Positions 1 to 64,000 of a stretch of 64,000 bases of DNA are shown piece after piece. How positions within the stretch are numbered: position 1 is the stretch's first letter; each line of letters opens with the position of its first letter. Source of the DNA: Haloarchaeobius amylolyticus (GTDB lineage Archaea > Halobacteriota > Halobacteria > Halobacteriales > Natrialbaceae). The translations under genes and the position numbers were made by a program. The DNA lies in contig NZ_JANHDH010000001.1 in the NCBI RefSeq assembly GCF_026616195.1, positions 2,294,001 to 2,358,000 of the forward strand, given 5' to 3'. The notes under the pieces were generated by a model, which was not told where the DNA came from, searched no databases, and saw nothing but the letters and a program-made list of their open reading frames with translations.

Positions 1-1
1 C

Positions 2-397
2 GCCAAGGCGGTCGACGCCTACGACCACGCCCGGGTCGAGGCCGAGGACTTCCCCGACGTCGCGGTGCTGGCGGACGACCTGCTGCCGGAGGTGTTCGAG
101 AACCTGCTGACGAACGCGGTCCAGCACAACGACAGGGAGACCCCGGTCGTCGAGGTGCGGACCGAGGTGACCGACGAGAGGGTCTCCGTGGTGGTCAGCG
201 ACAACGGCCCCGGCATCGACGAGGAACTCCGGGACGCCGTCTTCGAGAAGGGACGCAAGGGCTTCGACAGCCCGGGGACCGGCTTCGGGCTCTACCTCGT
301 CCGCGAGATCGTCGACTCCTACGGCGGGCGGGTCGACGCCGAGAACGGCCCCGACGGCGGCGCGGTGTTCACCGTCCACCTGCCGCGGGTGGACTGA
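2..397 (+). CDS. Sensor histidine kinase, C-terminal ATPase part (partial)
   Basis: The open frame enters from the left edge and gives the last 131 residues of a histidine kinase. Visible ATP-binding motifs are the N box (NLLTNAVQHND), the G1 box (DNGPGID) and the G2 box (GTGFGLYLV), in the order expected for a HATPase_c domain that phosphorylates its own or a partner histidine. The sensor and dimerisation/H-box regions lie outside the window, so the signal cannot be inferred. Many haloarchaeal kinases of this kind also carry PAS or GAF domains. The stop is TGA at 395-397, and a G-rich repeat tract follows. Confidence 0.9.
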   Translation, partial: AKAVDAYDHARVEAEDFPDVAVLADDLLPEVFENLLTNAVQHNDRETPVVEVRTEVTDERVSVVVSDNGPGIDEELRDAVFEKGRKGFDSPGTGFGLYLVREIVDSYGGRVDAENGPDGGAVFTVHLPRVD

Positions 398-470
398 CGG
401 CTCGGGTAGGGTCACACGAGGCCGGCCCGGCGCTGCCGCTCCGGGGCCGTGGTGTCACACAGGAAGATGA

Positions 471-541
471 TGGTGGAAGTGGGGAAGGGGGGTTCCCCGG
501 TGGTGGAAGTGGTTTCCCAGTGGTGGGAGTGGGGAAGGGGG
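471..541. repeat. G-rich imperfect direct repeats
   Basis: Three imperfect copies of a GGTGGaAGTGG-type unit, two of them followed by GGGGAAGGGG, fill the gap between the kinase stop and the 3' end of the convergent secreted-protein gene. Four or more G runs of three or longer occur on the plus strand, so a G-quadruplex is possible. Nothing coding is seen here. Confidence 0.5.
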
Positions 542-567
542 CGTGTGGTTGGTGTGGGAGACGGGTT

Positions 568-1203
568 CTACCAGTCGAAGGGCAGGAACCCGAGGTCGGC
601 GACGAGGCGCTTGTCCGGGCCGTTCCCGTTACCGTTGTTGCCCTTCTCCTCGTCGTCGTCACCGTCGTCGTTGCCGGGCGCGTCACTCGGCGGGCCGCCG
701 GAGCTGTTGTTGCCGCCGGCCTTGCCGGGCTTGTCCTCGGGCGGCCCCTGCGTGCTGTTGTCGGACTTGCCGGGGGCGTCGGTCGGCGGACCCGCGTGGT
801 CCGGCGCGTTACCCGGGTTGTGCGTCAGGACCCAGTTGGCGATGAGGCGGCCGGGCGCCTCGACGGAGGAGTTGTTGGTGACCTCCTGGACGTAGTCCGT
901 GAGCTGACGCGAGAACTCGTTCATCGCGTCCTCGGAGCTCTGGTTGGTGGTGTTGGTGGTGTTCGTCGTGTTGTCACCGTCGGTCGTGTTCGTGACGTTG
1001 TCGCCGTCGGTGGTGTTGTTCGTGGCGTCCGTCGTGTTGTCGTCGGTCGTGTTGTTGTCAGCGACCAGGTCGCTGAGCGAGGCCGACGGACTGCTCGTCT
1101 GCACGGTCGTCTGTGGCGAGGCTGCCGCGGCTGCCGGGGCGACCGCCGCTGCGACCAGCAGCAGCGCGCCGAACACCGCGAGTGTCGTCTTTGAGCGCAT
1201 CAT
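568..1203 (-). CDS. Secreted low-complexity Asn/Asp/Thr-rich protein
   Basis: This is a 211-residue protein with a Sec-type signal peptide: a short basic start, a hydrophobic stretch and an Ala-rich cleavage region within about the first 28 residues. The mature part is rich in Asn, Asp and Thr with many N-x-T/S sites (DNTT, TNTT repeats), which are potential N-glycosylation sites in haloarchaea. The second half is rich in Gly, Pro and Asp, and the chain ends in FLPFDW. No catalytic domain is recognisable. ATG at 1203 was preferred because GTG at 1206 sits directly before it; ATG at 1200 is also possible. A TATA-like element on the minus strand at 1231-1238 lies about 30 bp upstream. Function unknown. 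Confidence 0.7.
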   Translation of the reverse strand: MMRSKTTLAVFGALLLVAAAVAPAAAAASPQTTVQTSSPSASLSDLVADNNTTDDNTTDATNNTTDGDNVTNTTDGDNTTNTTNTTNQSSEDAMNEFSRQLTDYVQEVTNNSSVEAPGRLIANWVLTHNPGNAPDHAGPPTDAPGKSDNSTQGPPEDKPGKAGGNNSSGGPPSDAPGNDDGDDDEEKGNNGNGNGPDKRLVADLGFLPFDW

Positions 1204-1227
1204 CACGACTCACCATCTGCACAGACA

Positions 1228-1240
1228 TTGCATAAACCCG
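1228..1240 (-). promoter_or_regulatory. TATA-like element of the secreted-protein gene
   Basis: Read on the minus strand this is GGGTTTATGC, about 30 bp before the start at 1203. The spacing suggests a transcript with almost no 5' leader. Confidence 0.45.
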
Positions 1241-1383
1241 TACTGACGTTCAGCCTCGTTCACTCGGTTCACCGGCCTCGAACGACCCGGCTGGAATCGT
1301 TCATTCAGTTCAAAAACGATGCTCGCGGTTCGTTTCGGAATGGGAACCCAGGATACCAACCGTGCCGAGGATGTCATTCGTCC

Positions 1384-1393
1384 TAGTATTTAT
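1384..1393 (+). promoter_or_regulatory. TATA-like element of the pilin-like gene
   Basis: TAGTATTTAT lies about 26-30 bp before ATG 1419. It supports that ATG over the upstream ATGs of the same frame (1362, 1371), which lie upstream of or overlap the region where transcription would begin. Confidence 0.5.
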
Positions 1394-1418
1394 CCATCCT
1401 CGCCCCCTGTCTCGACCC

Positions 1419-2420
1419 ATGTTCGGGGAACGGGGGGCCACCTCACCGGTCGGGTTGCTCCTGATGGCGGCGCTCGCGGTGGTGATGGTCGGCGCGGCCG
1501 GGGTCGTCGTGTTCGACGCGGTCCCGGGGGTGCTGGCGGACCCGCCGGAGGCGTCGGTCGACGCGACCGTGGCGGCCAACGGCGCGAACGCCCAGACGCT
1601 GGTCGTCACCCACCGTGGCGGCGACGCGCTCCCCGTCGAGGAGTTCGTGGTCTTCGTCGACGACGGCGGGACCGTCTCGGAGACGCCCCTCTCGGCGTTC
1701 CTGCGTCGGTCGGCAGACAACGACGGGAAACTGCGTGCTGGCGAGGCTTTCGGCACGACGAACCTGCTGTCCAGTTCGCAGGTGACGGTCCGGGTGGTCC
1801 ACGAGCCGTCGAACACGGTCGTCGCGGAGGCGCGGCCGCCGGTTCCCGATTCCTCGCCGCAGGTCACCGACTTCGACCAGCAGGCACCGACGCAGACCTA
1901 CGCCGGGAGCCAGAACGGCGACGGCGAGACGACGGCCACCGACGGCGGCGCGACCGTCACGATGCGGGGCAACCAGTGGCGGTACATCGACCACTCCTAC
2001 AACGTCACGTCGGACACGGTCCTCGCGTTCGAGTTCGACAGCACCGCGGAGGGCGACATCCACGGTATCGGGCTGGCGGACGACAAGGACAATCAGGACG
2101 CGAGCCGGGTGGTACAGGTGTTCGGCGTCCAGAACTGGGGCGAGAACGTCAGCCAGTTCTCTGGTGCGGCGTACTACGAACTCGGTGACGGCTGGGTCCG
2201 GTACGAGGTGCCCATCGGGCAACTGTACACCGGCAACACCGACTACCTCGTGTTCGTCACGGACTGTGACCCGAACGGCCCGTCCCACCCGGCGAACAAG
2301 TGCCCCGCCCAGAATGCCGACGGTGAACCGACCGCCGTCTCCCGGTTCCGCAACGTCCGGGTGTACGAGAACACGAGCTCGCCGGCGATTCGCCCGGTCG
2401 CGGCCGGAATCGCGGCCTAA
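1419..2420 (+). CDS. Type IV pilin-like surface protein
   Basis: The 333-residue protein starts [12 protein letters not shown] and continues into a hydrophobic helix of about 20 residues. This is the pattern of haloarchaeal type IV pilin-like proteins, in which a prepilin peptidase cuts before the helix and the helix packs in a filament core or anchors the protein. After the helix comes a roughly 300-residue extracellular part with several Asn-x-Ser/Thr sites and two late cysteines ([14 protein letters not shown]). It is much longer than ordinary pilins of 130-200 residues, so a minor pilin or adhesive tip protein is as likely as a major pilin. The stop overlaps the stop of the convergent deaminase gene by three bases. 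Confidence 0.6.
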
Positions 2421-3703
2421 TCGGCGCGCTCGGCCAGCGCCGCCGCGTGTTCTCTCGCGTCTGTCTTCACGCGTTCCTCGTCCAGCGTCAGGACCTCGCG
2501 GTCCCGCATGAGGACCTGCCCGTCGCACATCGTGTGCCGGACGTCGGAGCCCGCGGCGGCGTAGACGAGGTGGCTCACGAGGTCGTGGGCGGGCGTGAGG
2601 TGGGGTGCGTCGAGGTCGAGGACGACGAGGTCGGCGGCTGCGCCGGGCTCGATGCGTCCGCCGGGGAGGCCCGCGGCCGCGGCACTGCCCTCGGTGGCCA
2701 TCCGGACGACGGCCTCGGCGGGGACCGCGCTGGCGTCGTCGGCCGCGAGCTTGCCGAGCATGGCCGCGTCGCGCATCTCGTCGAACATCGAGAGGTCGTT
2801 GTTCGAGGCCGCGCCGTCGGTGCCGAGGCCGACGGTGACGCCGGCATCGAGCAGCTCCTGGACCGGGGCCATCCCGGAGGCGAGCTTCATGTTCGAGGCC
2901 GGGCAGTGGACGACCGCGGCACCGGTCTCGGCCAGCAGGTCGTGCTCGGTCGCGTCGGTGTGGACGCCGTGGGCGAGGAAGTCCCCGGGTTCGAGCAGGC
3001 CGTGTTCGCGGGCGTATTCGAGGGGGCGCATCCCGTGTTCCGCCACGATGGGCGAGACCTCGTCGGCGGTCTCGTTCGCGTGGATGTGGACCGGGACGCC
3101 GGCCTCGCGGGCCTGTGGCACGTACTCCTCGAGGAACTCGGTGGCGACGGTCGTCAGCGAGTGCGGCATGAAGGCGGTCCGGACGCGGCCGTCGGCGGCG
3201 CCGTCGAACTCCTTCGCGACCCGGATGCTCTCGGCCGCGTCGTCGTGGGCGGTGTCGGCCTCCTTGGCGACGGTGACGACGCCGTGGCCGACGCGGGCAC
3301 GCAGGCCGGCTTCCTCGACCGCGTCGACGATCTCGGGGACGTGGAAGTACATGTCCGCGAACGCCGTCGTGCCGGTCTTGATCATCTCCAGCATGCCGAG
3401 TTCCGCGCCGATGCGGACGTCCTCGGGGGTGAGCGCCGCCTCGGCCGGCCAGATGTCCTCCTGGAGCCAGGCGTCGAGCTCCTTGTCGTCGGCGTAGCCC
3501 CGCAGCAGGGTCATCGCGACGTGGGTGTGGGCGTTCACGAGGCCCGGGACGACGAGGCCGCCCGCGGCGTCGAGTTCGTCGTCGCCGGCGAGGTCGTCGC
3601 CGAGTTCCAGAATCTCGCCGGCCGCTGTGTCGACCAGCACGTCCGTCGCTCGAATCGTCAGGTCGGGCAGGAGTACCTGTCCGCCGCTGATGACGCGTTC
3701 CAT
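2417..3703 (-). CDS. Amidohydrolase, MTA/SAH or 5'-deoxyadenosine deaminase type
   Basis: This 428-residue protein is an amidohydrolase-superfamily deaminase. Metal ligands are visible in [13 protein letters not shown] near residue 60, in HIHANET and in HGVHTD, with the late Asp in [18 protein letters not shown]. That last motif and the length fit the MtaD/DadD group, which deaminates adenine nucleosides such as S-adenosylhomocysteine, 5'-methylthioadenosine and 5'-deoxyadenosine to the inosine forms. The exact substrate cannot be read from sequence. The start MERVISGG at 3703 matches the family's usual beginning; an in-frame ATG at 3730 would add nine residues. The gene is divergent from the SpoIIM-family gene with a 73-bp shared promoter region. 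Confidence 0.8.
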
Positions 3704-3776
3704 GTCCCGCGCTTTCGCCCCCGCGGCCATGACTCCATCGGGACGGTTTTTCTGGCAGGCGGTCGAAGGGTCGGGT

Positions 3777-4475
3777 ATGTCCGCCAGCGACCCTGCCGAC
3801 GCCGCCGACGCTGCCGACGCCACGGCCCCCACCAGCGAGGCCGACGCGGCGTCCTCGCCCGCCCGGGACGGCCCTCCAGACTGGACGACCGACGCCCTCC
3901 GGCTCGCGTGGCGGGAGCACCGGCCCTACGTCGGGTTCTCCGTCGCGCTGTTCTGTCTCGGCATCCTCGCCGGAATCGCCATCTACCAGGCCGACATCGA
4001 CCTGTTCGCGGCGATGGGGCTGGAGTCCTTCGGCGACCTCCTCCCCGAGGACCCGACCGCGACGTTCGTCTTCCTGAACAACACGCGGGTGTTCTTCATC
4101 TTCATCTTCGGGGCGCTCACCGGCGGCCTGCTCACGCTCGTCGGGCTGCTGTTCAACGGCGTCATCGTCGGCTACGTCGCCTCCCTGGCGGCCGCACAGG
4201 CCGGCATCGGCTTCGTCCTGCTCGCGCTCGCGCCCCACGGAATCCTCGAACTGCCGGCGCTGTTCGTCGCCAGCGCGGTCGGCTTCCGGGTCATCGGCGT
4301 CGTCGTGAACTACGTGCTGGACCGCCGCGACGAGCTGTGGACCCGTGCCGAGGTGAAGCGGACGCTGTTGCTCGTGCTCGTCGCGTGGGTCGCGCTGGGA
4401 GTCGCCGCCGTCGTCGAGATGCACGTGACGACGTGGCTGCTGGAGCAGGTGTTCGGCGGCGCCGGCGCGGCGTGA
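3777..4475 (+). CDS. SpoIIM-family (DUF95) integral membrane protein
   Basis: The 232-residue protein has an acidic, Ala/Asp-rich cytoplasmic N-terminus of about 45 residues and then five or six membrane helices. The segment [20 protein letters not shown] and the later [11 protein letters not shown] and [12 protein letters not shown] motifs are typical of the SpoIIM/DUF95 family, which occurs widely in archaea without sporulation. In archaea the role is undefined; links to membrane remodelling or to membrane-protein complexes have been proposed. ATG 3777 was chosen because the upstream part of the frame runs antisense through the divergent deaminase gene. It is followed after 59 bp by hisG. 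Confidence 0.75.
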
Positions 4476-4534
4476 ACCGGCAAGTCGCGGGCAGAGGGAA
4501 AGGCAATTCCCCCCTGCCCGCGAAACCCCGGCAA

Positions 4535-5383
4535 ATGCGAATCGCGGTGCCTAACAAGGGCCGACTGCACGACCCGACCATCGACCTGCTGGAACGTGCG
4601 GGCCTGCACGTCGTCGACGGGGCCGACCGGAAACTGTACGCCGACACCGTCGACCCGGACGTGTCGCTCCTGTTCGCCCGCGCCGCGGACATCCCCGAGT
4701 ACGTCGCCGACGGGGCGGCGGACCTCGGCATCACGGGCTTCGACCAGGTCTCTGAGGCCGGCGTCGAGGTCGAGGACCTGCTCGACCTCGGCTTCGGGCA
4801 GTGCCGGCTCGTACTGGCCGCGCCGGAGGAGGACGACACCATCGAGACTCCCTACGACCTCGAGGGGCGGACCGTCGCGACCGAGTTCCCCCGCATCACG
4901 GAGAACTACTTCGAGGAGCGCAACATCCCGGTCGACATCGCCGAGGTGACCGGCGCGACCGAACTCACGCCCCACGTCGACATGGCCGACGCCATCGTCG
5001 ACATCACCAGCACGGGCACGACCCTGCGGATGAACCGGCTGGGCATCATCGACGAGGTCCTCAAGTCGTCGGTCCGACTGTTCGCCCGCCCCGACGTCGT
5101 GGGCGAGGAGAAGGTCGACCAGATCCGGATGGCACTGAACTCCGTGCTGACGGCCGACGGGAAGCGCTACCTGATGATGAACGCCCCCGAGGACAGGCTC
5201 GACCGCATCCGCGAGGTCATCCCCGGGATGGGCGGTCCGACCGTCATGGACATCGCGGGCACCGACAAGGTGGCGGTCCACGCTGTCGTCGACGAGCGCG
5301 ACATCTTCGAGACCATCAACAGGGTCAAACAGGAGGGTGCGAGCGACGTGCTCGTCACCGAGATAGAGCGCCTCGTCGAGTAA
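4535..5383 (+). CDS. hisG: ATP phosphoribosyltransferase HisG, long form
   Basis: This 282-residue enzyme catalyses the first step of histidine biosynthesis, joining ATP and PRPP to give phosphoribosyl-ATP in the cytoplasm. The start [11 protein letters not shown] is the family signature. The periplasmic-binding-protein-like catalytic fold contains DLGITGFD and the PRPP-loop region [14 protein letters not shown]-terminal ACT-like regulatory domain of about 75 residues follows ([16 protein letters not shown] and onward), so this is the long, histidine-inhibited form that works without HisZ. No other his genes are nearby, as is common in haloarchaea where the pathway is scattered. Confidence 0.95.
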
Positions 5384-5409
5384 CGCCGCCGTCTTCGTTC
5401 TCGACTCTG

Positions 5410-5733
5410 CTACCGGCCGACCTGCGAGAACAGCACCTGCGCCACGCCGATGGCGCCGACGACGACCGACTGCGTGACGAGGTTCTCGCTCGACGTGTCC
5501 TGCTGGAGGAAGAGCACGATGGCGGCGACGATTGGCGCGAACCAGACCGCCGCCAGCATCGGGTTCTCGAGCAACCGCGAGGCGACGACGATGGCGACGC
5601 CGAGGACGACCAGCGCGGCGAGCAGGCCGTCGCTGGGGTAGGTCCCCGTCGCGCCGACGGCGAAGATGACGACCGCGGCCAGCATGAACGAGAGGCCGCC
5701 GCGGGCGATACCGGTGCGCTGGGACTGTTCCAT
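5410..5733 (-). CDS. Small integral membrane protein, unknown function
   Basis: The 107-residue protein has a short polar N-terminus and about four hydrophobic segments (roughly residues 13-28, 36-52, 57-76 and 87-102). No motif identifies a function. It is convergent with hisG with a 26-bp gap and lies downstream of another small membrane-protein gene on the same strand, separated from it by a terminator-like hairpin. Confidence 0.6.
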   Translation of the reverse strand: MEQSQRTGIARGGLSFMLAAVVIFAVGATGTYPSDGLLAALVVLGVAIVVASRLLENPMLAAVWFAPIVAAIVLFLQQDTSSENLVTQSVVVGAIGVAQVLFSQVGR

Positions 5734-5757
5734 ACCCGGACTGCGGGGGTGAGGGAC

Positions 5758-5778
5758 AAAAACCCCGGTATGTCGGGG
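5758..5778 (-). terminator. Hairpin followed by T5, minus strand
   Basis: On the minus strand CCCCG, a six-base loop and CGGGG are followed directly by TTTTT. It lies just after the stop of the membrane-protein gene at 5809-6189 and before the start of the next minus-strand gene. The T tract is also the most A/T-rich spot before that gene (start 5733), so it could double as its TATA region. Confidence 0.5.
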
Positions 5779-5808
5779 TGGGGAGGTCGGGTCGCGCCTC
5801 GGTGACGC

Positions 5809-6189
5809 CTACGTCGGCGCGGTCGACAGCAGCGCCACCAGATTGTACAGCGTGAACCCGAGGATGACCGCGACGGTGTAGTGGATGACGGCGACGAAGG
5901 CGGTCTCGCGGCGGTCGAGGCCGTACACCCAGTGGATGGCGAAGGCGTCGAGCAGGAGCAGGACCGGGATGACGACCGCGGGGCCGCGGCGCTGGAGCAG
6001 GAGCGAGACGGCCGCGAGCAGCGGCCCGACGACGAACGCGGGTTTGACCGGGACGCTGCCGAGGACGTTCCGCGCGGCGATGTGCAGCGTCACCGCGTAG
6101 AAGAGGGCCGCCAGCAGGAACGTGCCGAGGAAGGCCACTGGCGAGCCGGTGGCTGGGTCGAGCTGCGCGAGAGCGAGCATACCGGCCAT
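5809..6189 (-). CDS. Small integral membrane protein, unknown function
   Basis: The 126-residue protein has about four hydrophobic segments with the motif SPVAFLGTFLLAALFYAVTLHIA near the N-terminus. I recall close relatives throughout haloarchaea as a family of unknown function, but cannot verify the family name here. It lies 25 bp downstream of the tbp stop on the same strand and could be co-transcribed with it. No catalytic residues are evident. Confidence 0.6.
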   Translation of the reverse strand: MAGMLALAQLDPATGSPVAFLGTFLLAALFYAVTLHIAARNVLGSVPVKPAFVVGPLLAAVSLLLQRRGPAVVIPVLLLLDAFAIHWVYGLDRRETAFVAVIHYTVAVILGFTLYNLVALLSTAPT

Positions 6190-6214
6190 TGGGAGGCCGG
6201 TGGCTTGTGCCCTG

Positions 6215-6775
6215 CTATTCCAGCAGGCCGAGGTCTTCCAGACGCGAGACGATCTTGTCGACCGCGTGCTCGGCGTCGACGGGCTTCTTGCCGCCGGTGA
6301 TGACGAGCTTGCCGGAGCCGAACAGGAGGGCGACGACCTTCGGCTCGTCGAGGCGGTAGACGAGGCCGGGGAACTGCTCGGGCTCGTACTCGATGTTCTC
6401 GAGGCCGAGGCCGATGGCGATGGCGTTCAGGTTGAGGTTACGACCGAGGTCCGCACTGGTGACGATGTTCTGGACGACGATCTCGGGGTCCTCGTTCACC
6501 TGGATGTTGAGCTCGCGGAGCTTGTCGAAGACGATGCGGAGGCTCTCGTGCACGTCGTCTGTGCTCTTGGCGCCGGTACAGACGATCTTCCCGGAACGGA
6601 AGATCAGCGCCGCAGACTTCGGGTCCTGCGTCCGGTAGACGAGGCCGGGGAACTGCTCCGGGTCGTAGTCCGCACCTTCGAGGTCCATGGCGACGCTCTG
6701 GAGGTCGAGTTCCTGGCCGATGCCAGTCGACGCGACCACGTTTTCGATATTGATGGTCTCCTTGGGGTCGGTCAT
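6215..6775 (-). CDS. tbp: TATA-box-binding protein TBP
   Basis: This 186-residue general transcription factor binds the TATA element and recruits TFB and RNA polymerase. The two-fold saddle repeat is clear: residues about 8-95 and 98-184 each contain an NIV(V/T)S...LDL or NLN segment, then QFPGLVYR and a GSGK(I/L)V block. The protein is acidic, as expected for a high-salt cytoplasm. Haloarchaea often have several TBPs; this one has the standard length and an intact pair of repeats, so it may be the housekeeping copy, although that is an inference. The start at 6775 is preceded by an unusually A/T-rich promoter region. Confidence 0.97.
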   Translation of the reverse strand: MTDPKETINIENVVASTGIGQELDLQSVAMDLEGADYDPEQFPGLVYRTQDPKSAALIFRSGKIVCTGAKSTDDVHESLRIVFDKLRELNIQVNEDPEIVVQNIVTSADLGRNLNLNAIAIGLGLENIEYEPEQFPGLVYRLDEPKVVALLFGSGKLVITGGKKPVDAEHAVDKIVSRLEDLGLLE

Positions 6776-6780
6776 ATATC

Positions 6781-6811
6781 GTCTTAAAAGTCGTATTTAA
6801 GGTTTATAAAG
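6781..6811 (-). promoter_or_regulatory. tbp promoter with stacked TATA-like elements
   Basis: Three A/T-rich elements lie within 30 bp (TTATAAACC, TTAAATACG and CTTTTAAG on the minus strand). The distal one is about 31 bp from the tbp ATG and fits best; the others could allow TBP-sensitive start selection. No operator-like inverted repeat was seen. Confidence 0.5.
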
Positions 6812-7060
6812 GTTGGTGCCGTGTGCGCGTATCACCCGAAACCGACGGACGTGACGGGGTTCGCCGGGGACAGAACCCTCGAATGTTGCCGGTATAAGGC
6901 TGACTTGAATCCTTTCGCCGGGGTGACTGACAGGTCGCACGGGGGAGATGACGCGTGCTGGAGCGCGCGCGAGCCGACCCCCACGGACACGGCACCGGGG
7001 TCCTCGCCCGTACCGGCCCGCATCACAATCGTATTCAATCCCAGCCGAGTACCAGCACGC

Positions 7061-8119
7061 GTGTACCTGCTGGAACTCGGCGGCGAGGACGACGCCTTCG
7101 CCGCCCGCGAGGCCGGAAACGCCGCCACCGGCGTCGAACGCATCGGGGTCGGGCTCGCGACCGCCGGGAGCGTCGCGCCCGACCGGGTGCGAGGGCTCGC
7201 CTACACGCACCGCGCGAGCCGGCTCGTCGGCCGGACCGACGCCGCCATCGACAGCGCGGTCGCCCTGCTCGAGGCGGCCGGTATCGACCGCGAGGGAAGC
7301 GTCGCGGTGCGGGCGCGGGACGTCCGCGGCGCCACCGGCATCTCGACCAGCGACGCCGAGCGCGCGCTCGGCCAGGTCCTCGTCGACCGCGGCTTCACGG
7401 TCGACCTCGACGACCCCGACCACGAGCTCCGGGCCGTCTTCGCGCCGCTCGAAGAGCCCGACGAGGACGGGGGAGACGGCGACGACGAGACCGACCCGAC
7501 AGCCGGCGAGGGCGGCGTCTGCGCACTGGGCTGGCTCGCCGTCGAGTCGACCCGCGACTTCGGCGACCGCATGCCGACCGACAAACCGTTCTTCCAGCCC
7601 GGGAGCATGGACCCCCTCCTGGCACGTGCCGTCGTCAACATCGCCGGGGCCGCCCCCGGCCAGCGCCTGCTCGACCCGATGTGTGGCACCGGCGGCGTCC
7701 TCGTCGAGGCCGGGCTCGTCGGCGCTGACGTGGTCGGCACCGACGCCCAGGCGAAGATGGTCGCGGGTGCGACGGAGAACCTCTCGCACTTCCTCGATTC
7801 GGCTGACCACGCCATCGAGGACCCCGGCGACTGGCACGTCTGCCGGGGCGACGCGACCCGCCTCCCCCTGCGCGACGACGCGATAGACGCGGTCGTCTTC
7901 GACGCGCCCTACGGCCGCCAGTCGAAGATCGAGACCCACGCACTGGACGACCTCGTCGCCGGCGCGCTCGCCGAGGCCCGCCGGGTGGCCGACCGCTGTG
8001 TCGTCGTCGCGGACCGCTCCTGGGTCGAGCAGGCCCGCGCGGCGGGCTGGGCGGTCGAGGACACCTTCGAGCGCCGGGTCCACCGGTCGCTGACCCGGTA
8101 CGTCGTCGTGCTCGAGTAG
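7061..8119 (+). CDS. tRNA (guanine-N2) methyltransferase, THUMP-domain Trm-G10 type
   Basis: The 352-residue protein has an N-terminal THUMP-like tRNA-binding region and a C-terminal Rossmann methyltransferase. Motif I is DPMCGTGGVLVEAGL near residue 206. The catalytic motif IV reads FDAPYG near residue 280 in place of the usual DPPYG. Such enzymes dimethylate G10 of tRNA in archaea. An acidic insert (EEPDEDGGDGDDETD) sits between the domains. GTG at 7061 was chosen because VYLLELGGEDDAFAAREA is the natural beginning of the family; the frame upstream is not protein-like. The hotdog thioesterase gene converges on it with a 2-bp gap. Confidence 0.8.
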   Translation: MYLLELGGEDDAFAAREAGNAATGVERIGVGLATAGSVAPDRVRGLAYTHRASRLVGRTDAAIDSAVALLEAAGIDREGSVAVRARDVRGATGISTSDAERALGQVLVDRGFTVDLDDPDHELRAVFAPLEEPDEDGGDGDDETDPTAGEGGVCALGWLAVESTRDFGDRMPTDKPFFQPGSMDPLLARAVVNIAGAAPGQRLLDPMCGTGGVLVEAGLVGADVVGTDAQAKMVAGATENLSHFLDSADHAIEDPGDWHVCRGDATRLPLRDDAIDAVVFDAPYGRQSKIETHALDDLVAGALAEARRVADRCVVVADRSWVEQARAAGWAVEDTFERRVHRSLTRYVVVLE

Positions 8120-8121
8120 GG

Positions 8122-8565
8122 CTACTCGCTCGACTGGTTCGCCAGCGCCTGCTCGCGCAGCTCCTCCTCGCCGTCACCCTCGACCGTCAGCTCCGGGACG
8201 CGGGTCGGCTTCCCGTCCTCGCCCAGTGCCACGAAGGTGAAACAGGCACTCGTCGTCTGCTCGCGCTCGCCCGTCCGTGGGTTCTCGCGGAACGCCCGGA
8301 GGAACACCTTGACGCTGGTCCGGCCCGCCTCGAAGACGTAGGACTCGATGAGTGCGGTGTCGCCCACCGGGATGGGGCGCTCGAAGGAGAACTCGTCGAC
8401 GGCGGCGGTCACACACGAGTTGCCCGCGAACCGCATCGCCGACATCGCGCCGACCTCGTCCATCCACTTCATCAGGTTCCCGCCGTGGACCGCCCCGTAG
8501 TTGTTCGCGTGGTTCGGCTGGACGCGCTGGCGGTTCGAGATGTACGTCTCCGAGAGCGACGGCAT
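8122..8565 (-). CDS. Hotdog-fold acyl-CoA thioesterase
   Basis: The 147-residue protein is a single hotdog domain of the YciA/BFIT-like acyl-CoA thioesterase group. The N-terminal NHANNYGAVHGGNLMKWMDEVGAM segment contains the HGG and Asp-containing helix typical of this group, and FTFVALGEDGKPTRVPEL is the usual end. It likely hydrolyses acyl-CoA in the cytoplasm; chain length cannot be predicted. The start MPSLSETYI at 8565 was preferred over an upstream ATG at 8592, which adds a Pro/Arg-rich extension not expected in the family. Confidence 0.85.
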   Translation of the reverse strand: MPSLSETYISNRQRVQPNHANNYGAVHGGNLMKWMDEVGAMSAMRFAGNSCVTAAVDEFSFERPIPVGDTALIESYVFEAGRTSVKVFLRAFRENPRTGEREQTTSACFTFVALGEDGKPTRVPELTVEGDGEEELREQALANQSSE

Positions 8566-8607
8566 ACCTCCCCGTTCGCGCGGTAGCGGCAAGAGTCCTC
8601 GCCAGGG

Positions 8608-8721
8608 TTCAAATACCGGGCCGGCACAATCCCGGCGTGACCTGAGCGTCGGCGTCGCGTGGGCGAGGCGGGTGTGCGGCCACCCCGCGACGGTTCGAGT
8701 CCGGCCGCCTGTTCGCCACGC
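8608..8721 (+). other. Promoter-like site followed by structured non-coding DNA
   Basis: TTCAAATACC at 8608-8617 has the form of a haloarchaeal TATA element, but no ORF begins at the expected start near 8637. Downstream, GCGTGG-g-CGA (8657-8666) pairs with TCGCCACGC (8713-8721), a nine-pair stem with one bulge. It encloses a second GC-rich repeat (GCGGCC/GGCCGC) and a T-arm-like GGTTCGAGTCC. The span is too short and the D and anticodon arms are missing, so this is not a standard tRNA. A small RNA or tRNA-derived remnant is possible. Confidence 0.3.
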
Positions 8722-8757
8722 TATCGAGCGACTGCGTTCTCCACAGAAGACGCCGAT

Positions 8758-9768
8758 TCAGGCCGTCCCGCGCCCCAGCTCCGCCAGCAGGTGCGAGAGG
8801 TGGACCCGGTCGGAGGTCCCCTCGCTCATGTCGAGGTCGACCTCGCCCGCCAGCCGGTGCAGGCGCGCCAGGCGGTCGCCGTCGTAGCGCTTGCGGGCCA
8901 CGCGCAGCACCGAGTCGAGCACCTCCTGCCCGCTGTAGCCCTCGTCGACCAGCAGGTCGTCCAGCGTGGAGCGCGCGTCGGTGAACTCGCCGGCCTCGGC
9001 GTCGTCGAGCATCGACTGGATGACCTCCTCGTCGCCGACCTCGCCGATGGTCTCGTAGGCGGTCTGCATCGTCACCTCGCCCTCGTTCGTGTACACCGTC
9101 TGCGTGGCGAGGATGGCCTCGCGGAGGTCGCCCTCCGCGTAGCCGGCGACGTACTGGAGGCCGTCGTCGTCGTAGTCGACGCCCTCGGCCTCGACGATGT
9201 CCCGGAGGATGTCGACCGTCTCCGCGTTCGTCGCGGCCCGGAGCGACACCGGGAAACAGCGCGAGCGGATCGGCGGGATGAGCTTCGTCGGCTGGCGCGT
9301 GCAGATGACGAACTGGGTCGTCCGGTGGTAGCGCTCCATCACCCGGCGCAGCGCCTGCTGGAAGTCGACGCGGATGTCCTCCGCGTTGTCCAGCACGACG
9401 GTCTTGTAGTGGCCAGAGACCGGCGCGTAGCTCGCGGACTCCTTGAGCACGTGGTTGATCATGTCGCGCTTGGAGAGGTCGGACTTGCCGACGAGGAACG
9501 ACTCGAACCGCGGGTCGTTCTTGATCTCGGTCTTCGTCCGGCCGAAGAAGTCCGCGACGTTGATCTCCACGAGGTCGTTCTCGGGGTCCTCGTGGGACTC
9601 GCGGGCCAGGGCGCGCACCGCTGCGGTCTTGCCACTCCCGGGCGGGCCGTGGAGGACGAGGTTCATCGGTTCCGAGACGGCCTTCTCGAGGTACTCGCGG
9701 GCCTCGTCTTGCGGGAGGTCCGCCAGGTCCGGGGCGTGTGTGTCGGTCCACAGCGGCGCGTCCATCAT
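8758..9768 (-). CDS. Clamp-loader AAA+ protein, replication factor C small subunit (RfcC-like)
   Basis: This 336-residue AAA+ ATPase helps load the PCNA sliding clamp at primer ends. Walker A is GPPGSGKT near residue 41, and the arginine-finger SRC motif is RSRCF near residue 168. The Walker B region reads VVLDNAED, so the usual DEAD/DEAE acidic pair is changed to Asp-Asn. That points to a specialised or weakly hydrolysing subunit, fitting the haloarchaeal three-gene RFC system, in which one small subunit differs from the main one. The C-terminal collar helices are present. Start codons at 9768 and 9765 are both possible. The promoter overlaps a small inverted repeat at 9793-9808. Confidence 0.8.
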   Translation of the reverse strand: MMDAPLWTDTHAPDLADLPQDEAREYLEKAVSEPMNLVLHGPPGSGKTAAVRALARESHEDPENDLVEINVADFFGRTKTEIKNDPRFESFLVGKSDLSKRDMINHVLKESASYAPVSGHYKTVVLDNAEDIRVDFQQALRRVMERYHRTTQFVICTRQPTKLIPPIRSRCFPVSLRAATNAETVDILRDIVEAEGVDYDDDGLQYVAGYAEGDLREAILATQTVYTNEGEVTMQTAYETIGEVGDEEVIQSMLDDAEAGEFTDARSTLDDLLVDEGYSGQEVLDSVLRVARKRYDGDRLARLHRLAGEVDLDMSEGTSDRVHLSHLLAELGRGTA

Positions 9769-9792
9769 CGCCGCCTAAGCGAGGACGGCCTA

Positions 9793-9808
9793 AGAATCGG
9801 TCGATTCT
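9793..9808 (-). repeat. Inverted repeat AGAATCG/CGATTCT at a gene junction
   Basis: Seven-base arms with a two-base spacer lie between the cohesin gene's stop codon and the clamp-loader start. The minus-strand ATTCTTA part is about 28 bp before ATG 9768 and may be its TATA element, so the repeat could act as terminator or operator. Confidence 0.35.
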
Positions 9809-10512
9809 CAGGACGACCGGCGGCCGATGGCGATGCCCGCCAGCAGGACCAGCCCCGCACCGGCGACGAGCACCGGCTGGGTGGCGGACTCGGGGAGCAG
9901 TGCGCTGTCGCTCGATGCCGCGCCGTCACCGGCACCGGTGGTGTCCCCGGAGGAACCCCCATCGTCCGGTGCCGACCCCTCGCCGTCGGTGCCGGCGCCG
10001 TCGGCCATCGCGCCGACCTGGCTCTCGCCGACCGCGACGCCGCCGGGGTCCAGCGACGTGCCGACGTGCTCGCCGTCGCCGTCGTTGACGAGCGTGTCGT
10101 CCTCGACGAACCGGAGCCGGGTGGACGCGTCCGAGCCGACCGCCTCGAAGGTGATGCGAGCCAGCGCCGGGTCCGCGCTCCCGCTCGCCCGGGACTGGGT
10201 GAGGAACACCCACCCCTCCTCGTTGTTCACGTTGACGACGGGGTCGGGGAAGTCGGCGCCCGATACCTCGGTCACGCGGACGACTGACGGGTCGAAGGTG
10301 ACGTTCGCCTGGTAGCCGGCGACGTCCTCGCCGGTGGCCGCGAGCGTCACGGTCGTCGTGTCCGCGTCGTTCGCGACCTCGGCGGTCGACAGCGAGAGGG
10401 TGGCGTTCGGCTCGGCGTCGGCCGCCGCGATGGTCGTCGGAGAGACGGCGAGCGCCAGACAGCACGCCGCCAGCAGTACGGTCCTCGGGTCTGTGAGTCG
10501 GGTGGTGGTCAT
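9808..10512 (-). CDS. Secreted cohesin-domain protein with C-terminal membrane anchor
   Basis: The 234-residue protein has an N-terminal signal peptide (about residues 1-30), one cohesin-like beta-sandwich (about residues 36-155, with GYQANVTFDPSVVRV and the WVFLTQSRA strand), a Gly/Ser/Asp-rich linker and a C-terminal hydrophobic helix followed by GRRSS. It would be anchored to the cell surface. Cohesin domains bind dockerin modules; the adjacent minus-strand gene encodes a subtilisin with a dockerin, so the pair could form a surface complex. That pairing is an inference from proximity. The cohesin core is clearly related to the one in the neighbouring protease (the PDPVVNVN and PDPVTNVD segments correspond). 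Confidence 0.75.
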   Translation of the reverse strand: MTTTRLTDPRTVLLAACCLALAVSPTTIAAADAEPNATLSLSTAEVANDADTTTVTLAATGEDVAGYQANVTFDPSVVRVTEVSGADFPDPVVNVNNEEGWVFLTQSRASGSADPALARITFEAVGSDASTRLRFVEDDTLVNDGDGEHVGTSLDPGGVAVGESQVGAMADGAGTDGEGSAPDDGGSSGDTTGAGDGAASSDSALLPESATQPVLVAGAGLVLLAGIAIGRRSS

Positions 10513-10653
10513 GGTCGTGGTCGTGTCGGAACGGCGACCGGGTCGGTCGCCGGGGTGCCCGTCGAACGGGCGGTACTGAAAGCCGCGTCGCGGTCGTCTG
10601 TGAAAGGACCCTGCACGGGGCGAGGGTGGTCGGCGAGCGATGCGACTCCCGGG

Positions 10654-13600
10654 TCAGGCGCGTGCCGCGAGCGCGCTCACGTCGATGGCGGTGACGGTGG
10701 TGTCCACCGTCGCCGTCAGCTGCTCGTCGACGATCTCCTCGAGGATGAGGGTCACGTCGGCGGAGGTGATGGCGCCGTCCTGGTTCACGTCGGCCAGGTC
10801 CTCGTTGAAGGTGGCGCCCGGCGGCAGGTCGCCGACGATGTACTGCTGGACGAGCGTGGCGTCCTGGACGGTGAGCTCGCCGTCCATGTTCACGTCACCC
10901 AGCATCCCGTCGGCGGTCGAGACCGCGCCGGGGGTCCACGAGACGAGCGGCGAGGTGCCGTTCTCGTAGGTCACCAGCGAGCTGCCGCGGTCCCAGGTGA
11001 CGTCGGCCTCCTGGCCGTAGTCGTCCATCAGGACCTCGAACTCGACCTCGACGAACTGTGGGTCGTCGACGCCGTCAGCGACGGCCTGGGCCATGTAGAT
11101 GGTCCCGTTCTGCTCGTCGACGTTCGTCACCGGGTCGGGCATGTCCTTGCCGGTCACGTCGACCACGGAGAGTTTGTCGGGGTCGTAGTCGAGCCTGGCC
11201 TGGTAGCCGGAGAGGTCGTCCAGCGTGTCGGTCCAGACGGTGACCGTGGCGGTCCCATCGGGCTGGACGGTCGTCTCGGTCACGTCGACCGTGCCGGCCG
11301 GTTCCGGCGTGTCGGACGCGAACAGCACCGAGTTCGCCAGGATCTGGTCGGCCTCCTCGGTGAACTGCTCGTCCGTGACGAATATCTCGCGACCGAGCGA
11401 CGACGCGAGGACGTCCCAGCGCTCCCCGTCGACCGCGAGGCCGGCGCCCTTCACGCCCGCGTCGGCGGTGTGGAGGTCAGCGACGACCGTCGAGTCGGCC
11501 TGGCCGAACCACGAGTGGTCGTTGAACGTGGTCGCGGTGTGGAGCTGGACCGTCTCGCCGGGTTCGACGACGCCGTCGAGGATCGGGTGGTCGGCGGTCG
11601 CCTCGTAGGAGACGATGCCATCACCGAAGCCGTCCCCGGTCGTCCCGGGGGCGCCGATGGCGTCCGACCGGGTCGGGATGCCGTTGCTGTCGCTCCCCCA
11701 GTTGTCGAGCCAGACCGTCCCGACCGTGATGTCGGCGGTCGCGGCCGCGAACGCCTCGCCGTTGGCCGGGTCGATGTTCTGCACGACGAAGGTGTCGTAG
11801 CTGTCGACGTTCGCGATGGCCTCGTCGGAGCTGATAACGGTCAGCTGGTAGTTCGCGGGCAGCTCCTCGTCGAGGGTGCTCGCGACCGCCGGACCGTACT
11901 CGTCGTCGTCATCGACGACGCCGACCTGTTCGAACTCCTCGAACACCTGGGTCGGCCCGGTCGTGGCCTCGACGGACTCGTTCAGCCCCGCGAAGGTGTG
12001 GACGACCGAGACGTTCCCGGAGGTGTTCGGGGCGGTCTCGACGGTGACCGTCGCGGTCACGTCGGTCGGCTGGTCGAACTCGACGGGCTGGCCCCACGGG
12101 ACCTCGTTCCCGTTGACGTACAGCGTGGCGTCGGCCTCGCTGTAGCCCGCGGCGAGTTCGGCCGTGTAGGATTCGAGGTTGGCTGCCTGTGCGACCGCGG
12201 TCACGTTATCGCCAGCCTGGACCGCTGGGGGCTGGCCCTGCTGGAGGCGGACCGCGAGCTGTTCGTCCAGGGTGAAGTTCTGGACGGCGTAGCTCCCGTT
12301 CACGCTGACCGTCCGCGTCTCCGGCACGTAGCCGAAGCCGTCGGCGGTCACGTCGTGGGTGCCGTTCTGGGCGATGACCGAGAACGAGCCGTCGGCCGCT
12401 GTCGTCGTCGACAGGCCGCCGGCAACGCTGACGGTCGCGCCACCGATTGGGTCACCGTCCGGTTCGGTCACGGTCCCGTTGACGCCCTGTTCGAGTGCGA
12501 CCAGTTCGGTCGCCTGCAGCGCGTTGGGGATGCCCGCGCCGTAGCGGGTGTCGTTCCCGGACGGCTCGCCCTCGGGCTTCCAGGCGCTGTCGCGGAGGGC
12601 CCAGCGGAGGTCGTCGTTCGAGACCTCGCCGGGGCCGGCCGCGGACTCCATCAGGGCCACGACGCCCGCGACCGCCGGGGCGGACATCGAGGTGCCACTG
12701 AGTTCACAGTACTGCGACCCCTCGACACAGCCCGGGTAGCCCGGGATGGCCTGGTCTTCGGGGATCGAGCTGTACACGAGGTTCCCCGGTGCTGCGAGGT
12801 CGGGCACCACGTACTCCTCCGGCCAGTCGTCGGGAGCCGCGTCGCCCCAGGCGTCGCTGGTGTCGACGGTCATCCCGCTGGAGAAGTCGGTGACGCTCGC
12901 GTTCCGGTCGGTCGCGCCGATGGCGACCGCCTCGACGACGTTCCCGGGCGAACTGCTCATGCCCGGTCCGTCGTTCCCCGAGGACGCGATGACGATGGTG
13001 CCGGCGTCCTCGGCGTTCTGGATCGGCTCGATCATCCCGTCGATGTAACACGGGGTGTTGATGCAGCCGAGGCTCATGCTGATGACGTCGGCGTCCTCCT
13101 CGACGGCCCACTCGACGCCGCTGATGATCGCGGCGAAGGTGCCCCCCGTATCGGTGAGCACGCCGCCGTGCATGAGCTGGACGTTCGGTGCGACGCCGAT
13201 CCAGGTCCCGCTGGCGTTCCCGCCGGCGACGATGCCGGAGGTGTGGGTGCCGTGCGGGCCGCTGGCGTACGGTTCGGAGTCGACGGGTTCACCGTCCCCG
13301 TTCCACTCGTTCCAGCCCCCGGGGTAGGTCGGGTCGGAGGCGTTCTCGGTGTAGAGGTCGATGTCCGGGTGGTCGACCGCGACACCCGTGTCGAGGACGG
13401 CGACCTTGGCACCGCCGCCCATCGTCCCGAACTGGTCCCAGACCTCGGTCGCGTTCGTCTGGGTCAGCGCGTAGGACGCGTTGTAGCCGTTCTGGGTGGT
13501 CGGGCCCTCGGCGGCGTTCCCGGTCGCGCGCGGTTCGGGGGCCTCGACCTCGAAGTTCGTGTGGAGGCGCTCGACGTGGTCGAGTCGCGTCAGCTCGTCG

Positions 13601-14046
13601 AGGTCGACCTGGTCGGTCCGGACCTCGAGGAGGACCGCGTTGGTGACCCACCAGGAGTTCGAGAGGCGGACGCCCTCGTGCTTGTTCGCCCAGCTGGCGA
13701 CCTCGCGCTGGGTGACCGCCGCGTGTGCCTTGAGCGTCTGCATGGTGGACTGGCGGTCGGTCGCGGCGCGCGTCGACCCCTCCTCGAGGCGGACGACGAC
13801 CTCGACGACGTCCTTTTGCTCGAACTGGCGTTCCAGTCGTGGTGAGACCCACACGTCGTCAGGTGCCGCGCTCGTGTCCCGTACTGTATCTGTCTCCGAC
13901 ACTGTGCTTCCGGCGCCGACGCTCCCGTCGACGCTCGTCTGTCCGTGTGTGGCCTGTGGTGCGGCCGCCGTCGTCCCGACGAACGGAGCGACGCCGCCGA
14001 CGACCATCAGACCGGTGAGTGCGATCGCGAGTAACTTCCTGTTCAT
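10654..14046 (-). CDS. Secreted subtilisin-family protease with cohesin and dockerin modules
   Basis: This 1130-residue protein has a signal peptide (residues about 1-28), an inhibitor-like propeptide and an S8 peptidase domain. The catalytic triad is intact: Asp in AVLDTGVA (about 218), His in GPHGTHTSG (about 265) and Ser in SGTSMSAP (about 452). Then come a carboxypeptidase-regulatory-like beta domain (about 522-585), a long middle region with a partly GATase/ThuA-like segment, a cohesin-like domain (about 920-1040) and a dockerin with two Ca-binding repeats, DVNMDGELTVQDA and DVNQDGAITSADV. Start MNRKLLAIAL at 14046 begins the signal peptide directly; the ATG at 14088 does not. It probably works at the cell surface or outside the cell. 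No chaperone gene is adjacent. Confidence 0.88.
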   Translation of the reverse strand: MNRKLLAIALTGLMVVGGVAPFVGTTAAAPQATHGQTSVDGSVGAGSTVSETDTVRDTSAAPDDVWVSPRLERQFEQKDVVEVVVRLEEGSTRAATDRQSTMQTLKAHAAVTQREVASWANKHEGVRLSNSWWVTNAVLLEVRTDQVDLDELTRLDHVERLHTNFEVEAPEPRATGNAAEGPTTQNGYNASYALTQTNATEVWDQFGTMGGGAKVAVLDTGVAVDHPDIDLYTENASDPTYPGGWNEWNGDGEPVDSEPYASGPHGTHTSGIVAGGNASGTWIGVAPNVQLMHGGVLTDTGGTFAAIISGVEWAVEEDADVISMSLGCINTPCYIDGMIEPIQNAEDAGTIVIASSGNDGPGMSSSPGNVVEAVAIGATDRNASVTDFSSGMTVDTSDAWGDAAPDDWPEEYVVPDLAAPGNLVYSSIPEDQAIPGYPGCVEGSQYCELSGTSMSAPAVAGVVALMESAAGPGEVSNDDLRWALRDSAWKPEGEPSGNDTRYGAGIPNALQATELVALEQGVNGTVTEPDGDPIGGATVSVAGGLSTTTAADGSFSVIAQNGTHDVTADGFGYVPETRTVSVNGSYAVQNFTLDEQLAVRLQQGQPPAVQAGDNVTAVAQAANLESYTAELAAGYSEADATLYVNGNEVPWGQPVEFDQPTDVTATVTVETAPNTSGNVSVVHTFAGLNESVEATTGPTQVFEEFEQVGVVDDDDEYGPAVASTLDEELPANYQLTVISSDEAIANVDSYDTFVVQNIDPANGEAFAAATADITVGTVWLDNWGSDSNGIPTRSDAIGAPGTTGDGFGDGIVSYEATADHPILDGVVEPGETVQLHTATTFNDHSWFGQADSTVVADLHTADAGVKGAGLAVDGERWDVLASSLGREIFVTDEQFTEEADQILANSVLFASDTPEPAGTVDVTETTVQPDGTATVTVWTDTLDDLSGYQARLDYDPDKLSVVDVTGKDMPDPVTNVDEQNGTIYMAQAVADGVDDPQFVEVEFEVLMDDYGQEADVTWDRGSSLVTYENGTSPLVSWTPGAVSTADGMLGDVNMDGELTVQDATLVQQYIVGDLPPGATFNEDLADVNQDGAITSADVTLILEEIVDEQLTATVDTTVTAIDVSALAARA

Positions 14047-14258
14047 CGTTGCCCCTGCGAGAGAGTGTCTCGCAGCGTTCGGTGGCACCGACGGGAGGGA
14101 CTAAGTTACTCTCACGATACCGTGAATATAATTCCGGGTCGGTTGGACCGCTCCGGGACGGCTGGAACAGTCCAGGCTGCGGGTATTTCGGCGTACAGCG
14201 GGCCAGAAAAGGGTATTTCCGATAGCTATAACCGAATTTTCAGCCTGTTCGCGACCGG

Positions 14259-15560
14259 TTACGCGGGCAGGACGGCCCCGTTACCGTTCCCGCCGTTCCC
14301 GTTGCCACCGGCTATCTTGCGTTCGAGTTCTGTCTCCGCGTCACCGCTGGTCACCTCGACCTCGAGGTCCTCGGCGTCGGGGACCTCGATGGCGAGCGTG
14401 CCGTCGGCGTCGGTCTCACCGACTGCCTCGCCGTTGACCGTCACGTTCGCGCCCTCGACGGGGCCGCTCGCGTTCGTGACCGTCAGGGTGACCGTCTCGC
14501 CAGCCTTGACCTGTCCCTGCAGTTCGGCGGTCAGCTCGCTGGCGGACTCGGACTCGTCGCTGTCCTCGCCCTCGCCGGCGTTCTCGTTCTTCTTCTCGTT
14601 CTCGTCGTCACTGTCGTCGTCGACGTCGTCGATCTCGACCTGGTCGCCGGTGCCGGACTCGCTGATGACCGGGCGGAGAACGTACTTGCCCGAGTTGCCG
14701 GCCTTGTGGATCATGATGTCGAAGACGAACTGGGTGTTCTCACCCTCCTGGACCGTGAACGCCTTGTTGATCTGGAGCTTCCCGCTCGGGAGCTTGACGT
14801 TCACCTTCTCGCCGTTCTTCAGGGTGCCTTCGACGTTGCTGACGTAGACGAACACCTTGTCGTACTCGCCGGACTGGACCTGGAAGTCGGCGAGCTTGGA
14901 GGCGTTCGCGCCCCGGAGCTCGGTCAGGTCGACCGTCTTGCTGTCGACCTCGTAGGTCGTCCAGCCCTCGCTGGACTCTGCGTCCTCGGAGTCGTCGGAG
15001 TCGTCCTCACCCTCGGACTCCTCGGTCTCGGTCTCGGATTCGGTCTCGTCGTCCGTTTCCGTCTCCGTTTCCGTTTCCGTCTCGGTGTCAGTCTCGGTCT
15101 CGGTCTCCGTATCCTCCTGCTTCGCGTCGACGGACTGGTTCGTCATGGTGTCCGTCATCGTGTGCGTCGTCTCGTCGGGCTCCTCGGCGGTCATCGTCGA
15201 GGTGTCGGTGTCCGTGGTCGTCGTGGACGTGTCGGTCGCCGTCTCGGTCTCGGAGTCCGTGGACGTCTCCGTCTCGTTCTCCGTCTCCGTCTCGGTCTCG
15301 TCCGACTCGACGTCACCGGTGCGGTGGAGGCCGACCTCGGTGATGGTCACGTTGAGGTGCTCGAAGTCGTCGATCGCACCCGGGCGGTCGCTCACGTAGA
15401 AGGACATCGTGGCGTCGCCCGAGCTACCGGTGCCATCGGTTGCGGTACTATCACTGTTCGGGGCGGCTGTCTGCGTGCCATCGACAGCGCCACCCAGACA
15501 GCCGGCGGTTACCAGCAGGGCGGCCATCGCGAGTGCCGCCAGGACGTTCGGTCGCGTCAT
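14259..15560 (-). CDS. DUF4382-type lipoprotein with Thr/Glu/Asp repeat insert
   Basis: The 433-residue protein has a lipoprotein signal with lipobox TAGC (Cys about residue 20). A DUF4382-like domain starts with SFYVSDRPGAIDDFEHLNV and resumes with TTYEVDSKTVDLTELRG, but between them lies an insert of about 125 residues made almost only of Glu, Thr, Asp and Ser, with many Thr-Glu pairs. After the domain comes an acidic linker, then a small beta-sandwich (GPVEGANVTVNGEAVG) and a GNGNG-rich tail. The ATG at 15560 sits directly before the signal peptide; a further upstream ATG would overlap the RNase Z gene. TTTATCAG on the minus strand about 30 bp upstream is a TATA candidate. Confidence 0.75.
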   Translation of the reverse strand: MTRPNVLAALAMAALLVTAGCLGGAVDGTQTAAPNSDSTATDGTGSSGDATMSFYVSDRPGAIDDFEHLNVTITEVGLHRTGDVESDETETETENETETSTDSETETATDTSTTTTDTDTSTMTAEEPDETTHTMTDTMTNQSVDAKQEDTETETETDTETETETETETDDETESETETEESEGEDDSDDSEDAESSEGWTTYEVDSKTVDLTELRGANASKLADFQVQSGEYDKVFVYVSNVEGTLKNGEKVNVKLPSGKLQINKAFTVQEGENTQFVFDIMIHKAGNSGKYVLRPVISESGTGDQVEIDDVDDDSDDENEKKNENAGEGEDSDESESASELTAELQGQVKAGETVTLTVTNASGPVEGANVTVNGEAVGETDADGTLAIEVPDAEDLEVEVTSGDAETELERKIAGGNGNGGNGNGAVLPA

Positions 15561-15744
15561 TACAGTCCATCCTCCGTCTCGGGACCTGATAAACCGGTTA
15601 CTCCGTTCCGGACCGTTCGGTCGATTTTGCGGTTTTCGCCGGCGATGAACGGTAATGAACGGTTTCGCATCTTTTCGGGTCCCTGCCAGAACGGCGGTCG
15701 ACCGATTCGACACCGGTTTCACGCTGCCGGGCGGACGGGTTGGT

Positions 15745-16674
15745 ATGTCGCTTCGCGTGACGTTCCTCGGCACCAGTGGGGCCGTTCCGACGACCCAGCG
15801 TAACCCGTCGGCCATCTACTGTCAGCGCGAGGGCGAGGGCTTCCTCTTCGACTGCGCGGAGGGGACCCAGCGCCAGATGATGCGCTTCGGCACGGGGTTC
15901 GGCATCGACCACCTGTTCGTCACGCACACCCACGGGGACCACGTCCTCGGCATCCCCGGGCTCATGCAGACGATGGACTTCAACGACCGCGAGGACGCGC
16001 TGGCCATCCACTGCCCGGCCGGCGAGCGCCGCGTCGTCGAGGGGCTGCTCCGGGCGACCGGCAACCGGCCGTCGTTCCCGGTCCGGGTCCACGAGGTGAC
16101 GCCGGGCGACGTGGCCCTCGACCGTGACGAGTACGAGATCCGCGTCTTCGACGTAGAGCACCGGACGAACGCGGTGGGCTACGCGCTGGTCGAGGACGAC
16201 CGCAAGGGCCGGTTCGACCGCGAGCACGCGGAGGAACTCGGCGTTCCGGTCGGCCCGAAGTTCTCGAAACTCCACGAGGGGAACCCGGTCGAACTCGAGG
16301 ACGGGACCGTCGTCCACCCCGAGCAGGTCGTCGGCGACCCCCGGCCGGGCCGCCGGTTCGTCTACACCGGCGACACGGAACCGGTGGCCGCCACGGCCGA
16401 GGTCGCGGCGAACGCGGACCTGCTGGTCCACGACGCGACCTTCGCGGAGGACGGCCGCGAGCGCGCCGGCGAGACCGGCCACTCGACGGCGAAACAGGCC
16501 GCCGAACTCGCCCGCCGGGCCGGGGTCAAACGGCTCGCGCTCACCCACATCTCCTCGCGGTACGCCAACGACGTCTCCGCCCACGAGGAGGAAGCTTCCG
16601 AGGTGTTCGACGGCGAGGTGTTCGTCCCGGACGACGGCGACACCGTCGAGATTCCGTACCCGGACGGCGAGTGA
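15745..16674 (+). CDS. rnz: Ribonuclease Z (tRNA 3'-end endonuclease)
   Basis: This 309-residue metallo-beta-lactamase-fold enzyme cuts the 3' trailer of tRNA precursors, which is essential where CCA is not encoded. The start MSLRVTFLGTSGAVPT and the zinc motif THTHGDHVLG (about residues 60-70) are diagnostic, as are YTGDTEP, HDATFAE and the late LTHISSRY histidine. The length is standard. ATG 15745 was chosen because the upstream residues of the frame do not resemble the family. A PhzF-family gene follows 53 bp later. Confidence 0.95.
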   Translation: MSLRVTFLGTSGAVPTTQRNPSAIYCQREGEGFLFDCAEGTQRQMMRFGTGFGIDHLFVTHTHGDHVLGIPGLMQTMDFNDREDALAIHCPAGERRVVEGLLRATGNRPSFPVRVHEVTPGDVALDRDEYEIRVFDVEHRTNAVGYALVEDDRKGRFDREHAEELGVPVGPKFSKLHEGNPVELEDGTVVHPEQVVGDPRPGRRFVYTGDTEPVAATAEVAANADLLVHDATFAEDGRERAGETGHSTAKQAAELARRAGVKRLALTHISSRYANDVSAHEEEASEVFDGEVFVPDDGDTVEIPYPDGE

Positions 16675-16727
16675 CGCGGGCACACACGACACGATTCTTT
16701 TAGCGGCTGCCGTCCGCACGCACAGAC

Positions 16728-17579
16728 ATGGCACACGAGTTCCACATCGTGGACGTGTTCGCGACCGAGCGCTACGCCGGGAACCAGCTCGCGGTCGTGA
16801 CGGGGGCGGGGGACCTCGCCGACGAGACGATGCAGGCCATCGCCCGCGAGTTCGGCTACTCGGAGACGACGTTCGTCGAGGGGCGGGACGACGACGGCTG
16901 GCACGTCCGCATCTTCACGCCGGCCGAGGAGATCCCCTTCGCGGGCCACCCGACCCTCGGGACGGCCTGGGTCATCCGCGAGCAGCTGGCGACGGGGAGC
17001 CCGGACCCGGTCCTGCTCCATCTGGAGGTGGGAGACGTGCCGGTCCGTGTCGAGGACGGGTCGCTCTGGATGACCCAGCAGGCACCGTCGTTCGGACAGG
17101 AGTTCGAGCGCGAGGCGGCCGCGGCCGCCCTCGGACTCGACCCCGGGGCGGTGACGGAGAACCTGCCCGTGCAGGCGGTCTCGACCGGCCTGCCGACCAT
17201 CGTCGTCCCGCTCCGGGACCGGGAAGCATTGGAAACCATCGAGGTCGACCGTCCGGCCTACGATGCCCTGACCGAGGGGCACGACGCCAAGAACCTGCTG
17301 GCGTACTGTTCGGACCCGCGCGACGAGGCACACGACTACGCCGTCCGGGTGTTCGCGCCGTACTACGGCGTCCCCGAGGACCCGGCGACTGGCTCCTCGA
17401 ACGGCTGTCTGGCGGGGTACCTCGCCCGGCACCGCGGCGGTGTCGACGCGGTCGTCGAACAGGGCTACGAGATGGGGCGGCCGTCGCTGCTCGAACTGCG
17501 GGCGAACCGGGTCGCCGGCGACGTACACGTCGAGGTCGGCGGGGACGTGGTCCCGGTCGCGGATGGGACGCTCCGCTGA
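16728..17579 (+). CDS. PhzF-family isomerase/epimerase-like protein
   Basis: The 283-residue protein has the double-barrel fold of the PhzF/diaminopimelate-epimerase-like family. Visible family motifs are VDVFATERYAGNQLAVV at the start, the catalytic Glu region SETTFVEG near residue 45, FAGHPTLGTAWV and DPATGSSNGCLAGYL near the end. Relatives isomerise small metabolites; phenazine synthesis itself is not suggested because no other phz genes are present. TTCTTTTAG about 30 bp before the ATG is a TATA candidate, which fits a leaderless transcript. Confidence 0.88.
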   Translation: MAHEFHIVDVFATERYAGNQLAVVTGAGDLADETMQAIAREFGYSETTFVEGRDDDGWHVRIFTPAEEIPFAGHPTLGTAWVIREQLATGSPDPVLLHLEVGDVPVRVEDGSLWMTQQAPSFGQEFEREAAAAALGLDPGAVTENLPVQAVSTGLPTIVVPLRDREALETIEVDRPAYDALTEGHDAKNLLAYCSDPRDEAHDYAVRVFAPYYGVPEDPATGSSNGCLAGYLARHRGGVDAVVEQGYEMGRPSLLELRANRVAGDVHVEVGGDVVPVADGTLR

Positions 17580-17610
17580 CGGGGCAGGGGAGCCAGAGAA
17601 GCAGGCGCGG

Positions 17611-18045
17611 TCAGTTGGCGACGGTCACCGCCTGGACCGGGCCGCCGGCCCGGCGCCAGCCGTCGAAGCCGTCCTCGACCATGATGACGTACGGGAAGCC
17701 CATCTCGGCGGCGCGCTGGGCGGCGAGGGCGGCCCGGCTGCCGCCCGCCGAGTAGAAGACGAGTTCCTTCGCCGGGTCGATGGCGTCGATGCTGTGTGGG
17801 CTCTTCGGGTCGAGGTAGAACTCCAGCATGCCGCGCGAGGCGTGGATCGCACCGGGTATCTTCCCGGTCCGCCGGAGTTCGCCCCCGTCCCGGACGTCGA
17901 CGAACAGCACGTCGTCGTCGCCGAAGCGCGCCAGCGCCTCGGTCGGCTGGTACGCCCGGACCGCCGCTCTCGCCTCCCTGACCAGGTCACGATACCCCTT
18001 CGTCAGCGCCACCTGCTGGCGGCGTTCCCCCTGTTCGTGGGACAT
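17611..18045 (-). CDS. Rhodanese-domain protein lacking the active-site cysteine
   Basis: The 144-residue protein is a single rhodanese domain with FVDVRDGGELRRTGKIPGAIHASRG and a C-terminal VEDGFDGWRRAGGPV. At the position of the persulfide-forming Cys (usually YC-x-SGGRS) it reads FYSAGGSRAA, so Ser replaces Cys. Sulfur transfer by the standard mechanism is therefore unlikely. It may bind a partner or act as a regulatory domain. It converges on the PhzF gene with a 31-bp gap. Confidence 0.8.
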   Translation of the reverse strand: MSHEQGERRQQVALTKGYRDLVREARAAVRAYQPTEALARFGDDDVLFVDVRDGGELRRTGKIPGAIHASRGMLEFYLDPKSPHSIDAIDPAKELVFYSAGGSRAALAAQRAAEMGFPYVIMVEDGFDGWRRAGGPVQAVTVAN

Positions 18046-18160
18046 ATCTGTGTCTAGAGTGAACGCGTCCCAGGGAGATAGCTTCGTTCCCGGTTCCGGG
18101 CGGCTGAGAATCGGAGACGGCGAGATGCGGGGGGCGTCACGGGCGGTCGCTGGCGCGGCA

Positions 18161-18172
18161 CGGGATTTATGG
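18161..18172 (+). promoter_or_regulatory. TATA-like element of the DUF460 gene
   Basis: GGGATTTATGG lies 25-32 bp before GTG 18196. An in-frame ATG at 18169 is part of this element, so it cannot be the start of a leaderless message; this decides for GTG 18196. Confidence 0.5.
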
Positions 18173-18195
18173 CCACTGATTGCCTACCCGGCGGT

Positions 18196-20175
18196 GTGAG
18201 CGCCCGTACCACGGCCCTCGACGCCGTCATCTTCGGCGTCGACATCCAGAGCGGGGACGTTCGGGGTGACGCACCTTCTTACGCGCTCGTCGTCTTCGAC
18301 GGCGACTCCGTCGAACGCGACGTGGTCACCTACCGGAAGCTCCGCCGCCGTATCGACGCCGAGACGCCGGCTATCGTGGCCACGGACAACATGTACGAAC
18401 TCGCCGAGGACAAGGACGACCTGGTCCGGTTCCTCGGGAGTCTCCCGGACGAGACACGCCTCGTCCAGGTGACGGGTGACGAACAGCCCGAACCCCTCTC
18501 CCGCGTCGCCTCCCGGCACGGGGTTCCGTATGGGAAAGACCCGATGCAGGAGGCCGAGGCGGCCGCACGCCTCGCGGCCGGCAACGTCGGCTACGAGGTC
18601 AGCGCCTTCACGGACACGACACGGGTGAAGGTCTCGCGCGGTCGCTCGACCGGCAAGGGCGGCTGGAGCCAGGACCGATACACGCGGCGCATCCACGGGA
18701 ACGTCAAGAAGCGCGCCCGCGAGGTCGAGTCGACGCTCGACGAGGCGGGCCTGGACTACGAGGTGGACGTGACCGAGAAGTACGGCGGCTACTCCAGCGC
18801 GGTGTTCTCGGTCGACGCCCACCCCGCCGACATCCCCCTCTCGCGGAACCGCTCGGGCGACACCCGCATCGAGATCGAGCGCGAGCGCCGCGACGGCATC
18901 GAGTTCGAACCCCTCGCGAAGCGCCGCGACCACGTCATCGTCGGGGTCGACCCCGGGACGACGACCGCGGTCGCCATCGTCGGCCTCGACGGGCAGGTGC
19001 TCGACGTGCTCTCGACCCGGACCGCGGACATGGCCGCCGTCATCGAGTGGGTCGTCGAGCGCGGTCGACCGGTCATCGTCGCCGCCGACGTGACGCCGAT
19101 GCCGAACACGGTCCAGCGCGTCCGGACCAGTTTCGACGCCGTCGGCTGGGAGCCCGACAGCGACCTGCCCATCGACGAGAAGCAACACCGGACCCGCGAG
19201 GTCGGCTACGACAACGACCACGAGCGCGACGCGCTCGCGGCGGCCCTGTTCGCCTACGACGACCACGAGGACCAGTTCGCGCGCATCGCCCAGAAGACGC
19301 CGCCCCGCCTCGACCGCGGGACGGTCACGGCGAAGGTGCTGGCGGGTGAGGGCGGCGTCGAGGCCGTCATCGCGGAGCTCACCGAGTCCGAGGACGAGGG
19401 CGAGGAGGAACACGAGCACGACCCGCGCGAACTCACCGACGAGGAGAAGCGCATCCGCGACCTCGAACGGCAGGTCGAGCGCCTCGACGAGCACGTCGAC
19501 TCCCTCGAATCGACCATCGCGGAGAAGGACGACCGTATCGACGAACTGGAACAGGAGCTCTCCGAGGCCCGCCGGAAGGAGCGCAAGGAGGCGAAAGAGC
19601 GCCGGACCGTCACGCGCCTGGAGCGCCGGAACCGGGCGCTCGAACGCGACCTCGAGGAGAAGGACGAGGAGATAGAGGCGCTGGAGGGCAAACTGAAGCG
19701 GCTCAAGGAGCTGTGGAAGCTCGACCACTCGAACTTCGCGGACGTCTCCGAGAAGAAGAAGGGGCTCGTCCCGGTCAAGCCGGTCGAGAAGTTCACGAAG
19801 GACGCCATCGACGCGGCCCACGAGAGCTACGGGCTGGCGAAGGGCGACGTGGTGTACCTGCGCGACGCCTCCGGGGCCGGTCCCTCGACCGCGAAGAAGC
19901 TCGTCGAGCACGAGCCCCGCGTCGTCATCAAGGACGGCGGACTGTCCGAGGCCGCCGACGAGATACTGTTCGAGCACCGCATCCCGGTCGGCCCGGCCGA
20001 CGACGTGGCGATGCAGGAGGTCGACGAACTCGCGGTCGCGCGCGAGGACGACGTGAAGTCGGTCATCGCCGACTGGGAGGACCGCGCCGAGGAACGCAAG
20101 AAGGACCAGAAGAACGAGATGGTCGACCAGATCATCAGCGAGCACCGGGCCGAGCGCGGGACCGGGCGGTACTGA
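18196..20175 (+). CDS. DUF460 protein: RNase-H-like fold with long coiled coil
   Basis: This 659-residue protein matches the archaeal DUF460 family (COG2433). The N-terminal half has an FGVDIQSGD segment and then a second nuclease-fold-like segment VIVGVDPGTTTAVAIVGLDG (about residue 255) with HERDALAAALFAY, which resembles RNase-H/RuvC-type acidic motifs. A highly charged coiled coil follows (about residues 410-510), then a C-terminal globular part. Reported families of this type are of unknown function with suspected nucleic-acid processing. GTG 18196 was chosen on promoter grounds. Its stop is three bases from the stop of the convergent HIT gene. Confidence 0.75.
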   Translation: MSARTTALDAVIFGVDIQSGDVRGDAPSYALVVFDGDSVERDVVTYRKLRRRIDAETPAIVATDNMYELAEDKDDLVRFLGSLPDETRLVQVTGDEQPEPLSRVASRHGVPYGKDPMQEAEAAARLAAGNVGYEVSAFTDTTRVKVSRGRSTGKGGWSQDRYTRRIHGNVKKRAREVESTLDEAGLDYEVDVTEKYGGYSSAVFSVDAHPADIPLSRNRSGDTRIEIERERRDGIEFEPLAKRRDHVIVGVDPGTTTAVAIVGLDGQVLDVLSTRTADMAAVIEWVVERGRPVIVAADVTPMPNTVQRVRTSFDAVGWEPDSDLPIDEKQHRTREVGYDNDHERDALAAALFAYDDHEDQFARIAQKTPPRLDRGTVTAKVLAGEGGVEAVIAELTESEDEGEEEHEHDPRELTDEEKRIRDLERQVERLDEHVDSLESTIAEKDDRIDELEQELSEARRKERKEAKERRTVTRLERRNRALERDLEEKDEEIEALEGKLKRLKELWKLDHSNFADVSEKKKGLVPVKPVEKFTKDAIDAAHESYGLAKGDVVYLRDASGAGPSTAKKLVEHEPRVVIKDGGLSEAADEILFEHRIPVGPADDVAMQEVDELAVAREDDVKSVIADWEDRAEERKKDQKNEMVDQIISEHRAERGTGRY

Positions 20176-20178
20176 CAG

Positions 20179-20592
20179 CTACTCTGTTTCTGTCGCGCCC
20201 AGCGCCTCCCGAACCGCCGCGTAGTCCTCCTCTTTCCCCCGTGATTCGTAGCCGCTGTCGGGCCAGAGGTCCAGCCCGTCGTCCGCGCGGCGGGGGGCGA
20301 CGTGCAGGTGGAAGTGCGGGACCGACTGCTGGACGCCGGTGTCGTGGAGGAGGTTCACGCCGTCGAAAGCGGCCGCTTCGAGGCGGGTCGCGATGTCCTT
20401 CGCGTGGTCGGTGACCGCCCGGAGCGACGCCGCGGGGATGTCGAACAGGTTCTCGTGGTGGGCCTTCGGGACGACCAGCAGGTGGCCCTCGGAGACGGGG
20501 TCGAGTGGGGCGAACGCGAGCGTCTCGTCGGTCTCGTCGAGCAGGGTGGCCTCGGCCTCGTCCGCGACGATGGCACAGAAGACACAGTCCAT
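20179..20592 (-). CDS. HIT-family nucleotide hydrolase
   Basis: The 137-residue protein has the histidine-triad motif HFHLHVAPR near residue 97 and the N-terminal MDCVFCAIVADE, whose two cysteines probably bind zinc. HIT proteins hydrolyse nucleoside phosphoramidates or dinucleoside polyphosphates; the substrate here cannot be assigned. It is a complete single-domain protein, convergent with the DUF460 gene and head-on upstream of the ccdA-like gene on the same strand. Confidence 0.9.
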   Translation of the reverse strand: MDCVFCAIVADEAEATLLDETDETLAFAPLDPVSEGHLLVVPKAHHENLFDIPAASLRAVTDHAKDIATRLEAAAFDGVNLLHDTGVQQSVPHFHLHVAPRRADDGLDLWPDSGYESRGKEEDYAAVREALGATETE

Positions 20593-20646
20593 ACCGGTGC
20601 GTGGCGGCTGGTCCCCGTCAGCGTTCCCCCGGCGTGATACCGGTAC

Positions 20647-21366
20647 TCACGCCAACCCGAGGAGGGCCGCGCCGTCGAACTCGACGAAGAAGAGGTATAT
20701 CTGGTAGACGCCGGCGACGACCAGCAGGGCCCCGGCGGCGCGGGTGATGCGCCCCGTGTTGCGGGTGAGCCGACGCACGAGCACGTCCCGGCCGACCGCG
20801 GTCGCGACCGTCAGGAGTATCATCAGGACGCTCATCCCGGCGGCGTAGGCGACCAGCCGGGCGATTCCAGCACCGGGGTCCGTCGTCAGCGCGCCGAGGA
20901 CGACGCTGAAGAACAGGGGCGCGGTACAGCCCGCGGCGGCCGCGGCGTACACCACCCCGAAGGCGACGTACCCCGAGGCCGAGCGCTCTCGCTCGGGGAG
21001 GACCACCTGCTGGAGGCTGACCTTCACCCCGGCGGCCATCGCCGCGCCGAGGAGTATCATCAGCGCGCCGACGACGAGTTCCAGTATCGCGATGTGCTGG
21101 AGGTAGCGGGTGCCGAGCGCGACGACCACCCCGCCGAGCAGGCCGTACACCGCGAAGAAGCCCAGACTGACGAGCAGGGCGACCCCGACCGCCCGGAGGA
21201 CGGTCGCGGTCGAGACCTGCTGGTGGCCCGCGTCACCCTCGCCCGCGCTCGTCCCGACGTAGTAGGAGACGTAGCCCGGCAGGAGGGGGAACGCACAGGG
21301 CGCGAAGAAGGCCCCCGCGCCGAGGGTGAAGGCGTACCAGAGCCAGGACGAGGCGAGGAGGTCCAT
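20647..21366 (-). CDS. ccdA: CcdA-type thiol-reductant membrane transporter
   Basis: This 239-residue protein has six membrane helices. Conserved cysteines are visible in FFAPCAFPLLPGYVSYY in helix 1 and AAAAGCTAPLFF in helix 4, as in CcdA, which passes electrons from cytoplasmic thioredoxin to extracytoplasmic thiol proteins, for example for cytochrome c maturation or disulfide control. No cytochrome maturation genes or thioredoxin are adjacent, so the partner is unknown. Confidence 0.88.
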   Translation of the reverse strand: MDLLASSWLWYAFTLGAGAFFAPCAFPLLPGYVSYYVGTSAGEGDAGHQQVSTATVLRAVGVALLVSLGFFAVYGLLGGVVVALGTRYLQHIAILELVVGALMILLGAAMAAGVKVSLQQVVLPERERSASGYVAFGVVYAAAAAGCTAPLFFSVVLGALTTDPGAGIARLVAYAAGMSVLMILLTVATAVGRDVLVRRLTRNTGRITRAAGALLVVAGVYQIYLFFVEFDGAALLGLA

Positions 21367-21416
21367 GGATGAAACGAGGCGGGGTCGTGGTAAATAGCTC
21401 CGGCGGTCGGGCGCGC

Positions 21417-21647
21417 TCAGAACATCCCGCCCATGCCGAACATCCCGAGCATGCTGCTGAGGAGTGCCTTCACGAGCAGGGCCACGCCGACGACGAAGAC
21501 GGCGAGGCCGGCCGCGACGATGGGGTTCCCGACCGCGACGACGGCGATGCCGGCGAGCATCAACACGCCGCCGAGGAACCCGGAGAGCCCGAGCATCTGC
21601 CCGTACTTGCCGCCGACACCGCCAGACTGGGACGAATCTGCTGCCAT
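21417..21647 (-). CDS. Small two-helix membrane protein
   Basis: This is a 76-residue protein with a polar Ser/Gly-rich start, two hydrophobic segments (about residues 20-37 and 42-60) and a Gly/Met-rich tail ending GMFGMGGMF. I recall similar short proteins as widespread in haloarchaea, with no known function. ATG 21647 was chosen because the upstream part of the frame is polar and not protein-like. The reported function is none. Confidence 0.6.
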   Translation of the reverse strand: MAADSSQSGGVGGKYGQMLGLSGFLGGVLMLAGIAVVAVGNPIVAAGLAVFVVGVALLVKALLSSMLGMFGMGGMF

Positions 21648-21774
21648 GTGCTCCCGTCGCGGGGCCACCGGATTAAACGGCGTGGTTCGTGCGTGAAACG
21701 ATTCAGGGCTGGGGCAGTGTCGGTGACCGGGGTGGGCGACCACCACCGAACGACCCGCTCACCTCCGGAAGTCC

Positions 21775-21790
21775 AGATAAGTTAAAAACG
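21775..21790 (+). promoter_or_regulatory. Promoter of the aIF1A gene
   Basis: GATAAGTTAAAAACG contains a TATA-like TTAAAAA about 26-30 bp before ATG 21811, which predicts a leaderless message. Confidence 0.5.
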
Positions 21791-21810
21791 TCGGCCACCA
21801 AGCACCACGT

Positions 21811-22101
21811 ATGAGTGACAACGAGGGCGGCGGTCGACGTAACCTTCGTATGCCAGACGACGACGAGGTGTTCGCGACGGTGACCAACATGCTCGGCGCG
21901 AACCGGGTCAGAGTCCGCTGTGCCGACGGGGTCGAGCGCACAGCCCGGATTCCGGGCAAGATGCAGAAACGCGTCTGGATCCGCGAGGACGACGTGGTGC
22001 TCGTGAGTCCGTGGGACTGGCAGGACGAGAAGGCCGACATCACCTGGCGCTACGAGAAGCAGGACGCCGACCAGCTCCGCGAGGAAGGTCACATCCAGTA
22101 A
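21811..22101 (+). CDS. eif1A: Translation initiation factor aIF1A
   Basis: The 96-residue protein is an OB-fold initiation factor homologous to eukaryotic eIF1A and bacterial IF1. It binds the ribosomal A site during start-codon selection. Recognisable parts are the Gly/Arg-rich N-terminal tail, [23 protein letters not shown] and the [29 protein letters not shown] block. It is followed after 128 bp by rio1; together with the KH protein further right these are ribosome-related genes that I recall as neighbours in other haloarchaea. Confidence 0.95.
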
Positions 22102-22229
22102 GGCGGTGTTCGTTCTCGGTCGTCGCGGGTCGTCCGGTGGATAGCTGTTTCTGCTGTCGGTGATTCGATTCCACTCGAGCAGCCGGCGATACCAAGGCTG
22201 ATACCCCTTCGCCACGTGGCATGGGCTAG

Positions 22230-23126
22230 ATGACAGAGGAGTACGGACTGGTGGAGCCCGAGGCCGTCGAGACGCCCGGCGACGAGTGGGAGGAGATCGA
22301 CGTCTCCGACACGGAAGCCGACCGTATCGCACGGAAACGAGACCGGGAGTTCAGTCAGTTCCGGAAACGCATCAAGGACGCCGACCAGTTCAAGGTGGAG
22401 GCGTCGGTGTTCGACGACGCGACCTACGCCGCGCTGTACAAACTGGTGCAGGACGGCTGGGTCGACGCGCTCGGGGGGCCCATCTCGACGGGGAAGGAGG
22501 CGAACGTCTACACCGCGCTGGGCGGGGAACGCTCCGCCGAGGAACTGGCCCAAGAGAGCCCGGAGGTGGCCATCAAGGCGTACCGCATCAACGCGTCGGA
22601 CTTCCGGGACATGCGGGACTACCTGACGGGGGACCCGCGATTCGAGGGCATCGGCTCGAAGAAGAAGCAGGTCGTGCTCGCGTGGGTGCGCAAGGAGTAC
22701 GCGAACCTCGAACGCGCCCAGAAGGCGGGGGTCCGGGTCCCGAAGCCGCTGGCGGTCGAGCGGAACCTGCTCGTGATGGAGTACATCGGTGCCGAGGACG
22801 GCCGGGCGAAACGGCTCGCCGAGGTCCACGTCGAGAACCCGGAGACGGCCTACGAGGTCGTGCGGGAGTACATGCGCCGCCTGCACCAGTCGGGGCTGGT
22901 CCACGGCGACCTCTCGGAGTACAACATGGTCATCCACGAGGGCGAGCTGGTCGTCATCGACCTCGGGCAGGCCGTGACGGTCCACCACCCGAACGCGCGG
23001 GACTTCCTCGAACGCGACTGTCGGAACGTCGCGAACTTCTTCGCCCGTCAGGGCGTCGACGTGACCGGCGACGACCTCTACGACTTCGTCATCGAGGAGG
23101 GCGACTGGGCCGACGTCGAGGAGTAG
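22230..23126 (+). CDS. rio1: RIO-type atypical serine/threonine kinase Rio1
   Basis: This 298-residue atypical kinase takes part in late small-subunit ribosome maturation. Visible motifs are the glycine loop replacement STGKEANVY near residue 88, the ATP-binding Lys in EVAIKAYRIN, the catalytic loop VHGDLSEYNM near residue 225 and the metal-binding IDLGQAV near residue 245. The N-terminus has the winged-helix-like region and the chain ends with an acidic tail. A Trp leader ORF and a second TrpRS gene start 68 bp downstream, an unexpected neighbour. Confidence 0.95.
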   Translation: MTEEYGLVEPEAVETPGDEWEEIDVSDTEADRIARKRDREFSQFRKRIKDADQFKVEASVFDDATYAALYKLVQDGWVDALGGPISTGKEANVYTALGGERSAEELAQESPEVAIKAYRINASDFRDMRDYLTGDPRFEGIGSKKKQVVLAWVRKEYANLERAQKAGVRVPKPLAVERNLLVMEYIGAEDGRAKRLAEVHVENPETAYEVVREYMRRLHQSGLVHGDLSEYNMVIHEGELVVIDLGQAVTVHHPNARDFLERDCRNVANFFARQGVDVTGDDLYDFVIEEGDWADVEE

Positions 23127-23163
23127 CAGTCGTCCTGCCGGTCGGCCGACACGAGAGCGAAAC

Positions 23164-23332
23164 CGATAAACGACGGAATCCAGTACCTTCTCCCATGCAG
23201 TCCGCTCCCTGCTGGCGCTGGCGCAGTTTCCCGGGAGCGGACAGTATCGCGTGCGGCGTCGACGTGGCGTAACCGGGTCGGCGGCGGCGCGGTGCTCCCT
23301 TCGTTCTCTTCGTGCACCGCCCGACAGCCGCC
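23164..23332 (+). promoter_or_regulatory. Promoter and two-hairpin leader region of the second trpS
   Basis: It contains a TATA-like GATAAAC (23164-23170) and hairpin 1, with arms GTCCGCTCCC (23200-23209) and GGGAGCGGAC (23233-23242) around the Trp codons. Hairpin 2 lies after the leader stop, with arms GCGGTGC (23289-23295) and GCACCGC (23314-23320), an 18-base pyrimidine-rich loop and an outer GGCGGC/GCCGCC pair (23280-23285 and 23327-23332). Ribosome stalling on the Trp codons would prevent hairpin 1. How this would stop or permit transcription in an archaeon is not shown by sequence. Confidence 0.55.
23195..23272 (+). CDS. Putative Trp-codon leader peptide before the second trpS
   Basis: This is a 25-codon ORF, ATG at 23195 to TAA at 23270-23272, with product MQSAPCWRWRSFPG followed by 11 residues. 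It contains two Trp codons (23213-23215, 23219-23221) separated by one Arg codon, in a protein far too small to be an enzyme. GATAAAC at 23164-23170 lies about 28 bp before its ATG, so the message probably begins at or next to this ATG and the leader would be translated first. The Trp codons fall in the loop of a perfect 10-bp inverted repeat. The TrpRS gene starts 77 bp after the leader stop. The arrangement is that of an amino-acid attenuation leader; expression is not proven. Confidence 0.6.
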   Translation: MQSAPCWRWRSFPGADSIACGVDVA

Positions 23333-23349
23333 AGTCCCACGTATCCACG

Positions 23350-24582
23350 ATGACACGCCACGACGACACGACAGACGCACAGCACGCGACAGAGACAGGA
23401 GAACAGCACACGACCAGCGACACCGACGAGGACCCCGGGTTCACCGTCACGCCCTACGCCGTCTCCGGGACGGTCGACTACGACAGGTTGCTCGAGCAGT
23501 TCGGGGCGGACCGCCTCACCGCCGAGCAGGTCGACCGCTTCCCCGACCACCAGATGCTCCGCCGGGGCATCTACTACGCCGGCCGGGACGTCGACCCGTA
23601 CCTCGACGCTGCCGAGGCCGGCGAGACACACAGCATCGTCACCGGTATCGGGCCCTCGGGGCCGATGCACATCGGGCACGCGCCGGTGTTCTACGTCGCG
23701 AAGCGCCTGCAGGACGCCACGGGCGCGCACGTGTACATCCCGCTCTCCGACGACGAGAAGTACTACTCGAAGGACCTCACGTATCCCGAAATCGGCGAGT
23801 ACACGCGCCAGAACCTGCGGGACGTCCTCGCGGTCGGCTTCGACCCCGCGAAGACGACCATCGTCGTCGACACGGCCGACGCCGACGTGGTCTACCCCCT
23901 CGCGAGCGCGTTCGCGAGGCACCTCACGCAGGCGACGGTCGACGCCACCTACGGCGACCCCGAGAACGTCGGCCTCTCGTTCTACCCGGCGGTCCAGACC
24001 GCCCACCTGCTCCTGCCCCAGCTCGTCCACGGCGCGCACCCGACGCTGGTCCCGGTCGCGGTCGACCAGGACCCGCACGTCCGGGTGTGCCGGGACGTGG
24101 CCGCCAAGGAGCGGTTCCCGGTCCGGAAGCCGGGGGCACTTCTGGGGAAGTTCCTGCCGGACCTCTCCGGGCCGGGGAAGATGTCGAGCAGCGCCGACGT
24201 GCCGAGCATCACCCTCGACGACGACCCCGAGACCGTCCGCGACACGGTGCTGACCCACGCGTTCTCGGGCGGCCGGTCGAGCGTCGAGGAGCACCGCGAG
24301 CACGGCGGCGACCCGACGGTCGACGTGCCCTTCCAGCTCCTGCGGTTCTTCTTCGAACCGGACGACGAGGCGGTCGAGCGTCTCGCCCGCGAGTACCGGG
24401 CCGGCGACCTCCTGAGCGGAGAGCTGAAGGAGCTCGCGGCCGGGCGCATCACCGAGTTCCTCGCGGCCCACCAGGAGCGCAAGGCGGCCCTCGGCCCCCT
24501 CGAGGAGGAGCTGCCGGCGTACCGGCTCGGGCCTGCTGCGAAGCAGACGGCTCTGGAGGCGGTCGGTCTCGACCCCATCTGA
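23350..24582 (+). CDS. Tryptophanyl-tRNA synthetase, short second copy
   Basis: The 410-residue class I synthetase charges tRNA-Trp. The HIGH motif is GPMHIGHAP near residue 107 and the KMSKS loop is GPGKMSSSADVPS near residue 277. The nucleotide and tryptophan pocket segments SDDEKYYSKDLTY and VPVAVDQDPHVR are present, so it looks active. A second, longer TrpRS lies at 60940-62517, so this is probably an auxiliary or regulated copy. The N-terminal 30 residues are polar and repetitive in Thr/Asp. ATG 23350 was chosen because upstream residues of the frame are Arg-rich. Two regulator/exporter pairs follow, which could mark a resistance cassette. Confidence 0.88.
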   Translation: MTRHDDTTDAQHATETGEQHTTSDTDEDPGFTVTPYAVSGTVDYDRLLEQFGADRLTAEQVDRFPDHQMLRRGIYYAGRDVDPYLDAAEAGETHSIVTGIGPSGPMHIGHAPVFYVAKRLQDATGAHVYIPLSDDEKYYSKDLTYPEIGEYTRQNLRDVLAVGFDPAKTTIVVDTADADVVYPLASAFARHLTQATVDATYGDPENVGLSFYPAVQTAHLLLPQLVHGAHPTLVPVAVDQDPHVRVCRDVAAKERFPVRKPGALLGKFLPDLSGPGKMSSSADVPSITLDDDPETVRDTVLTHAFSGGRSSVEEHREHGGDPTVDVPFQLLRFFFEPDDEAVERLAREYRAGDLLSGELKELAAGRITEFLAAHQERKAALGPLEEELPAYRLGPAAKQTALEAVGLDPI

Positions 24583-24678
24583 GCCCTGGACCGGGCCACC
24601 GCGGGTCACCGGCCAGCACCCGACTGTGTCGCCCCGTGACACGGTAGCGAGATATGCTTCTCTCTCCTGATGTATCGT

Positions 24679-25599
24679 ATGGACAACACGGACCCTGCCG
24701 ACGCCGTCTCCCACGGGGCGGCGTTCGCGTTGCTGGGGAACGAGACACGGGTGGCCATCCTCCGCGAGCTCTGGGAGACCGCGACGGAGGGGCCCATGCC
24801 GTTCTCCGAGCTGCGCGAGCGCGTCGGCATGCGCGACTCGGGCCAGTTCAACTACCACCTGACGAAGCTCACGGGCACCTTCATCCGGAAGGTCGACCCC
24901 GAAGACGACGAGGAGGGCGAGGGCGGGTACGTCCTGCGCTTCGCCGGTATCGCGGTCGTCGGGGCCATCCTCTCGGGGATGTACCAGCAGGCCGGCTTCG
25001 ACGAACCGGTCCCCGTCGACGGCGAGTGCCCGCGCTGTGGGGGCGCGCTCGACCTCGAATACGAGGACGAACGCGCGAACCTCTCGTGTCGCGACTGCGG
25101 GAACTTCACCCTCCAGTCGAACATCCCGGCGGGGGTCTTCTCGCAGTACGACCGCGAGGCGACGCCGGAGGTGTTCGACCGGTGGATGCGCGCCCAGGTC
25201 GACCAGATCGCGGCCGGGTTCTGTATGCTCTGCCAGGGGAAGACGACGTTCACGGTCCTGCTCGGCGCGCACACCGGCGCGGACTGGGCGGAGGAGGACG
25301 AGGCACTCGTCGAGTACGAGTGCGAGCGCTGTGGCGCGACCCTCTACGCCAGCGTCACCGAGATGCTGACCCGGCACCCGGCCATCGTCTCGTTCTACCA
25401 CGACCACGGCGCCGACGTCCGGGACGAACCGACGTGGGGGCTCGACTGGCTGCTCGACGAGGTCGCGGTCGTCACCGAGGACCCCCTCACCGTCTCCTTC
25501 GACGTGACGGTCGACGACGAGACGCTCCGGCTGACGGTCGACGACCAGTTGACCGTCGTCGCCGAGGAGCGGCTACCGGCCGAGCAGGCACGGGCCTGA
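24679..25599 (+). CDS. ArsR-like winged-helix regulator with zinc ribbons, copy 1
   Basis: The 306-residue protein has an N-terminal winged helix (NETRVAILRELWE and then FSELRERVGMRDSGQFNYHLTKL), the haloarchaeal ArsR-like type. The C-terminal part has paired-cysteine knuckles CPRCGG, CRDCGN, CMLCQG and CERCGA, which suggest one or two zinc ribbons, and an alpha/beta sensor-like end. It should bind DNA next to its own or the exporter promoter. GATATGC about 26 bp before ATG 24679 supports that start; another ATG lies at 24670. It is paralogous to the regulator at 27036 and lies directly before the first MFS exporter. Confidence 0.8.
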   Translation: MDNTDPADAVSHGAAFALLGNETRVAILRELWETATEGPMPFSELRERVGMRDSGQFNYHLTKLTGTFIRKVDPEDDEEGEGGYVLRFAGIAVVGAILSGMYQQAGFDEPVPVDGECPRCGGALDLEYEDERANLSCRDCGNFTLQSNIPAGVFSQYDREATPEVFDRWMRAQVDQIAAGFCMLCQGKTTFTVLLGAHTGADWAEEDEALVEYECERCGATLYASVTEMLTRHPAIVSFYHDHGADVRDEPTWGLDWLLDEVAVVTEDPLTVSFDVTVDDETLRLTVDDQLTVVAEERLPAEQARA

Positions 25600-25627
25600 C
25601 CACGCCGGCGAACTGACCACGCCCCGA

Positions 25628-25643
25628 CAGAACCTGCGTTCTG
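25628..25643. promoter_or_regulatory. Inverted repeat CAGAAC-N4-GTTCTG before exporter 1
   Basis: Perfect six-base arms lie 65 bp before the MFS start and upstream of its TATA-like element (ACTTATC, about 25677-25683). It is a likely operator for one of the two adjacent winged-helix regulators. Confidence 0.5.
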
Positions 25644-25655
25644 CCCGGCGGCGGA

Positions 25656-25671
25656 CAGAAGTGTCCTTCTG
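25656..25671. promoter_or_regulatory. Second inverted repeat CAGAA-N6-TTCTG before exporter 1
   Basis: Perfect five-base arms lie directly upstream of the TATA-like element. With the repeat at 25628-25643 it forms a tandem pair whose centres are 28 bp apart. Confidence 0.45.
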
Positions 25672-25707
25672 CGTTCACTTATCGGGTCCCGTGGCGTCCC
25701 CTCCGGT

Positions 25708-26985
25708 ATGACACTCCTCCGGAACCACTCGTTCGCCCGGCTGTTCGCCGGGCGGCTGGTGACGAACATGGGCGACAGCCTCTACTTCGTCGCCGCGATG
25801 TGGCTCGTCTACGACCTCACGGGCAACGAGTTCTACTCGGGGCTGGCCGGCTTCCTCACCCTCGCGCCGAGCGCGTTCCAGGCGTTCGCCGGCCCCCTCG
25901 TCGACCGCTGGGACCTCCGCCGGCTCCTCGTCGGCACCCAGCTCGTCCAGGCCGTGCTCATCCTCGCGGTCCCGGTCGCCCACGCCCTCGGTCTGCTCAC
26001 GGTCTGGGTCGTCCTCGTCGTGATGCCCCTGCTCTCGCTGCTCAACCAGCTGGTCTACCCGGCCGAGTCCGCGGCGCTGCCCCGCGTGGTCGAGAAGGAC
26101 GAACTGGTGCAGGCGAACTCCCTGTTCGCGATGGCCTACCAGGGCGTCGACGCGGTGTTCAACGCGCTCGGCGGCCTGCTGGTCGCGGCCTTCGGGGCGG
26201 TCGCCATCTTCGTGTTCGACTCGGTGACGTTCCTCGCGGCGGCCCTGCTGTTCGCGTCGGTCCGGCTGCCCGCGGCGGACGGCCCAGCCGAGGCGTCGAC
26301 CGCCGCGGCCGACAGCGACGCGGTCGCCGACGGCCTCGTCACCGACGGCGGGGCTGGCGCGGAGCGCGGCTACCTCGCGGAGTTGCGCGAGGGGTTCGCG
26401 TTCGTCCGGGGGACCATCCTGCTCACGATGCTCGGCGGCTCGCTCGTCATCAACTTCACCTTCGGCGCGACCATCGCGGCGATGCCCGCCTACGGGGACC
26501 TGCTCGGCGGCGCGGGGGCCTACGGGCTCCTGATGGCCGGCCTCGGCGTCGGGATGCTCGTCGGCTCGCTGCTGGCTGGCCGGTTCGGCGACCGGGCGTT
26601 CGGCCGGCTGACCATCGCCTCGATGGCGGCCGCGGGCGTGCTCTGGACCGTCGCCATCTGGCTCGCCTGGACCCCCGCGACGGTCGCGCTGGTGGCGGTC
26701 GCACTCGTCCCGACGGGCATCACGAACGTCCTCATCGTCTCGATGGTGCAGTCGCTGGTGCCCGAGCACCTGCTCGGCCGCGTGATGGCGGTCACCGGCA
26801 GCGCCTCGGCGGTCGCGACGCCCTTCGGAGCGCTCGCCGGCGGGGCGCTGGCAGCCGCGTTCGGGCCGGCGATGGTCATGTCGATGGCCGGGGGTGGGTT
26901 CCTGTTCCTCGCCGCCTACGTCGCGGCCGTCCCCAGCCTCCGCCGGATGCCGGCGGTCGGCGACGTGGAGACGCTGGCGGCCTGA
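25708..26985 (+). CDS. MFS exporter, copy 1
   Basis: The 425-residue transporter has about 12 membrane helices. The N-terminal half contains FAGRLVTNMGDSLYFVAAMWLVYDLTG and the loop PLVDRWDLRRLLVGTQ, the pattern of the DHA3-like macrolide/drug efflux group of the major facilitator superfamily. The central cytoplasmic loop is Ala/Asp-rich, about residues 190-220. It would export a hydrophobic compound using a proton or ion gradient; the substrate is unknown. It is close to the exporter at 27998 in the first 180 residues, so the two arose by duplication. The start lies about 27 bp after a TATA-like ACTTATC. Confidence 0.85.
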   Translation: MTLLRNHSFARLFAGRLVTNMGDSLYFVAAMWLVYDLTGNEFYSGLAGFLTLAPSAFQAFAGPLVDRWDLRRLLVGTQLVQAVLILAVPVAHALGLLTVWVVLVVMPLLSLLNQLVYPAESAALPRVVEKDELVQANSLFAMAYQGVDAVFNALGGLLVAAFGAVAIFVFDSVTFLAAALLFASVRLPAADGPAEASTAAADSDAVADGLVTDGGAGAERGYLAELREGFAFVRGTILLTMLGGSLVINFTFGATIAAMPAYGDLLGGAGAYGLLMAGLGVGMLVGSLLAGRFGDRAFGRLTIASMAAAGVLWTVAIWLAWTPATVALVAVALVPTGITNVLIVSMVQSLVPEHLLGRVMAVTGSASAVATPFGALAGGALAAAFGPAMVMSMAGGGFLFLAAYVAAVPSLRRMPAVGDVETLAA

Positions 26986-27035
26986 CCGGGCAGACAGGCG
27001 ACACACCCAAGCGGTCTCCCATCGGTGTCTCACGC

Positions 27036-27908
27036 ATGGACGACGATGCAGCCACGCGTGCCCCCGAGGAGGCCTTCGGGCTGGTGGCGAACGAGACGCG
27101 ACTCGCCATCCTCCGGGCGCTCTGGGAGGCCGACGACCAGGTGCTCTCGTTCTCCGAACTCCGGGACGCGGTCGGCGTCAGGGACACCGGCCAGTTCAAC
27201 TACCACCTCGGCAAACTGGTCGGCACCTTCGTCGACAGGGTCGAGCCGGGGGAGGACGGGGGGTCGAACGCCGGGTACGAGCTCCGGTTCGCCGGGTTGA
27301 CCCTGCTCGGGGCCGTCCTCTCGGGTGTCTACACCCGCGAGACCGAGGTCGGGCCGGTCCCCATCGACCTCGAGTGTCTCGAGTGCGGCGGCCCCCTGTC
27401 GGCCCGGTACGAGCACGGCGAAGCCTGCATCGACTGCGACGACTGCGGCGAGCAGTTCATGGGGTACGGCGTCCCCTCGGGCGTCGTCGAGGGCCGCGAC
27501 CCCGACCGCCTCCCGGAGATCTTCACCAGCTACCTCTACACGGTGATGACACAGGTCTCGACCGGGTTCTGTCCCGTCTGTACCGGCCGCATCTGGGGCT
27601 CGGTGTTCGAGAAGGAGGACCGCGGCTACTACGCGCGCTACACCTGCGACCGGTGCGGCCTCGAACTCACCTCGTTCCTCGGTGGGGCGGTCCTGACCCA
27701 CCCGGTCGTCGTCGGCTTCCTCGCGGACCACGGCATCGACATCCGGACGGAACCGTTCTGGCAGTTCGACTGGTTCGACGCGGAGAACGCCACGGTCACG
27801 ACCGAGGACCCCCTGCGCGTCGACGTCACGTTCGCCATCGACGACGAGCGACTGATTCTCACGCTGGACGAGTCGCTCGCCGTGGTCGAGACGCACCGGG
27901 AAACGTAG
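27036..27908 (+). CDS. ArsR-like winged-helix regulator with zinc ribbons, copy 2
   Basis: The 290-residue protein is paralogous to the regulator at 24679: NETRLAILRALWE, FSELRDAVGVRDTGQFNYHLGKL and the cysteine knuckles CLECGG, CDDCGE, CPVCTG and CDRCGL align. The Gly-Gln-Phe-Asn-Tyr-His recognition helix region is the same in both, so the two may recognise similar operators. It starts 50 bp after the first exporter stops and may be partly co-transcribed with it. It is followed by an operator-like repeat and the second exporter. Confidence 0.8.
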   Translation: MDDDAATRAPEEAFGLVANETRLAILRALWEADDQVLSFSELRDAVGVRDTGQFNYHLGKLVGTFVDRVEPGEDGGSNAGYELRFAGLTLLGAVLSGVYTRETEVGPVPIDLECLECGGPLSARYEHGEACIDCDDCGEQFMGYGVPSGVVEGRDPDRLPEIFTSYLYTVMTQVSTGFCPVCTGRIWGSVFEKEDRGYYARYTCDRCGLELTSFLGGAVLTHPVVVGFLADHGIDIRTEPFWQFDWFDAENATVTTEDPLRVDVTFAIDDERLILTLDESLAVVETHRET

Positions 27909-27930
27909 GAGAAGTTACAGAAGAGAACAT

Positions 27931-27950
27931 CTGTATCGCACCATACAGAA
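27931..27950. promoter_or_regulatory. Inverted repeat TCTGTAT-N6-ATACAGA before exporter 2
   Basis: Perfect seven-base arms lie upstream of a TATA-like CCTATATGG (27965-27973), itself about 28 bp before ATG 27998. A weaker ACAGA-N8-TCTGT overlaps it on the left (27918-27935). The shared ACAGA/TCTGT half-site links it to the repeats before exporter 1. Confidence 0.55.
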
Positions 27951-27997
27951 ATGTAATTCTGATTACCTATATGGGCGTGGCGGACGGGCGTACAGGT

Positions 27998-29350
27998 ATG
28001 CGAACGCTCTTCCGGAACCGCGACTTCGCCCGGCTGTTCGCCGGGCGGGTCGTCACGAACGTCGGCGACAGCCTCTACTTCGTCGCCGCGATGTGGCTCG
28101 TCTACGAACTGACGGGCAACGCGGCCTACTCGGGTATCGCCGGGTTCCTCGTCCTCGCACCGGGTGCCCTCCAGGCCTTCGCCGGCCCCCTCGTCGACCG
28201 CTGGAACATCCGCCGGCTCCTCGTCGGGACCCAGCTGGTCCAGGGCGTCGTCATCGCCGCGCTCCCGGTCGCCGACCACCTCGGCTACCTCTCGGTCTGG
28301 CTCGTCCTGACCGTGATGCCCCTGCTCTCGCTGCTCAACCAGCTGGTCTACCCGGCGCAGTCGGCGGCCCTGCCCCGCATCGTCGAGAAGGACGAACTCG
28401 TGCAGGCGAACTCGCTGTTCTCGCTGGCCTACCAGGGGAGCGACTCGGTCGCCAACGCGCTCGGGGGCGTCCTCATCGCGGTTGTCGGCGCGACGACCCT
28501 GTTCGTCGTCGACTCCGTGACCTTCGCGGCGGCGGCCCTGCTGTTCGCCACGGTGACCATCCCGCCCGCCGAGGCCGCCGAAACCAGCGATGCCGGCGAG
28601 CGTGAGGCCGACACCCTGGCGTCCGAGGCCGGCGAGCCCGGGGAGGACGGCCCCGCCAGCCCGGCCGTCACGGACGGGGGCGAGGACGACGACAGCACGG
28701 AACCGGGGTACTTCGACGACCTCCGCGAGGGGCTCGCGTACATCCGCGGGACGGTCCTCGTCCCGGTCGTCGCCGGGGCCGCGTTCGTCAACTTCGCGGC
28801 CGGCGGGTCCATCATCGCGGCGATGCCCGCCTTCGCGGACACCTTCGGCGGGGCCGGCGCCTACGGGTTCCTGATGGCCGCCGTCTCCGCGGGTTCGTTC
28901 GTCGGGGCCTTCGGGGCGAGCCGGGTCGACGACCGCGCCTTCGGCTGGACCTCCATCCTCGCGTTCGGCCTCGGGGGCTGCTTCTGGTTGCTCGGGGTCG
29001 CCGCGGCCGCCTACACCGGGAGCCTGCCCGCGACCGTGGCCCTGTTCGCCCTCTCGTTCGTCCCCATCGGGGTCAGCAACGTGTTGCTCTCCTCGATGGT
29101 CCAGTCGGTGGTCCCCGAACACCTGCTCGGCCGCGTCTCCGGGGTCCTCGGCAGCGCCGCCTCGGTCTCCATCCCGTTCGGGGCGCTCTTCGGCGGGACG
29201 CTGACCGAGGCCGCCGGCCCCTTCGTCCTCTTCGTGGCCGGCGGGGTCGGCCTGCTGGTGCTCGCGCTGTACTGGACCGCCAACGCGGGCCTGCGCGAGC
29301 TGCCGGCGGTCGGGGACATCCAGACGTTCTCGACGGCCGGCGCCGAGTGA
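27998..29350 (+). CDS. MFS exporter, copy 2
   Basis: The 450-residue paralogue of the exporter at 25708 has 12 predicted helices with the same FAGRVVTNVGDSLYFVAAMWLVYELTG start and PLVDRWNIRRLLVGTQ loop. The middle loop is longer and strongly acidic (about residues 190-240). Strong similarity over the first half and in the PEHLLGRV segment near the end shows common origin with copy 1. ATG 27998 fits the promoter. The two regulator/exporter pairs are in the same order and direction, so the 2.3-kb unit was duplicated in tandem and then diverged. Confidence 0.85.
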   Translation: MRTLFRNRDFARLFAGRVVTNVGDSLYFVAAMWLVYELTGNAAYSGIAGFLVLAPGALQAFAGPLVDRWNIRRLLVGTQLVQGVVIAALPVADHLGYLSVWLVLTVMPLLSLLNQLVYPAQSAALPRIVEKDELVQANSLFSLAYQGSDSVANALGGVLIAVVGATTLFVVDSVTFAAAALLFATVTIPPAEAAETSDAGEREADTLASEAGEPGEDGPASPAVTDGGEDDDSTEPGYFDDLREGLAYIRGTVLVPVVAGAAFVNFAAGGSIIAAMPAFADTFGGAGAYGFLMAAVSAGSFVGAFGASRVDDRAFGWTSILAFGLGGCFWLLGVAAAAYTGSLPATVALFALSFVPIGVSNVLLSSMVQSVVPEHLLGRVSGVLGSAASVSIPFGALFGGTLTEAAGPFVLFVAGGVGLLVLALYWTANAGLRELPAVGDIQTFSTAGAE

Positions 29351-29526
29351 GTTCTCGGCGCCTCGGCCCGGCACACGCCCCCCGCCTCGGCCCGCCAAGC
29401 GACCCCCGCCTCGACCTGCCCTGCACTCCCCCGTACCGGCCCGCCAGCACCCCGATTTCGTGCGGGCCAGAGACACGGTACCGCGACTGCCGAAGCCTTA
29501 AACCGCCGGGAGACATAGCGTCGGCC

Positions 29527-30081
29527 ATGCAGCACGTGAAGATTCCGCAGGACCGCATCGGCGTGCTGATCGGTGAAGGTGGCGAGACGATGCGACGGAT
29601 CGAGAACCGGGCCGGTGTCAGACTCGACATCGACTCCGAGAACGGCTCCGTCGCCATCGAGCAGGTGGGTGACCCCATCGACGCGCTGAAGGGCCCGGAC
29701 ATCGTCCAGGCCATCGGCCGCGGCTTCCCGCCCGAGGACGCGCTGTCGTTGCTCGACGACGAGATGCGCATGTTCGACCTCATCGACATCGACGCTGCCG
29801 CGCGGAACAAGCGAGACCTGAAGCGAAAGAAGGGCCGACTCATCGGCGAGAACGGTCGGACCCGCGAACTGATGGAGGAACTCACCGGCTCCAGCGTCGT
29901 CATCTACGGCTCGACGATGGGCGTCATCGGCGACCCGGAGCAGGTGCAGATCGTCCGGGAGGCCGCCGAACGCCTCCTCGACGGCGCACCCCACGGCTCG
30001 GTGTACTCGTTCCTCGAACGCAAGCACAACGAACTGAAGCGCAAGGGCATGAACTTCCACCGGTACCCCGGTGGGACCTGA
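29527..30081 (+). CDS. KH-domain RNA-binding protein, Pno1/Dim2-like
   Basis: The 184-residue protein has two KH domains with RNA-binding loops LIGEGGETMRRIE near residue 15 and LIGENGRTRELME near residue 105. This architecture matches archaeal homologues of eukaryotic Pno1/Dim2, which take part in small-subunit rRNA processing and work with Rio1. The N-terminus MQHVKIPQDRIG confirms ATG 29527. CCTTAAACC about 28 bp before it is a TATA candidate. It is separated from rio1 by 6.4 kb of unrelated genes here. Confidence 0.92.
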   Translation: MQHVKIPQDRIGVLIGEGGETMRRIENRAGVRLDIDSENGSVAIEQVGDPIDALKGPDIVQAIGRGFPPEDALSLLDDEMRMFDLIDIDAAARNKRDLKRKKGRLIGENGRTRELMEELTGSSVVIYGSTMGVIGDPEQVQIVREAAERLLDGAPHGSVYSFLERKHNELKRKGMNFHRYPGGT

Positions 30082-30288
30082 GTCCGGTCGTCCCGTCGCT
30101 TCGACGCCACCGAAACCGCACGACTGCACGCCGTTTTCGCGGTCTTCCCGTCCACGCTCCGAGACGCATCGCCGGATTTCGGCCGGACTCGGCGCTGTCG
30201 CACGGTGGTATATAAACGTAGTGTGTGTCTCTGTCCCACACGGCTCGTCTCGGCCTCCTGACGCGGATGTAGCAACCGTCACAGAAAG

Positions 30289-30298
30289 CTTTATGTAG
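30289..30298 (+). promoter_or_regulatory. TATA-like element of the thermosome gene
   Basis: CTTTATGTAG lies 27-36 bp before ATG 30325, preceded by AGAAAG. A strong promoter is expected for a heat-responsive chaperonin; no CGAA-type element was seen with certainty. Confidence 0.45.
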
Positions 30299-30324
30299 AA
30301 TCACATTCAATCCATCGAGTGACC

Positions 30325-32013
30325 ATGGCACAACAGATGGGCGGTCAGCCCCTTATCGTTCTCTCGGAGGACAGCCAGCGAACGTCCGGACGTGACGCGC
30401 AGTCGATGAACATCACGGCCGGCAAGGCCGTCGCCGAGTCCGTACGGACCACACTCGGTCCGAAAGGGATGGACAAGATGCTCGTCGACTCCACCGGCGA
30501 GGTCGTCGTCACGAACGACGGCGTCACCATCCTGAAGGAGATGGACATCGAGCACCCGGCGGCCAACATGATCGTCGAGGTCGCTCAGACCCAGGAGGAC
30601 GAGGTCGGTGACGGCACCACCTCCGCCGTCGTCGTCTCCGGTGAACTCCTGAAGAAGGCCGAGGACCTCCTCGAGCAGGACGTCCACGCGACGACCATCG
30701 CGAACGGGTACCGCCAGGCCGCCGAGAAGGCCAAGGAAGTGCTCGCCGACTCCGCCATCGACGTCGACGCGGACGACCGCGAGTACCTCGAGAAGATCGC
30801 GGCGACCGCGATGACCGGCAAGGGCGCCGAGTCCGCGAAGGACATCCTCGCGGAGATCGTCGTCGACGCGGTCCTGGCCGTCCAGGACGAGGACGGTGTC
30901 GACGCCGACAACATCAAGATCGAGAAGGTCGTCGGCGGTTCCACCGAGAACTCCGAGCTCGTCGACGGCGTCCTCCTCGACAAGACGCGCGTCCACGACA
31001 ACATGCCCTTCTTCGTCGAGGACGCCAACGTCGCCGTCCTCGACGACGCCCTCGAAGTGCGTGAGACCGAGATCGACGCCGAGGTCAACGTCACCGACCC
31101 CGACCAGCTCCAGCAGTTCCTCGACCAGGAGGAGAAGCAGCTGAAGGAGATGGTCGACAACCTCGTCGAGGCCGGCGCCGACGCCGTCTTCGTCACCGAC
31201 GGCATCGACGACATGGCCCAGCACTACCTCGCGAAGGAGGGCATCCTGGCCGTCCGCCGCGTCAAGGACTCCGACGCGAAGCGCATCGCCCGTGCCACGG
31301 GCGCTCGCGTCGTCTCCAGCGTCGACGACATCGAGGCCGACGACCTCGGCTTCGCCGGCAACATCAGCCAGCAGGACGTCGGCGGCTCCGAGCAGATCCT
31401 CGTCGAGGACGTCGAGGACGCCAAGTCCGTCACGCTCCTCCTCCGCGGCGGCACCGAGCACGTCGTCGACGAGGTCGAGCGTGCCATCGACGACTCGCTG
31501 GGCGTGGTCCGCACGACCATCGAGGACGGCACCGTCCTCCCCGGCGGCGGCGCACCCGAGGTCGAGCTCGCGCTCGCACTCCGTGACTTCGCCGACTCCG
31601 TCGGCGGCCGCGAGCAGCTCGCCGTCGAGGCGTTCGCCGACGCGCTCGAGGTCATCCCGCGCACCCTCGCCGAGAACGCGGGGCTGGACTCCATCGACAG
31701 CCTCGTCGAGCTGCGCTCGCGCCACGACGGCGGCGAGTACGCTGCCGGCCTGGACGCCTACACCGGCGACGTCATCGACATGGAAGAGGAAGGCGTCGTC
31801 GAGCCGCGCCGCGTGAAGAGCCAGGCCATCGAGTCCGCCACCGAGGCGGCCGTCATGCTCCTGCGCATCGACGACGTCATCGCCGCGGGCGACCTCTCCG
31901 GCGGTCAGGTCGACCCCGACGACGGTGGCGACGCAGGCGGCCCGCCGGCCGGCGGCATGGGCGGCGGTATGGGCGGCATGGGCGGTATGGGCGGCATGGG
32001 CGGTGCGATGTGA
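30325..32013 (+). CDS. Thermosome (group II chaperonin) subunit
   Basis: This 562-residue chaperonin subunit folds proteins in an ATP-driven double ring. ATP-binding and hydrolysis motifs are visible: [30 protein letters not shown] near residue 91 and [12 protein letters not shown] near residue 410. It ends in a Gly/Met-rich repeat tail (GGMGG units) that is characteristic of haloarchaeal Cct subunits. It has the best codon adaptation impression in the window (repeated cgc, gac, gag), which fits high expression. It follows the KH gene after 243 bp, the order I recall from other haloarchaea. Confidence 0.96.
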
Positions 32014-32124
32014 AGCCCGTCTAGGTAGCACATTCCCCACCCCACTGCACCCGACCCCCGAACCGCCAGCTGACCGACGCACTTCTTTCGACGCTGTCCC
32101 GTAGCTGCAGCACCCCGAGCTGAC

Positions 32125-32144
32125 GCTGAAAGCGATATTTCAGC
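32125..32144. repeat. Inverted repeat GCTGAAA-N6-TTTCAGC
   Basis: Perfect seven-base arms lie upstream of AGTACTTACC (32152-32161), a TATA-like element about 28 bp before ATG 32185. The position suggests an operator for the lipoprotein gene rather than a terminator of the thermosome gene. Confidence 0.45.
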
Positions 32145-32184
32145 CAGTAGAAAGTACTTACCAGTCTGCTCGTTCTGTCCGAGT

Positions 32185-33072
32185 ATGCGCCGCCGTGCCT
32201 TCCTCGCGTCCCTCGGAACCGCCGTCGCGACCGCCGGCTGCCTCGCCGGGGGCGACTCGCCGGGGACCGACGACCGGACGCCGACCACGGGAACCGACCC
32301 GACGACCACCCCGCCCGGGACCGACCGGCCGCCGGCCCCGTTCACCGACACGCTCACCGTCGGGGACACGACGCTCCGGTTCGCCGGGCCGGTCGTCCAG
32401 CACTCGTACTTCCGGCTCACGACGCCGGACTCGATGGCGGTCGAGGTCGCCGACGGGCAGTTCTGCTTCGTCGGTGTCGCCGTCGAGGACGGGTCGCCCC
32501 CCGACCCGGACGCCTTCGCCCTCGTCGTCGGCGAGGAGACGTACGACCTCGGAACCGAACTCGGCGAGCGCGTCCCCTACAGCGTCCCCGTCGCGGCCGG
32601 GGACGGGCGGCCCTACCGGACCGACGAGGGCGCCGGCTGGGTCGCCGCCGACGTGCCCGCGCCCATCGACGAGGCCGAGCCACTGCTCCGGGTGTCGGTC
32701 GGGGAGGAGACGCACGACGTCACGCTCCCCGGGCACGCCGCGGACACGCTGGGCGACCCGGCGCCCGCGTTCACGTTCGGTGAGGTCTCGGCGCCCGAGT
32801 CCGTCGCCGCCGACGAGCCGATTCCGGTCGAGGTTCCCGTCACGAACGAGGGCGACGGCCCCGGGACGGCCCGGGTCGTCGTGAACGAGACGGGACCGAT
32901 GTACGCGCCACACCAGCTGGAGACGGCGCTCGACCCCGGCGCGTCGGAGACGCTGACCGGCTCCATCGACACCCACATGAACGCCGGTGACGGTACCGGG
33001 ACGGTCAGTTTCACCGTCCTCGCGCCCGGGCTGGAGTCGAGCCACAGCGTCACCATCACGGGGTCGGCCTGA
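32185..33072 (+). CDS. Tat-exported lipoprotein, copy 1
   Basis: The 295-residue protein starts MRRRAFLASLGTAVATAGC, a twin-arginine signal with lipobox, so it is exported folded and anchored by a lipid. A Thr/Pro/Asp-rich linker follows. The rest looks like two beta-sandwich domains; the C-terminal one (PIPVEVPVTNEGDGPGTARVVV) resembles CARDB-like adhesion domains. It is paralogous to the next gene: both share PVVQHSYF/AVQDSYF, the SGWVG/GAGWVA segment and the C-terminal sandwich. Function unknown. Confidence 0.7.
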   Translation: MRRRAFLASLGTAVATAGCLAGGDSPGTDDRTPTTGTDPTTTPPGTDRPPAPFTDTLTVGDTTLRFAGPVVQHSYFRLTTPDSMAVEVADGQFCFVGVAVEDGSPPDPDAFALVVGEETYDLGTELGERVPYSVPVAAGDGRPYRTDEGAGWVAADVPAPIDEAEPLLRVSVGEETHDVTLPGHAADTLGDPAPAFTFGEVSAPESVAADEPIPVEVPVTNEGDGPGTARVVVNETGPMYAPHQLETALDPGASETLTGSIDTHMNAGDGTGTVSFTVLAPGLESSHSVTITGSA

Positions 33073-33110
33073 CCGATGGCCGCCATGACACGTTCGCGCG
33101 TCCGCCCCGG

Positions 33111-33143
33111 GACAGCAGCCTCGCAGGTTCGCGGCCTGCTGTC
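33111..33143. repeat. Inverted repeat GACAGCAG/CTGCTGTC
   Basis: Eight-base perfect arms with a 17-base loop lie in the gap between the two lipoprotein genes. No T tract follows, so terminator function is uncertain. Confidence 0.35.
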
Positions 33144-33241
33144 GGCGGTCCGTGCTCGAGAGGCCGTCTGCCGGACGTTCACGGAACCGAGAGAGTCGAG
33201 GATGTACAAAGCATTTACCCGTGCTTCCAGATAGCCCACTC

Positions 33242-34090
33242 GTGCAACGCCGCCGTACATATCTCGCCGCAATCGGGACATCGATTGCGACTGCTGGCTG
33301 TTTCGGCTTCGGAGACTCCGACGGAGAGACCGACGGGACCACCCCCCACCCTACCGACACCCCCTCGGGCCCGTCCGTCACCGCGTTCGGCGACCCGCTT
33401 ACCGCCGGGCGGGCGTCGGTGACGCTCTCCAAACCCGCCGTCCAGGACTCGTACTTCGCCCGCCTCTCGGAGAACGCCGCGGGCGTGATGGCCATCGAGG
33501 GGAAACGGTTCCTCTTCGTCAACGTCGAGTCGACGGGCGACACCGACCCGAAGCTCGAGGACATCCGGTTCGAGGCGGGCGACTACTCGGCCCGCGCCTG
33601 GACCGCCTACGAGTCGATCGCGGCCGCCGTCGACCCCACGGGTGAGGCCCCCTACACCCCGGAGAACGGCAGCGGCTGGGTCGGGTTCGCCGTCCCGGCG
33701 CCGCTCGAGGAGGACCACCTCATCACCCTGTCGGTCGGCGGCCAGACCGCCCGGACGCGCCTCCCCGAGCAGGGCCGGGCCGCACTCGCACAGCAGATCG
33801 CCGCGTTCGAGGTCTCGAACTTCTCCGCGCCGGAGTCGGCCTCGCCGGGCGACACCATCACCGTCTCCGTGGACGTGAAGAACACGAACGGCACGGCGGG
33901 GACGTTCCAGGGCGTCGTGAACGGCCCGGACCCGAAGCTCTTCGAACTCGCCATGGACGCCGGCACCGAGCAGACGTGGTCGACCGAACTCACGGCGAAG
34001 GCGACCGACGAGGAGAACACCGAGATGGCCCTCGCGCTCCACGCCGTGGGCACCCGCGAACGAGCCACCGTCTCCCTCGGCGGGAACTGA
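33242..34090 (+). CDS. Tat-exported lipoprotein, copy 2
   Basis: The 282-residue paralogue of the preceding protein begins (as fMet from GTG) QRRRTYLAAIGTSIATAGC, a twin-arginine signal with lipobox. After a Thr/Pro linker it has a domain with PAVQDSYFARLSENAAGVM and a C-terminal sandwich with SVDVKNTNGTAGTF. GTG 33242 is supported by CATTTACC about 28 bp upstream, the TATA position for a leaderless message; the upstream Arg-rich part of the frame is not expected to be translated. Function unknown. Confidence 0.7.
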   Translation: MQRRRTYLAAIGTSIATAGCFGFGDSDGETDGTTPHPTDTPSGPSVTAFGDPLTAGRASVTLSKPAVQDSYFARLSENAAGVMAIEGKRFLFVNVESTGDTDPKLEDIRFEAGDYSARAWTAYESIAAAVDPTGEAPYTPENGSGWVGFAVPAPLEEDHLITLSVGGQTARTRLPEQGRAALAQQIAAFEVSNFSAPESASPGDTITVSVDVKNTNGTAGTFQGVVNGPDPKLFELAMDAGTEQTWSTELTAKATDEENTEMALALHAVGTRERATVSLGGN

Positions 34091-34149
34091 CCGGCCGGCC
34101 CCGGCGTCACCGATTCACATAAGTGGCCACCGGCAATATCTGCGGCATA

Positions 34150-35142
34150 ATGCAGACACTCCTCCTGAGCAGCGACGACGTCGACGAGAACGCACAGATG
34201 CCCGACGTCATCCGTGCGGTCGAACAGGCGTTCGCGGCCTACGAGCGCGGCGACGCCCAGATGCCCGCGAAGTCCTACATCGACCTGCCGCAGTACGACG
34301 GTGACTTCCGGTCGATGCCCGCCTACATGGAGGCCGAGACGTGGGCCGCCGCGGGCATCAAGTGGGTCAACGTCCACCCGAACAACCCCAGAGAGCACGA
34401 CCTGCCCACCGTCATGGGGACGATGATATACTCCGACCCGGAGACGGCCTTCCCGCTGGCCATCATGGACGGGACCGAACTCACGATGAAGCGGACCGGG
34501 GCGGCCGCGGCGGTCGCGACCGACCACCTCGCGGTCGCGGACGCCTCCTCGCTGGGTATCGTCGGTGCCGGCGTCCAGTCCTACACGCAACTCGACGCCA
34601 TCAGCCAGGTGCGGGACATCGATGAGGTCGTCGTCTCCGACGTGAGCGAGGAAGCCGTCCAGCGGTTCATCGACCGCTACGACGACGAGTTCGACGTCCG
34701 TGCCGGCTCCATCTCGGAGGCGGGCCACTGCGACGTGCTCTCGACGGTGACTCCGGTCGAAGACCCCATCGTCTCACCCGACGACCTCGGCGAGCACACC
34801 CACGTCAACGCGATGGGTGCCGACGCCGAGGGCAAGCACGAACTCGCCGACGAGGTGCTGTTGAACGCCAAGCTCGTCATCGACGACTACGACCAGACGA
34901 CCCACTCCGGCGAGATCAACGTCCCCTTCCACGCGGGCGTCCTCGGCGACGACGACATCTACGGCGAGATCGGCCAGATCGTCACGGGGAAGAAAGCCGG
35001 TCGCACCGCCGACGACGGGGTGACCGTCTTCGACTCGACGGGCCTCGCCATCCAGGACGTGGCGACCGCCCACGTCGTCTACGAGCACGCCGACGAGAAC
35101 GACAACGGGACGCCCTTCGACCTGCTCGGGCTCGGGAACTGA
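34150..35142 (+). CDS. Ornithine cyclodeaminase / archaeal alanine dehydrogenase family enzyme
   Basis: The 330-residue NAD-dependent enzyme of the mu-crystallin family has a substrate Lys-Arg region LTMKRTGAAAAVATDHLA and a nucleotide motif GIVGAGVQSYTQL near residue 140. Haloarchaeal members are mostly annotated as alanine dehydrogenase or ornithine cyclodeaminase and this sequence does not decide between them. ATG 34150 starts MQTLLLSS, the family's usual beginning; ATG 34123 would add nine residues. No amino-acid biosynthesis genes are next to it. Confidence 0.82.
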   Translation: MQTLLLSSDDVDENAQMPDVIRAVEQAFAAYERGDAQMPAKSYIDLPQYDGDFRSMPAYMEAETWAAAGIKWVNVHPNNPREHDLPTVMGTMIYSDPETAFPLAIMDGTELTMKRTGAAAAVATDHLAVADASSLGIVGAGVQSYTQLDAISQVRDIDEVVVSDVSEEAVQRFIDRYDDEFDVRAGSISEAGHCDVLSTVTPVEDPIVSPDDLGEHTHVNAMGADAEGKHELADEVLLNAKLVIDDYDQTTHSGEINVPFHAGVLGDDDIYGEIGQIVTGKKAGRTADDGVTVFDSTGLAIQDVATAHVVYEHADENDNGTPFDLLGLGN

Positions 35143-35182
35143 CCGTCAACTCGTCAGGCCGTCTCGCCGGGCCGCGTCGGTT

Positions 35183-35398
35183 CTACTGCGGCCGCAACGA
35201 CTCCAGTCCCTTCGCCAGCAGCCAGACCAGCGCGATGACCGGGAGGACGGGGAGCAGGACGACGACCAGTAACGCGAGCATGACCAGCCCGACCGCGGAC
35301 ATGTCCCGGTTCGGTCGCCCTCGCGGCAGCTCCGTCACCGTCCGGAGCGCTTGCCGTGCTGTCGACACCTGCTCTTCCTCCGAGTCTGCTGTCGCCAT
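35183..35398 (-). CDS. Small membrane protein with one or two C-terminal helices
   Basis: This is a 71-residue protein with a polar N-terminal half (SEEEQVSTARQALRTV) and a long hydrophobic stretch of about 30 residues near the end, then GLESLRPQ. It is conserved-looking but unrecognised. ATG 35398 was preferred over 35431 because CTTATTC on the minus strand (about 35424-35430) is a TATA candidate 27-30 bp upstream. Confidence 0.55.
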   Translation of the reverse strand: MATADSEEEQVSTARQALRTVTELPRGRPNRDMSAVGLVMLALLVVVLLPVLPVIALVWLLAKGLESLRPQ

Positions 35399-35467
35399 GG
35401 CAGTATGTACGGTCCCGGCGAGAATAAGCAAGCGCCCGTTACCGCGGCAGGCGGGCCGCCTGCGCGG

Positions 35468-38350
35468 TCAGTTCGCCTCCAGGTCGATGCTCGGCCGGAA
35501 GGGGACCGCCCCCGCGTCCGCGTCCTCGCCCTCGGTCTCGACGACCACCTCGGCGTCGAACTCGTCCCCGACGAAGCCGGCGGCGGCCTCGTACACCGCG
35601 GCCTCGTCGATGTCGGCCAGCTGTGCGAGGCGGTCGTCGTCGGTCTCGCGGACCAGCTCGACCAGGTCCTGGACAAGGTCGTTCACCGCGTTCCCCTTCT
35701 CGCGCAGGGCCGGGTCGCTCATGACCTCGCTCATGACCGCGCCCTGGTCCGGGCCGACCGCCTGGACCGTCTGGAACACGTCGTGCTTCCAGTCGGCCGC
35801 GACGGTGACGCGGACCACGTCGGGGTCGGCCTCGGGCACGGCCTCGGCGGCGTTCTGGAGCGACTGCTGGATGCCCTTGATGTCGTCGGTGAGGCGCTCG
35901 ACCAGACTCTCGGCGGCCACGTCCCGGGGGCTGCGAAGCGACTCGTCGACCTCGGGCCAGGGGGCGTCCTCGGCGGGCGTCCCGGTCAGCTGCTCGTGGA
36001 GCTCGTTCGCCAGGAACGGGACGAACGGGGCGAGCAGGCGCAGGCGGGTCTCGAGGACCTTTCGGAGGGTCCACCGCGCACCCGGTCGGTCGGTGTCGGT
36101 CCGGCGGCGGTACCAGCGCAGGTCCTCCTCGAAGTTGTAGAAGGCGGCCTGCGAGGCGGTCCGCGTCTCGAAGCGGTCCATCGCCTCGGTGACGGTCGCG
36201 ACGGTGTCCTGCAGGCGCGAGAGGAGCCAGCGGTCGACCTGTTCGAGGTCGCGCTCGCCCGCCGGCGCCGAGATGGTCTCCTGGGCGCGCCGCCAGAACC
36301 GGTCGAGCTGGTCACGCGTGCTCGACACCTGTTCGGCGCGCCAGTCGTAGTCCTGCCAGGGCTCGGCCGAGTTCATCAGGAAGAACCGGACCGTGTCCGC
36401 GCCGTACCTGTCGATGGCCTCGCCCGGGAGGACGACGTGGCCCTTCGAGGAGGACATCTTCTCGCCCTCCAGCAGCCCCATCCCCATGACGGTGATGCCC
36501 TGTGGCCACTGGGACTGGTCGAACAGTTCGGCGTGGTGGAACAGGTAGAACGTCAGGTGGTTCGTGACGAGGTCGTTCCCCGAGCAGCGGTAGTCGACCG
36601 GGTACCAGTAGTCCCACTCCTCGCGGAGGTCGAGGGCGGTCTGGCTGGGGTCCTCGACCGCCTCGCTACCGTAGAACAGCGTGTCGAAGAAGTCGTGGTC
36701 CAGATCGTCGACCGGCACGTCGTCCAGCCGATGGGCGATGGTGTAGTACGCCATGTAGATGGTCGAGTCCGACAGCGGTTCGATGACGAACTCGTCGTCC
36801 CACGGCAGCCGGGTGCCCAGCCCGTAGTTGCGGATGCAGGGCCACTCGTTCAGCCAGTCGATGGTGCGGTCGTACTGCTCGCGGGTGTTCTCGGGGATGG
36901 CGTCGAGGCCGGCGACGACCTCGTGGGCCTTCTCCTTCCAGGCCGCGTCGTTGTAGCGCAGGAACCACGTCTCCTGCTTGGCCACCTCCACGTCGCCGCC
37001 GCAGCGACAGACGACCTCCTCGGTGAACTCCTGCATGGTCGCGAAGGCGGCGTCGGCGAGGTGCTTCTGCTTGAACGCCTCGCGGACGTCCTCGACGACC
37101 TCGCCGGCGAACTCGCCGTACGCCTCCAGCAGTCGCCCCGAGTGGAACTCGGCGTTGTAGAGGTCCTGCGTGACCGCCTTCAGGTCGGGGTCCTGGCTGT
37201 CGGTGATGCCTGCGTCCTCGACCGCCGACCTCGCCGGCACCTCGCCGTAGCCCTCGATGTCGAGGATGGGGACCGGTTCGATGGCGGCGACCTCGTCGGC
37301 GTCGATGCCGTAGGTGGCCATCTCGCCGGCTGCTGCCGCCTCCTTGGCCTCCTGGAGCGCCAGGTAGTCGTCGGGGGAGTGCGCCGGGACCGACATCACG
37401 ACGCCGGTCGCGTTGTCGGCGTCGACGAAGCCCGCCGGGAGCACCAGCACGTCGTCACCCGTCACCGGGTTCTCGACGCGCTTGCCGACGAGGTCCTCGC
37501 CAGCGTACTCGTAGCGGACCTCGACGTCGTGGCCCTGCAGGTCGAGCTTCTCGGCCGCCTGCTGGGAGACGAACCAGAACTCGTCGTCGACCTCCGCGAC
37601 CACGTACTCGGCGTCGGGGTCGACGAAGGCGTTGGTCACCCCGCGGACCGTCTCCGGGCGCAGGGTCGCCATCGGGACGATGACGTCCGCACCGTCCATC
37701 TCGGCGCCGAACTTGACGAGGGTGTACTCCTGGAACTCGGCCTCCTCCCCTTCGAGGATGTCGTGGGTCGTCACCGGCTGGCGCTCCTCGGTGCAGTACT
37801 TGACCGGGTGCAGGCCCTTCTCCAGCAGCCCCCGGTCGCGCAGCGTCTCGTACTGCCACGTGATGAACCGCGAGTAGCGCTCGTCGTTCGTCGTGAACTC
37901 CCGGCGCCAGTCGATGGAGAGCCCGAGCTGGCGCATCCCCTTCTTGTAGTGCTCCTCGATGAAGTGGCGGGCGAACCCCATCGGCGTCTCCAGGTCCTCG
38001 AGGGTCTCCTCGGAGACGTTGTACGTGTTCTTCAGGACGTCGAGTTGCTTCGCCTCGCCCTTCTTCAGGCGCTCGACCGCGCCGATGATGGGCGTGCCCG
38101 TGACGTGCCACGCGATGGGGAACAGCACGTTGTCGCCCTGCTGGCGGCGGTACCGGGCGTACACGTCCGGGACGGTGTAGGTCCGGGCGTGCCCGATGTG
38201 CATCCCGCCGCTGGGGTAGGGGTACGGGACCGTGACGAAGGTCGACTCCGCGTCCGCGTCTGCGTCCGGGGCCGGCGTCGCCTCGTACCGACCCGCCTCG
38301 GCCCACCGTTCGCGCCACCGCTCTTCGAGTGTCTCGGGGACGTACTCCAT
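35468..38350 (-). CDS. leuS: Leucyl-tRNA synthetase, archaeal/eukaryal type
   Basis: The 960-residue class I synthetase attaches leucine to tRNA-Leu. HIGH motif is GGMHIGHART near residue 50, the editing-domain Thr-rich motif is ATLRPETVRG (about residue 230), and the KMSKS loop is GEKMSSSKGH near residue 632. Length, KMSSS variant and the CP1 placement are of the archaeal type. The C-terminal archaeal tRNA-binding domain contains DWKHDVFQ, ALREKGNAVND and PFRPSIDL. The start at 38350 begins MEYVPETLEERW. TTTTTATCG on the minus strand about 25 bp upstream is a TATA candidate. The bacterial-type paralogue starts 149 bp away in the opposite direction. Confidence 0.95.
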   Translation of the reverse strand: MEYVPETLEERWRERWAEAGRYEATPAPDADADAESTFVTVPYPYPSGGMHIGHARTYTVPDVYARYRRQQGDNVLFPIAWHVTGTPIIGAVERLKKGEAKQLDVLKNTYNVSEETLEDLETPMGFARHFIEEHYKKGMRQLGLSIDWRREFTTNDERYSRFITWQYETLRDRGLLEKGLHPVKYCTEERQPVTTHDILEGEEAEFQEYTLVKFGAEMDGADVIVPMATLRPETVRGVTNAFVDPDAEYVVAEVDDEFWFVSQQAAEKLDLQGHDVEVRYEYAGEDLVGKRVENPVTGDDVLVLPAGFVDADNATGVVMSVPAHSPDDYLALQEAKEAAAAGEMATYGIDADEVAAIEPVPILDIEGYGEVPARSAVEDAGITDSQDPDLKAVTQDLYNAEFHSGRLLEAYGEFAGEVVEDVREAFKQKHLADAAFATMQEFTEEVVCRCGGDVEVAKQETWFLRYNDAAWKEKAHEVVAGLDAIPENTREQYDRTIDWLNEWPCIRNYGLGTRLPWDDEFVIEPLSDSTIYMAYYTIAHRLDDVPVDDLDHDFFDTLFYGSEAVEDPSQTALDLREEWDYWYPVDYRCSGNDLVTNHLTFYLFHHAELFDQSQWPQGITVMGMGLLEGEKMSSSKGHVVLPGEAIDRYGADTVRFFLMNSAEPWQDYDWRAEQVSSTRDQLDRFWRRAQETISAPAGERDLEQVDRWLLSRLQDTVATVTEAMDRFETRTASQAAFYNFEEDLRWYRRRTDTDRPGARWTLRKVLETRLRLLAPFVPFLANELHEQLTGTPAEDAPWPEVDESLRSPRDVAAESLVERLTDDIKGIQQSLQNAAEAVPEADPDVVRVTVAADWKHDVFQTVQAVGPDQGAVMSEVMSDPALREKGNAVNDLVQDLVELVRETDDDRLAQLADIDEAAVYEAAAGFVGDEFDAEVVVETEGEDADAGAVPFRPSIDLEAN

Positions 38351-38499
38351 ACCCTTCGGTTCGCGTGGAGACGATAAAAAGGCAGGCGGGGGGCAGGGTG
38401 GACCCGGCCGGCTCCTCCCCGCGGAACCGACCAGTCGGTCGCTGTCGGATTGAAAAGCCTTTCACGCTGCGTATCTTCGGCTCAGCCAACGAGATATCC

Positions 38500-41166
38500 A
38501 TGCAGCGACAGCAGGGGTTCGACCACACACGAATCGAGCGACGATGGCAGGAGGCATGGGACGACGCGGGTGTCTTCCGCGTCGATGACGACGCGACCGA
38601 CCCCGAGTACGTCCTGGCGATGTTCCCGTACACGTCCGGCCAGCTCCACATGGGCCACGTGCGGAACTACGCCATCACGGACGCCTACGCCCGGTACCAG
38701 CGCCTGCAGGGGGAGGACGTGCTCCACCCGATGGGCTGGGACTCCTTCGGGCTCCCCGCCGAGAACGCGGCGAACGAGCGCGACACCAACCCCCGCGAGT
38801 GGACCGAGCGCTGCATCGAGCAGATGCGCGAGCAGTTCGAGTCGCTAGGCTTTGGCTACGACTGGGAGCGCGAGGTCAAGACCTGCGACCCGGACTACTA
38901 CCGCTGGAACCAGTGGCTCTTCTCGCGGTTCAAGGAGGCCGGGCTGGTCGAGCAGAAGGCCAGCGAGGTCAACTGGTGTCCCTCCTGCGAGACGGTGCTG
39001 GCGGACGAGCAGGTCGAGGGCGACGACGAACGCTGCTGGCGATGTGACACCCCGGTCGGCGAGCGCGAACTCGACCAGTGGTTCTTCCGCATCACCGAGT
39101 ACGCCGACGAACTGCTGGAATCCATCGACGACCTCGACGGCTGGCCGACGAACGTCCGGGACATGCAGCGCAACTGGATCGGGCGCACCGAGGGCGCCGA
39201 GATTCCCTTCACCATCCGGACGCCAGACGGCGCGGAGGACGTGACCGCGTTCACGACCCGGCTCGACACCATCCACGGCGCGACCTACTTCGCGCTGGCC
39301 CCGGACCACCCGCTGGCCGAGGCCGCCGCCGAGCGCGACGAGGACGTGGCCCACTTCGTCGAGGAGGTCGCCGACCCCGAGGGCGACGAGCCCCAGGGCG
39401 TCGAGACCGACCTCGTCGCCGAGAACCCCGCGACCGGCGAGGACCTGCCCGTCTTCGTCGCCGACTTCGTCCTGAGCGACGTGGGGACTGGCGCGCTGAT
39501 GGCCGTCCCGGCCCACGACGAGCGCGACCACGCCTTCGCGCAGTCCCACGACCTCCCCATCCGGCAGGTCGTCGCGCCCGAGGAGGACGAGGATACCGAG
39601 GGCGAGGTCGACATCGAAGAAGCAGCATACACCGAGGACGGCGTGCTCGTCAACTCCGGCGAGTACGACGGCCGCACCAGTGCCGAGGCCCGCGAGGAAC
39701 TCACCGCGGACCTGCCCGGCGCCGCGTCCGCCGTCCAGTTCCAGCTGCGCGACTGGGGCGTCTCCCGCCAGCGCTACTGGGGCACCCCCATCCCCATCGT
39801 CCACTGCGAGGAGTGTGGGCCCGTCTCCGTGCCCGACGAGGACCTGCCGGTCGAGTTGCCGGAGTTCGTCCACACGACGGGCAACCCGCTGGACGCCGCC
39901 GAGGAGTGGAAGCACACCGAGTGTCCCGAGTGTGGCGCAGACGCCCACCGCGAGACGGACACGATGGACACCTTCGTCGACTCCTCGTGGTACTTCCTGC
40001 GCTTCATCGCGCCCGACATGGATGACGCACCCTTCGACGTCGAGCGCGCCAACGACTGGATGCCCGTCGACGAGTACGTCGGCGGCATCGAGCACGCCGT
40101 GATGCACCTGCTGTACTCCCGGTTCGTCACGAAGGCGCTCGCCGACCTCGACCTGCTGGACCATCGCGAGCCCTTCGAGACGCTGGTCACGCAGGGCATG
40201 GTCCTCGGCGAGGACGGCGCGAAGATGTCCAAGTCCAAGGGTAACGGCGTCTCGCCCGAGCGCATCGTCGAGGAGTACGGCGCCGACACCGCCCGCCTGT
40301 TCGTCCTGCGTGCGGCCCGCCCGGACAAGGACTTCCCGTGGAGCGAGGAGGGCGTCCGCTCCAGCCACGAGTTCCTCCAGCGGCTCTACCGGCTGGCCGA
40401 GGACGTGGACATCGACGCCGAGGCCGACACCGAGAACCCGGCCGCGGCCTACGTCTCCCGCGAGATCGACGCGACCATCGCGGCCGCCGCGAGTCACTTC
40501 GACGACATGCAGTTCAACCTCGCGACCCGCGAGATCGACGAACTCGTCACGCTGCTGGTGCGCTACCGCGACCGCGACGACGCCGACGCCGGCGTGGTCG
40601 CCCGTGGCGTCGAGGCCGCCGTCAAGATGCTCGCACCCATCGCGCCCCACGTCTGCGAGGAGGCCTGGGAGGAACTCGCCGGTGAAGACGCCGGCTTCGT
40701 CGCCACCGCCGCGTGGCCCAGCCCCGAGAGCGACGTGACCGACCACGAGCGCGAGCGCACCCTCGTCGAGAACACCCGCGAGGACGTGCGCCAGATCATC
40801 GACGTGGCCGGCATCGAGGACCCCACCGGCATCGACGTGGTCGTCGCCCCCGAGTGGAAGCACCGCGCCCTCGAACTCGCCATCGAGGCCGACGACGACG
40901 TGGTCGGCTCCGTGATGCGCGACGAGGAACTCCGCAAGCAGGGCAACGCGGCCGCCGACTTCGCGAAGGACCTCGCCGCCGAACACCCCGGCCTCTCCGA
41001 GGCGCTCCCGCCCGAGCGCGAGCGCGCCGCCCTCGAACGCGCCACCTGGCTCGTCGAGGACGAGTTCGGCGTGCCGGTGCAGGTGCTCGCGGCCGAGGAG
41101 GCCGACGACGGCGTGGCGAAGAAGGCCCGCCCGGGCCGCCCCGCCATCCAGGTCCACGAGGACTGA
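38500..41166 (+). CDS. Leucyl-tRNA synthetase, bacterial-type core with archaeal-like C-terminus
   Basis: The 888-residue protein has bacterial-type motifs: QLHMGHVRN (HIGH) near residue 51, editing Thr-rich motif TTRLDTIHGATY, MAVPAHDERDHAFA with the editing-site Asp, and KMSKSKGNGVSPE near residue 575. A zinc-ribbon-like CPSC...CWRC pair lies near residue 170. The last 120 residues match the C-terminus of the archaeal-type neighbour: EWKHRALE, ELRKQGNAAADF and PGRPAIQV. Proteins with bacterial LeuRS cores and archaeal tRNA-binding ends have been described in haloarchaea. The Thr-rich motif differs from the usual TTRPDTLFG at three positions, so editing should be tested. ATG 38500 starts the family's N-terminus. 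Confidence 0.93.
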   Translation: MQRQQGFDHTRIERRWQEAWDDAGVFRVDDDATDPEYVLAMFPYTSGQLHMGHVRNYAITDAYARYQRLQGEDVLHPMGWDSFGLPAENAANERDTNPREWTERCIEQMREQFESLGFGYDWEREVKTCDPDYYRWNQWLFSRFKEAGLVEQKASEVNWCPSCETVLADEQVEGDDERCWRCDTPVGERELDQWFFRITEYADELLESIDDLDGWPTNVRDMQRNWIGRTEGAEIPFTIRTPDGAEDVTAFTTRLDTIHGATYFALAPDHPLAEAAAERDEDVAHFVEEVADPEGDEPQGVETDLVAENPATGEDLPVFVADFVLSDVGTGALMAVPAHDERDHAFAQSHDLPIRQVVAPEEDEDTEGEVDIEEAAYTEDGVLVNSGEYDGRTSAEAREELTADLPGAASAVQFQLRDWGVSRQRYWGTPIPIVHCEECGPVSVPDEDLPVELPEFVHTTGNPLDAAEEWKHTECPECGADAHRETDTMDTFVDSSWYFLRFIAPDMDDAPFDVERANDWMPVDEYVGGIEHAVMHLLYSRFVTKALADLDLLDHREPFETLVTQGMVLGEDGAKMSKSKGNGVSPERIVEEYGADTARLFVLRAARPDKDFPWSEEGVRSSHEFLQRLYRLAEDVDIDAEADTENPAAAYVSREIDATIAAAASHFDDMQFNLATREIDELVTLLVRYRDRDDADAGVVARGVEAAVKMLAPIAPHVCEEAWEELAGEDAGFVATAAWPSPESDVTDHERERTLVENTREDVRQIIDVAGIEDPTGIDVVVAPEWKHRALELAIEADDDVVGSVMRDEELRKQGNAAADFAKDLAAEHPGLSEALPPERERAALERATWLVEDEFGVPVQVLAAEEADDGVAKKARPGRPAIQVHED

Positions 41167-41260
41167 GCCGCGACTGTCGGGTTTCTGTTCTCTGCCGGTT
41201 CTTCGGTCTGGCGCGTGGCCTGACTCGTCGCCGAGCACTGCGAGGCGGCGAGACCGACTC

Positions 41261-41458
41261 GCGCGAGGGACGACCGGAGCGATAGTGGAGGGAGTCGGCT
41301 GGGGAGGGCGTGGTGCGGTCGCGGTGCTGCGCGGTTCGGTGTGGTTCGGTGCGGTTCGGTGCGGTTCGGTGCGGTTCGGTGCGATTCGGTGCGATTCGGT
41401 GCGGGGCGGTCTCCATCTCCATCGGCGCGAGTTCGCTGCTCGTCGCCACCTGCACTGG
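41261..41458 (+). repeat. Dispersed intergenic repeat, copy A
   Basis: This is one of four copies of a repeat with core TCGGCTGGGGAGGGCGTGGT (here starting 41295). On its left is CGCGAGGGA, and on its right, after a GCGGGGCGG block, a second shared part, ATCGGCGCGAG...CTGCTCGTCGCCAC. The copy is interrupted by a tandem 10-mer array. It occupies most of the 390-bp gap between leuS and hsp20, which holds no gene. Confidence 0.65.
41331..41410 (+). repeat. Tandem 10-bp repeat, eight units
   Basis: GCGGTTCGGT is repeated eight times without gaps, with changes in unit 2 (GTGGTTCGGT), units 6-7 (GCGATTCGGT) and unit 8 (GCGGGGCGGT). The array is inserted inside repeat copy A; other copies lack it. 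Confidence 0.85.
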
Positions 41459-41556
41459 TCGCGGGCGCCGCAGCCGAACAGCCCACGACGGTCATAGTCA
41501 GGCTCGAAACGACCGGGCCGGACGACACAGACGGGAAAAAACAGTCGAGACGCGAG

Positions 41557-41976
41557 TCAGTCGATGATGTCGATGGTGTGGCCGTCGTCGTCCTCGGCGT
41601 CCTCCTTCGGGAGCCGGACGGTCAGGGCGCCGTTGGTGAAGGAGGCCGTGATACCGTCCTCGTCGACGGCCTCGGGGACCCGGATGCTCCGGCTCACCGA
41701 CTGGCGGCGCTCGCGGTGGATGTAGCGCCCCTCGTCTTCGTCCGCTTCGTCACTCTCTTCCTCGCGGGACGCGTCGAGGTGGAGTGTCCCCTCCGAGAAC
41801 GTCAACTCGATGTCGTCGGTGGTGAACCCGGGCAGGTCGGCGACGACCTCGTACTCGTCGCCGTGGTCCTGCATGTCGATGGGGACCGTCTCCAGCGAGG
41901 ACATCCCGGTCTGCTCGAACTGGCGGCCCATGCGGTCGAGCATCTCTTCGAGCTCGTCGAACGGATTTCGTCGCAT
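41557..41976 (-). CDS. Hsp20/alpha-crystallin small heat-shock protein
   Basis: The 139-residue chaperone holds unfolded proteins in a soluble state under stress. The alpha-crystallin domain spans about residues 34-130 with YEVVADLPGFTTDDIEL and the FTNGALTVRLPK signature, then a C-terminal Ile-Asp-Ile motif used for oligomer contacts. The loop in the middle is very acidic (EEESDEADEDEG), as in halophiles. ATG 41976 follows a GTG at 41979 that is less likely. TTTTAAGGTAT on the minus strand about 28 bp upstream is the TATA element. Confidence 0.92.
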   Translation of the reverse strand: MRRNPFDELEEMLDRMGRQFEQTGMSSLETVPIDMQDHGDEYEVVADLPGFTTDDIELTFSEGTLHLDASREEESDEADEDEGRYIHRERRQSVSRSIRVPEAVDEDGITASFTNGALTVRLPKEDAEDDDGHTIDIID

Positions 41977-42228
41977 CACAGGCGACTGATACGGTCGCTG
42001 ATACCTTAAAACCGACTCCGGTCGGCGCCCTGTCGTCTGCTCGTGAAGTGTTCAGCCGGATGCGTGTTCGACGGCCCGACACGACCCCGATACGTACATA
42101 TCTGCTCGCGTCGTACGCGTGGGTAGGCGGCGATAGCCGACAGGAAGGGGGAGTTGGCAGCCGCCCCGCTGCTCATTCAGGCCCCCACGCCGATTCATCG
42201 GCGTGCGGGGCAATGCTTTTCAGACCGG

Positions 42229-42504
42229 TCAGAACGAGGCGTTCCCGTACAGCGAGTAGAGGACGAACAGCATCCCGACCGCGACGACGACGGTCTGGAC
42301 GAACCCCGCGAGGAAGATCGACCAGCCGACCACGTCGAACAGGACGCCCTCGATGACCGCGCCGATGCTGATGATGGCGAAGCCGATGGCCACGAACAGC
42401 ATCGCTGTGCTGCCGTGTACCCGGTACCCCCGGAACGCCTGGTACGCGATGAGTAGCCCCAGTACCATCGTGGCCGTCTTGGCGATGACGAGTTCGATGT
42501 GCAT
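42229..42504 (-). CDS. Small integral membrane protein, paired with a regulator
   Basis: This is a 91-residue protein with three hydrophobic helices (about residues 8-22, 30-52, 62-85), MHIELVIAKTATMVLGLLIAYQAFRGY at the start and YSLYGNASF at the end. I recall a haloarchaeal family of this form next to small winged-helix genes. Its ATG lies two bases after the stop of the upstream regulator gene, so translation is probably coupled. The regulator could sense or control this membrane protein. Function unknown. Confidence 0.65.
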   Translation of the reverse strand: MHIELVIAKTATMVLGLLIAYQAFRGYRVHGSTAMLFVAIGFAIISIGAVIEGVLFDVVGWSIFLAGFVQTVVVAVGMLFVLYSLYGNASF

Positions 42505-42506
42505 GA

Positions 42507-42857
42507 TTACGAGTTCTTGATGTCCTCCCACAGCCGCGTGAACCGCCAGGCGGCGTCCTCTTTCACGTCGAGGTCGATGGCGAAGTGCCCGTCGTCCAGT
42601 TCGAGTTCGAGCCCCTCCAGTGCCGCCTCGTAGACGTTGACGTGTGATCCGTCGTCGTCGATACGGGTCCCCTCGACGAGCAGGTCGTGCTCCAGCAGGT
42701 CGTCGACCCGTCGGTAGACGGTCGACCGCGAGGAGCCACACACCTCGCCGAGTTCCCGCGCGGAGTGTGGCCGCTCGCTCGTCGCCGCCAGGATGTCCCG
42801 AACGTACTCGTCGCCGAGCAGTTCGAGCACGGCGTCGGCGTCCTGCTCGTCGGACAC
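42507..42857 (-). CDS. Small winged-helix transcription regulator
   Basis: The 116-residue protein has an N-terminal winged helix: DAVLELLGDEYVRDILAATSERPHSARELGEVCGSSRSTVYRRVDDLLEHDLL. The remainder is a beta-hairpin-like acidic part and a C-terminal helix ending WEDIKNS. GTG 42857 was chosen because TTTTATATAC on the minus strand lies about 27 bp upstream; no start fits better in the frame. It is co-directional with and immediately upstream of the membrane-protein gene at 42229. The halocyanin gene on the other strand shares this 112-bp intergenic region. Confidence 0.75.
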   Translation of the reverse strand: MSDEQDADAVLELLGDEYVRDILAATSERPHSARELGEVCGSSRSTVYRRVDDLLEHDLLVEGTRIDDDGSHVNVYEAALEGLELELDDGHFAIDLDVKEDAAWRFTRLWEDIKNS

Positions 42858-42876
42858 GTACAGAGATTTCCGGCCC

Positions 42877-42890
42877 GTATATAAAACGAT
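42877..42890 (-). promoter_or_regulatory. TATA-like element between regulator and halocyanin genes
   Basis: CGTATATAAAACG is the only strongly A/T-rich spot in the 112-bp divergent gap. Its minus-strand orientation (TTTTATATAC) is spaced correctly for GTG 42857. Confidence 0.55.
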
Positions 42891-42969
42891 GGGCGTTCTG
42901 CACGCTCTGCAGATAGGCCGAGCAGGTTTTTCGGGGACGGTCCTACACCCAGATGGAGGCACCCCCACG

Positions 42970-43755
42970 ATGACAGACTCCCCTTCCCCCGCGACCCGTC
43001 GTACCGTGCTGAAAGCCGCCGGCGGCGCGTCCCTGCTCGCACTCGCCGGCTGTCTCGGCGGCGACGGCGCCGGTGACGCGACAAGTACCGACACCACGGC
43101 CGACGAGCAAGAGAGCACCGACACCACCGACGGCAGCGGTGAGAAGAACGACGAGCAGACCGACGATGGGCACGACCACGGCCACTCGGGCGCCCCCGAG
43201 TCCCCCTCGAAACAGGCCACGGTCACGATGAAGACGACCGACTCGGGCCAGCACTTCGACCCCCACGTGGTCTGGGTCGAGCAGGGCGGCACCGTCACGT
43301 TCGACCTCGAGAGCGGTGCCCACTCCGCGACCGCGTACGCCCCCGCGAACGACAAGCCACGGCGCATCCCCGAGGACGCCGAGAGCTGGGACAGCGGCAC
43401 GCTCTCGGAGACCGGCAAGACCTTCGAACACACGTTCGAGACCACCGGCGTCTACGACTACTACTGCATCCCGCACGAGGGCATGGGGATGCTCGGTAGC
43501 GTCATCGTCGGCGAGCCGGACACCGAGGGCCAGCCCGGCCTGACCGAGCCGCAGTCCGAGCTCCCGGAGGGCGCGCGCTCGAAGATCACCCAGCTGAACG
43601 AGACGTGCATGGAGGTCCTGGGTGGCGGGCACCACGACGGGACCAGTACTGGCACCGACGACGGGCACGACCACGACGAGACGAGTACTGGCACCGACGA
43701 CGGGCACGACCACGACGAGACGAGCACCGGGACCGACGACGGGCACGACCACTGA
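42970..43755 (+). CDS. Halocyanin (blue copper lipoprotein), copy 1
   Basis: This 261-residue lipoprotein has a twin-arginine signal (ATRRTVLKAAGGASLLALAGC) with lipobox Cys near residue 27. The cupredoxin domain has the four copper ligands: His in SGAHSATA, then Cys and His in YYCIPHEGM and Met in GMGML, so it should carry electrons at the membrane surface. A His/Asp-rich patch (DDGHDHGHSG) precedes the domain. The C-terminus has three tandem 13-residue units of the form DETSTGTDDGHDH. A second halocyanin gene follows after 81 bp. Confidence 0.9.
   Translation: MTDSPSPATRRTVLKAAGGASLLALAGCLGGDGAGDATSTDTTADEQESTDTTDGSGEKNDEQTDDGHDHGHSGAPESPSKQATVTMKTTDSGQHFDPHVVWVEQGGTVTFDLESGAHSATAYAPANDKPRRIPEDAESWDSGTLSETGKTFEHTFETTGVYDYYCIPHEGMGMLGSVIVGEPDTEGQPGLTEPQSELPEGARSKITQLNETCMEVLGGGHHDGTSTGTDDGHDHDETSTGTDDGHDHDETSTGTDDGHDH
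43636..43752 (+). repeat. In-frame tandem repeats, 3 x 39 bp
   Basis: Three units of 39 bp encode D(G/E)TSTGTDDGHDH at the halocyanin C-terminus. Units 1 and 2 are nearly identical in DNA, so expansion is recent. The His/Asp content suggests metal binding. Confidence 0.9.
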
Positions 43756-43836
43756 CGACCCCGTCCCCGATTCTCACCTGCTGATACCCAGCAGCACCCC
43801 CTTCTCGCGGAGCCTCGTACCTAGTGACGAAGAGCC

Positions 43837-44580
43837 ATGCATACCCACACGAGACGGGCATTCCTGCGAGCCGCCGGGCCGGGCGTCCTGCTGGCCCTCG
43901 CCGGGTGTCTCACGGAGGCGCGCCCCGGGGACACGTCCACGGGCACCACCACCCGGACGGGCGAGACGTGGGCCGGCCCGCACCACAGGGGCCCCCACCA
44001 CGGCGAGGAGTACGGCCCACATCACGAGGGCGGTCACGGTCCCCATCACGGCGAGGAGTACGGCCCACATCACGAGGGCGGTCACGGCCCACATCACGGC
44101 CATCACCACGGCGACGGCACGGACCGCGGTCCCGTCTCCGCGCCGACCGCCCCGAGCGACGGCGCGACCGTCCGGATGGTGACCGATTCGGCGGGGACCC
44201 GCTTCGACCCGCCCCTGGTCTGGGTGACGCCGGGGTCGACCGTCGCCTTCGAGCTGGCGAGTGGGGTCCACTCGGCGACGGCCTACACCGCCGCCAACGG
44301 CCAGACGGACCGGGTTCCGGCCGGAGCCGCGTCCTGGGATAGCGGGACGCTCACCGAGGCGGGCGCGACGTTCGAACACACCTTCGAGCAGGCGGGCGTG
44401 TACGACTACTACTGCATCCCGCACCACGCGCTGGGGATGGTCGGGACCGTCGTGGTCGGGCGGCCGTCGCTCGCGGACCAGCCCGCGCTTACGGCAGGCC
44501 AGTCGGGCATCCCCCGGGCGGCCCACGAACGACTCGAAGAACTGCACGCGGCGGTTCGAGAACTGGTCACCACCGCCTGA
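43837..44580 (+). CDS. Halocyanin (blue copper lipoprotein), copy 2, His-rich linker
   Basis: The 247-residue paralogue of copy 1 has a twin-arginine start (THTRRAFLRAAG), lipobox AGC and a cupredoxin domain with ligands in SGVHSATA, YYCIPHHALGM. Between them lies a His-rich linker of about 55 residues containing two near-identical 16-residue units GPHHGEEYGPHHEGGH. That segment could store or deliver copper or other metal ions. The C-terminal helix is not shared with copy 1. Both genes likely form one transcription unit, spacing 81 bp. Confidence 0.9.
   Translation: MHTHTRRAFLRAAGPGVLLALAGCLTEARPGDTSTGTTTRTGETWAGPHHRGPHHGEEYGPHHEGGHGPHHGEEYGPHHEGGHGPHHGHHHGDGTDRGPVSAPTAPSDGATVRMVTDSAGTRFDPPLVWVTPGSTVAFELASGVHSATAYTAANGQTDRVPAGAASWDSGTLTEAGATFEHTFEQAGVYDYYCIPHHALGMVGTVVVGRPSLADQPALTAGQSGIPRAAHERLEELHAAVRELVTTA
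43990..44085 (+). repeat. In-frame tandem repeats, 2 x 48 bp, His-rich
   Basis: Two 48-bp units encode GPHHGEEYGPHHEGGH in halocyanin copy 2, differing at two bases. Each unit has four HH or GGH groups likely to bind metals. Confidence 0.9.
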
Positions 44581-44601
44581 GGGCGTCGCGACCCCGGGCG
44601 G

Positions 44602-45408
44602 TCACTCCAGTACGTGGCGCACGTCGTAGGAGCCGAGCACCCGCACCCAGCCGTTGCCGGCGATGTCCTCGATGACCGAGAGCGCCGACTGCGTGCGGTC
44701 CTCGTACAGGCCGGCGTCGACGTCGATGTGGAAGACGTAGTCGCCGAGGCGCTCGCCCGAGGGCCGGGACTCGATGCGGCTCAGGTTGATGTCGCGGTCG
44801 GCGAAGGGCTCCAGCAGTTCGAGCAACAGCCCGGGGTAGTTCGTGTTCGGGTAGACGACGAAGGAGGTCTTCCCGCCGGCCTCCGAGCGTTCGGCCGGCG
44901 GCGCGACGACGAAGAAGCGGGTCGCGTTCGAGGTGCGGTCCTGGATGTCCGCGGCGAGCACCTGTACCGTCTCGTCGGCGGTGCCCGGGTGCGCGATGGC
45001 CGCGACGGTCTCGTCCTCGCGGGCGTGTTCGACTCCCTGGGCCGTGCTCGCGACGGGTTCGCGCTCGATGCCGGGGTAGTTCGCGTCGAGGTACTCCCGG
45101 CACTGTGCGAGCGCCTGCGGGTGGCTCGCCACCGTGTCGAACGTCTCGGACTGGGCCAGCAGCGCGTGGCGGATGGGCGTGACGACCTCCTGGACGACCG
45201 CCACCTCGTAGGTCGCGAGGGCGTCGAGCGTCTCCGTGACGCTACCCTCGATGCTGTTCTCGATGGGGACGACGCCGCGGGCGGCGTCACCCTCGGCGAC
45301 GGCCTCGACGATGCTCGTCACCGATTCGCGGAACGACACGTCCTCGGCGACCGCGCGGGCGGCACGATGCGAGTACGTGCCCGCGGGTCCCAGCGTGACG
45401 ACTGTCAT
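44602..45408 (-). CDS. pheA: Prephenate dehydratase
   Basis: The 268-residue enzyme converts prephenate to phenylpyruvate in phenylalanine biosynthesis. The catalytic domain (residues 1-180) begins TLGPAGTYSHRAA and has the SNATRFFVV motif with the conserved Thr-Arg-Phe. The C-terminal ACT domain contains GLLLELLEPFADRDINLSRIESRPS, whose ESRP motif binds phenylalanine for feedback inhibition. There is no chorismate mutase domain. ATG 45408 begins MTVVTLGPAG; the upstream ATG at 45441 adds residues unlike the family. Confidence 0.95.
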   Translation of the reverse strand: MTVVTLGPAGTYSHRAARAVAEDVSFRESVTSIVEAVAEGDAARGVVPIENSIEGSVTETLDALATYEVAVVQEVVTPIRHALLAQSETFDTVASHPQALAQCREYLDANYPGIEREPVASTAQGVEHAREDETVAAIAHPGTADETVQVLAADIQDRTSNATRFFVVAPPAERSEAGGKTSFVVYPNTNYPGLLLELLEPFADRDINLSRIESRPSGERLGDYVFHIDVDAGLYEDRTQSALSVIEDIAGNGWVRVLGSYDVRHVLE

Positions 45409-45463
45409 GGCTGGCGGTACACCGCCCCCGCGGAAAAACACGTCGGGGACACAGACGGGACAG

Positions 45464-45730
45464 TCACCACCGTGGGCGCGACTCCGGCGACTGCATGGTC
45501 TGCAGGGTCAGGCGGTCGGGTCCATCGAAAGAGGCGACGTGCGACGGCTCGATGACGCAGCGTTCACGTCCGACCTGGTCGATGGCGTGCCGGACGCGAC
45601 TGGCGGGGAGTCCCCGGTCGAGGTCGACGAACGCCCGGCCGTCCTCGACGTGTTCGATGCGTCCGACCAGCTCACCGTCCGCGGTGAAGACGTGCTTTCC
45701 CTCGTCGCTGCGCCGGAAGGCGCGAGGCAT
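45464..45730 (-). CDS. PRC-barrel-like small protein
   Basis: The 88-residue protein contains KHVFTADGELVGRIEHVEDGRAFVDLDRGL, the pattern of a PRC-barrel domain. PRC-barrel proteins bind RNA-processing or photosynthetic partners and, in archaea, some act in cell division. The chain is short and there is no second domain, so the role here is unclear. It lies in the same direction downstream of the lpdA gene, 91 bp after its stop. Confidence 0.6.
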   Translation of the reverse strand: MPRAFRRSDEGKHVFTADGELVGRIEHVEDGRAFVDLDRGLPASRVRHAIDQVGRERCVIEPSHVASFDGPDRLTLQTMQSPESRPRW

Positions 45731-45821
45731 ACCAGTCGGTTGGAGTTCGGGGGCCTTCTGGTGGTTGCCTAATTCTGTTTGGTCGTCGGTGTGGCGACCC
45801 GAAAAGTGACCGTGTCGTCGC

Positions 45822-47282
45822 TTACCGGTTCAGCGTGTGGATGGCGTGGCCGAGCGCGTTCTCGGCGGCCTCCATCACGGCCTCGGCGAGCGTCGGGTGG
45901 GTGTGGACCGTCGCGGCCACGTCCTCGAGTGTGGCACCCATCTCGACGGCGAGCGACAGTTCGGCGATGAGTTCGGAGGCCTCGGGGCCGACGATCTGGG
46001 CGCCGAGCAGGAAACCCGAGTCCTCGTCGGCGACGACGCGGACGAAGCCGTCGGTCTCGCCCGTCGAGAGGGCGCGACCGCTGGCCTGGAAGGGGAACTT
46101 GCCCGTGACCGGGTCGAAGCCCTCCTCTTCGGCCTGCTGCTTCGTGAGCCCGACCGTGCCGATCTCGGGGTCGGTGAACACCGCGGCGGGCATCGCCATG
46201 TAGTCGAGGGCGGCGGGTTCGCCGGCGATGAACTCGGCGGCGACCTGCCCCTCCTTCGAGGCCTTGTGCGCGAGCATCGGCTCGCCGGCCACGTCGCCGA
46301 TGGCGAAGATGTTCTCGACGTTCGAGCGGGCGCGGTCGTCGGTCGGGATGAAGCCGTTGTCGTCGGTCTCGACGCCGGCAGCCTCGAGGTTCACCGTGTC
46401 GGTGACGGGCTGACGGCCGACCGCGACGAGCACCTTGTCACAGTCGAGTGCGAGCTCCTCGGCCTCGGCCTCTGCGGCCTGGCCGCCGTCGGTCGCGGCC
46501 GGGCTGGCGGTGACGGTGATGCCGCGGCCGTCGGCGCGCTCCTCCCAGTCCGAGGCGGAGTAGCCGAAGTGGAAGTCGATGCCGAGGTCCTCGGCGTGCT
46601 TGCGGACGATGCGGCTGATGTCGTCCTCGTACGGCGGGAGCACGTCGTCGAGCATCTCGACGACCGTGACGTCCGTGCCGAGCTTGGCGTAGACGGTCGC
46701 GAGCTCCATGCCGATGTAGCCCGCGCCGACGACGACGAGTTCGTCCGGGATCTCCTCCAGTTCCAGCGCCTCCTTCGAGGAGAGCACGTGCTCGCCGTCG
46801 AACTCGAAGCCGGGAATCTGGATGGGCCGCGAGCCGGTGGCGACGATGGCGTGCTCGAACTCGATGGACTCCGAGCCCTGGCCCTCGCCACTGTGGACGA
46901 TGCGGACCTTGTCGTTGCCGGCGAACTCCGCGGTGCCCTCGACGAGGTTGACGCCGTTGGCCTTGCAGAGCTTCTCGACGCCGCCGGTGAGCTGGTCGAC
47001 GACGCCGTCCTTCCAGTTGACCATCTGCGAGAGGTCCACGGCCGGGTTGGCATGGATACCCATCTCCTCGGCGCTGCCCGCGTCGTGGGCGAGCGAGGCG
47101 GCGGTGATCATCGCCTTCGACGGGATGCACCCGCGGTTCAGGCAGGCGCCGCCGTAGGCGTCCTTCTCGACGAGCGTGACGTCGAGGCCGAGTTGCCCGG
47201 CGCGGATGGCGGCGACGTAGCCGCCCGGTCCGGCACCGATTACCAGTACGTCCGTTCCTGTCGTGACGTCTCCAACGACCAT
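45822..47282 (-). CDS. lpdA: Dihydrolipoyl dehydrogenase (E3)
   Basis: This 486-residue FAD/NAD oxidoreductase re-oxidises the lipoyl groups of E2. FAD motif GAGPGGYVAA, redox disulfide GGACLNRGCIPSK, NAD motif VVGAGYIGMELA, second FAD motif FAIGDVAG and the C-terminal active His in HTHPTLAEAV are all present, so the enzyme appears complete. It is the last gene of the E1alpha-E1beta-E2-E3 operon; its start is two bases from the E2 stop. Confidence 0.96.
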   Translation of the reverse strand: MVVGDVTTGTDVLVIGAGPGGYVAAIRAGQLGLDVTLVEKDAYGGACLNRGCIPSKAMITAASLAHDAGSAEEMGIHANPAVDLSQMVNWKDGVVDQLTGGVEKLCKANGVNLVEGTAEFAGNDKVRIVHSGEGQGSESIEFEHAIVATGSRPIQIPGFEFDGEHVLSSKEALELEEIPDELVVVGAGYIGMELATVYAKLGTDVTVVEMLDDVLPPYEDDISRIVRKHAEDLGIDFHFGYSASDWEERADGRGITVTASPAATDGGQAAEAEAEELALDCDKVLVAVGRQPVTDTVNLEAAGVETDDNGFIPTDDRARSNVENIFAIGDVAGEPMLAHKASKEGQVAAEFIAGEPAALDYMAMPAAVFTDPEIGTVGLTKQQAEEEGFDPVTGKFPFQASGRALSTGETDGFVRVVADEDSGFLLGAQIVGPEASELIAELSLAVEMGATLEDVAATVHTHPTLAEAVMEAAENALGHAIHTLNR

Positions 47283-47283
47283 G

Positions 47284-48825
47284 TTATTCGAGTAGCAGGA
47301 GCTTGGGGTTCGAGAGGTACTCCTTGACCTTGTTGGTGAACTGTGCCGCGTACGCCCCGTCGACCAGCCGGTGGTCGAACGACAGCGAGAGCGTCATGAC
47401 GTGACGGATCTCGATGCTGTCCTCGCCGTTCTCGTCGGTGACGACGCGCGGCTTCTTCTTGATGGCGCCCAGCGCGAGGATGCCGACCTCGGGGTAGTTG
47501 ATGATGGGCGTGGCGTACTCGCCGCCGATGACGCCGACGTTCGTGATGGTGAACGTCCCGCCCTGCATCTCGTCCAGCGCGATGGAGCGGTCGCGGGCCT
47601 TCGTGACCAGCTCGTTCATCTCCGAGGAGAGCTGGAGCATGCCCTTCTTGTCCGCGTCCTTGACGACCGGGACCATCAGGCCCGCGTCGGTCGCCGCGGC
47701 GACGCCGATGTTGTAGTAGTTCTTCTGGACGATCTCCTCGTTCTCCTCGTCGAGCGAGGAGTTGAGCCGCGGGTACTCCTTGAGGGCCGCGGTGACGGCC
47801 TTCATCGCGAAGGGCATGTACGTCAACTTGATGTCCTTCTCCTCCGCGTGGGGCTTGAGCTCCTTGCGGGCCTCGACCAGCCCGGTCACGTCGACCTCGT
47901 CGTGGTGGGTGACGTGCGGGGCGGTGTACTTCGACTTCTGCATCTGGTCGCCGATGGCCTTGCGGACGCCCTTGTACGGGGTGCGCTCCTCGCGCGGGCG
48001 GTCCTCGCCGGCCGCCAGGGCCTGGGCGTCGGCCTGCTGTGCCTGCTGCTGGGCCTCGGCGTACTCCGTGACCGCCTCGGGCGTGACGAACGCCTGTCCG
48101 TCGCGCTCCTCGGTGGCGGGGACCGCGTTGATGTCGACGCCCTGCTCCTCGGCGAGCTTGCGGGTGGCCGGTGCCGCGAGCGTCTTGTCGCGGTCGGCGG
48201 CCTCGCGCTGGATGGTCTGGGCCGCCTGGCCGCCGCCGGTTCCAGAGTCGGCGGTCGCCGGCTCGGACGGGCTCTCGGCCTCGGCCTCCGCGGACGCGGG
48301 TTCGCTGGCGGGCTCGGGCTCGCCGCCGGACTCCGCGTGGGCGCGGACGTCCTGTTCGGTGATGCGGCCCGACGGGCCGGTTCCCGAGACCGCGTTGATG
48401 TCGACGTCGAGTTCGCGGGCGAGCCGGCGGGCGCTCGGGGGCGCGAACACGCGACCCGAGGGCGTCTCGGCCTCCGCGGCCTCGCCGCCGGCGTCGGCGG
48501 GTTCGGCCTCGGCGCCGGTGTCCGCCTCGGCAGCAGTGTCGGCCTCGGCGGGTTCGTCGGCACCGACGTCGTCGAGGTCGTCCTCGCCCTCGACGTTGTA
48601 GACCATGATGACGTTCCCGACCGGGACCATCTCGCCCTCCTCGGCGCGGAGCTCTTTCACCGTGCCGTTGTACGGCGAGGGGACCTCGACCAGTGCCTTG
48701 TCCGTCTCGACCTCGGCGACCGGCTGGTCCTCGGTGACCGTGTCGCCCTCTTCGACGAGCCACGAGACGAGTTCGCCTTCTGCGACGCCTTCACCGACGT
48801 CGGGGAGTTTGAATTCTCGTGCCAT
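47284..48825 (-). CDS. 2-oxoacid dehydrogenase E2, dihydrolipoyl acyltransferase
   Basis: The 513-residue enzyme transfers the acyl group from lipoyl arms to CoA. The lipoyl domain (residues 1-80) has the modified Lys in ETDKALVEVPSP. Two peripheral-subunit-binding domains follow: APPSARRLARELDVDINAV and AAPATRKLAEEQGVDINAV, separated by acidic/Ala-rich linkers. The catalytic domain ends with SFDHRLVDGAYAAQF, the conserved His-x3-Asp-Gly site. Most bacterial E2 proteins have one such binding domain; here there are two. ATG 48825 begins MAREFKLPDVGEG. Overlaps are minimal: one base to E1beta, one to E3. Confidence 0.95.
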   Translation of the reverse strand: MAREFKLPDVGEGVAEGELVSWLVEEGDTVTEDQPVAEVETDKALVEVPSPYNGTVKELRAEEGEMVPVGNVIMVYNVEGEDDLDDVGADEPAEADTAAEADTGAEAEPADAGGEAAEAETPSGRVFAPPSARRLARELDVDINAVSGTGPSGRITEQDVRAHAESGGEPEPASEPASAEAEAESPSEPATADSGTGGGQAAQTIQREAADRDKTLAAPATRKLAEEQGVDINAVPATEERDGQAFVTPEAVTEYAEAQQQAQQADAQALAAGEDRPREERTPYKGVRKAIGDQMQKSKYTAPHVTHHDEVDVTGLVEARKELKPHAEEKDIKLTYMPFAMKAVTAALKEYPRLNSSLDEENEEIVQKNYYNIGVAAATDAGLMVPVVKDADKKGMLQLSSEMNELVTKARDRSIALDEMQGGTFTITNVGVIGGEYATPIINYPEVGILALGAIKKKPRVVTDENGEDSIEIRHVMTLSLSFDHRLVDGAYAAQFTNKVKEYLSNPKLLLLE

Positions 48826-48826
48826 C

Positions 48827-49834
48827 TTAGAAGTCCATCGCCTCGCGGATGCCCTTCTTGATGCGCGCCGGCTCGGGGAGGTAGTAGTCCTCCAGCGCGT
48901 ACAGCGGGAACGGCGTGTCGAAGCCGGTGATGCGCTTGACCGGTGCCTCCTGGTAGAGGAGTGCCTCCTCCTGGATGATGGTCGCGATCTCGCCGCCGAG
49001 GCCGCCCGACTTGGGCGCCTCGTGGACGACGGCGGCACGACCGGTCTTCTTGAACGACTCGACGATGGTCTCCTCGTCGAGCGGGGAGATGGAGCGGATG
49101 TCGACGACCTCGACGTCGATGCCGTCCTCCTCTGCGAGTTCCTCGGCGGCCTCCATCGTCGGGCGGGTCATGGCGCCCCACGTGAACACGGAGATGTCCG
49201 CGCCCTCGCGGCGGACCGCGGCCTCACCGAGCGGGACCTCGTAGTCGCCGGTCGGGACCTCGTCGCGGAACGCGCGGTAGATGAGCTTCGGCTCGAGGAA
49301 GACGACCGGGTCGGGGTCGCGGATGGCCGAGATGAGCATGCCCTTCGCGTCGTAGGGCGTGCTCGGAATCTGTACCTTCAGGCCGGGCTGGTGGGCGAAC
49401 ATGGCCTCGGTCGACTCGGAGTGGTGCTCCGGGGCGCGGATGCCGCCACCGTAGGGGGCGCGGACGACCATCGGGCACGTGAACCGGCCGCGGCTGCGGG
49501 TGCGCAGGCGGGCGGCGTGGCTCACGATCTGGTCGAAGGCGGGGTAGATGAAGCCCATGAACTGGATCTCGGGCACGGGCTTCAGGCCGTAGGCGGCCAT
49601 CCCGATGGCGGTGCCGACGATGCCGGACTCGGCCAGCGGCGTGTCGATGACGCGGTCCTCGCCGAACTCGTCGTAGAGGCCTTCCGTGGCGCGGAAGACG
49701 CCGCCGTTCTTCCCGACGTCCTCGCCCATGACGATGACGTCGTCGTCGTTCTTCATCTCGGTGTACAGGCCGTCACGCACGGCCTGCACCAGGGTCAGGT
49801 TCTCCGTCTCGGTCTGGGTATCTTGCGTAGACAT
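48827..49834 (-). CDS. 2-oxoacid dehydrogenase E1, beta subunit
   Basis: This 335-residue transketolase-like subunit pairs with E1alpha to decarboxylate 2-oxoacids using thiamine diphosphate. The N-terminal MGEDVGKNGGVFRAT, the RAPYGGGIRAPEHHSES block and EVVDIRSISPLDEETI are typical. ATG 49834 (MSTQDT) was chosen over an ATG three codons upstream. The gap to E1alpha is five bases. The complex's in vivo substrate in haloarchaea is not settled, because pyruvate and 2-oxoglutarate are mainly oxidised by ferredoxin-dependent enzymes. Confidence 0.95.
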   Translation of the reverse strand: MSTQDTQTETENLTLVQAVRDGLYTEMKNDDDVIVMGEDVGKNGGVFRATEGLYDEFGEDRVIDTPLAESGIVGTAIGMAAYGLKPVPEIQFMGFIYPAFDQIVSHAARLRTRSRGRFTCPMVVRAPYGGGIRAPEHHSESTEAMFAHQPGLKVQIPSTPYDAKGMLISAIRDPDPVVFLEPKLIYRAFRDEVPTGDYEVPLGEAAVRREGADISVFTWGAMTRPTMEAAEELAEEDGIDVEVVDIRSISPLDEETIVESFKKTGRAAVVHEAPKSGGLGGEIATIIQEEALLYQEAPVKRITGFDTPFPLYALEDYYLPEPARIKKGIREAMDF

Positions 49835-49839
49835 TGATA

Positions 49840-50946
49840 TCACTCCAGCAGGGCGTCGTCGCCGAACTCTTCACGGACCTCGTTGAACCACTCCAGCTGT
49901 GCCTGGAGCTTCTGAGGCATGTCGGCGTACACGTGCTTGAAAATCTCTTCGGGTTCCGGGCGTTCGACCGCCTCGGCCGCGCTGATGGCGTCGGCGACCT
50001 CGTCCTCGATCTCCGCGGTGATGGCCTCGACGCGCTCGTCGTCGAGCAGGCCGTGGTTCCGGAGGAACGTCTCCATCCGCGGGATGGGGTCCTTCTGCTT
50101 CCAGCGCTCGACCTCCTCGTCGTCGCGGTAGACCGAGGGGTCGTCGGCGGTGGTGTGGGCACCGAAGCGGTACTGGACCGCCTCGATGAGGGTCGGCCGC
50201 AGTTCGTCGTCGTCCGGGTTCTTCGCCTTGTTGACGGCGTCGCGGGTGACCTTGTACACCGCGAGGGGGTCCATCCCGTCGACCTGGACGCCCTCGAAGC
50301 CGTACGCTTCGGCCTTCTGGGCGATGGTCTCGGAGGCCGTCTGGCGCTCGCGCGGGACCGAGATGGCCCACTGGTTGTTGTTGCAGAAGAAGACGTTCGG
50401 GGTGTCGAACACCCCGGCGAAGTTCAGGCCCTCGTGGAAGTCGCCCTCAGAGGTCGCGCCGTCACCGAAGTAGGTGATGAACGCCTTCTCCTCGCCCTTG
50501 AGCTTCGAGGCCCAGGCGGCCCCGGTGCCGTGGACGACCTGTGTCGCGATGGGGACCGCGACGGTGAAGATGTTCAGGTCCGCGGGGATGGCGTTCCCCT
50601 GCTCGTGACCCATCCAGTAGAGGAGGGTCCGCTTGAGCGAGAGCCCCCGGACGAGGGCGGCCGCGTGTTCGCGGTAAGAGGGGAACAGCCAGTCGTCGTC
50701 GTCCAGCGCGTGGGCGCTGCCGACCTGGGCACCCTCCTGCCCCGAGAGGGGTGGGTAGGTGCCCATGCGGCCCTGTCGTTGCAGGCTGACCGCGCGCTGG
50801 TCGAAGTGGCGGGCCAGCCGCATCTGTTTGTACATCTCGACGAGCTTGTCGTCGTCGACCTCCGGCACCTCCGCACCGTCGAGGACTCGACCCGCGTCGT
50901 CGAGTACCTGTACACGGTCACGGGGGTTGTGCTGTAACGTGCTCAC
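49840..50946 (-). CDS. 2-oxoacid dehydrogenase E1, alpha subunit
   Basis: This 368-residue thiamine diphosphate-binding subunit has the cofactor motif starting [13 protein letters not shown] and ending CNNNQ. Family blocks [20 protein letters not shown] and [12 protein letters not shown] are clear. GTG 50946 was chosen because on the minus strand AAGGTGGG (50954-50961) lies seven bases before it, an unusual case of a Shine-Dalgarno-like site in this window. A TATA-like element (50989-50997) lies about 45 bp upstream, allowing a short leader. It is the first gene of the operon with E1beta, E2 and E3. Confidence 0.92.
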
Positions 50947-51293
50947 GGTAGAACCCACCTTGACATGTGTGTCACGTCTCTCGCTCGCGTTATATTGTTT
51001 TCGTAAAAACGTTGCTTTCGGACTCATTCTTGCCACGCTGTCGCAAAGATTCACGCAAATCGGCGAAAATTCGAACAAATTTAAAATTCACGTGGACGAA
51101 CCGTCTCCTTTGTGGGTCTATCACGGTTTTACCAACGGGATTCTGGACGGATGGGCGGGTTCGATGGGTGTGTCTCGGTACCATGCTGCGGTCGATTTCC
51201 GGCTGTTCTGTGGTACCGACCCACACTTTCGCGGCCGACCTCTCGCTCCCGCTTGCATATCACCAATCTGAATGTTCTGGTGGTCGCTGGTGT
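50947..51293. other. A/T-rich upstream region of the oxoacid dehydrogenase operon
   Basis: This gap (50947-51293 plus the repeat to 51422) holds the operon promoter (TATA-like at 50989-50997 on the minus strand) and an A/T-rich belt to about 51090, with AAATTTAAAATTC (51077-51089) facing right. Short ORFs exist on both strands but lack family resemblance. It is regulatory rather than coding, as judged from composition. Confidence 0.5.
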
Positions 51294-51335
51294 CGCTCAG
51301 TCCGAGGCGACGCTTCGCGCCGCCTCGCGTGCCTC
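51294..51335. repeat. Duplicate of the lipA 3' end, copy 1
   Basis: These 42 bases are identical to 51420-51461, which includes the last codons and stop of lipA. The spacing is 126 bp. The second copy's intact gene end lies inside lipA; this one lies outside, so it may be the remnant of an older lipA end. Confidence 0.9.
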
Positions 51336-51419
51336 ACGGGTCGCGCACTCCCCGTTCGGCTAATCGGAGGCCACTCTACGAGCGGCCTCCCGTGCTCGCG
51401 GCTCACTGCGTTCGCCGCT

Positions 51420-51461
51420 CGCTCAGTCCGAGGCGACGCTTCGCGCCGCCTCGCGTGCCTC
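51420..51461. repeat. Duplicate of the lipA 3' end, copy 2 (in the gene)
   Basis: This is the partner of 51294-51335. It covers the lipA stop codon (minus-strand TGA at 51423-51425) and its last twelve codons. Between the copies lies GC-rich DNA with the short palindromic GCGGC...GCCGC motif around CACTGCGTTCG. Confidence 0.9.
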
Positions 51462-52367
51462 CTCCACGCTCTTCCCATCCCGGAGGACGGCGTCGACGAA
51501 CAGCTCGCCGGCCTTGTACGACGACCGGACCATCGGGCCGGAGGCGCAGTACAGGAAGCCGAGTTCGTCCTCGGCGACCGCGCGCCACGTGTCGAACTCG
51601 TCGGGATGGACGTAGCGCTCCACGTCGAGGTGGGTGCGCGACGGCTGGAGGTACTGGCCCAGCGTCACCACGTCCACGTCGATCTCGTGGAGGTCCGAGA
51701 GGGTCTGGTAGATCTCGTGGTGGTACTCGCCGACGCCGAGCATCAGGCTCGTCTTCGTGTAGATGTCGGACTCGCGCGAGACCTGTTCGAGCACCGAGAG
51801 CGACTGCTCGTAGCCGGCGCGGCGGTCCCGGACCGGCCACTGGAGGCGCTCGACGGTCTCGACGTTGTGCGCGATGACGTCCGGCTCGGCGTCGATGATC
51901 TTCCGGACGAGGTCGGGTTCGCCCTGGAAGTCCGGGATGAGGACCTCGACGAGGATACCGGGGTGGCGCTGTTTGATCTCCCGGATGGTCTCGGCGAAGT
52001 GGCCCGCGCCCTGGTCGGGGAGGTCGTCCCGGTCGACCGAGGTCAGGACGACGTAGTCCAGCCCGATCTCGGCGATGGCGGAGGCGACGTTCGCCGGCTC
52101 GTCGGGGTCCAGCGGCTCCATGCCACCGGTCTCCACGTCACAGAAGTTACACCCGCGCGAGCAGCGATGCCCCATCAGCATGAAGGTGGCCGTCCCGCCG
52201 TCGCCCGACCCGTTGCGACCGCTCCAGCACTCGCCGAGGTTCGGACAGTTGGCCTCCTCGCACACCGTGTTGAGGTCGTGCTCGCGGAGCGTCTGCTTGA
52301 TGTCCGTGAACTGGCGGCCCGACGGCGGCCGCATCTTCAGCCAGTCGGGCTTCCGGGAGCGACTCAT
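51423..52367 (-). CDS. lipA: Lipoyl synthase LipA
   Basis: This 314-residue radical-SAM enzyme inserts two sulfur atoms into protein-bound octanoyl groups to form the lipoyl cofactor that E2 needs. The auxiliary iron-sulfur cluster cysteines are in EEANCPNLGECWS and the radical-SAM cluster motif is CSRGCNFCDV. ATG 52367 begins MSRSRKPDW. CTTTTTGT on the minus strand about 29 bp upstream is a TATA candidate. The position next to the operon suggests joint use with the E2 protein. The last residues belong to a sequence repeated downstream. Confidence 0.93.
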   Translation of the reverse strand: MSRSRKPDWLKMRPPSGRQFTDIKQTLREHDLNTVCEEANCPNLGECWSGRNGSGDGGTATFMLMGHRCSRGCNFCDVETGGMEPLDPDEPANVASAIAEIGLDYVVLTSVDRDDLPDQGAGHFAETIREIKQRHPGILVEVLIPDFQGEPDLVRKIIDAEPDVIAHNVETVERLQWPVRDRRAGYEQSLSVLEQVSRESDIYTKTSLMLGVGEYHHEIYQTLSDLHEIDVDVVTLGQYLQPSRTHLDVERYVHPDEFDTWRAVAEDELGFLYCASGPMVRSSYKAGELFVDAVLRDGKSVEEAREAARSVASD

Positions 52368-52504
52368 GGCAAAATCTGCGGCTCGGGTGGACAAAAAGCG
52401 TGGGGATTGTGCGCCGGGGGGTAAACTCCCCACGGAGAACCCGTTTCCATCGGTGATGGTCGGTAGGGTTTTATGCGATGCGTGTACCAGTTTAGCAATA
52501 CGAA

Positions 52505-53917
52505 ATGTTCGACGTGTCACGTGATGACATAACGTCAGGGTCCCTGACACAGACCCTGCTCCTCCTCGCCGCCCCCCTCATCGCGCAGAACCTCGTCCGG
52601 TTCGCCCAGCTCGTCGTCGACGCCTTCTGGGTCGGGCAACTCGGCGAGCAGGCGGTCGCCGCGGTCGGACTGGTCTTCCCGCTCACCTCTATCTGTCTGG
52701 CCGTCGCCACGGCCGCGATGATCGGTACACAGGTCATCGTCTCCCAGCGGGTCGGCGGCGACGACGAGGTCGGCGCCCGCCGGGTCACGTTCAACGGGGT
52801 GGTGCTCTTCGCGCTCTTGCTCATGGTCCCCATCACGGCCATCGCCATCGTCGGTGCGGAACCGCTCATCTCGTGGACCGTCTCGACGCTCAACCCGGGG
52901 ACCGACGTCGTGACGCCCGCGACCGCCTACTTCGTCGCCTACGCCGTCGGCTTCCCGGCGATGGCGGCCTCCGACGCCATCGAGGGCGCGTTCGTCGGCT
53001 GGGGCGACGCCCGGGCCGCACTCTGGGTCAACGTCACCACGGTCGCGGTCAACCTGACGCTCGACCCGCTGCTCATCTTCGGCGTCGGCCCCTTCCCCGA
53101 GATGGGCGTCGAGGGGGCCGGGGCGGCGACGGCCATCGGCGGCATGGCCGGGCTGCTCCTCATCCTCGCGTTCTCGCTGGGCCTGCGCGACTCCTTCCAG
53201 TTCACGTGGGCGTCCGCGACCGTCGACCTCGCGGACTGGCGCGAGATGCTCGACGTGTCGCTCCCGAACGTCGGCCAGCGCCTCGCCCAGGACGCGGTCC
53301 GCCTCGTCATGATCAGCGTCGTCCTCGCCGGCGGCGGTGCGGCCGGCCTGACGGCGTACACGCTCGGGGCGCGCGTCTCCGCCATCGCGTGGATTCCCGC
53401 CGGCGGCTTCCAGCAGGCGGCCCAGAGCATCGTCGGACAGAACCTCGGGGCGGGCAACACCAGTCGCGCCCGCCAGACCACCTGGACCGGCGTCGGCATC
53501 ATCACGGCCGCGATGGTGGTCCTCGGCGGCCTCCAGTTGCTGTTCCCGGGGACCATCGCCCGGCTGTTCGTCCCCGACATCTCCGGCGACGGCCTCGCGC
53601 TCACGGTCGCGTACCTCCAGATACTCGCGGTCGGCTACTGGGCCATCGGCGCCTCCTACCTGCTGCGGGCGGGATTCAACGCGGCCCGGCGCACCAAGAC
53701 CAGCATGATCGCCTCGCTGGCACAGTACTGGGGCGTCCGCCTGCCGGTCGCGCTCGTCGGCGTCTACGTCCTCGACTACGGCGTGGTCGCGGTGTTCTGG
53801 GGCGTGACGCTCTCGAACGTGCTGGTCGCCATCGGCCTCGGGTTCTACTACTGGTACGAGACCAGCGAGGGCATGATGGAGCGGGCCGCCGACCGGGCCG
53901 CGGAGTCCGCCGGCTGA
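52505..53917 (+). CDS. MATE-family multidrug/toxin exporter
   Basis: The 470-residue transporter has about 12 membrane helices. The N-terminal MFDVSRDDITSGSLTQTLLLLAAPLIAQN segment and the VDAFWVGQLGEQAVAAVGL start of the first helix pair are typical of MATE proteins, and the second half repeats the pattern (LPNVGQRLAQDAVRL, QSIVGQNLGAGN). It uses a Na or proton gradient to export organic cations; the substrate is unknown. The GTTTTATGC about 30 bp upstream supports ATG 52505. Confidence 0.9.
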   Translation: MFDVSRDDITSGSLTQTLLLLAAPLIAQNLVRFAQLVVDAFWVGQLGEQAVAAVGLVFPLTSICLAVATAAMIGTQVIVSQRVGGDDEVGARRVTFNGVVLFALLLMVPITAIAIVGAEPLISWTVSTLNPGTDVVTPATAYFVAYAVGFPAMAASDAIEGAFVGWGDARAALWVNVTTVAVNLTLDPLLIFGVGPFPEMGVEGAGAATAIGGMAGLLLILAFSLGLRDSFQFTWASATVDLADWREMLDVSLPNVGQRLAQDAVRLVMISVVLAGGGAAGLTAYTLGARVSAIAWIPAGGFQQAAQSIVGQNLGAGNTSRARQTTWTGVGIITAAMVVLGGLQLLFPGTIARLFVPDISGDGLALTVAYLQILAVGYWAIGASYLLRAGFNAARRTKTSMIASLAQYWGVRLPVALVGVYVLDYGVVAVFWGVTLSNVLVAIGLGFYYWYETSEGMMERAADRAAESAG

Positions 53918-53979
53918 CCTCCCGGCATCTGTCCGACCCAGGGAGTACAGTTACTCCCCCGCGGTGCGAACGGTGTGGA

Positions 53980-54420
53980 ATGAGCACCACGCCGCGCGCA
54001 GCCAGCGAGTCCCTCGCCCGACAGTTCTTCGCGTGCATCACGGACCACGACCTCGCGGGATTGCGCGACCTGCTCGCCGAGGACTTCGTGATGGTGTACG
54101 GGACCGCCGAGTACGACGCAGCGACCTTCATCGACAACGAGGCGACGTACCTCGAGCTGTTCCCCGACCTGCGCTACGCGGTCGACGACCTCCGCGCGAC
54201 GGCCGAGCTGGTCGCCGTCCGCTGTACGGTCACCGGCACGCACGAGGGGAGCGACGGCCCCGGCGTGTTCGCCGACGTCGACGCGACCGGGAACGAGTTC
54301 GAGGTCGTCTCGACGAACGTCCTCCACGTCGCCGACGGTCGCGTCACCGAACTGTGGAGCGAGTGGGACGCCCTGGGCATGTACGAGCAGCTCGGACTCG
54401 TCCGGGTCGAGGCCGCCTGA
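53980..54420 (+). CDS. SnoaL-like/NTF2-fold protein
   Basis: The 146-residue single-domain protein has the cone-shaped NTF2-like fold of the SnoaL/ester-cyclase group, for example FFACITDHDLAGLRDLLAEDFVMV near residue 20 and RVTELWSEWDALGMYEQLGLV at the end. Such proteins act on polyketides, small metabolites or only bind ligands. No biosynthetic cluster is nearby. Its start follows the MATE gene by 63 bp. Confidence 0.75.
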   Translation: MSTTPRAASESLARQFFACITDHDLAGLRDLLAEDFVMVYGTAEYDAATFIDNEATYLELFPDLRYAVDDLRATAELVAVRCTVTGTHEGSDGPGVFADVDATGNEFEVVSTNVLHVADGRVTELWSEWDALGMYEQLGLVRVEAA

Positions 54421-54488
54421 CGCGCCGGTCCACTTCCGCCCCGGTACGGAAACGTTCTTGATACCGGGGACCCGGCTATGGAACGAGA

Positions 54489-56834
54489 ATGGAGGTCGCC
54501 GAGGTCGTTCCAGATTTTGCCGACGCCTTCGCCTTCGAGGAGTTCAATCGCATGCAGCGGGAGGCGCTGCCGGCGTTGCTCGACTCGTCGGAGAACGTCG
54601 TCGCGAGCGCGCCGACCGCCAGCGGGAAGACCGCGCTGGCCGAACTCGCCATCTGTCGGGCGCTCGATACGGGGGGTACCGCGCTGTTCATCGCGCCGCT
54701 GCGCGCGCTGACGAACGAGAAGGAGGCGGACTGGGACCGCTTCGAGGAGCTGGGCTACTCGGTGTACGTCGTCACCGGCGAGCGCGACCTGAATCCACGT
54801 CGCGCGCGTCACGCGGACATCCTCGTGATGACGCCCGAGAAGCTCGACTCGGCGACCCGCAAGCACGACACGGCCCGGTACGACTTCATCACGGATGTCG
54901 ACGTCTGCGTCATCGACGAGGTCCACCTGCTGGACTCGGACCGTCGCGGTGCGGTCCTGGAGGTGACCGTCTCGCGGCTCCGCCGGCTCTGTGCCCCCCG
55001 CGTGGTGGCACTGTCGGCGACCATGCCGAACATCGACGACGTGGCCGCGTGGCTCGACGCGCCGCCGGAGAACACCTTCGAGTTCGGCGACGAGTACCGG
55101 CCTGTGGACCTCCACGCCGACGTGAAGACCTACAGCCACGGCGAGAACTCCTTCGCGGACAAGTACCGGCGGCTCTACCGCGCGCTCGACCTCGCCGAAC
55201 CGCACCTGAACGACGACGGGCAGGCACTGGTGTTCGTCTCCTCCCGGCAGGACACGGTGCAGGCCGCGAAGAAGGCCCGCGACGAGATCTCGGAGCGGGA
55301 CGTGTCGATGGGCGCGCGCGGCGACTACGACTTCCACACCGAGACGCAGGAGCTCGACAACGACACCCTCCGGAACTCCTGCATCGACGGGGTGGCGTTC
55401 CACCACGCCGGCCTCTCGAAGAACGACAAGGACCGCGTCGAGGAGTGGTTCAAGCAGGGCAAGCTCCAGTTGCTGTTCTCGACCTCGACGCTGGCGTGGG
55501 GCGTGAACCTCCCCGCCCGGTGTGTCGTCATCCGGGACACGAAACTCCACGACCCCCTCGAGGGCGAGGTCGACATGAGCCCCCTCGACGTGCTCCAGAT
55601 GCTCGGGCGCGCCGGCCGCCCCGGCTACGACGACGTGGGCCACGGCTACGTGGTCTGTGACGCCTCGGACGCCGGCAAGTACCGGCGACTGCTCAAGGAG
55701 GGCAAGGAGATAGAGAGCCGCCTCGCGGAGAACCTCGACGCCCACCTGAACGCCGAGATCGCGATGGGCACCGTCAGGGACCTCGACGACGTGATGGACT
55801 GGCTGGAGACCACGTTCTACTACCAGCGCGCCCAGTCCGAACCCGAGCAGTACGACTTCGCGAACCTCCGCGAGCGGGTGCGCGAGGTCCTGAAGTCGCT
55901 GGTCGACCACGGCTTCGTCGACCTGGGCGACGAGCTCGACATCTCCGCGACCGGCCTCGGCGTGCTCGCCTCGAAGTACTACCTCCGGCTGGAGACCGCG
56001 GAACGCTTCAAGACGCTCGCGGACTCCGAGGGCATCACCGAGAAGGGTGTTCTCGGCGCCGTCGCGACCGCCGCCGAGTTCGACAGCGTGAGCGCCCGCC
56101 AGTCCGAGAAGGAGGCGGTCGACGCCATGCTCGTCGGGCAGGACACCGGCGAGATGGACGCCGGCGGCCGGAAGGTGCTCGCCATCCTCGTCGGGTCGAT
56201 GAACGGGACGACCCCCGGCGACCTGCGCTCGGACGCGTGGGTCATCAAGCAGAACGGCCTGCGCCTGCTCGCCGCGCTCCAGGCGTTCCTCGACCGGTTC
56301 GCGACCCCCCACGCGACCAACGTCGCTCGCCGGGTCGAGGCCCGCGTCGAGAACGGGGTCGCCCCCGATGCAGTGGGCCTGACCGCCATCGACGGGGTCG
56401 GCCCCGGCCGCGCCAGCAAGCTCGCCAAGGAGGGCCTGGAGACGCCTGCCGACGCGGTCGACGCCGGCGTCGACGGGCTCGTCACGGCCGGCCTCTCCGA
56501 GGGCGTCGCCGAGCAGGTGTACGAGGGCGCGAAGAAACTGCCCGACATCTCCGTGGAGTGGGGTGACTTCCCGAGCACCATCGGCCGCGGCGAGAACGAC
56601 ATGTGCGAGGTGACGGTCCGCAACGACGGCGGCAGCGGCTCTGCCGGGGTGCGCGTGACGGTCAACGGCGTCGAGATGTCCGCGACCGAGACCTACCTCG
56701 ACGGGGAGACCTCGGTCCCGGTCGGCGTCTTCGGCGCGACCGACGACGAGTTGACCTACGAGGTGTCGGTCGCGTTCTCGAACCTGCCGCTGGTTCCGGT
56801 GACTGAGACGCGGACGGTTCGCGTGCAGGACTGA
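54489..56834 (+). CDS. Ski2-like superfamily 2 helicase (Hel308-like)
   Basis: The 781-residue ATP-dependent helicase has motif I APTASGKT near residue 41, motif II VIDEVHLLD near residue 145, motif III LSATMPN and motif VI QMLGRAGRPGYDD. A winged-helix and a Sec63-like/HhH region (IDGVGPGRASKLAKEG near residue 640) follow, as in Hel308-type enzymes that remodel stalled replication forks. A C-terminal Ig/FN3-like sandwich (about residues 690-780) is added, which resembles the Brr2/ASCC3 Sec63 modules more than classic Hel308. Whether it acts on DNA or RNA is not decided here. Confidence 0.88.
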   Translation: MEVAEVVPDFADAFAFEEFNRMQREALPALLDSSENVVASAPTASGKTALAELAICRALDTGGTALFIAPLRALTNEKEADWDRFEELGYSVYVVTGERDLNPRRARHADILVMTPEKLDSATRKHDTARYDFITDVDVCVIDEVHLLDSDRRGAVLEVTVSRLRRLCAPRVVALSATMPNIDDVAAWLDAPPENTFEFGDEYRPVDLHADVKTYSHGENSFADKYRRLYRALDLAEPHLNDDGQALVFVSSRQDTVQAAKKARDEISERDVSMGARGDYDFHTETQELDNDTLRNSCIDGVAFHHAGLSKNDKDRVEEWFKQGKLQLLFSTSTLAWGVNLPARCVVIRDTKLHDPLEGEVDMSPLDVLQMLGRAGRPGYDDVGHGYVVCDASDAGKYRRLLKEGKEIESRLAENLDAHLNAEIAMGTVRDLDDVMDWLETTFYYQRAQSEPEQYDFANLRERVREVLKSLVDHGFVDLGDELDISATGLGVLASKYYLRLETAERFKTLADSEGITEKGVLGAVATAAEFDSVSARQSEKEAVDAMLVGQDTGEMDAGGRKVLAILVGSMNGTTPGDLRSDAWVIKQNGLRLLAALQAFLDRFATPHATNVARRVEARVENGVAPDAVGLTAIDGVGPGRASKLAKEGLETPADAVDAGVDGLVTAGLSEGVAEQVYEGAKKLPDISVEWGDFPSTIGRGENDMCEVTVRNDGGSGSAGVRVTVNGVEMSATETYLDGETSVPVGVFGATDDELTYEVSVAFSNLPLVPVTETRTVRVQD

Positions 56835-56910
56835 GCGAGTTCGGGCAGCAACTGTTCTCGGTTCGGCTGTATGGTCGGAGATTAAACGTCCGCGGCCGGT
56901 ACCGGCGGGT

Positions 56911-57504
56911 ATGTCCCCCGCAGGTGGCGACACCCCGCCGACAGCCGACGGGTTCCGGATACCCGACGAGGCCGTGGGCGCCCGGGTCGACGTGCTGCGG
57001 TACCCCGGCGAGGACGACGGCGAGGCCAGGTATCGTGGCGTGCCTGCGGGTGAGGGTGCCGGAACCGTCGCGGAGCGCGAGAACGCGGCGAAGCGACAGT
57101 GGTTCACCACCCAGAGCACGGTCTGGTGGGGGCTGCTCGGGCTGGCACCGCTCTCGTTGTTCGGGACGCTGGCCGAGTCGGTCGGGCTCCCGTACGTAAC
57201 TGGCTTGCTCTGGCTGGCGGTCGTCGCCGCACTTCGGTGGTGGTACGACACCGCGGACCCGCGGGAATCGACGCCGGAACTCGTCGCCGAGGACGTCCCG
57301 GCCGCGACCGCCCGGCGGGAGTTCGACGCGGCGCTCGACGACGGGGTCGACGCAGCACTCGACAGCGTGACCGCGACCGTCGAATCGCGGCCGTCTCAGT
57401 CCTCGACGTCGAGCAGTTCGTCGACCGTCGCCAGCAGGTCCTCGGGCGAGTCGACGACGAAATCCGCACTGGAGAGGTCGACCGACTCGTCCGCGCCGGA
57501 GTGA
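56911..57504 (+). CDS. Membrane protein whose tail overlaps the HAD gene
   Basis: The 197-residue protein has a polar N-terminus and a two-helix hairpin (about residues 73-110), then an acidic helix. The last 37 residues (Ser/Thr-rich, starting RPSQSSTSSS) read across the antisense of the HAD gene's 3' end, a 109-bp convergent overlap. Ser-rich composition there matches antisense of the HAD coding strand, so the original protein probably ended near residue 160. A frameshift or lost stop is possible. Function unknown. Confidence 0.6.
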   Translation: MSPAGGDTPPTADGFRIPDEAVGARVDVLRYPGEDDGEARYRGVPAGEGAGTVAERENAAKRQWFTTQSTVWWGLLGLAPLSLFGTLAESVGLPYVTGLLWLAVVAALRWWYDTADPRESTPELVAEDVPAATARREFDAALDDGVDAALDSVTATVESRPSQSSTSSSSSTVASRSSGESTTKSALERSTDSSAPE

Positions 57505-58055
57505 TAGCCGATGCAGGTCGTGCCGGCGGCGACCGCCGAGTCGACGCCGTGTTCGGAATCCTCGACCGCGATGCAGTCCCCGGGTGCGAAGCCGACCTCG
57601 CCGGCGGCGTGTTCGAAGATGTGCGGCTCGGGCTTGCCGGGCGCGTCGATGTCCTCGGCGCTGACGACCGCGTCGAACCGCAGGTCGAACCGGTCGAGGA
57701 CGAGGTCGATCCAGTCGTGGGGCGAGGAGGAGACGATGGCCATGGGGATGTCGGCCTCGCGGCGGGCGGCCAGCCAGTCGGCGAACCCGGGCAGGAGGTC
57801 GACCTTCTCGGTGTAGATGGTCGCTGCGGTCTCGTCGAAGCGGGCGACCCACTCCTCTTTGGTGACGGCGACGTCGTAGTGCTCCGTGAGGTAGTCGTGG
57901 ATCTCGCGGTAGTTCATGCCCATTATCTCGCGGACCGCGACGTCCTCGTCGGGGACCGCCCAGGGGAGCAACTCCTCGCGCTCGCGCTCGACCCAGTAGT
58001 CCTCGGAGTCGACCAGCACGCCGTCCATGTCGAACAGCACCGCGTCGTGACTCAT
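57396..58055 (-). CDS. HAD-family sugar phosphatase / beta-phosphoglucomutase-like
   Basis: The 219-residue phosphatase has the DxD nucleophile motif FDMDGVLVDSED, motif II IVSSSPHDW, the Lys and acid motifs KPEPHIFEHAA and VEDSEHGVDSA. A helical cap follows the first motif, as in the beta-phosphoglucomutase/GPP group. The substrate is probably a small sugar phosphate or related. It converges on the membrane-protein gene with an overlap of 109 bp. Confidence 0.9.
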   Translation of the reverse strand: MSHDAVLFDMDGVLVDSEDYWVEREREELLPWAVPDEDVAVREIMGMNYREIHDYLTEHYDVAVTKEEWVARFDETAATIYTEKVDLLPGFADWLAARREADIPMAIVSSSPHDWIDLVLDRFDLRFDAVVSAEDIDAPGKPEPHIFEHAAGEVGFAPGDCIAVEDSEHGVDSAVAAGTTCIGYHSGADESVDLSSADFVVDSPEDLLATVDELLDVED

Positions 58056-58180
58056 GTGTTGGTTCCGAGGATGGGGGCCGGGTACTTCGTTTGGGTGGGT
58101 TCGTGGGTTGGGACGCTGGGAGGGTGGAGTGCCGGGTGCGGTTCTGGGTGGGGTTCAGGGAGGCAGTTGCGCAGGTGTTC

Positions 58181-58336
58181 GTGGCGACGAGCAGCGTGCT
58201 CGCGCCGATGGCGGTGAACGACCGCGACCGCCCCGCACGGCACCGCCCCGACCTCCGCACCACGCCCTCCCCAGCCGATTCCGATGCTCACTTCGCTCCG
58301 TTTCACTCCGCTTCGTTGCGCGTCTCATCCCTCGCG
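58181..58336 (-). repeat. Dispersed intergenic repeat, copy B
   Basis: On the minus strand it shares the core TCGGCTGGGGAGGGCGTGGT (58259-58278) and the distal ATCGGCGCGAGCACGCTGCT part with copy A. It occupies most of the 394-bp gap between the HAD gene and the zinc-ribbon gene, which otherwise holds only the TATA-like TTCAAATACC (58420-58429) of the latter. Confidence 0.65.
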
Positions 58337-58419
58337 TGCTTTCATCGGCGGCCTCACTGCGTTCGGACCGCCGACCGCACGCGCCACCCGGAAATCCACC
58401 AGCCATCGCGGGCCCACCA

Positions 58420-58429
58420 TTCAAATACC
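58420..58429 (+). promoter_or_regulatory. TATA-like element of the NucS-N/zinc-ribbon gene
   Basis: TTCAAATACC lies 21-30 bp before ATG 58450, giving a leaderless message. The same 10-mer occurs at 8608-8617 without a gene. Confidence 0.55.
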
Positions 58430-58449
58430 AGCACGGGGCCAACCCCGGC

Positions 58450-59220
58450 ATGACAGCCGGAGCAGCAGTCCGCGTCTTCGCGGGGGATTGCAGCGTCGTC
58501 TTCGACGGCGCCGACAGACAGGAACACCGGGGCCACGTCGTGGTCGTGGTCAAACCGGACGACACGGTGCTGGTCCACGACGCGAAGGGCTACCAGCCCG
58601 TGGCGTGGCTGACCCGGGCCAGCGAGGTCTGGGTGACCAACGACGGGGAGCTGGACCTGCGGGCGAAAGACGGCGACCAGACGCTGCTGGTGAAGTCCCA
58701 CCAGCTCCACCTCACGGGGACCTACCCGACGAGCACCGCGGGGACACCGGCGGGTCGGTGCCCGGACTGTGGCGGCGCGCTGGTCAGGACCCGGCGGGCG
58801 GTGACCTGCCTCGACTGCGAGCGCCACCACGGCATCCCCACAGATGCGGTGGTCCACGGCGGGCGCTGTGACTGCGGGCTGCCCCGGATGCGGGTCGAGC
58901 GTGGGGCGCCGCTGGACCTCTGTATCGACCGCGACTGCGAGTCGCTGGACAGCGCGGTGGTCGACCGGTTCGACCGGGCGTGGGACTGTCCCGAGTGCGG
59001 GGACGACCTGCGGGTGCTCCGCCGTGGCGGCCTGCTGGCGGGATGCGACTCCTACCCGGACTGCGACACCGGGTTCTCGTTCCCGGCCGGTACCGTCGTC
59101 GGGACCTGCGAGTGCGGGCTGCCGGTGTTCGAGACGGCCAGCGGCCGGCGATGTCTGGACAGCACCTGCGACCGCGACTGGACCGAAGGAAACGGTGTCG
59201 AGGCCGAGACGGGGCCCTGA
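58450..59220 (+). CDS. NucS N-domain-like protein with C4 zinc ribbons, no nuclease domain
   Basis: The 256-residue protein starts VRVFAGDCSVVFDGADRQEH and VVVVVKPDDTVLVHDAKGYQPVAW, matching the beta-sandwich N-domain of NucS/EndoMS-type DNA mismatch endonucleases. It lacks the RecB-like nuclease half. Instead it has at least four cysteine knuckles (CPDCGG, CLDCER, CPECGD, CECGLPVF) like those of type IA topoisomerase zinc ribbons. It likely binds single-stranded or junction DNA. I recall haloarchaeal proteins of this type but not their function. The tRNA-splicing endonuclease gene follows at 63 bp. Confidence 0.7.
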   Translation: MTAGAAVRVFAGDCSVVFDGADRQEHRGHVVVVVKPDDTVLVHDAKGYQPVAWLTRASEVWVTNDGELDLRAKDGDQTLLVKSHQLHLTGTYPTSTAGTPAGRCPDCGGALVRTRRAVTCLDCERHHGIPTDAVVHGGRCDCGLPRMRVERGAPLDLCIDRDCESLDSAVVDRFDRAWDCPECGDDLRVLRRGGLLAGCDSYPDCDTGFSFPAGTVVGTCECGLPVFETASGRRCLDSTCDRDWTEGNGVEAETGP

Positions 59221-59283
59221 CCGACCCGCCCCAGGCGACCGGGGACCGTCACCCCTTTGCCCGCCCGGGGCGCATCCGCGCCC

Positions 59284-60315
59284 ATGGACGGACACCTCGA
59301 CGGCGGCGTCGTGCACGTGGGGCAGGACGCCCGCCAGCGGTACTACGACTCGCGGGGGTACGGCTACCCTCTCGGCGGGAACGACGTGGCGCTCGCGCCG
59401 GTCGAGGCGGCCCACCTGCTCTACCGCGGCGACCTCGATTCCGTCGACGGGATGGAATTTCGAGAGTTCATCCGCGACGCGACCGACCCCGGGTTCATGC
59501 CGCGCTTTCTGGTCTACGCCGACCTCCGCGAGCGTGGCTTCTACCTCTCGCCGGCGAAGGCGGACTGGCTCCACGGCGTCGAGCCCGACTCTGAAGATTT
59601 CGTGGTCTACCCCCGCGGGAAGGGCCCGACCGACGGCGAGGTCGAATATCGGGTTCGAGTGGTCGGCGAGCGCGAGACGGTCGACGCGGTGGCGCTGGGC
59701 GACGGCGTCCTGGCGGTCGTCGACGAGGAGTCCGAGATAACCTACCTCGATACGGACCACCCGGACATCGACGGCTCGGCCGGTATCTCGCTCCCCACGG
59801 GTGTCGACTGCGACCTGCTCGCGGACCGTGCGACCTGCTGGAACCCGCCGGCGAAACTGTACGAGGAGGGCTTCTACGGCACGCCACTGGACGGCCGGGA
59901 CTCCGACCTCGGCGCCATCCAGCTCTCGCTGGTCGAGGCGGCCTACCTCGCCACCCGCGGCGCAGTCGACGTGGACCCCGAGACGGTCTGTGCGCGCGGC
60001 CGCGAGGTCGAAGGCGAGCGATTCGACCGCCGGCTCCGGGTCTACGCCGCCCTGCGCGAGGCCGAAGTGGTGCCCAAGACCGGCTTCAAGTTCGGCGCGG
60101 ACTTCCGGACCTACGCCGAGTTCGAGAGCGTCGACGACTTCGGGCATAGCGAGATGCTGGTCCGGGTGCTGCCCATCAGTCACACCTTCGCGCCGCGCGA
60201 CCTGGCGCTCGACGTCCGGCTGGCGAACGGGGTCCGCAAGGAGATGGTGTTCGGGCTCGTGGATCGGCCCGGCGATGGGGTGACGTGGCTGCGGGTCGGG
60301 CGGTTGACGCCCTGA
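59284..60315 (+). CDS. endA: tRNA-splicing endonuclease, fused two-repeat form
   Basis: The 343-residue enzyme cuts the introns out of archaeal tRNAs and pre-rRNA at bulge-helix-bulge sites. It has two repeats; the second (about residues 180-340) carries the active site with Tyr in ADFRTYAEF, His in LPISHTFAP and Lys in GVRKEMVFGLV. The first repeat has no catalytic triad and supplies structure, as in the fused haloarchaeal enzyme. ATG 59284 was chosen because the upstream extension is Arg/Ala-rich. It is followed by a 624-bp repeat-bearing gap and then the longer TrpRS gene. Confidence 0.95.
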   Translation: MDGHLDGGVVHVGQDARQRYYDSRGYGYPLGGNDVALAPVEAAHLLYRGDLDSVDGMEFREFIRDATDPGFMPRFLVYADLRERGFYLSPAKADWLHGVEPDSEDFVVYPRGKGPTDGEVEYRVRVVGERETVDAVALGDGVLAVVDEESEITYLDTDHPDIDGSAGISLPTGVDCDLLADRATCWNPPAKLYEEGFYGTPLDGRDSDLGAIQLSLVEAAYLATRGAVDVDPETVCARGREVEGERFDRRLRVYAALREAEVVPKTGFKFGADFRTYAEFESVDDFGHSEMLVRVLPISHTFAPRDLALDVRLANGVRKEMVFGLVDRPGDGVTWLRVGRLTP

Positions 60316-60480
60316 AACCTGCTTCGACCTGGGGTTCGAGTCTCTCTATTCTACGGCTCGCCCCTGATGCATTCGACCCCATCGTCACGCACTGCTGCCA
60401 GAACCGACCGCTGGGGTGTGTTCGTGTTCTCGCCCAACCGTGTCACGTGTCTCGTGGAGTTCGTCGAGTACGCAGTCGAC

Positions 60481-60573
60481 TCGCACTGGCGTCCACGACC
60501 GCCACTGCCCCGCCCCGCAGCCACGCCCTCCCCAGCCGACTCCCTCCACTTCGTTCCGGGCGTCCCTCGCGCA
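60481..60573 (-). repeat. Dispersed intergenic repeat, copy C
   Basis: On the minus strand it contains TCGGCTGGGGAGGGCGTGGC (60520-60539), one base different from copy A, preceded by CGCGAGGGACG and GAAGTGGAGGGAG. It is inverted relative to copy D, with about 120 bp between them, so the region 60481-60800 can form a long hairpin. Confidence 0.65.
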
Positions 60574-60695
60574 ATGTCGGTTCGCGGCCTTCGGCACGCT
60601 CACCAGTGCGCGCCAGGTGATTCCTCCGTCGCGCGTTGAACGCCGAATCTCAGTCTGGCGCGTGCAGGCGGGCGGGTTCATCCGCCCGCCGAACC

Positions 60696-60801
60696 GCGCG
60701 AGGGATGAGACGCGCAACGAAGCGGAGTGAAACGGAGCGAAGCGAGCATCGGTATCGGCTGGGGAGGGTGTGGTGCGGTCACGACGCCAGCGCGAGTGAA
60801 C
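60696..60801 (+). repeat. Dispersed intergenic repeat, copy D
   Basis: It contains CGCGAGGGATGAGACGCGCA and the core TCGGCTGGGGAGGGTGTGGT (from 60755). Its left part is nearly identical to the corresponding part of copy B over about 60 bp. The remaining gap to the trpS start holds an A/T-rich promoter (AAGCTTTTTG at 60899-60909). Confidence 0.65.
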
Positions 60802-60939
60802 TGCCAGTCGGTCTCGGCCGTGACCACGACAGACCGGGTCGCCCCACCGACGACGCTCTCGACAACCGACACGCACCACACCCCAGAACACGGGAAGCGA
60901 AGCTTTTTGCGCGGGCCGACGCCACTCTCGGGTAGTCAA

Positions 60940-62517
60940 ATGACGCGCGATTCCGAGTCGTCGACACCCGACGACGAGCTGGTTCCGGACGGTGGCGAGA
61001 CGGCCGCCGAGGGCGCCGACGAGGTCGCACTCGACCCGTGGGGGTCCTCGACGGTCTCCGACTACCGCAAGTTGTTCGAGGAGTTCGGCATCGAGGAGTT
61101 CGACGAGGTCCTGCCCGAAGTTCCGAACCCGCACTACCTGATGCGCCGCGGGGTCATCTTCGGCCACCGCGACTACCGCCCGGTCGCCGACGCGATGCGC
61201 GAGGGCGAGCCCTGGGCCGTCCTCTCCGGGTTCATGCCGACGGGCGACCCGCACATCGGGCACAAACTGGTGTTCGACGAGATCATCTGGCACCAGCAGC
61301 AGGGCGGGGAGGCGTACGGCCTCATCGCCGACCTGGAGGCCCACAGCGCCCGCGGGCTGACGTGGGAGGAGATCGACGAGCACTCGCGGGACTACATCCT
61401 GAGCCTGCTGGCGCTCGGGTTCGACCCCGCGGAGGGCGAACTCTACCGGCAGTCCGACAATCGAGAACTGCAGGACCTCGCCTTCGAGCTGGGCATCGAG
61501 GCGAACTACTCCGAGCTGCAGGCCATCTACGGCTTCGACGGCGAGACCGACGTGAGCCACATGCAGTCGGTCGTGACCCAGATGGCGGACATCCTCTACC
61601 CGCAACTGGACGAGCCGAAGCCGACCGTCATCCCGGTCGGCCCAGACCAGGACCCGCACATGCGCCTGGCGCGCGACCTGGCGACCCGGATGCGTTTCTT
61701 CAAGGTCTCGAAGGCGTACGCGAGCTTCGAGGCGGACGACGACGAGCGCGAACTCATCGCGGCGGCCTACGCCGCGCTGGCGGACGACGCGCCCGAGGGC
61801 GAGCCGGTCCGGTGTGAGGACGGCGCGGAGTGGCTGCGCGAGCACCAGCCCGAGCCGGCCGACGCCCGCGATTCCGCGGTGAAGAAGCTCGACTCCGCGG
61901 GGAAGGAGCCGCTCCGACCCCGGACCCGGTTCTTCGACCGGCAGGCGACCGACGCGGCGTTCGAGGCGCTCATCGACGCGGTCGAGGGCGAGAAGCGCGT
62001 CTACGAGGGCCACATCGATTCGTTCGACCTCGACCGAGGCGAGGCCGAGGAACTCGCCCGGCAGGTCGAGGTCGACCACGGCGGCTACGGCTTCATGCCA
62101 CCGTCGTCCATCTACCATCGGTTCATGACCGGGCTCACGGGCGGGAAGATGTCCTCGTCGGTCCCGGCGAGCCACATCAGCCTGCTCGACGACCCCGAGG
62201 ACGGCTACGACAAGGTGAAGTCGGCGACCACCGGCGGCCGCGAGACCGCCGAGGAGCAGCGCGAGAAGGGCGGCGAGGCCGACAAGTGCCCGGTGTACGA
62301 ACTCTATGCGTACCTGCTCGCGGGCGACGACGACGAGTTCGCGACCGAGGTGTACGAGGAGTGCGTCGGCGGCGAGCGCCTCTGTGGCGGCTGCAAGGAA
62401 CAGGCGGCCGAACTCATGGAGGAGTTCCTCGAAGAGCACCAGAAGAAGCGCGCGGAGGTCGCCGAACACCTCGACGACCTCGACATCGACCTCGACTCGG
62501 ACCGCAAGCGGAACTGA
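60940..62517 (+). CDS. Tryptophanyl-tRNA synthetase, long form
   Basis: The 525-residue synthetase has HIGH motif GDPHIGHKLVFD near residue 104 and KMSKS loop GGKMSSSVPASHIS near residue 404. Segments VSHMQSVVTQMADIL and PVGPDQDPHMRLARDL build the Trp and ATP pockets. An acidic insert follows the catalytic core (about residues 285-330) and the tail is strongly charged and coiled-coil-like. Since it has no leader ORF it is probably the housekeeping TrpRS, with the 410-residue copy auxiliary. It lies next to the tRNA-splicing enzyme, which removes the intron of tRNA-Trp in haloarchaea. Confidence 0.93.
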   Translation: MTRDSESSTPDDELVPDGGETAAEGADEVALDPWGSSTVSDYRKLFEEFGIEEFDEVLPEVPNPHYLMRRGVIFGHRDYRPVADAMREGEPWAVLSGFMPTGDPHIGHKLVFDEIIWHQQQGGEAYGLIADLEAHSARGLTWEEIDEHSRDYILSLLALGFDPAEGELYRQSDNRELQDLAFELGIEANYSELQAIYGFDGETDVSHMQSVVTQMADILYPQLDEPKPTVIPVGPDQDPHMRLARDLATRMRFFKVSKAYASFEADDDERELIAAAYAALADDAPEGEPVRCEDGAEWLREHQPEPADARDSAVKKLDSAGKEPLRPRTRFFDRQATDAAFEALIDAVEGEKRVYEGHIDSFDLDRGEAEELARQVEVDHGGYGFMPPSSIYHRFMTGLTGGKMSSSVPASHISLLDDPEDGYDKVKSATTGGRETAEEQREKGGEADKCPVYELYAYLLAGDDDEFATEVYEECVGGERLCGGCKEQAAELMEEFLEEHQKKRAEVAEHLDDLDIDLDSDRKRN

Positions 62518-62620
62518 CCGCAGACCTGTCGGTATTCTATCTATTCTACCACGCTCGAAAGTGCCAACAGAACGTCCAGACGCAGGCACATGATGCTTCT
62601 TTCACATCTTCCAGAGGTAG

Positions 62621-62631
62621 ATTTAAATCGG
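62621..62631 (+). promoter_or_regulatory. TATA-like element of the last gene
   Basis: GATTTAAATC lies about 22-32 bp before ATG 62653, a strong match to the haloarchaeal TATA form. Confidence 0.55.
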
Positions 62632-62652
62632 TCGTGATACATCTGGAGAGCG

Positions 62653-64000
62653 ATGGATTTCCGGTCGAGCCGCGACACCGACGACGTCCGAGACACCGTC
62701 GTGTGTGCGGACGTCCTCGGTGGCTTCGGCGTCTCGACCGACGGGGTTCGCGCGCAGGCGGGTGATGATGTCGGGTCGTCGACCGAGGGACCTGCCGGCG
62801 CACCGGGGACCGCGGCAGACCGGTCGCTGGAGGCGGTCATCGCCGACGCGCTCGACGGGACCGAACACCCCGCGGAGTTCGTCCGGCGGACCATCGCCCG
62901 GTCGGACCGTGGTATCGACGCGCCGGCCCGGCACTGGCGCCACGCGCCACAGGTCCAGCTCGGGGCGGTGTTCGACGCGCTGGCGTGGGAGGCCGACCTG
63001 CGCGATGCCCACGGCCGGCGGCTCGACGAGGCGGGGTTCGCGGACTTCCCGTGGACCATCTCGCTCACGGACGCGAACGGCATCACCCGCGAAGCCCCCT
63101 TCGAGTACCCGGAGACGCCACTGGGTGACGACAACTACCCGGCGCTGATCCACGCGGTGAACACCCGGCTGCTGTACGGGCTCGGAGTCGAGTTCGTCCA
63201 GCTCTCGGATGGGACCGACCGCTGGCGGTTCGCGCTGGTGGAGACCGACGAACTCGCCCGCCTGCGCGACCAGTTCGGGCTGCGGGTCACGGTGTTCGAC
63301 CGGCCGCTGCTCTCGGCCCCCCAGCCCCCGGCGTACCTGCCCGACGAGGGCGGCGACGTGCCACTGCCGGACTGGGTGACCACGACCGACGAGGGGCCGC
63401 GGCTCGGGCGCGAGCGGTCGGCCGCCTCGGACGTGGTGTCGTCGGTGGCGTCCGACGTGGACGCGTTCTTCGAGGACGCCGGGGACGAGTCGGGGGCGGG
63501 GTCGGCCGCCGAGTTCATCGACTTCGTGGAGTCGGACACCGGGACGGCACCGGCGACCGGGGCGGGGTCGGGCTCCGACGACGCTGGCGACGCCGCCGCC
63601 GACGATAGCGACTCTTTCTGGGACGACGCCGGGGACTGGCGGCTGGAGCCGGTGACTGGTGGCGAGGCGAGTGAACAGGTCGACGAGGCGAGTGATGGAC
63701 CAGTCGCTGGCGAAGACGATGTGGGCGGAGTCGAGGATGCCAGCGAGGACGGCGAGCCTGCCGGTGCTGCCCAGGCTACCGGACCCAGCGACGACGACGA
63801 CGGCGGATTCGAACTCCTCGGCGGCGGCCCCTCGGTGTCACGCCAGTCGGGCGATACCGACGACGACCCGATGGACGACCTGTTCGACTCGGTCGAGGCG
63901 TCGGCCGCGACCGGCTCCGCGGGCGGGAGCGACCCCGAGTACGACGGGTTCGACGCCGACGACCTCGCGGACTTCAAGCGCGGGGCGCGCAAAGACAGGG
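62653..64000 (+). CDS. Unrecognised acidic protein, C-terminus beyond the window
   Basis: The frame stays open from ATG 62653 to the right edge, 449 codons, and a stop is not seen, so the protein is partial. The first 230 residues look like a folded domain (QLGAVFDALAWEADLRDAHGR, TRLLYGLGVEFVQL, DRWRFALVETDELARLRDQFG). From about residue 240 the sequence is very acidic and poor in hydrophobic residues with many Asp, Glu, Ser and Gly, a disordered tail or linker, ending in FDADDLADFKRGARK, after which another domain may follow. No family could be identified. ATG is placed by the TATA-like site upstream. Confidence 0.6.
   Translation, partial: MDFRSSRDTDDVRDTVVCADVLGGFGVSTDGVRAQAGDDVGSSTEGPAGAPGTAADRSLEAVIADALDGTEHPAEFVRRTIARSDRGIDAPARHWRHAPQVQLGAVFDALAWEADLRDAHGRRLDEAGFADFPWTISLTDANGITREAPFEYPETPLGDDNYPALIHAVNTRLLYGLGVEFVQLSDGTDRWRFALVETDELARLRDQFGLRVTVFDRPLLSAPQPPAYLPDEGGDVPLPDWVTTTDEGPRLGRERSAASDVVSSVASDVDAFFEDAGDESGAGSAAEFIDFVESDTGTAPATGAGSGSDDAGDAAADDSDSFWDDAGDWRLEPVTGGEASEQVDEASDGPVAGEDDVGGVEDASEDGEPAGAAQATGPSDDDDGGFELLGGGPSVSRQSGDTDDDPMDDLFDSVEASAATGSAGGSDPEYDGFDADDLADFKRGARKDR

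Follow-up and report, generated by a model that had tools for sequence, protein, structure and literature searches.

Attenuation by a leader peptide belongs to the textbook mechanisms of bacteria, known from the trp operons of E. coli (trpL) and its relatives, and the auxiliary TrpRS of Streptomyces is also controlled in this way. Could an archaeon use such a leader? The question is raised by a short ORF ahead of trpS2, one of the two TrpRS genes in the genome of Haloarchaeobius amylolyticus, in a stretch of 64 kb which we call the window. An earlier note, made from the sequence alone, had proposed an attenuator here: an ORF with Trp-Arg-Trp-Arg after a TATA-like site, a perfect 10-bp repeat with the Trp codons in its loop, and a second, 7-bp hairpin before the gene. 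Counted over the whole 64-kb window, perfect 10-bp inverted repeats that enclose a loop of 10-40 nt number 13, and WxW occurs in 6 of 288 short ATG ORFs. Such repeats and WxW ORFs could therefore arise by chance in one window, and relatives are needed to decide. For the leader and the first hairpin (P1) this doubt is gone, because relatives share both.

Leader ORF, promoter and hairpin P1

The leader ORF (Table 1) encodes MQSAPCWRWRSFPGADSIACGVDVA followed by a stop, as translated from the window, and ends 77 bp upstream of trpS2. In a family sample of 125 genomes, 79 of which have trpS2, the upstream DNA was inspected at all 83 trpS2 loci, and it turned out that the element is present at 81 of them and absent from L101 and L105. 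A homologous leader, such as MTSALEWQWRWxxPSRADSVVAAGDAA followed by a stop, stands at 77 loci, while four second trpS2 copies have a shorter leader ending RRWR or RLWR (L094, L098 and L100/L192 by direct reading, L099 by inference from a model match). The comparison with relatives shows that the leader is not a chance ORF.

Table 1. Positions of the leader, its RNA segments and the downstream gene in the window
Feature	Position	Strand	Remarks
BRE/TATA-like promoter of leader transcript	23158..23171	+	CGAAA 23158-23162 and GATAAAC (GATAAA about 23165-23170)
Leader ORF	23195..23272	+	25 codons; Trp at codons 7 and 9; homologous leaders in 81/83 family trpS2 loci
Segment 1 (P1 5' arm)	23200..23209	+	P1 paired in 93.9% of cells
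Trp-Arg-Trp codons UGG CGC UGG	23213..23221	+	inside P1 loop
Segment 2 (P1 3' arm; alternatively antiterminator 5' side)	23233..23242	+	nucleotides nearly fixed
P2 5' arm AGUAUCGCG	23243..23251	+	RNAalifold; covariation
P2 3' arm CGCGGUGCU	23288..23296	+	RNAalifold; covariation
Second hairpin of the earlier note, GCGGUGC/GCACCGC	23289..23320	+	arms GCGGTGC 23289-23295 and GCACCGC 23314-23320, outer GGCGGC/GCCGCC; lineage-limited; competes with P2
Segment 3, pyrimidine/U-rich CCCUUCGUUCUCUU	23297..23310	+	can pair with segment 2; candidate termination signal
trpS2	23350..24582	+	410 aa, class I tRNA synthetase, W/Y family; PF00579, E 5.7e-21; taken as the regulated gene

With a covariance model built from 51 leaders (R1), matches at E<=0.01 come from 191 of 392 genomes in the order and from more than 10 families, some of these matches being weak and chance-like. 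The window's own genome has a single strong match (E 8e-25; the next 0.2). A second model which included non-Trp members (R2) found nothing in 40 genomes without an R1 match, and Rfam was negative both over the window at gathering thresholds and, up to E=1, at the locus. Weak model matches at E>1e-4 (L183-L190) look chance-like and were set aside. As a separate observation, a short leader of the MSTSRETDERRWR-stop type, which ends within the P1 loop, is found at second trpS2 copies (L094, L098, L100, L180 and L292); some second copies are plasmid-borne, and Haloferax trpS2 copies are on plasmids too.

The BRE/TATA-like element lies about 27 nt before the leader ATG. When relatives are scored for a BRE/TATA element, 62 of 68 leader starts reach 7/9 or more, compared with 3 of 68 trpS starts and 13 of 340 random positions, and the profile relative to the leader start has AA at -35/-34, T at -30 and A at -11. 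No SD-like motif was found upstream of trpS in the 68 relatives examined. The spacing from promoter to leader implies a leaderless leader mRNA, the common type in Haloferax (PMC4983044), and it is likely, as inferred from promoter position, that the leader ORF is translated in this form. The sole sign in the sequence of a transcript running from before the leader into the gene is the promoter motif ahead of the leader and the lack of one at trpS.

The P1 arms are complementary at every position and the TGG codons fall in the loop. Both the ORF after its TATA-like site and the placing of the Trp codons in a perfect 10-bp repeat held as proposed. Over 82 aligned leaders, 93.9% of P1 cells are paired against at most 52% in slid registers, with 29 two-sided changes against 4.5 in shuffles. 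The nucleotides GGACAGU and GCUC are nearly invariant in the element, and the RNA of segment 2 is kept though it is read in another frame in L010, L204, L221 and L231.

Read as codons, the TGG triplets in the P1 loops of trp-linked leaders are in frame with the start in 331 cases and out of frame in 8, and at least one in-frame Trp precedes any stop in all 146 trp-linked leaders examined. Several lineages have an early stop within the loop, with loss of the C-terminus (e.g. MTSVPAVIVRWRWR and MTTSTHLGRWRWH, each followed by a stop); other leaders with an early stop or a frame shift include MSTFRETDVRRWR, again followed by a stop, and the frame-shifted MRSALRTWRWQTPGERTVS, also ending at a stop. 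The start codon, Trp codons and RNA arms are retained in truncated and frame-shifted leaders. The AGT and AGA codons of the arms are seldom used by neighbouring genes (3 of 79 Ser and 0 of 131 Arg codons), indicating that the arms are kept as RNA. One locus, L059 (G027), has a nonsense change at a Trp codon (EWQ-stop-RWQ, TGG to TGA) with the RNA otherwise intact.

Hairpin P2, segment 3 and the predicted switch

A second conserved hairpin, P2, was found by RNAalifold: 93.0% of its cells are paired against at most 75% when slid, there are 39 two-sided changes against 9.9 in shuffles, and its loop contains the leader stop codon. It is not the second hairpin of the earlier note. That one is present in the sequence; as a candidate for a conserved terminator it was rejected, since its support is weak and lineage-limited and its register is not fixed. 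Thus, in relatives, the Trp codons and the first hairpin are conserved and the second hairpin as proposed is not, while the proposal of an attenuator before the TrpRS gene largely held, with leader, P1 and position conserved family-wide and in a large part of the order.

After P2 comes a conserved stretch rich in pyrimidines, with the consensus CCCUYCGYUCGUUUUC (segment 3). In a fixed register, pairing between segments 2 and 3 is possible in 87.5% of cells against at most 65% when slid, and matched changes are seen in L058 (GAAGUGG with UUUACUUC), L069 (GAGUG with CACUC) and L083/L089 (GAGCGAA with UUUGCUC). P1 and P2 are firmer than this 2:3 pairing, because its complementarity is partly compositional: shuffled segment 3 yields 6.6 pairs against 8.2 for the real one, and segment 3 exchanged between species gives 7.2-7.3 pairs against 7.4 of 8 for the native one. 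Per-sequence 2:3 duplex energies barely beat those of shuffles (mean z -0.63) and alone are not significant.

In ViennaRNA folds of the unmasked leader, P1 has a mean probability of 0.88 and 2:3 of 0.06. We then blocked the 5' part as a ribosome with its A site on the first Trp codon would do (n=82), and the predicted 2:3 probability rose from 0.06 to 0.79, exceeding 0.5 in 71 of 82 leaders, with P2 remaining at 0.85 and the unpaired fraction of segment 3 falling from 0.62 to 0.18. The change in segment 3 was smaller in full-length folds (0.44 to 0.33 unpaired). Mutually exclusive RNA structures set by ribosome position are therefore a prediction from covariation and masked folding, in silico only, and the melting of hairpin 1 by a stalled ribosome, as first proposed, is corrected to a predicted choice between P1 and 2:3 pairing. 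Between the two predicted states the trpS start region shows no change (0.50 and 0.51 unpaired, p=0.40), which favours control ahead of trpS translation; sequestration of the trpS start was considered and rejected on this equal predicted accessibility.

Mapped H. volcanii terminators have a T stretch ending at C, with an upstream hairpin at 503 sites (PMC7237163). P2 with its pyrimidine/U-rich stretch resembles these Haloferax terminators, yet the U runs are short in many species. Consecutive U are few in segment 3 of many species, the segment of the window being UUCGUUCUCUU; in methanogens aCPSF1 binds U-tracts (PMC8716108), and by those data segment 3 of the window is weak.

Genes behind the element

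The element is not tied to trpS2, rio1 or an auxiliary TrpRS, and the link to rio1 and the auxiliary enzyme which had been drawn at first failed; trpS1, trpDFE and serS are also preceded by the element. The other TrpRS type (trpS1) has the element upstream at 15 loci, f4 genomes included, and in a small f15 genome it stands ahead of trpD-trpF-trpE (L201). Ser codons take the place of Trp in the loops of L247, L258 and L248, making up 10 of 24 loop codons with no Trp among them, and the downstream gene is a seryl-tRNA synthetase (PF02403, E 7e-28 in L247; L248 matches only over the first 118 residues), with Ser-rich leaders beginning MESTSRSRSQSSFWEVDS and MVSTSHSRSRPHRWEVDS. The loop codons are thus cognate to the gene, being Trp for trpS2, trpS1 and trpDFE and Ser for serS. 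Eight more matches precede GNAT, methyltransferase and ABC genes, with no one clear amino acid.

Among these, a RimL-like GNAT acetyltransferase follows the element in L177, L179, L245, L249 and L182, also without one clear amino acid, and it is possible that such leaders sense any ribosome stall. Downstream of the element in L173, L175 and L176 are a SAM methyltransferase (leader beginning MVSVSYLMRWLTFWEADS) and an ABC exporter (MSATGLGPVLWHGSTVADSALA followed by a stop). The second TrpRS gene of the window's genome, at about 60941-62517 of the window, is of the trpS1 type and has no element upstream. In 16 genomes, the trpCBA and trpDFEG promoters had no R2 element, and WxW leaders were missing close to trpC and trpF, apart from L317/L201 of G138 and chance-like ORFs; in the genomes examined, most of these operons are without the element.

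Besides, a conserved short ORF with the ending GFGFFF.. stands ahead of pheS in 19 of 20 genomes of haloarchaea (L261-L279), varying slightly between them and accompanied by a conserved stem TCCGAACCC/GGGTTCGG; in the window's own genome this leader is L274, about 170 bp ahead of pheS and outside the window. It is a second, different candidate attenuator, for Phe. A bolder reading, possible but somewhat less likely than not, is a general, re-programmable attenuator for translation stress in haloarchaea, in which loop codons are exchanged (Trp, Ser), a form without codon specificity, ahead of genes for a GNAT acetyltransferase, a methyltransferase and an ABC exporter, would be induced by any ribosome stall, e.g. 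by a drug, and the separate Phe leader (GFGFFF) would control pheS.

Proposed mechanism, rival explanations and known systems

A ribosome-mediated attenuator with stalling on cognate codons is likely the best explanation. It fits because of the compensatory changes, the in-frame Trp codons, the replacement of Trp by Ser before SerRS and the promoter at the leader only. Direct support is limited to conservation and covariation, to the specificity of frame and codon, to predicted folds that exclude each other and to a promoter only before the leader; there are no expression data, and stalling, premature termination and direction are inferred. Transcription would begin at or beside the leader ATG, as inferred from promoter position, and a ribosome would start on the leaderless ORF while RNA polymerase is still transcribing. 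With ample Trp-tRNA the ribosome would clear the UGG codons and P1 (1:2) would form, so that P2 and then an exposed pyrimidine/U-rich stretch would lead to an early end of transcription, probably by the archaeal U-tract pathway. When charged tRNA-Trp is scarce or TrpRS is inhibited, the ribosome would stall on the Trp codons and hold segment 1; 2:3 would then pair, lengthen P2 and bury the U-rich stretch, allowing read-through into trpS2. Starvation is thus inferred to raise trpS2 expression. The change of trpS expression under low charged tRNA-Trp which the earlier note had suggested remains inferred, as does the transcriptional readout.

The alternative closest to this view keeps the same sensing of Trp by a stalled ribosome and places the readout in mRNA cleavage or stability, or in trpS translation. 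In many species, that of the window among them, segment 3 makes a weak U-tract, so a cleavage or stability readout is possible; since aCPSF1 both binds and cleaves U-rich RNA, termination and cleavage may even be one event. However, trpS start accessibility is equal in both predicted states, and the order of P2 and then a T-rich stretch agrees with mapped Haloferax terminators; we consider this alternative unlikely. Less credible still is the opposite sign, in which a stalled ribosome uncovers downstream RNA and lowers trpS expression by polarity. Archaeal termination generally acts on untranslated RNA, which speaks for it, but the fold predicted for the stalled state buries the U-rich stretch instead of exposing it, and repression of aaRS and trpDFE genes by starvation would make little sense.

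The remaining explanations can be all but dismissed. In a T-box-like device, uncharged tRNA-Trp would read a UGG specifier directly, without translation; cognate codons in a hairpin loop and targets among aaRS and trp biosynthesis genes would suit it, but several cognate codons lie in frame with a conserved start, SerRS leaders have several Ser codons, the promoter position suits translation of a leaderless ORF, and Rfam has no match up to E=1. The near invariance of GGACAGU and GCUC could point to an operator, with the P1/P2 RNA bound by TrpRS or some other protein and the Trp codons incidental. Against it, unrelated enzymes are served (two TrpRS types, SerRS and TrpD) and the codons in the loop differ according to the gene. 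Peptide likeness across species would be expected if the ORF were a functional small-protein gene adjoining trpS by chance, but this likeness sits in the RNA arms with their uncommon codons, and C-termini are lost or frame-shifted in many lineages while the RNA is kept.

The preferred reading, attenuation by a stalled ribosome, shares with the E. coli trpL type a Trp-rich leader ORF, mutually exclusive hairpins with the fold chosen by ribosome position, and cognate biosynthetic or aaRS genes downstream. It differs in that the haloarchaeal element is archaeal, its leader ORF is probably leaderless and its leader stop lies in the P2 loop; only the P1 5' arm overlaps codons before the Trp run, and the alternative pairing is predicted to bury a U-rich stretch, with no terminator stem broken. 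As in the Streptomyces auxiliary TrpRS (on that resistance gene see Vecchione and Sello 2009, cited in PMC3436685), a second TrpRS gene has a Trp-codon leader, whereas the domain is different and the haloarchaeal element also precedes trpS1-type TrpRS (f4 genomes). T-box riboswitches likewise sense aminoacylation state and control aaRS and amino acid genes, but need no ORF, unlike the present element with its conserved start and several in-frame cognate codons. It probably works like bacterial attenuators with an RNA architecture of its own, without an Rfam match.

In dRNA-Seq of H. volcanii (PMC4983044, Table 2), a 23-aa uORF (2743 Da) is listed in the long 5'-UTR of HVO_A0127, a tryptophan-tRNA ligase whose gene has no additional TSS of its own, and a 26-aa uORF before pheS; both are listed as small proteins and attenuation was not proposed. 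The leader of H. mediterranei has 23 aa and 2703 Da, with a predicted 5'-UTR of 166 nt. The H. volcanii uORFs are very likely the same leaders, the match of HVO_A0127 resting only on length and 5'-UTR size in H. mediterranei. No earlier report of an archaeal leader-peptide attenuator was found in the open-access literature searched, subscription papers and preprints being outside the scope.

The element is carried by Haloferax species, which are genetically tractable. If the proposed mechanism is true, archaeal coupling of transcription and translation would be tight enough for a ribosome to steer transcription, this steering would involve a leaderless mRNA and the archaeal type of RNA polymerase, and the control would have arisen with its own RNA architecture.
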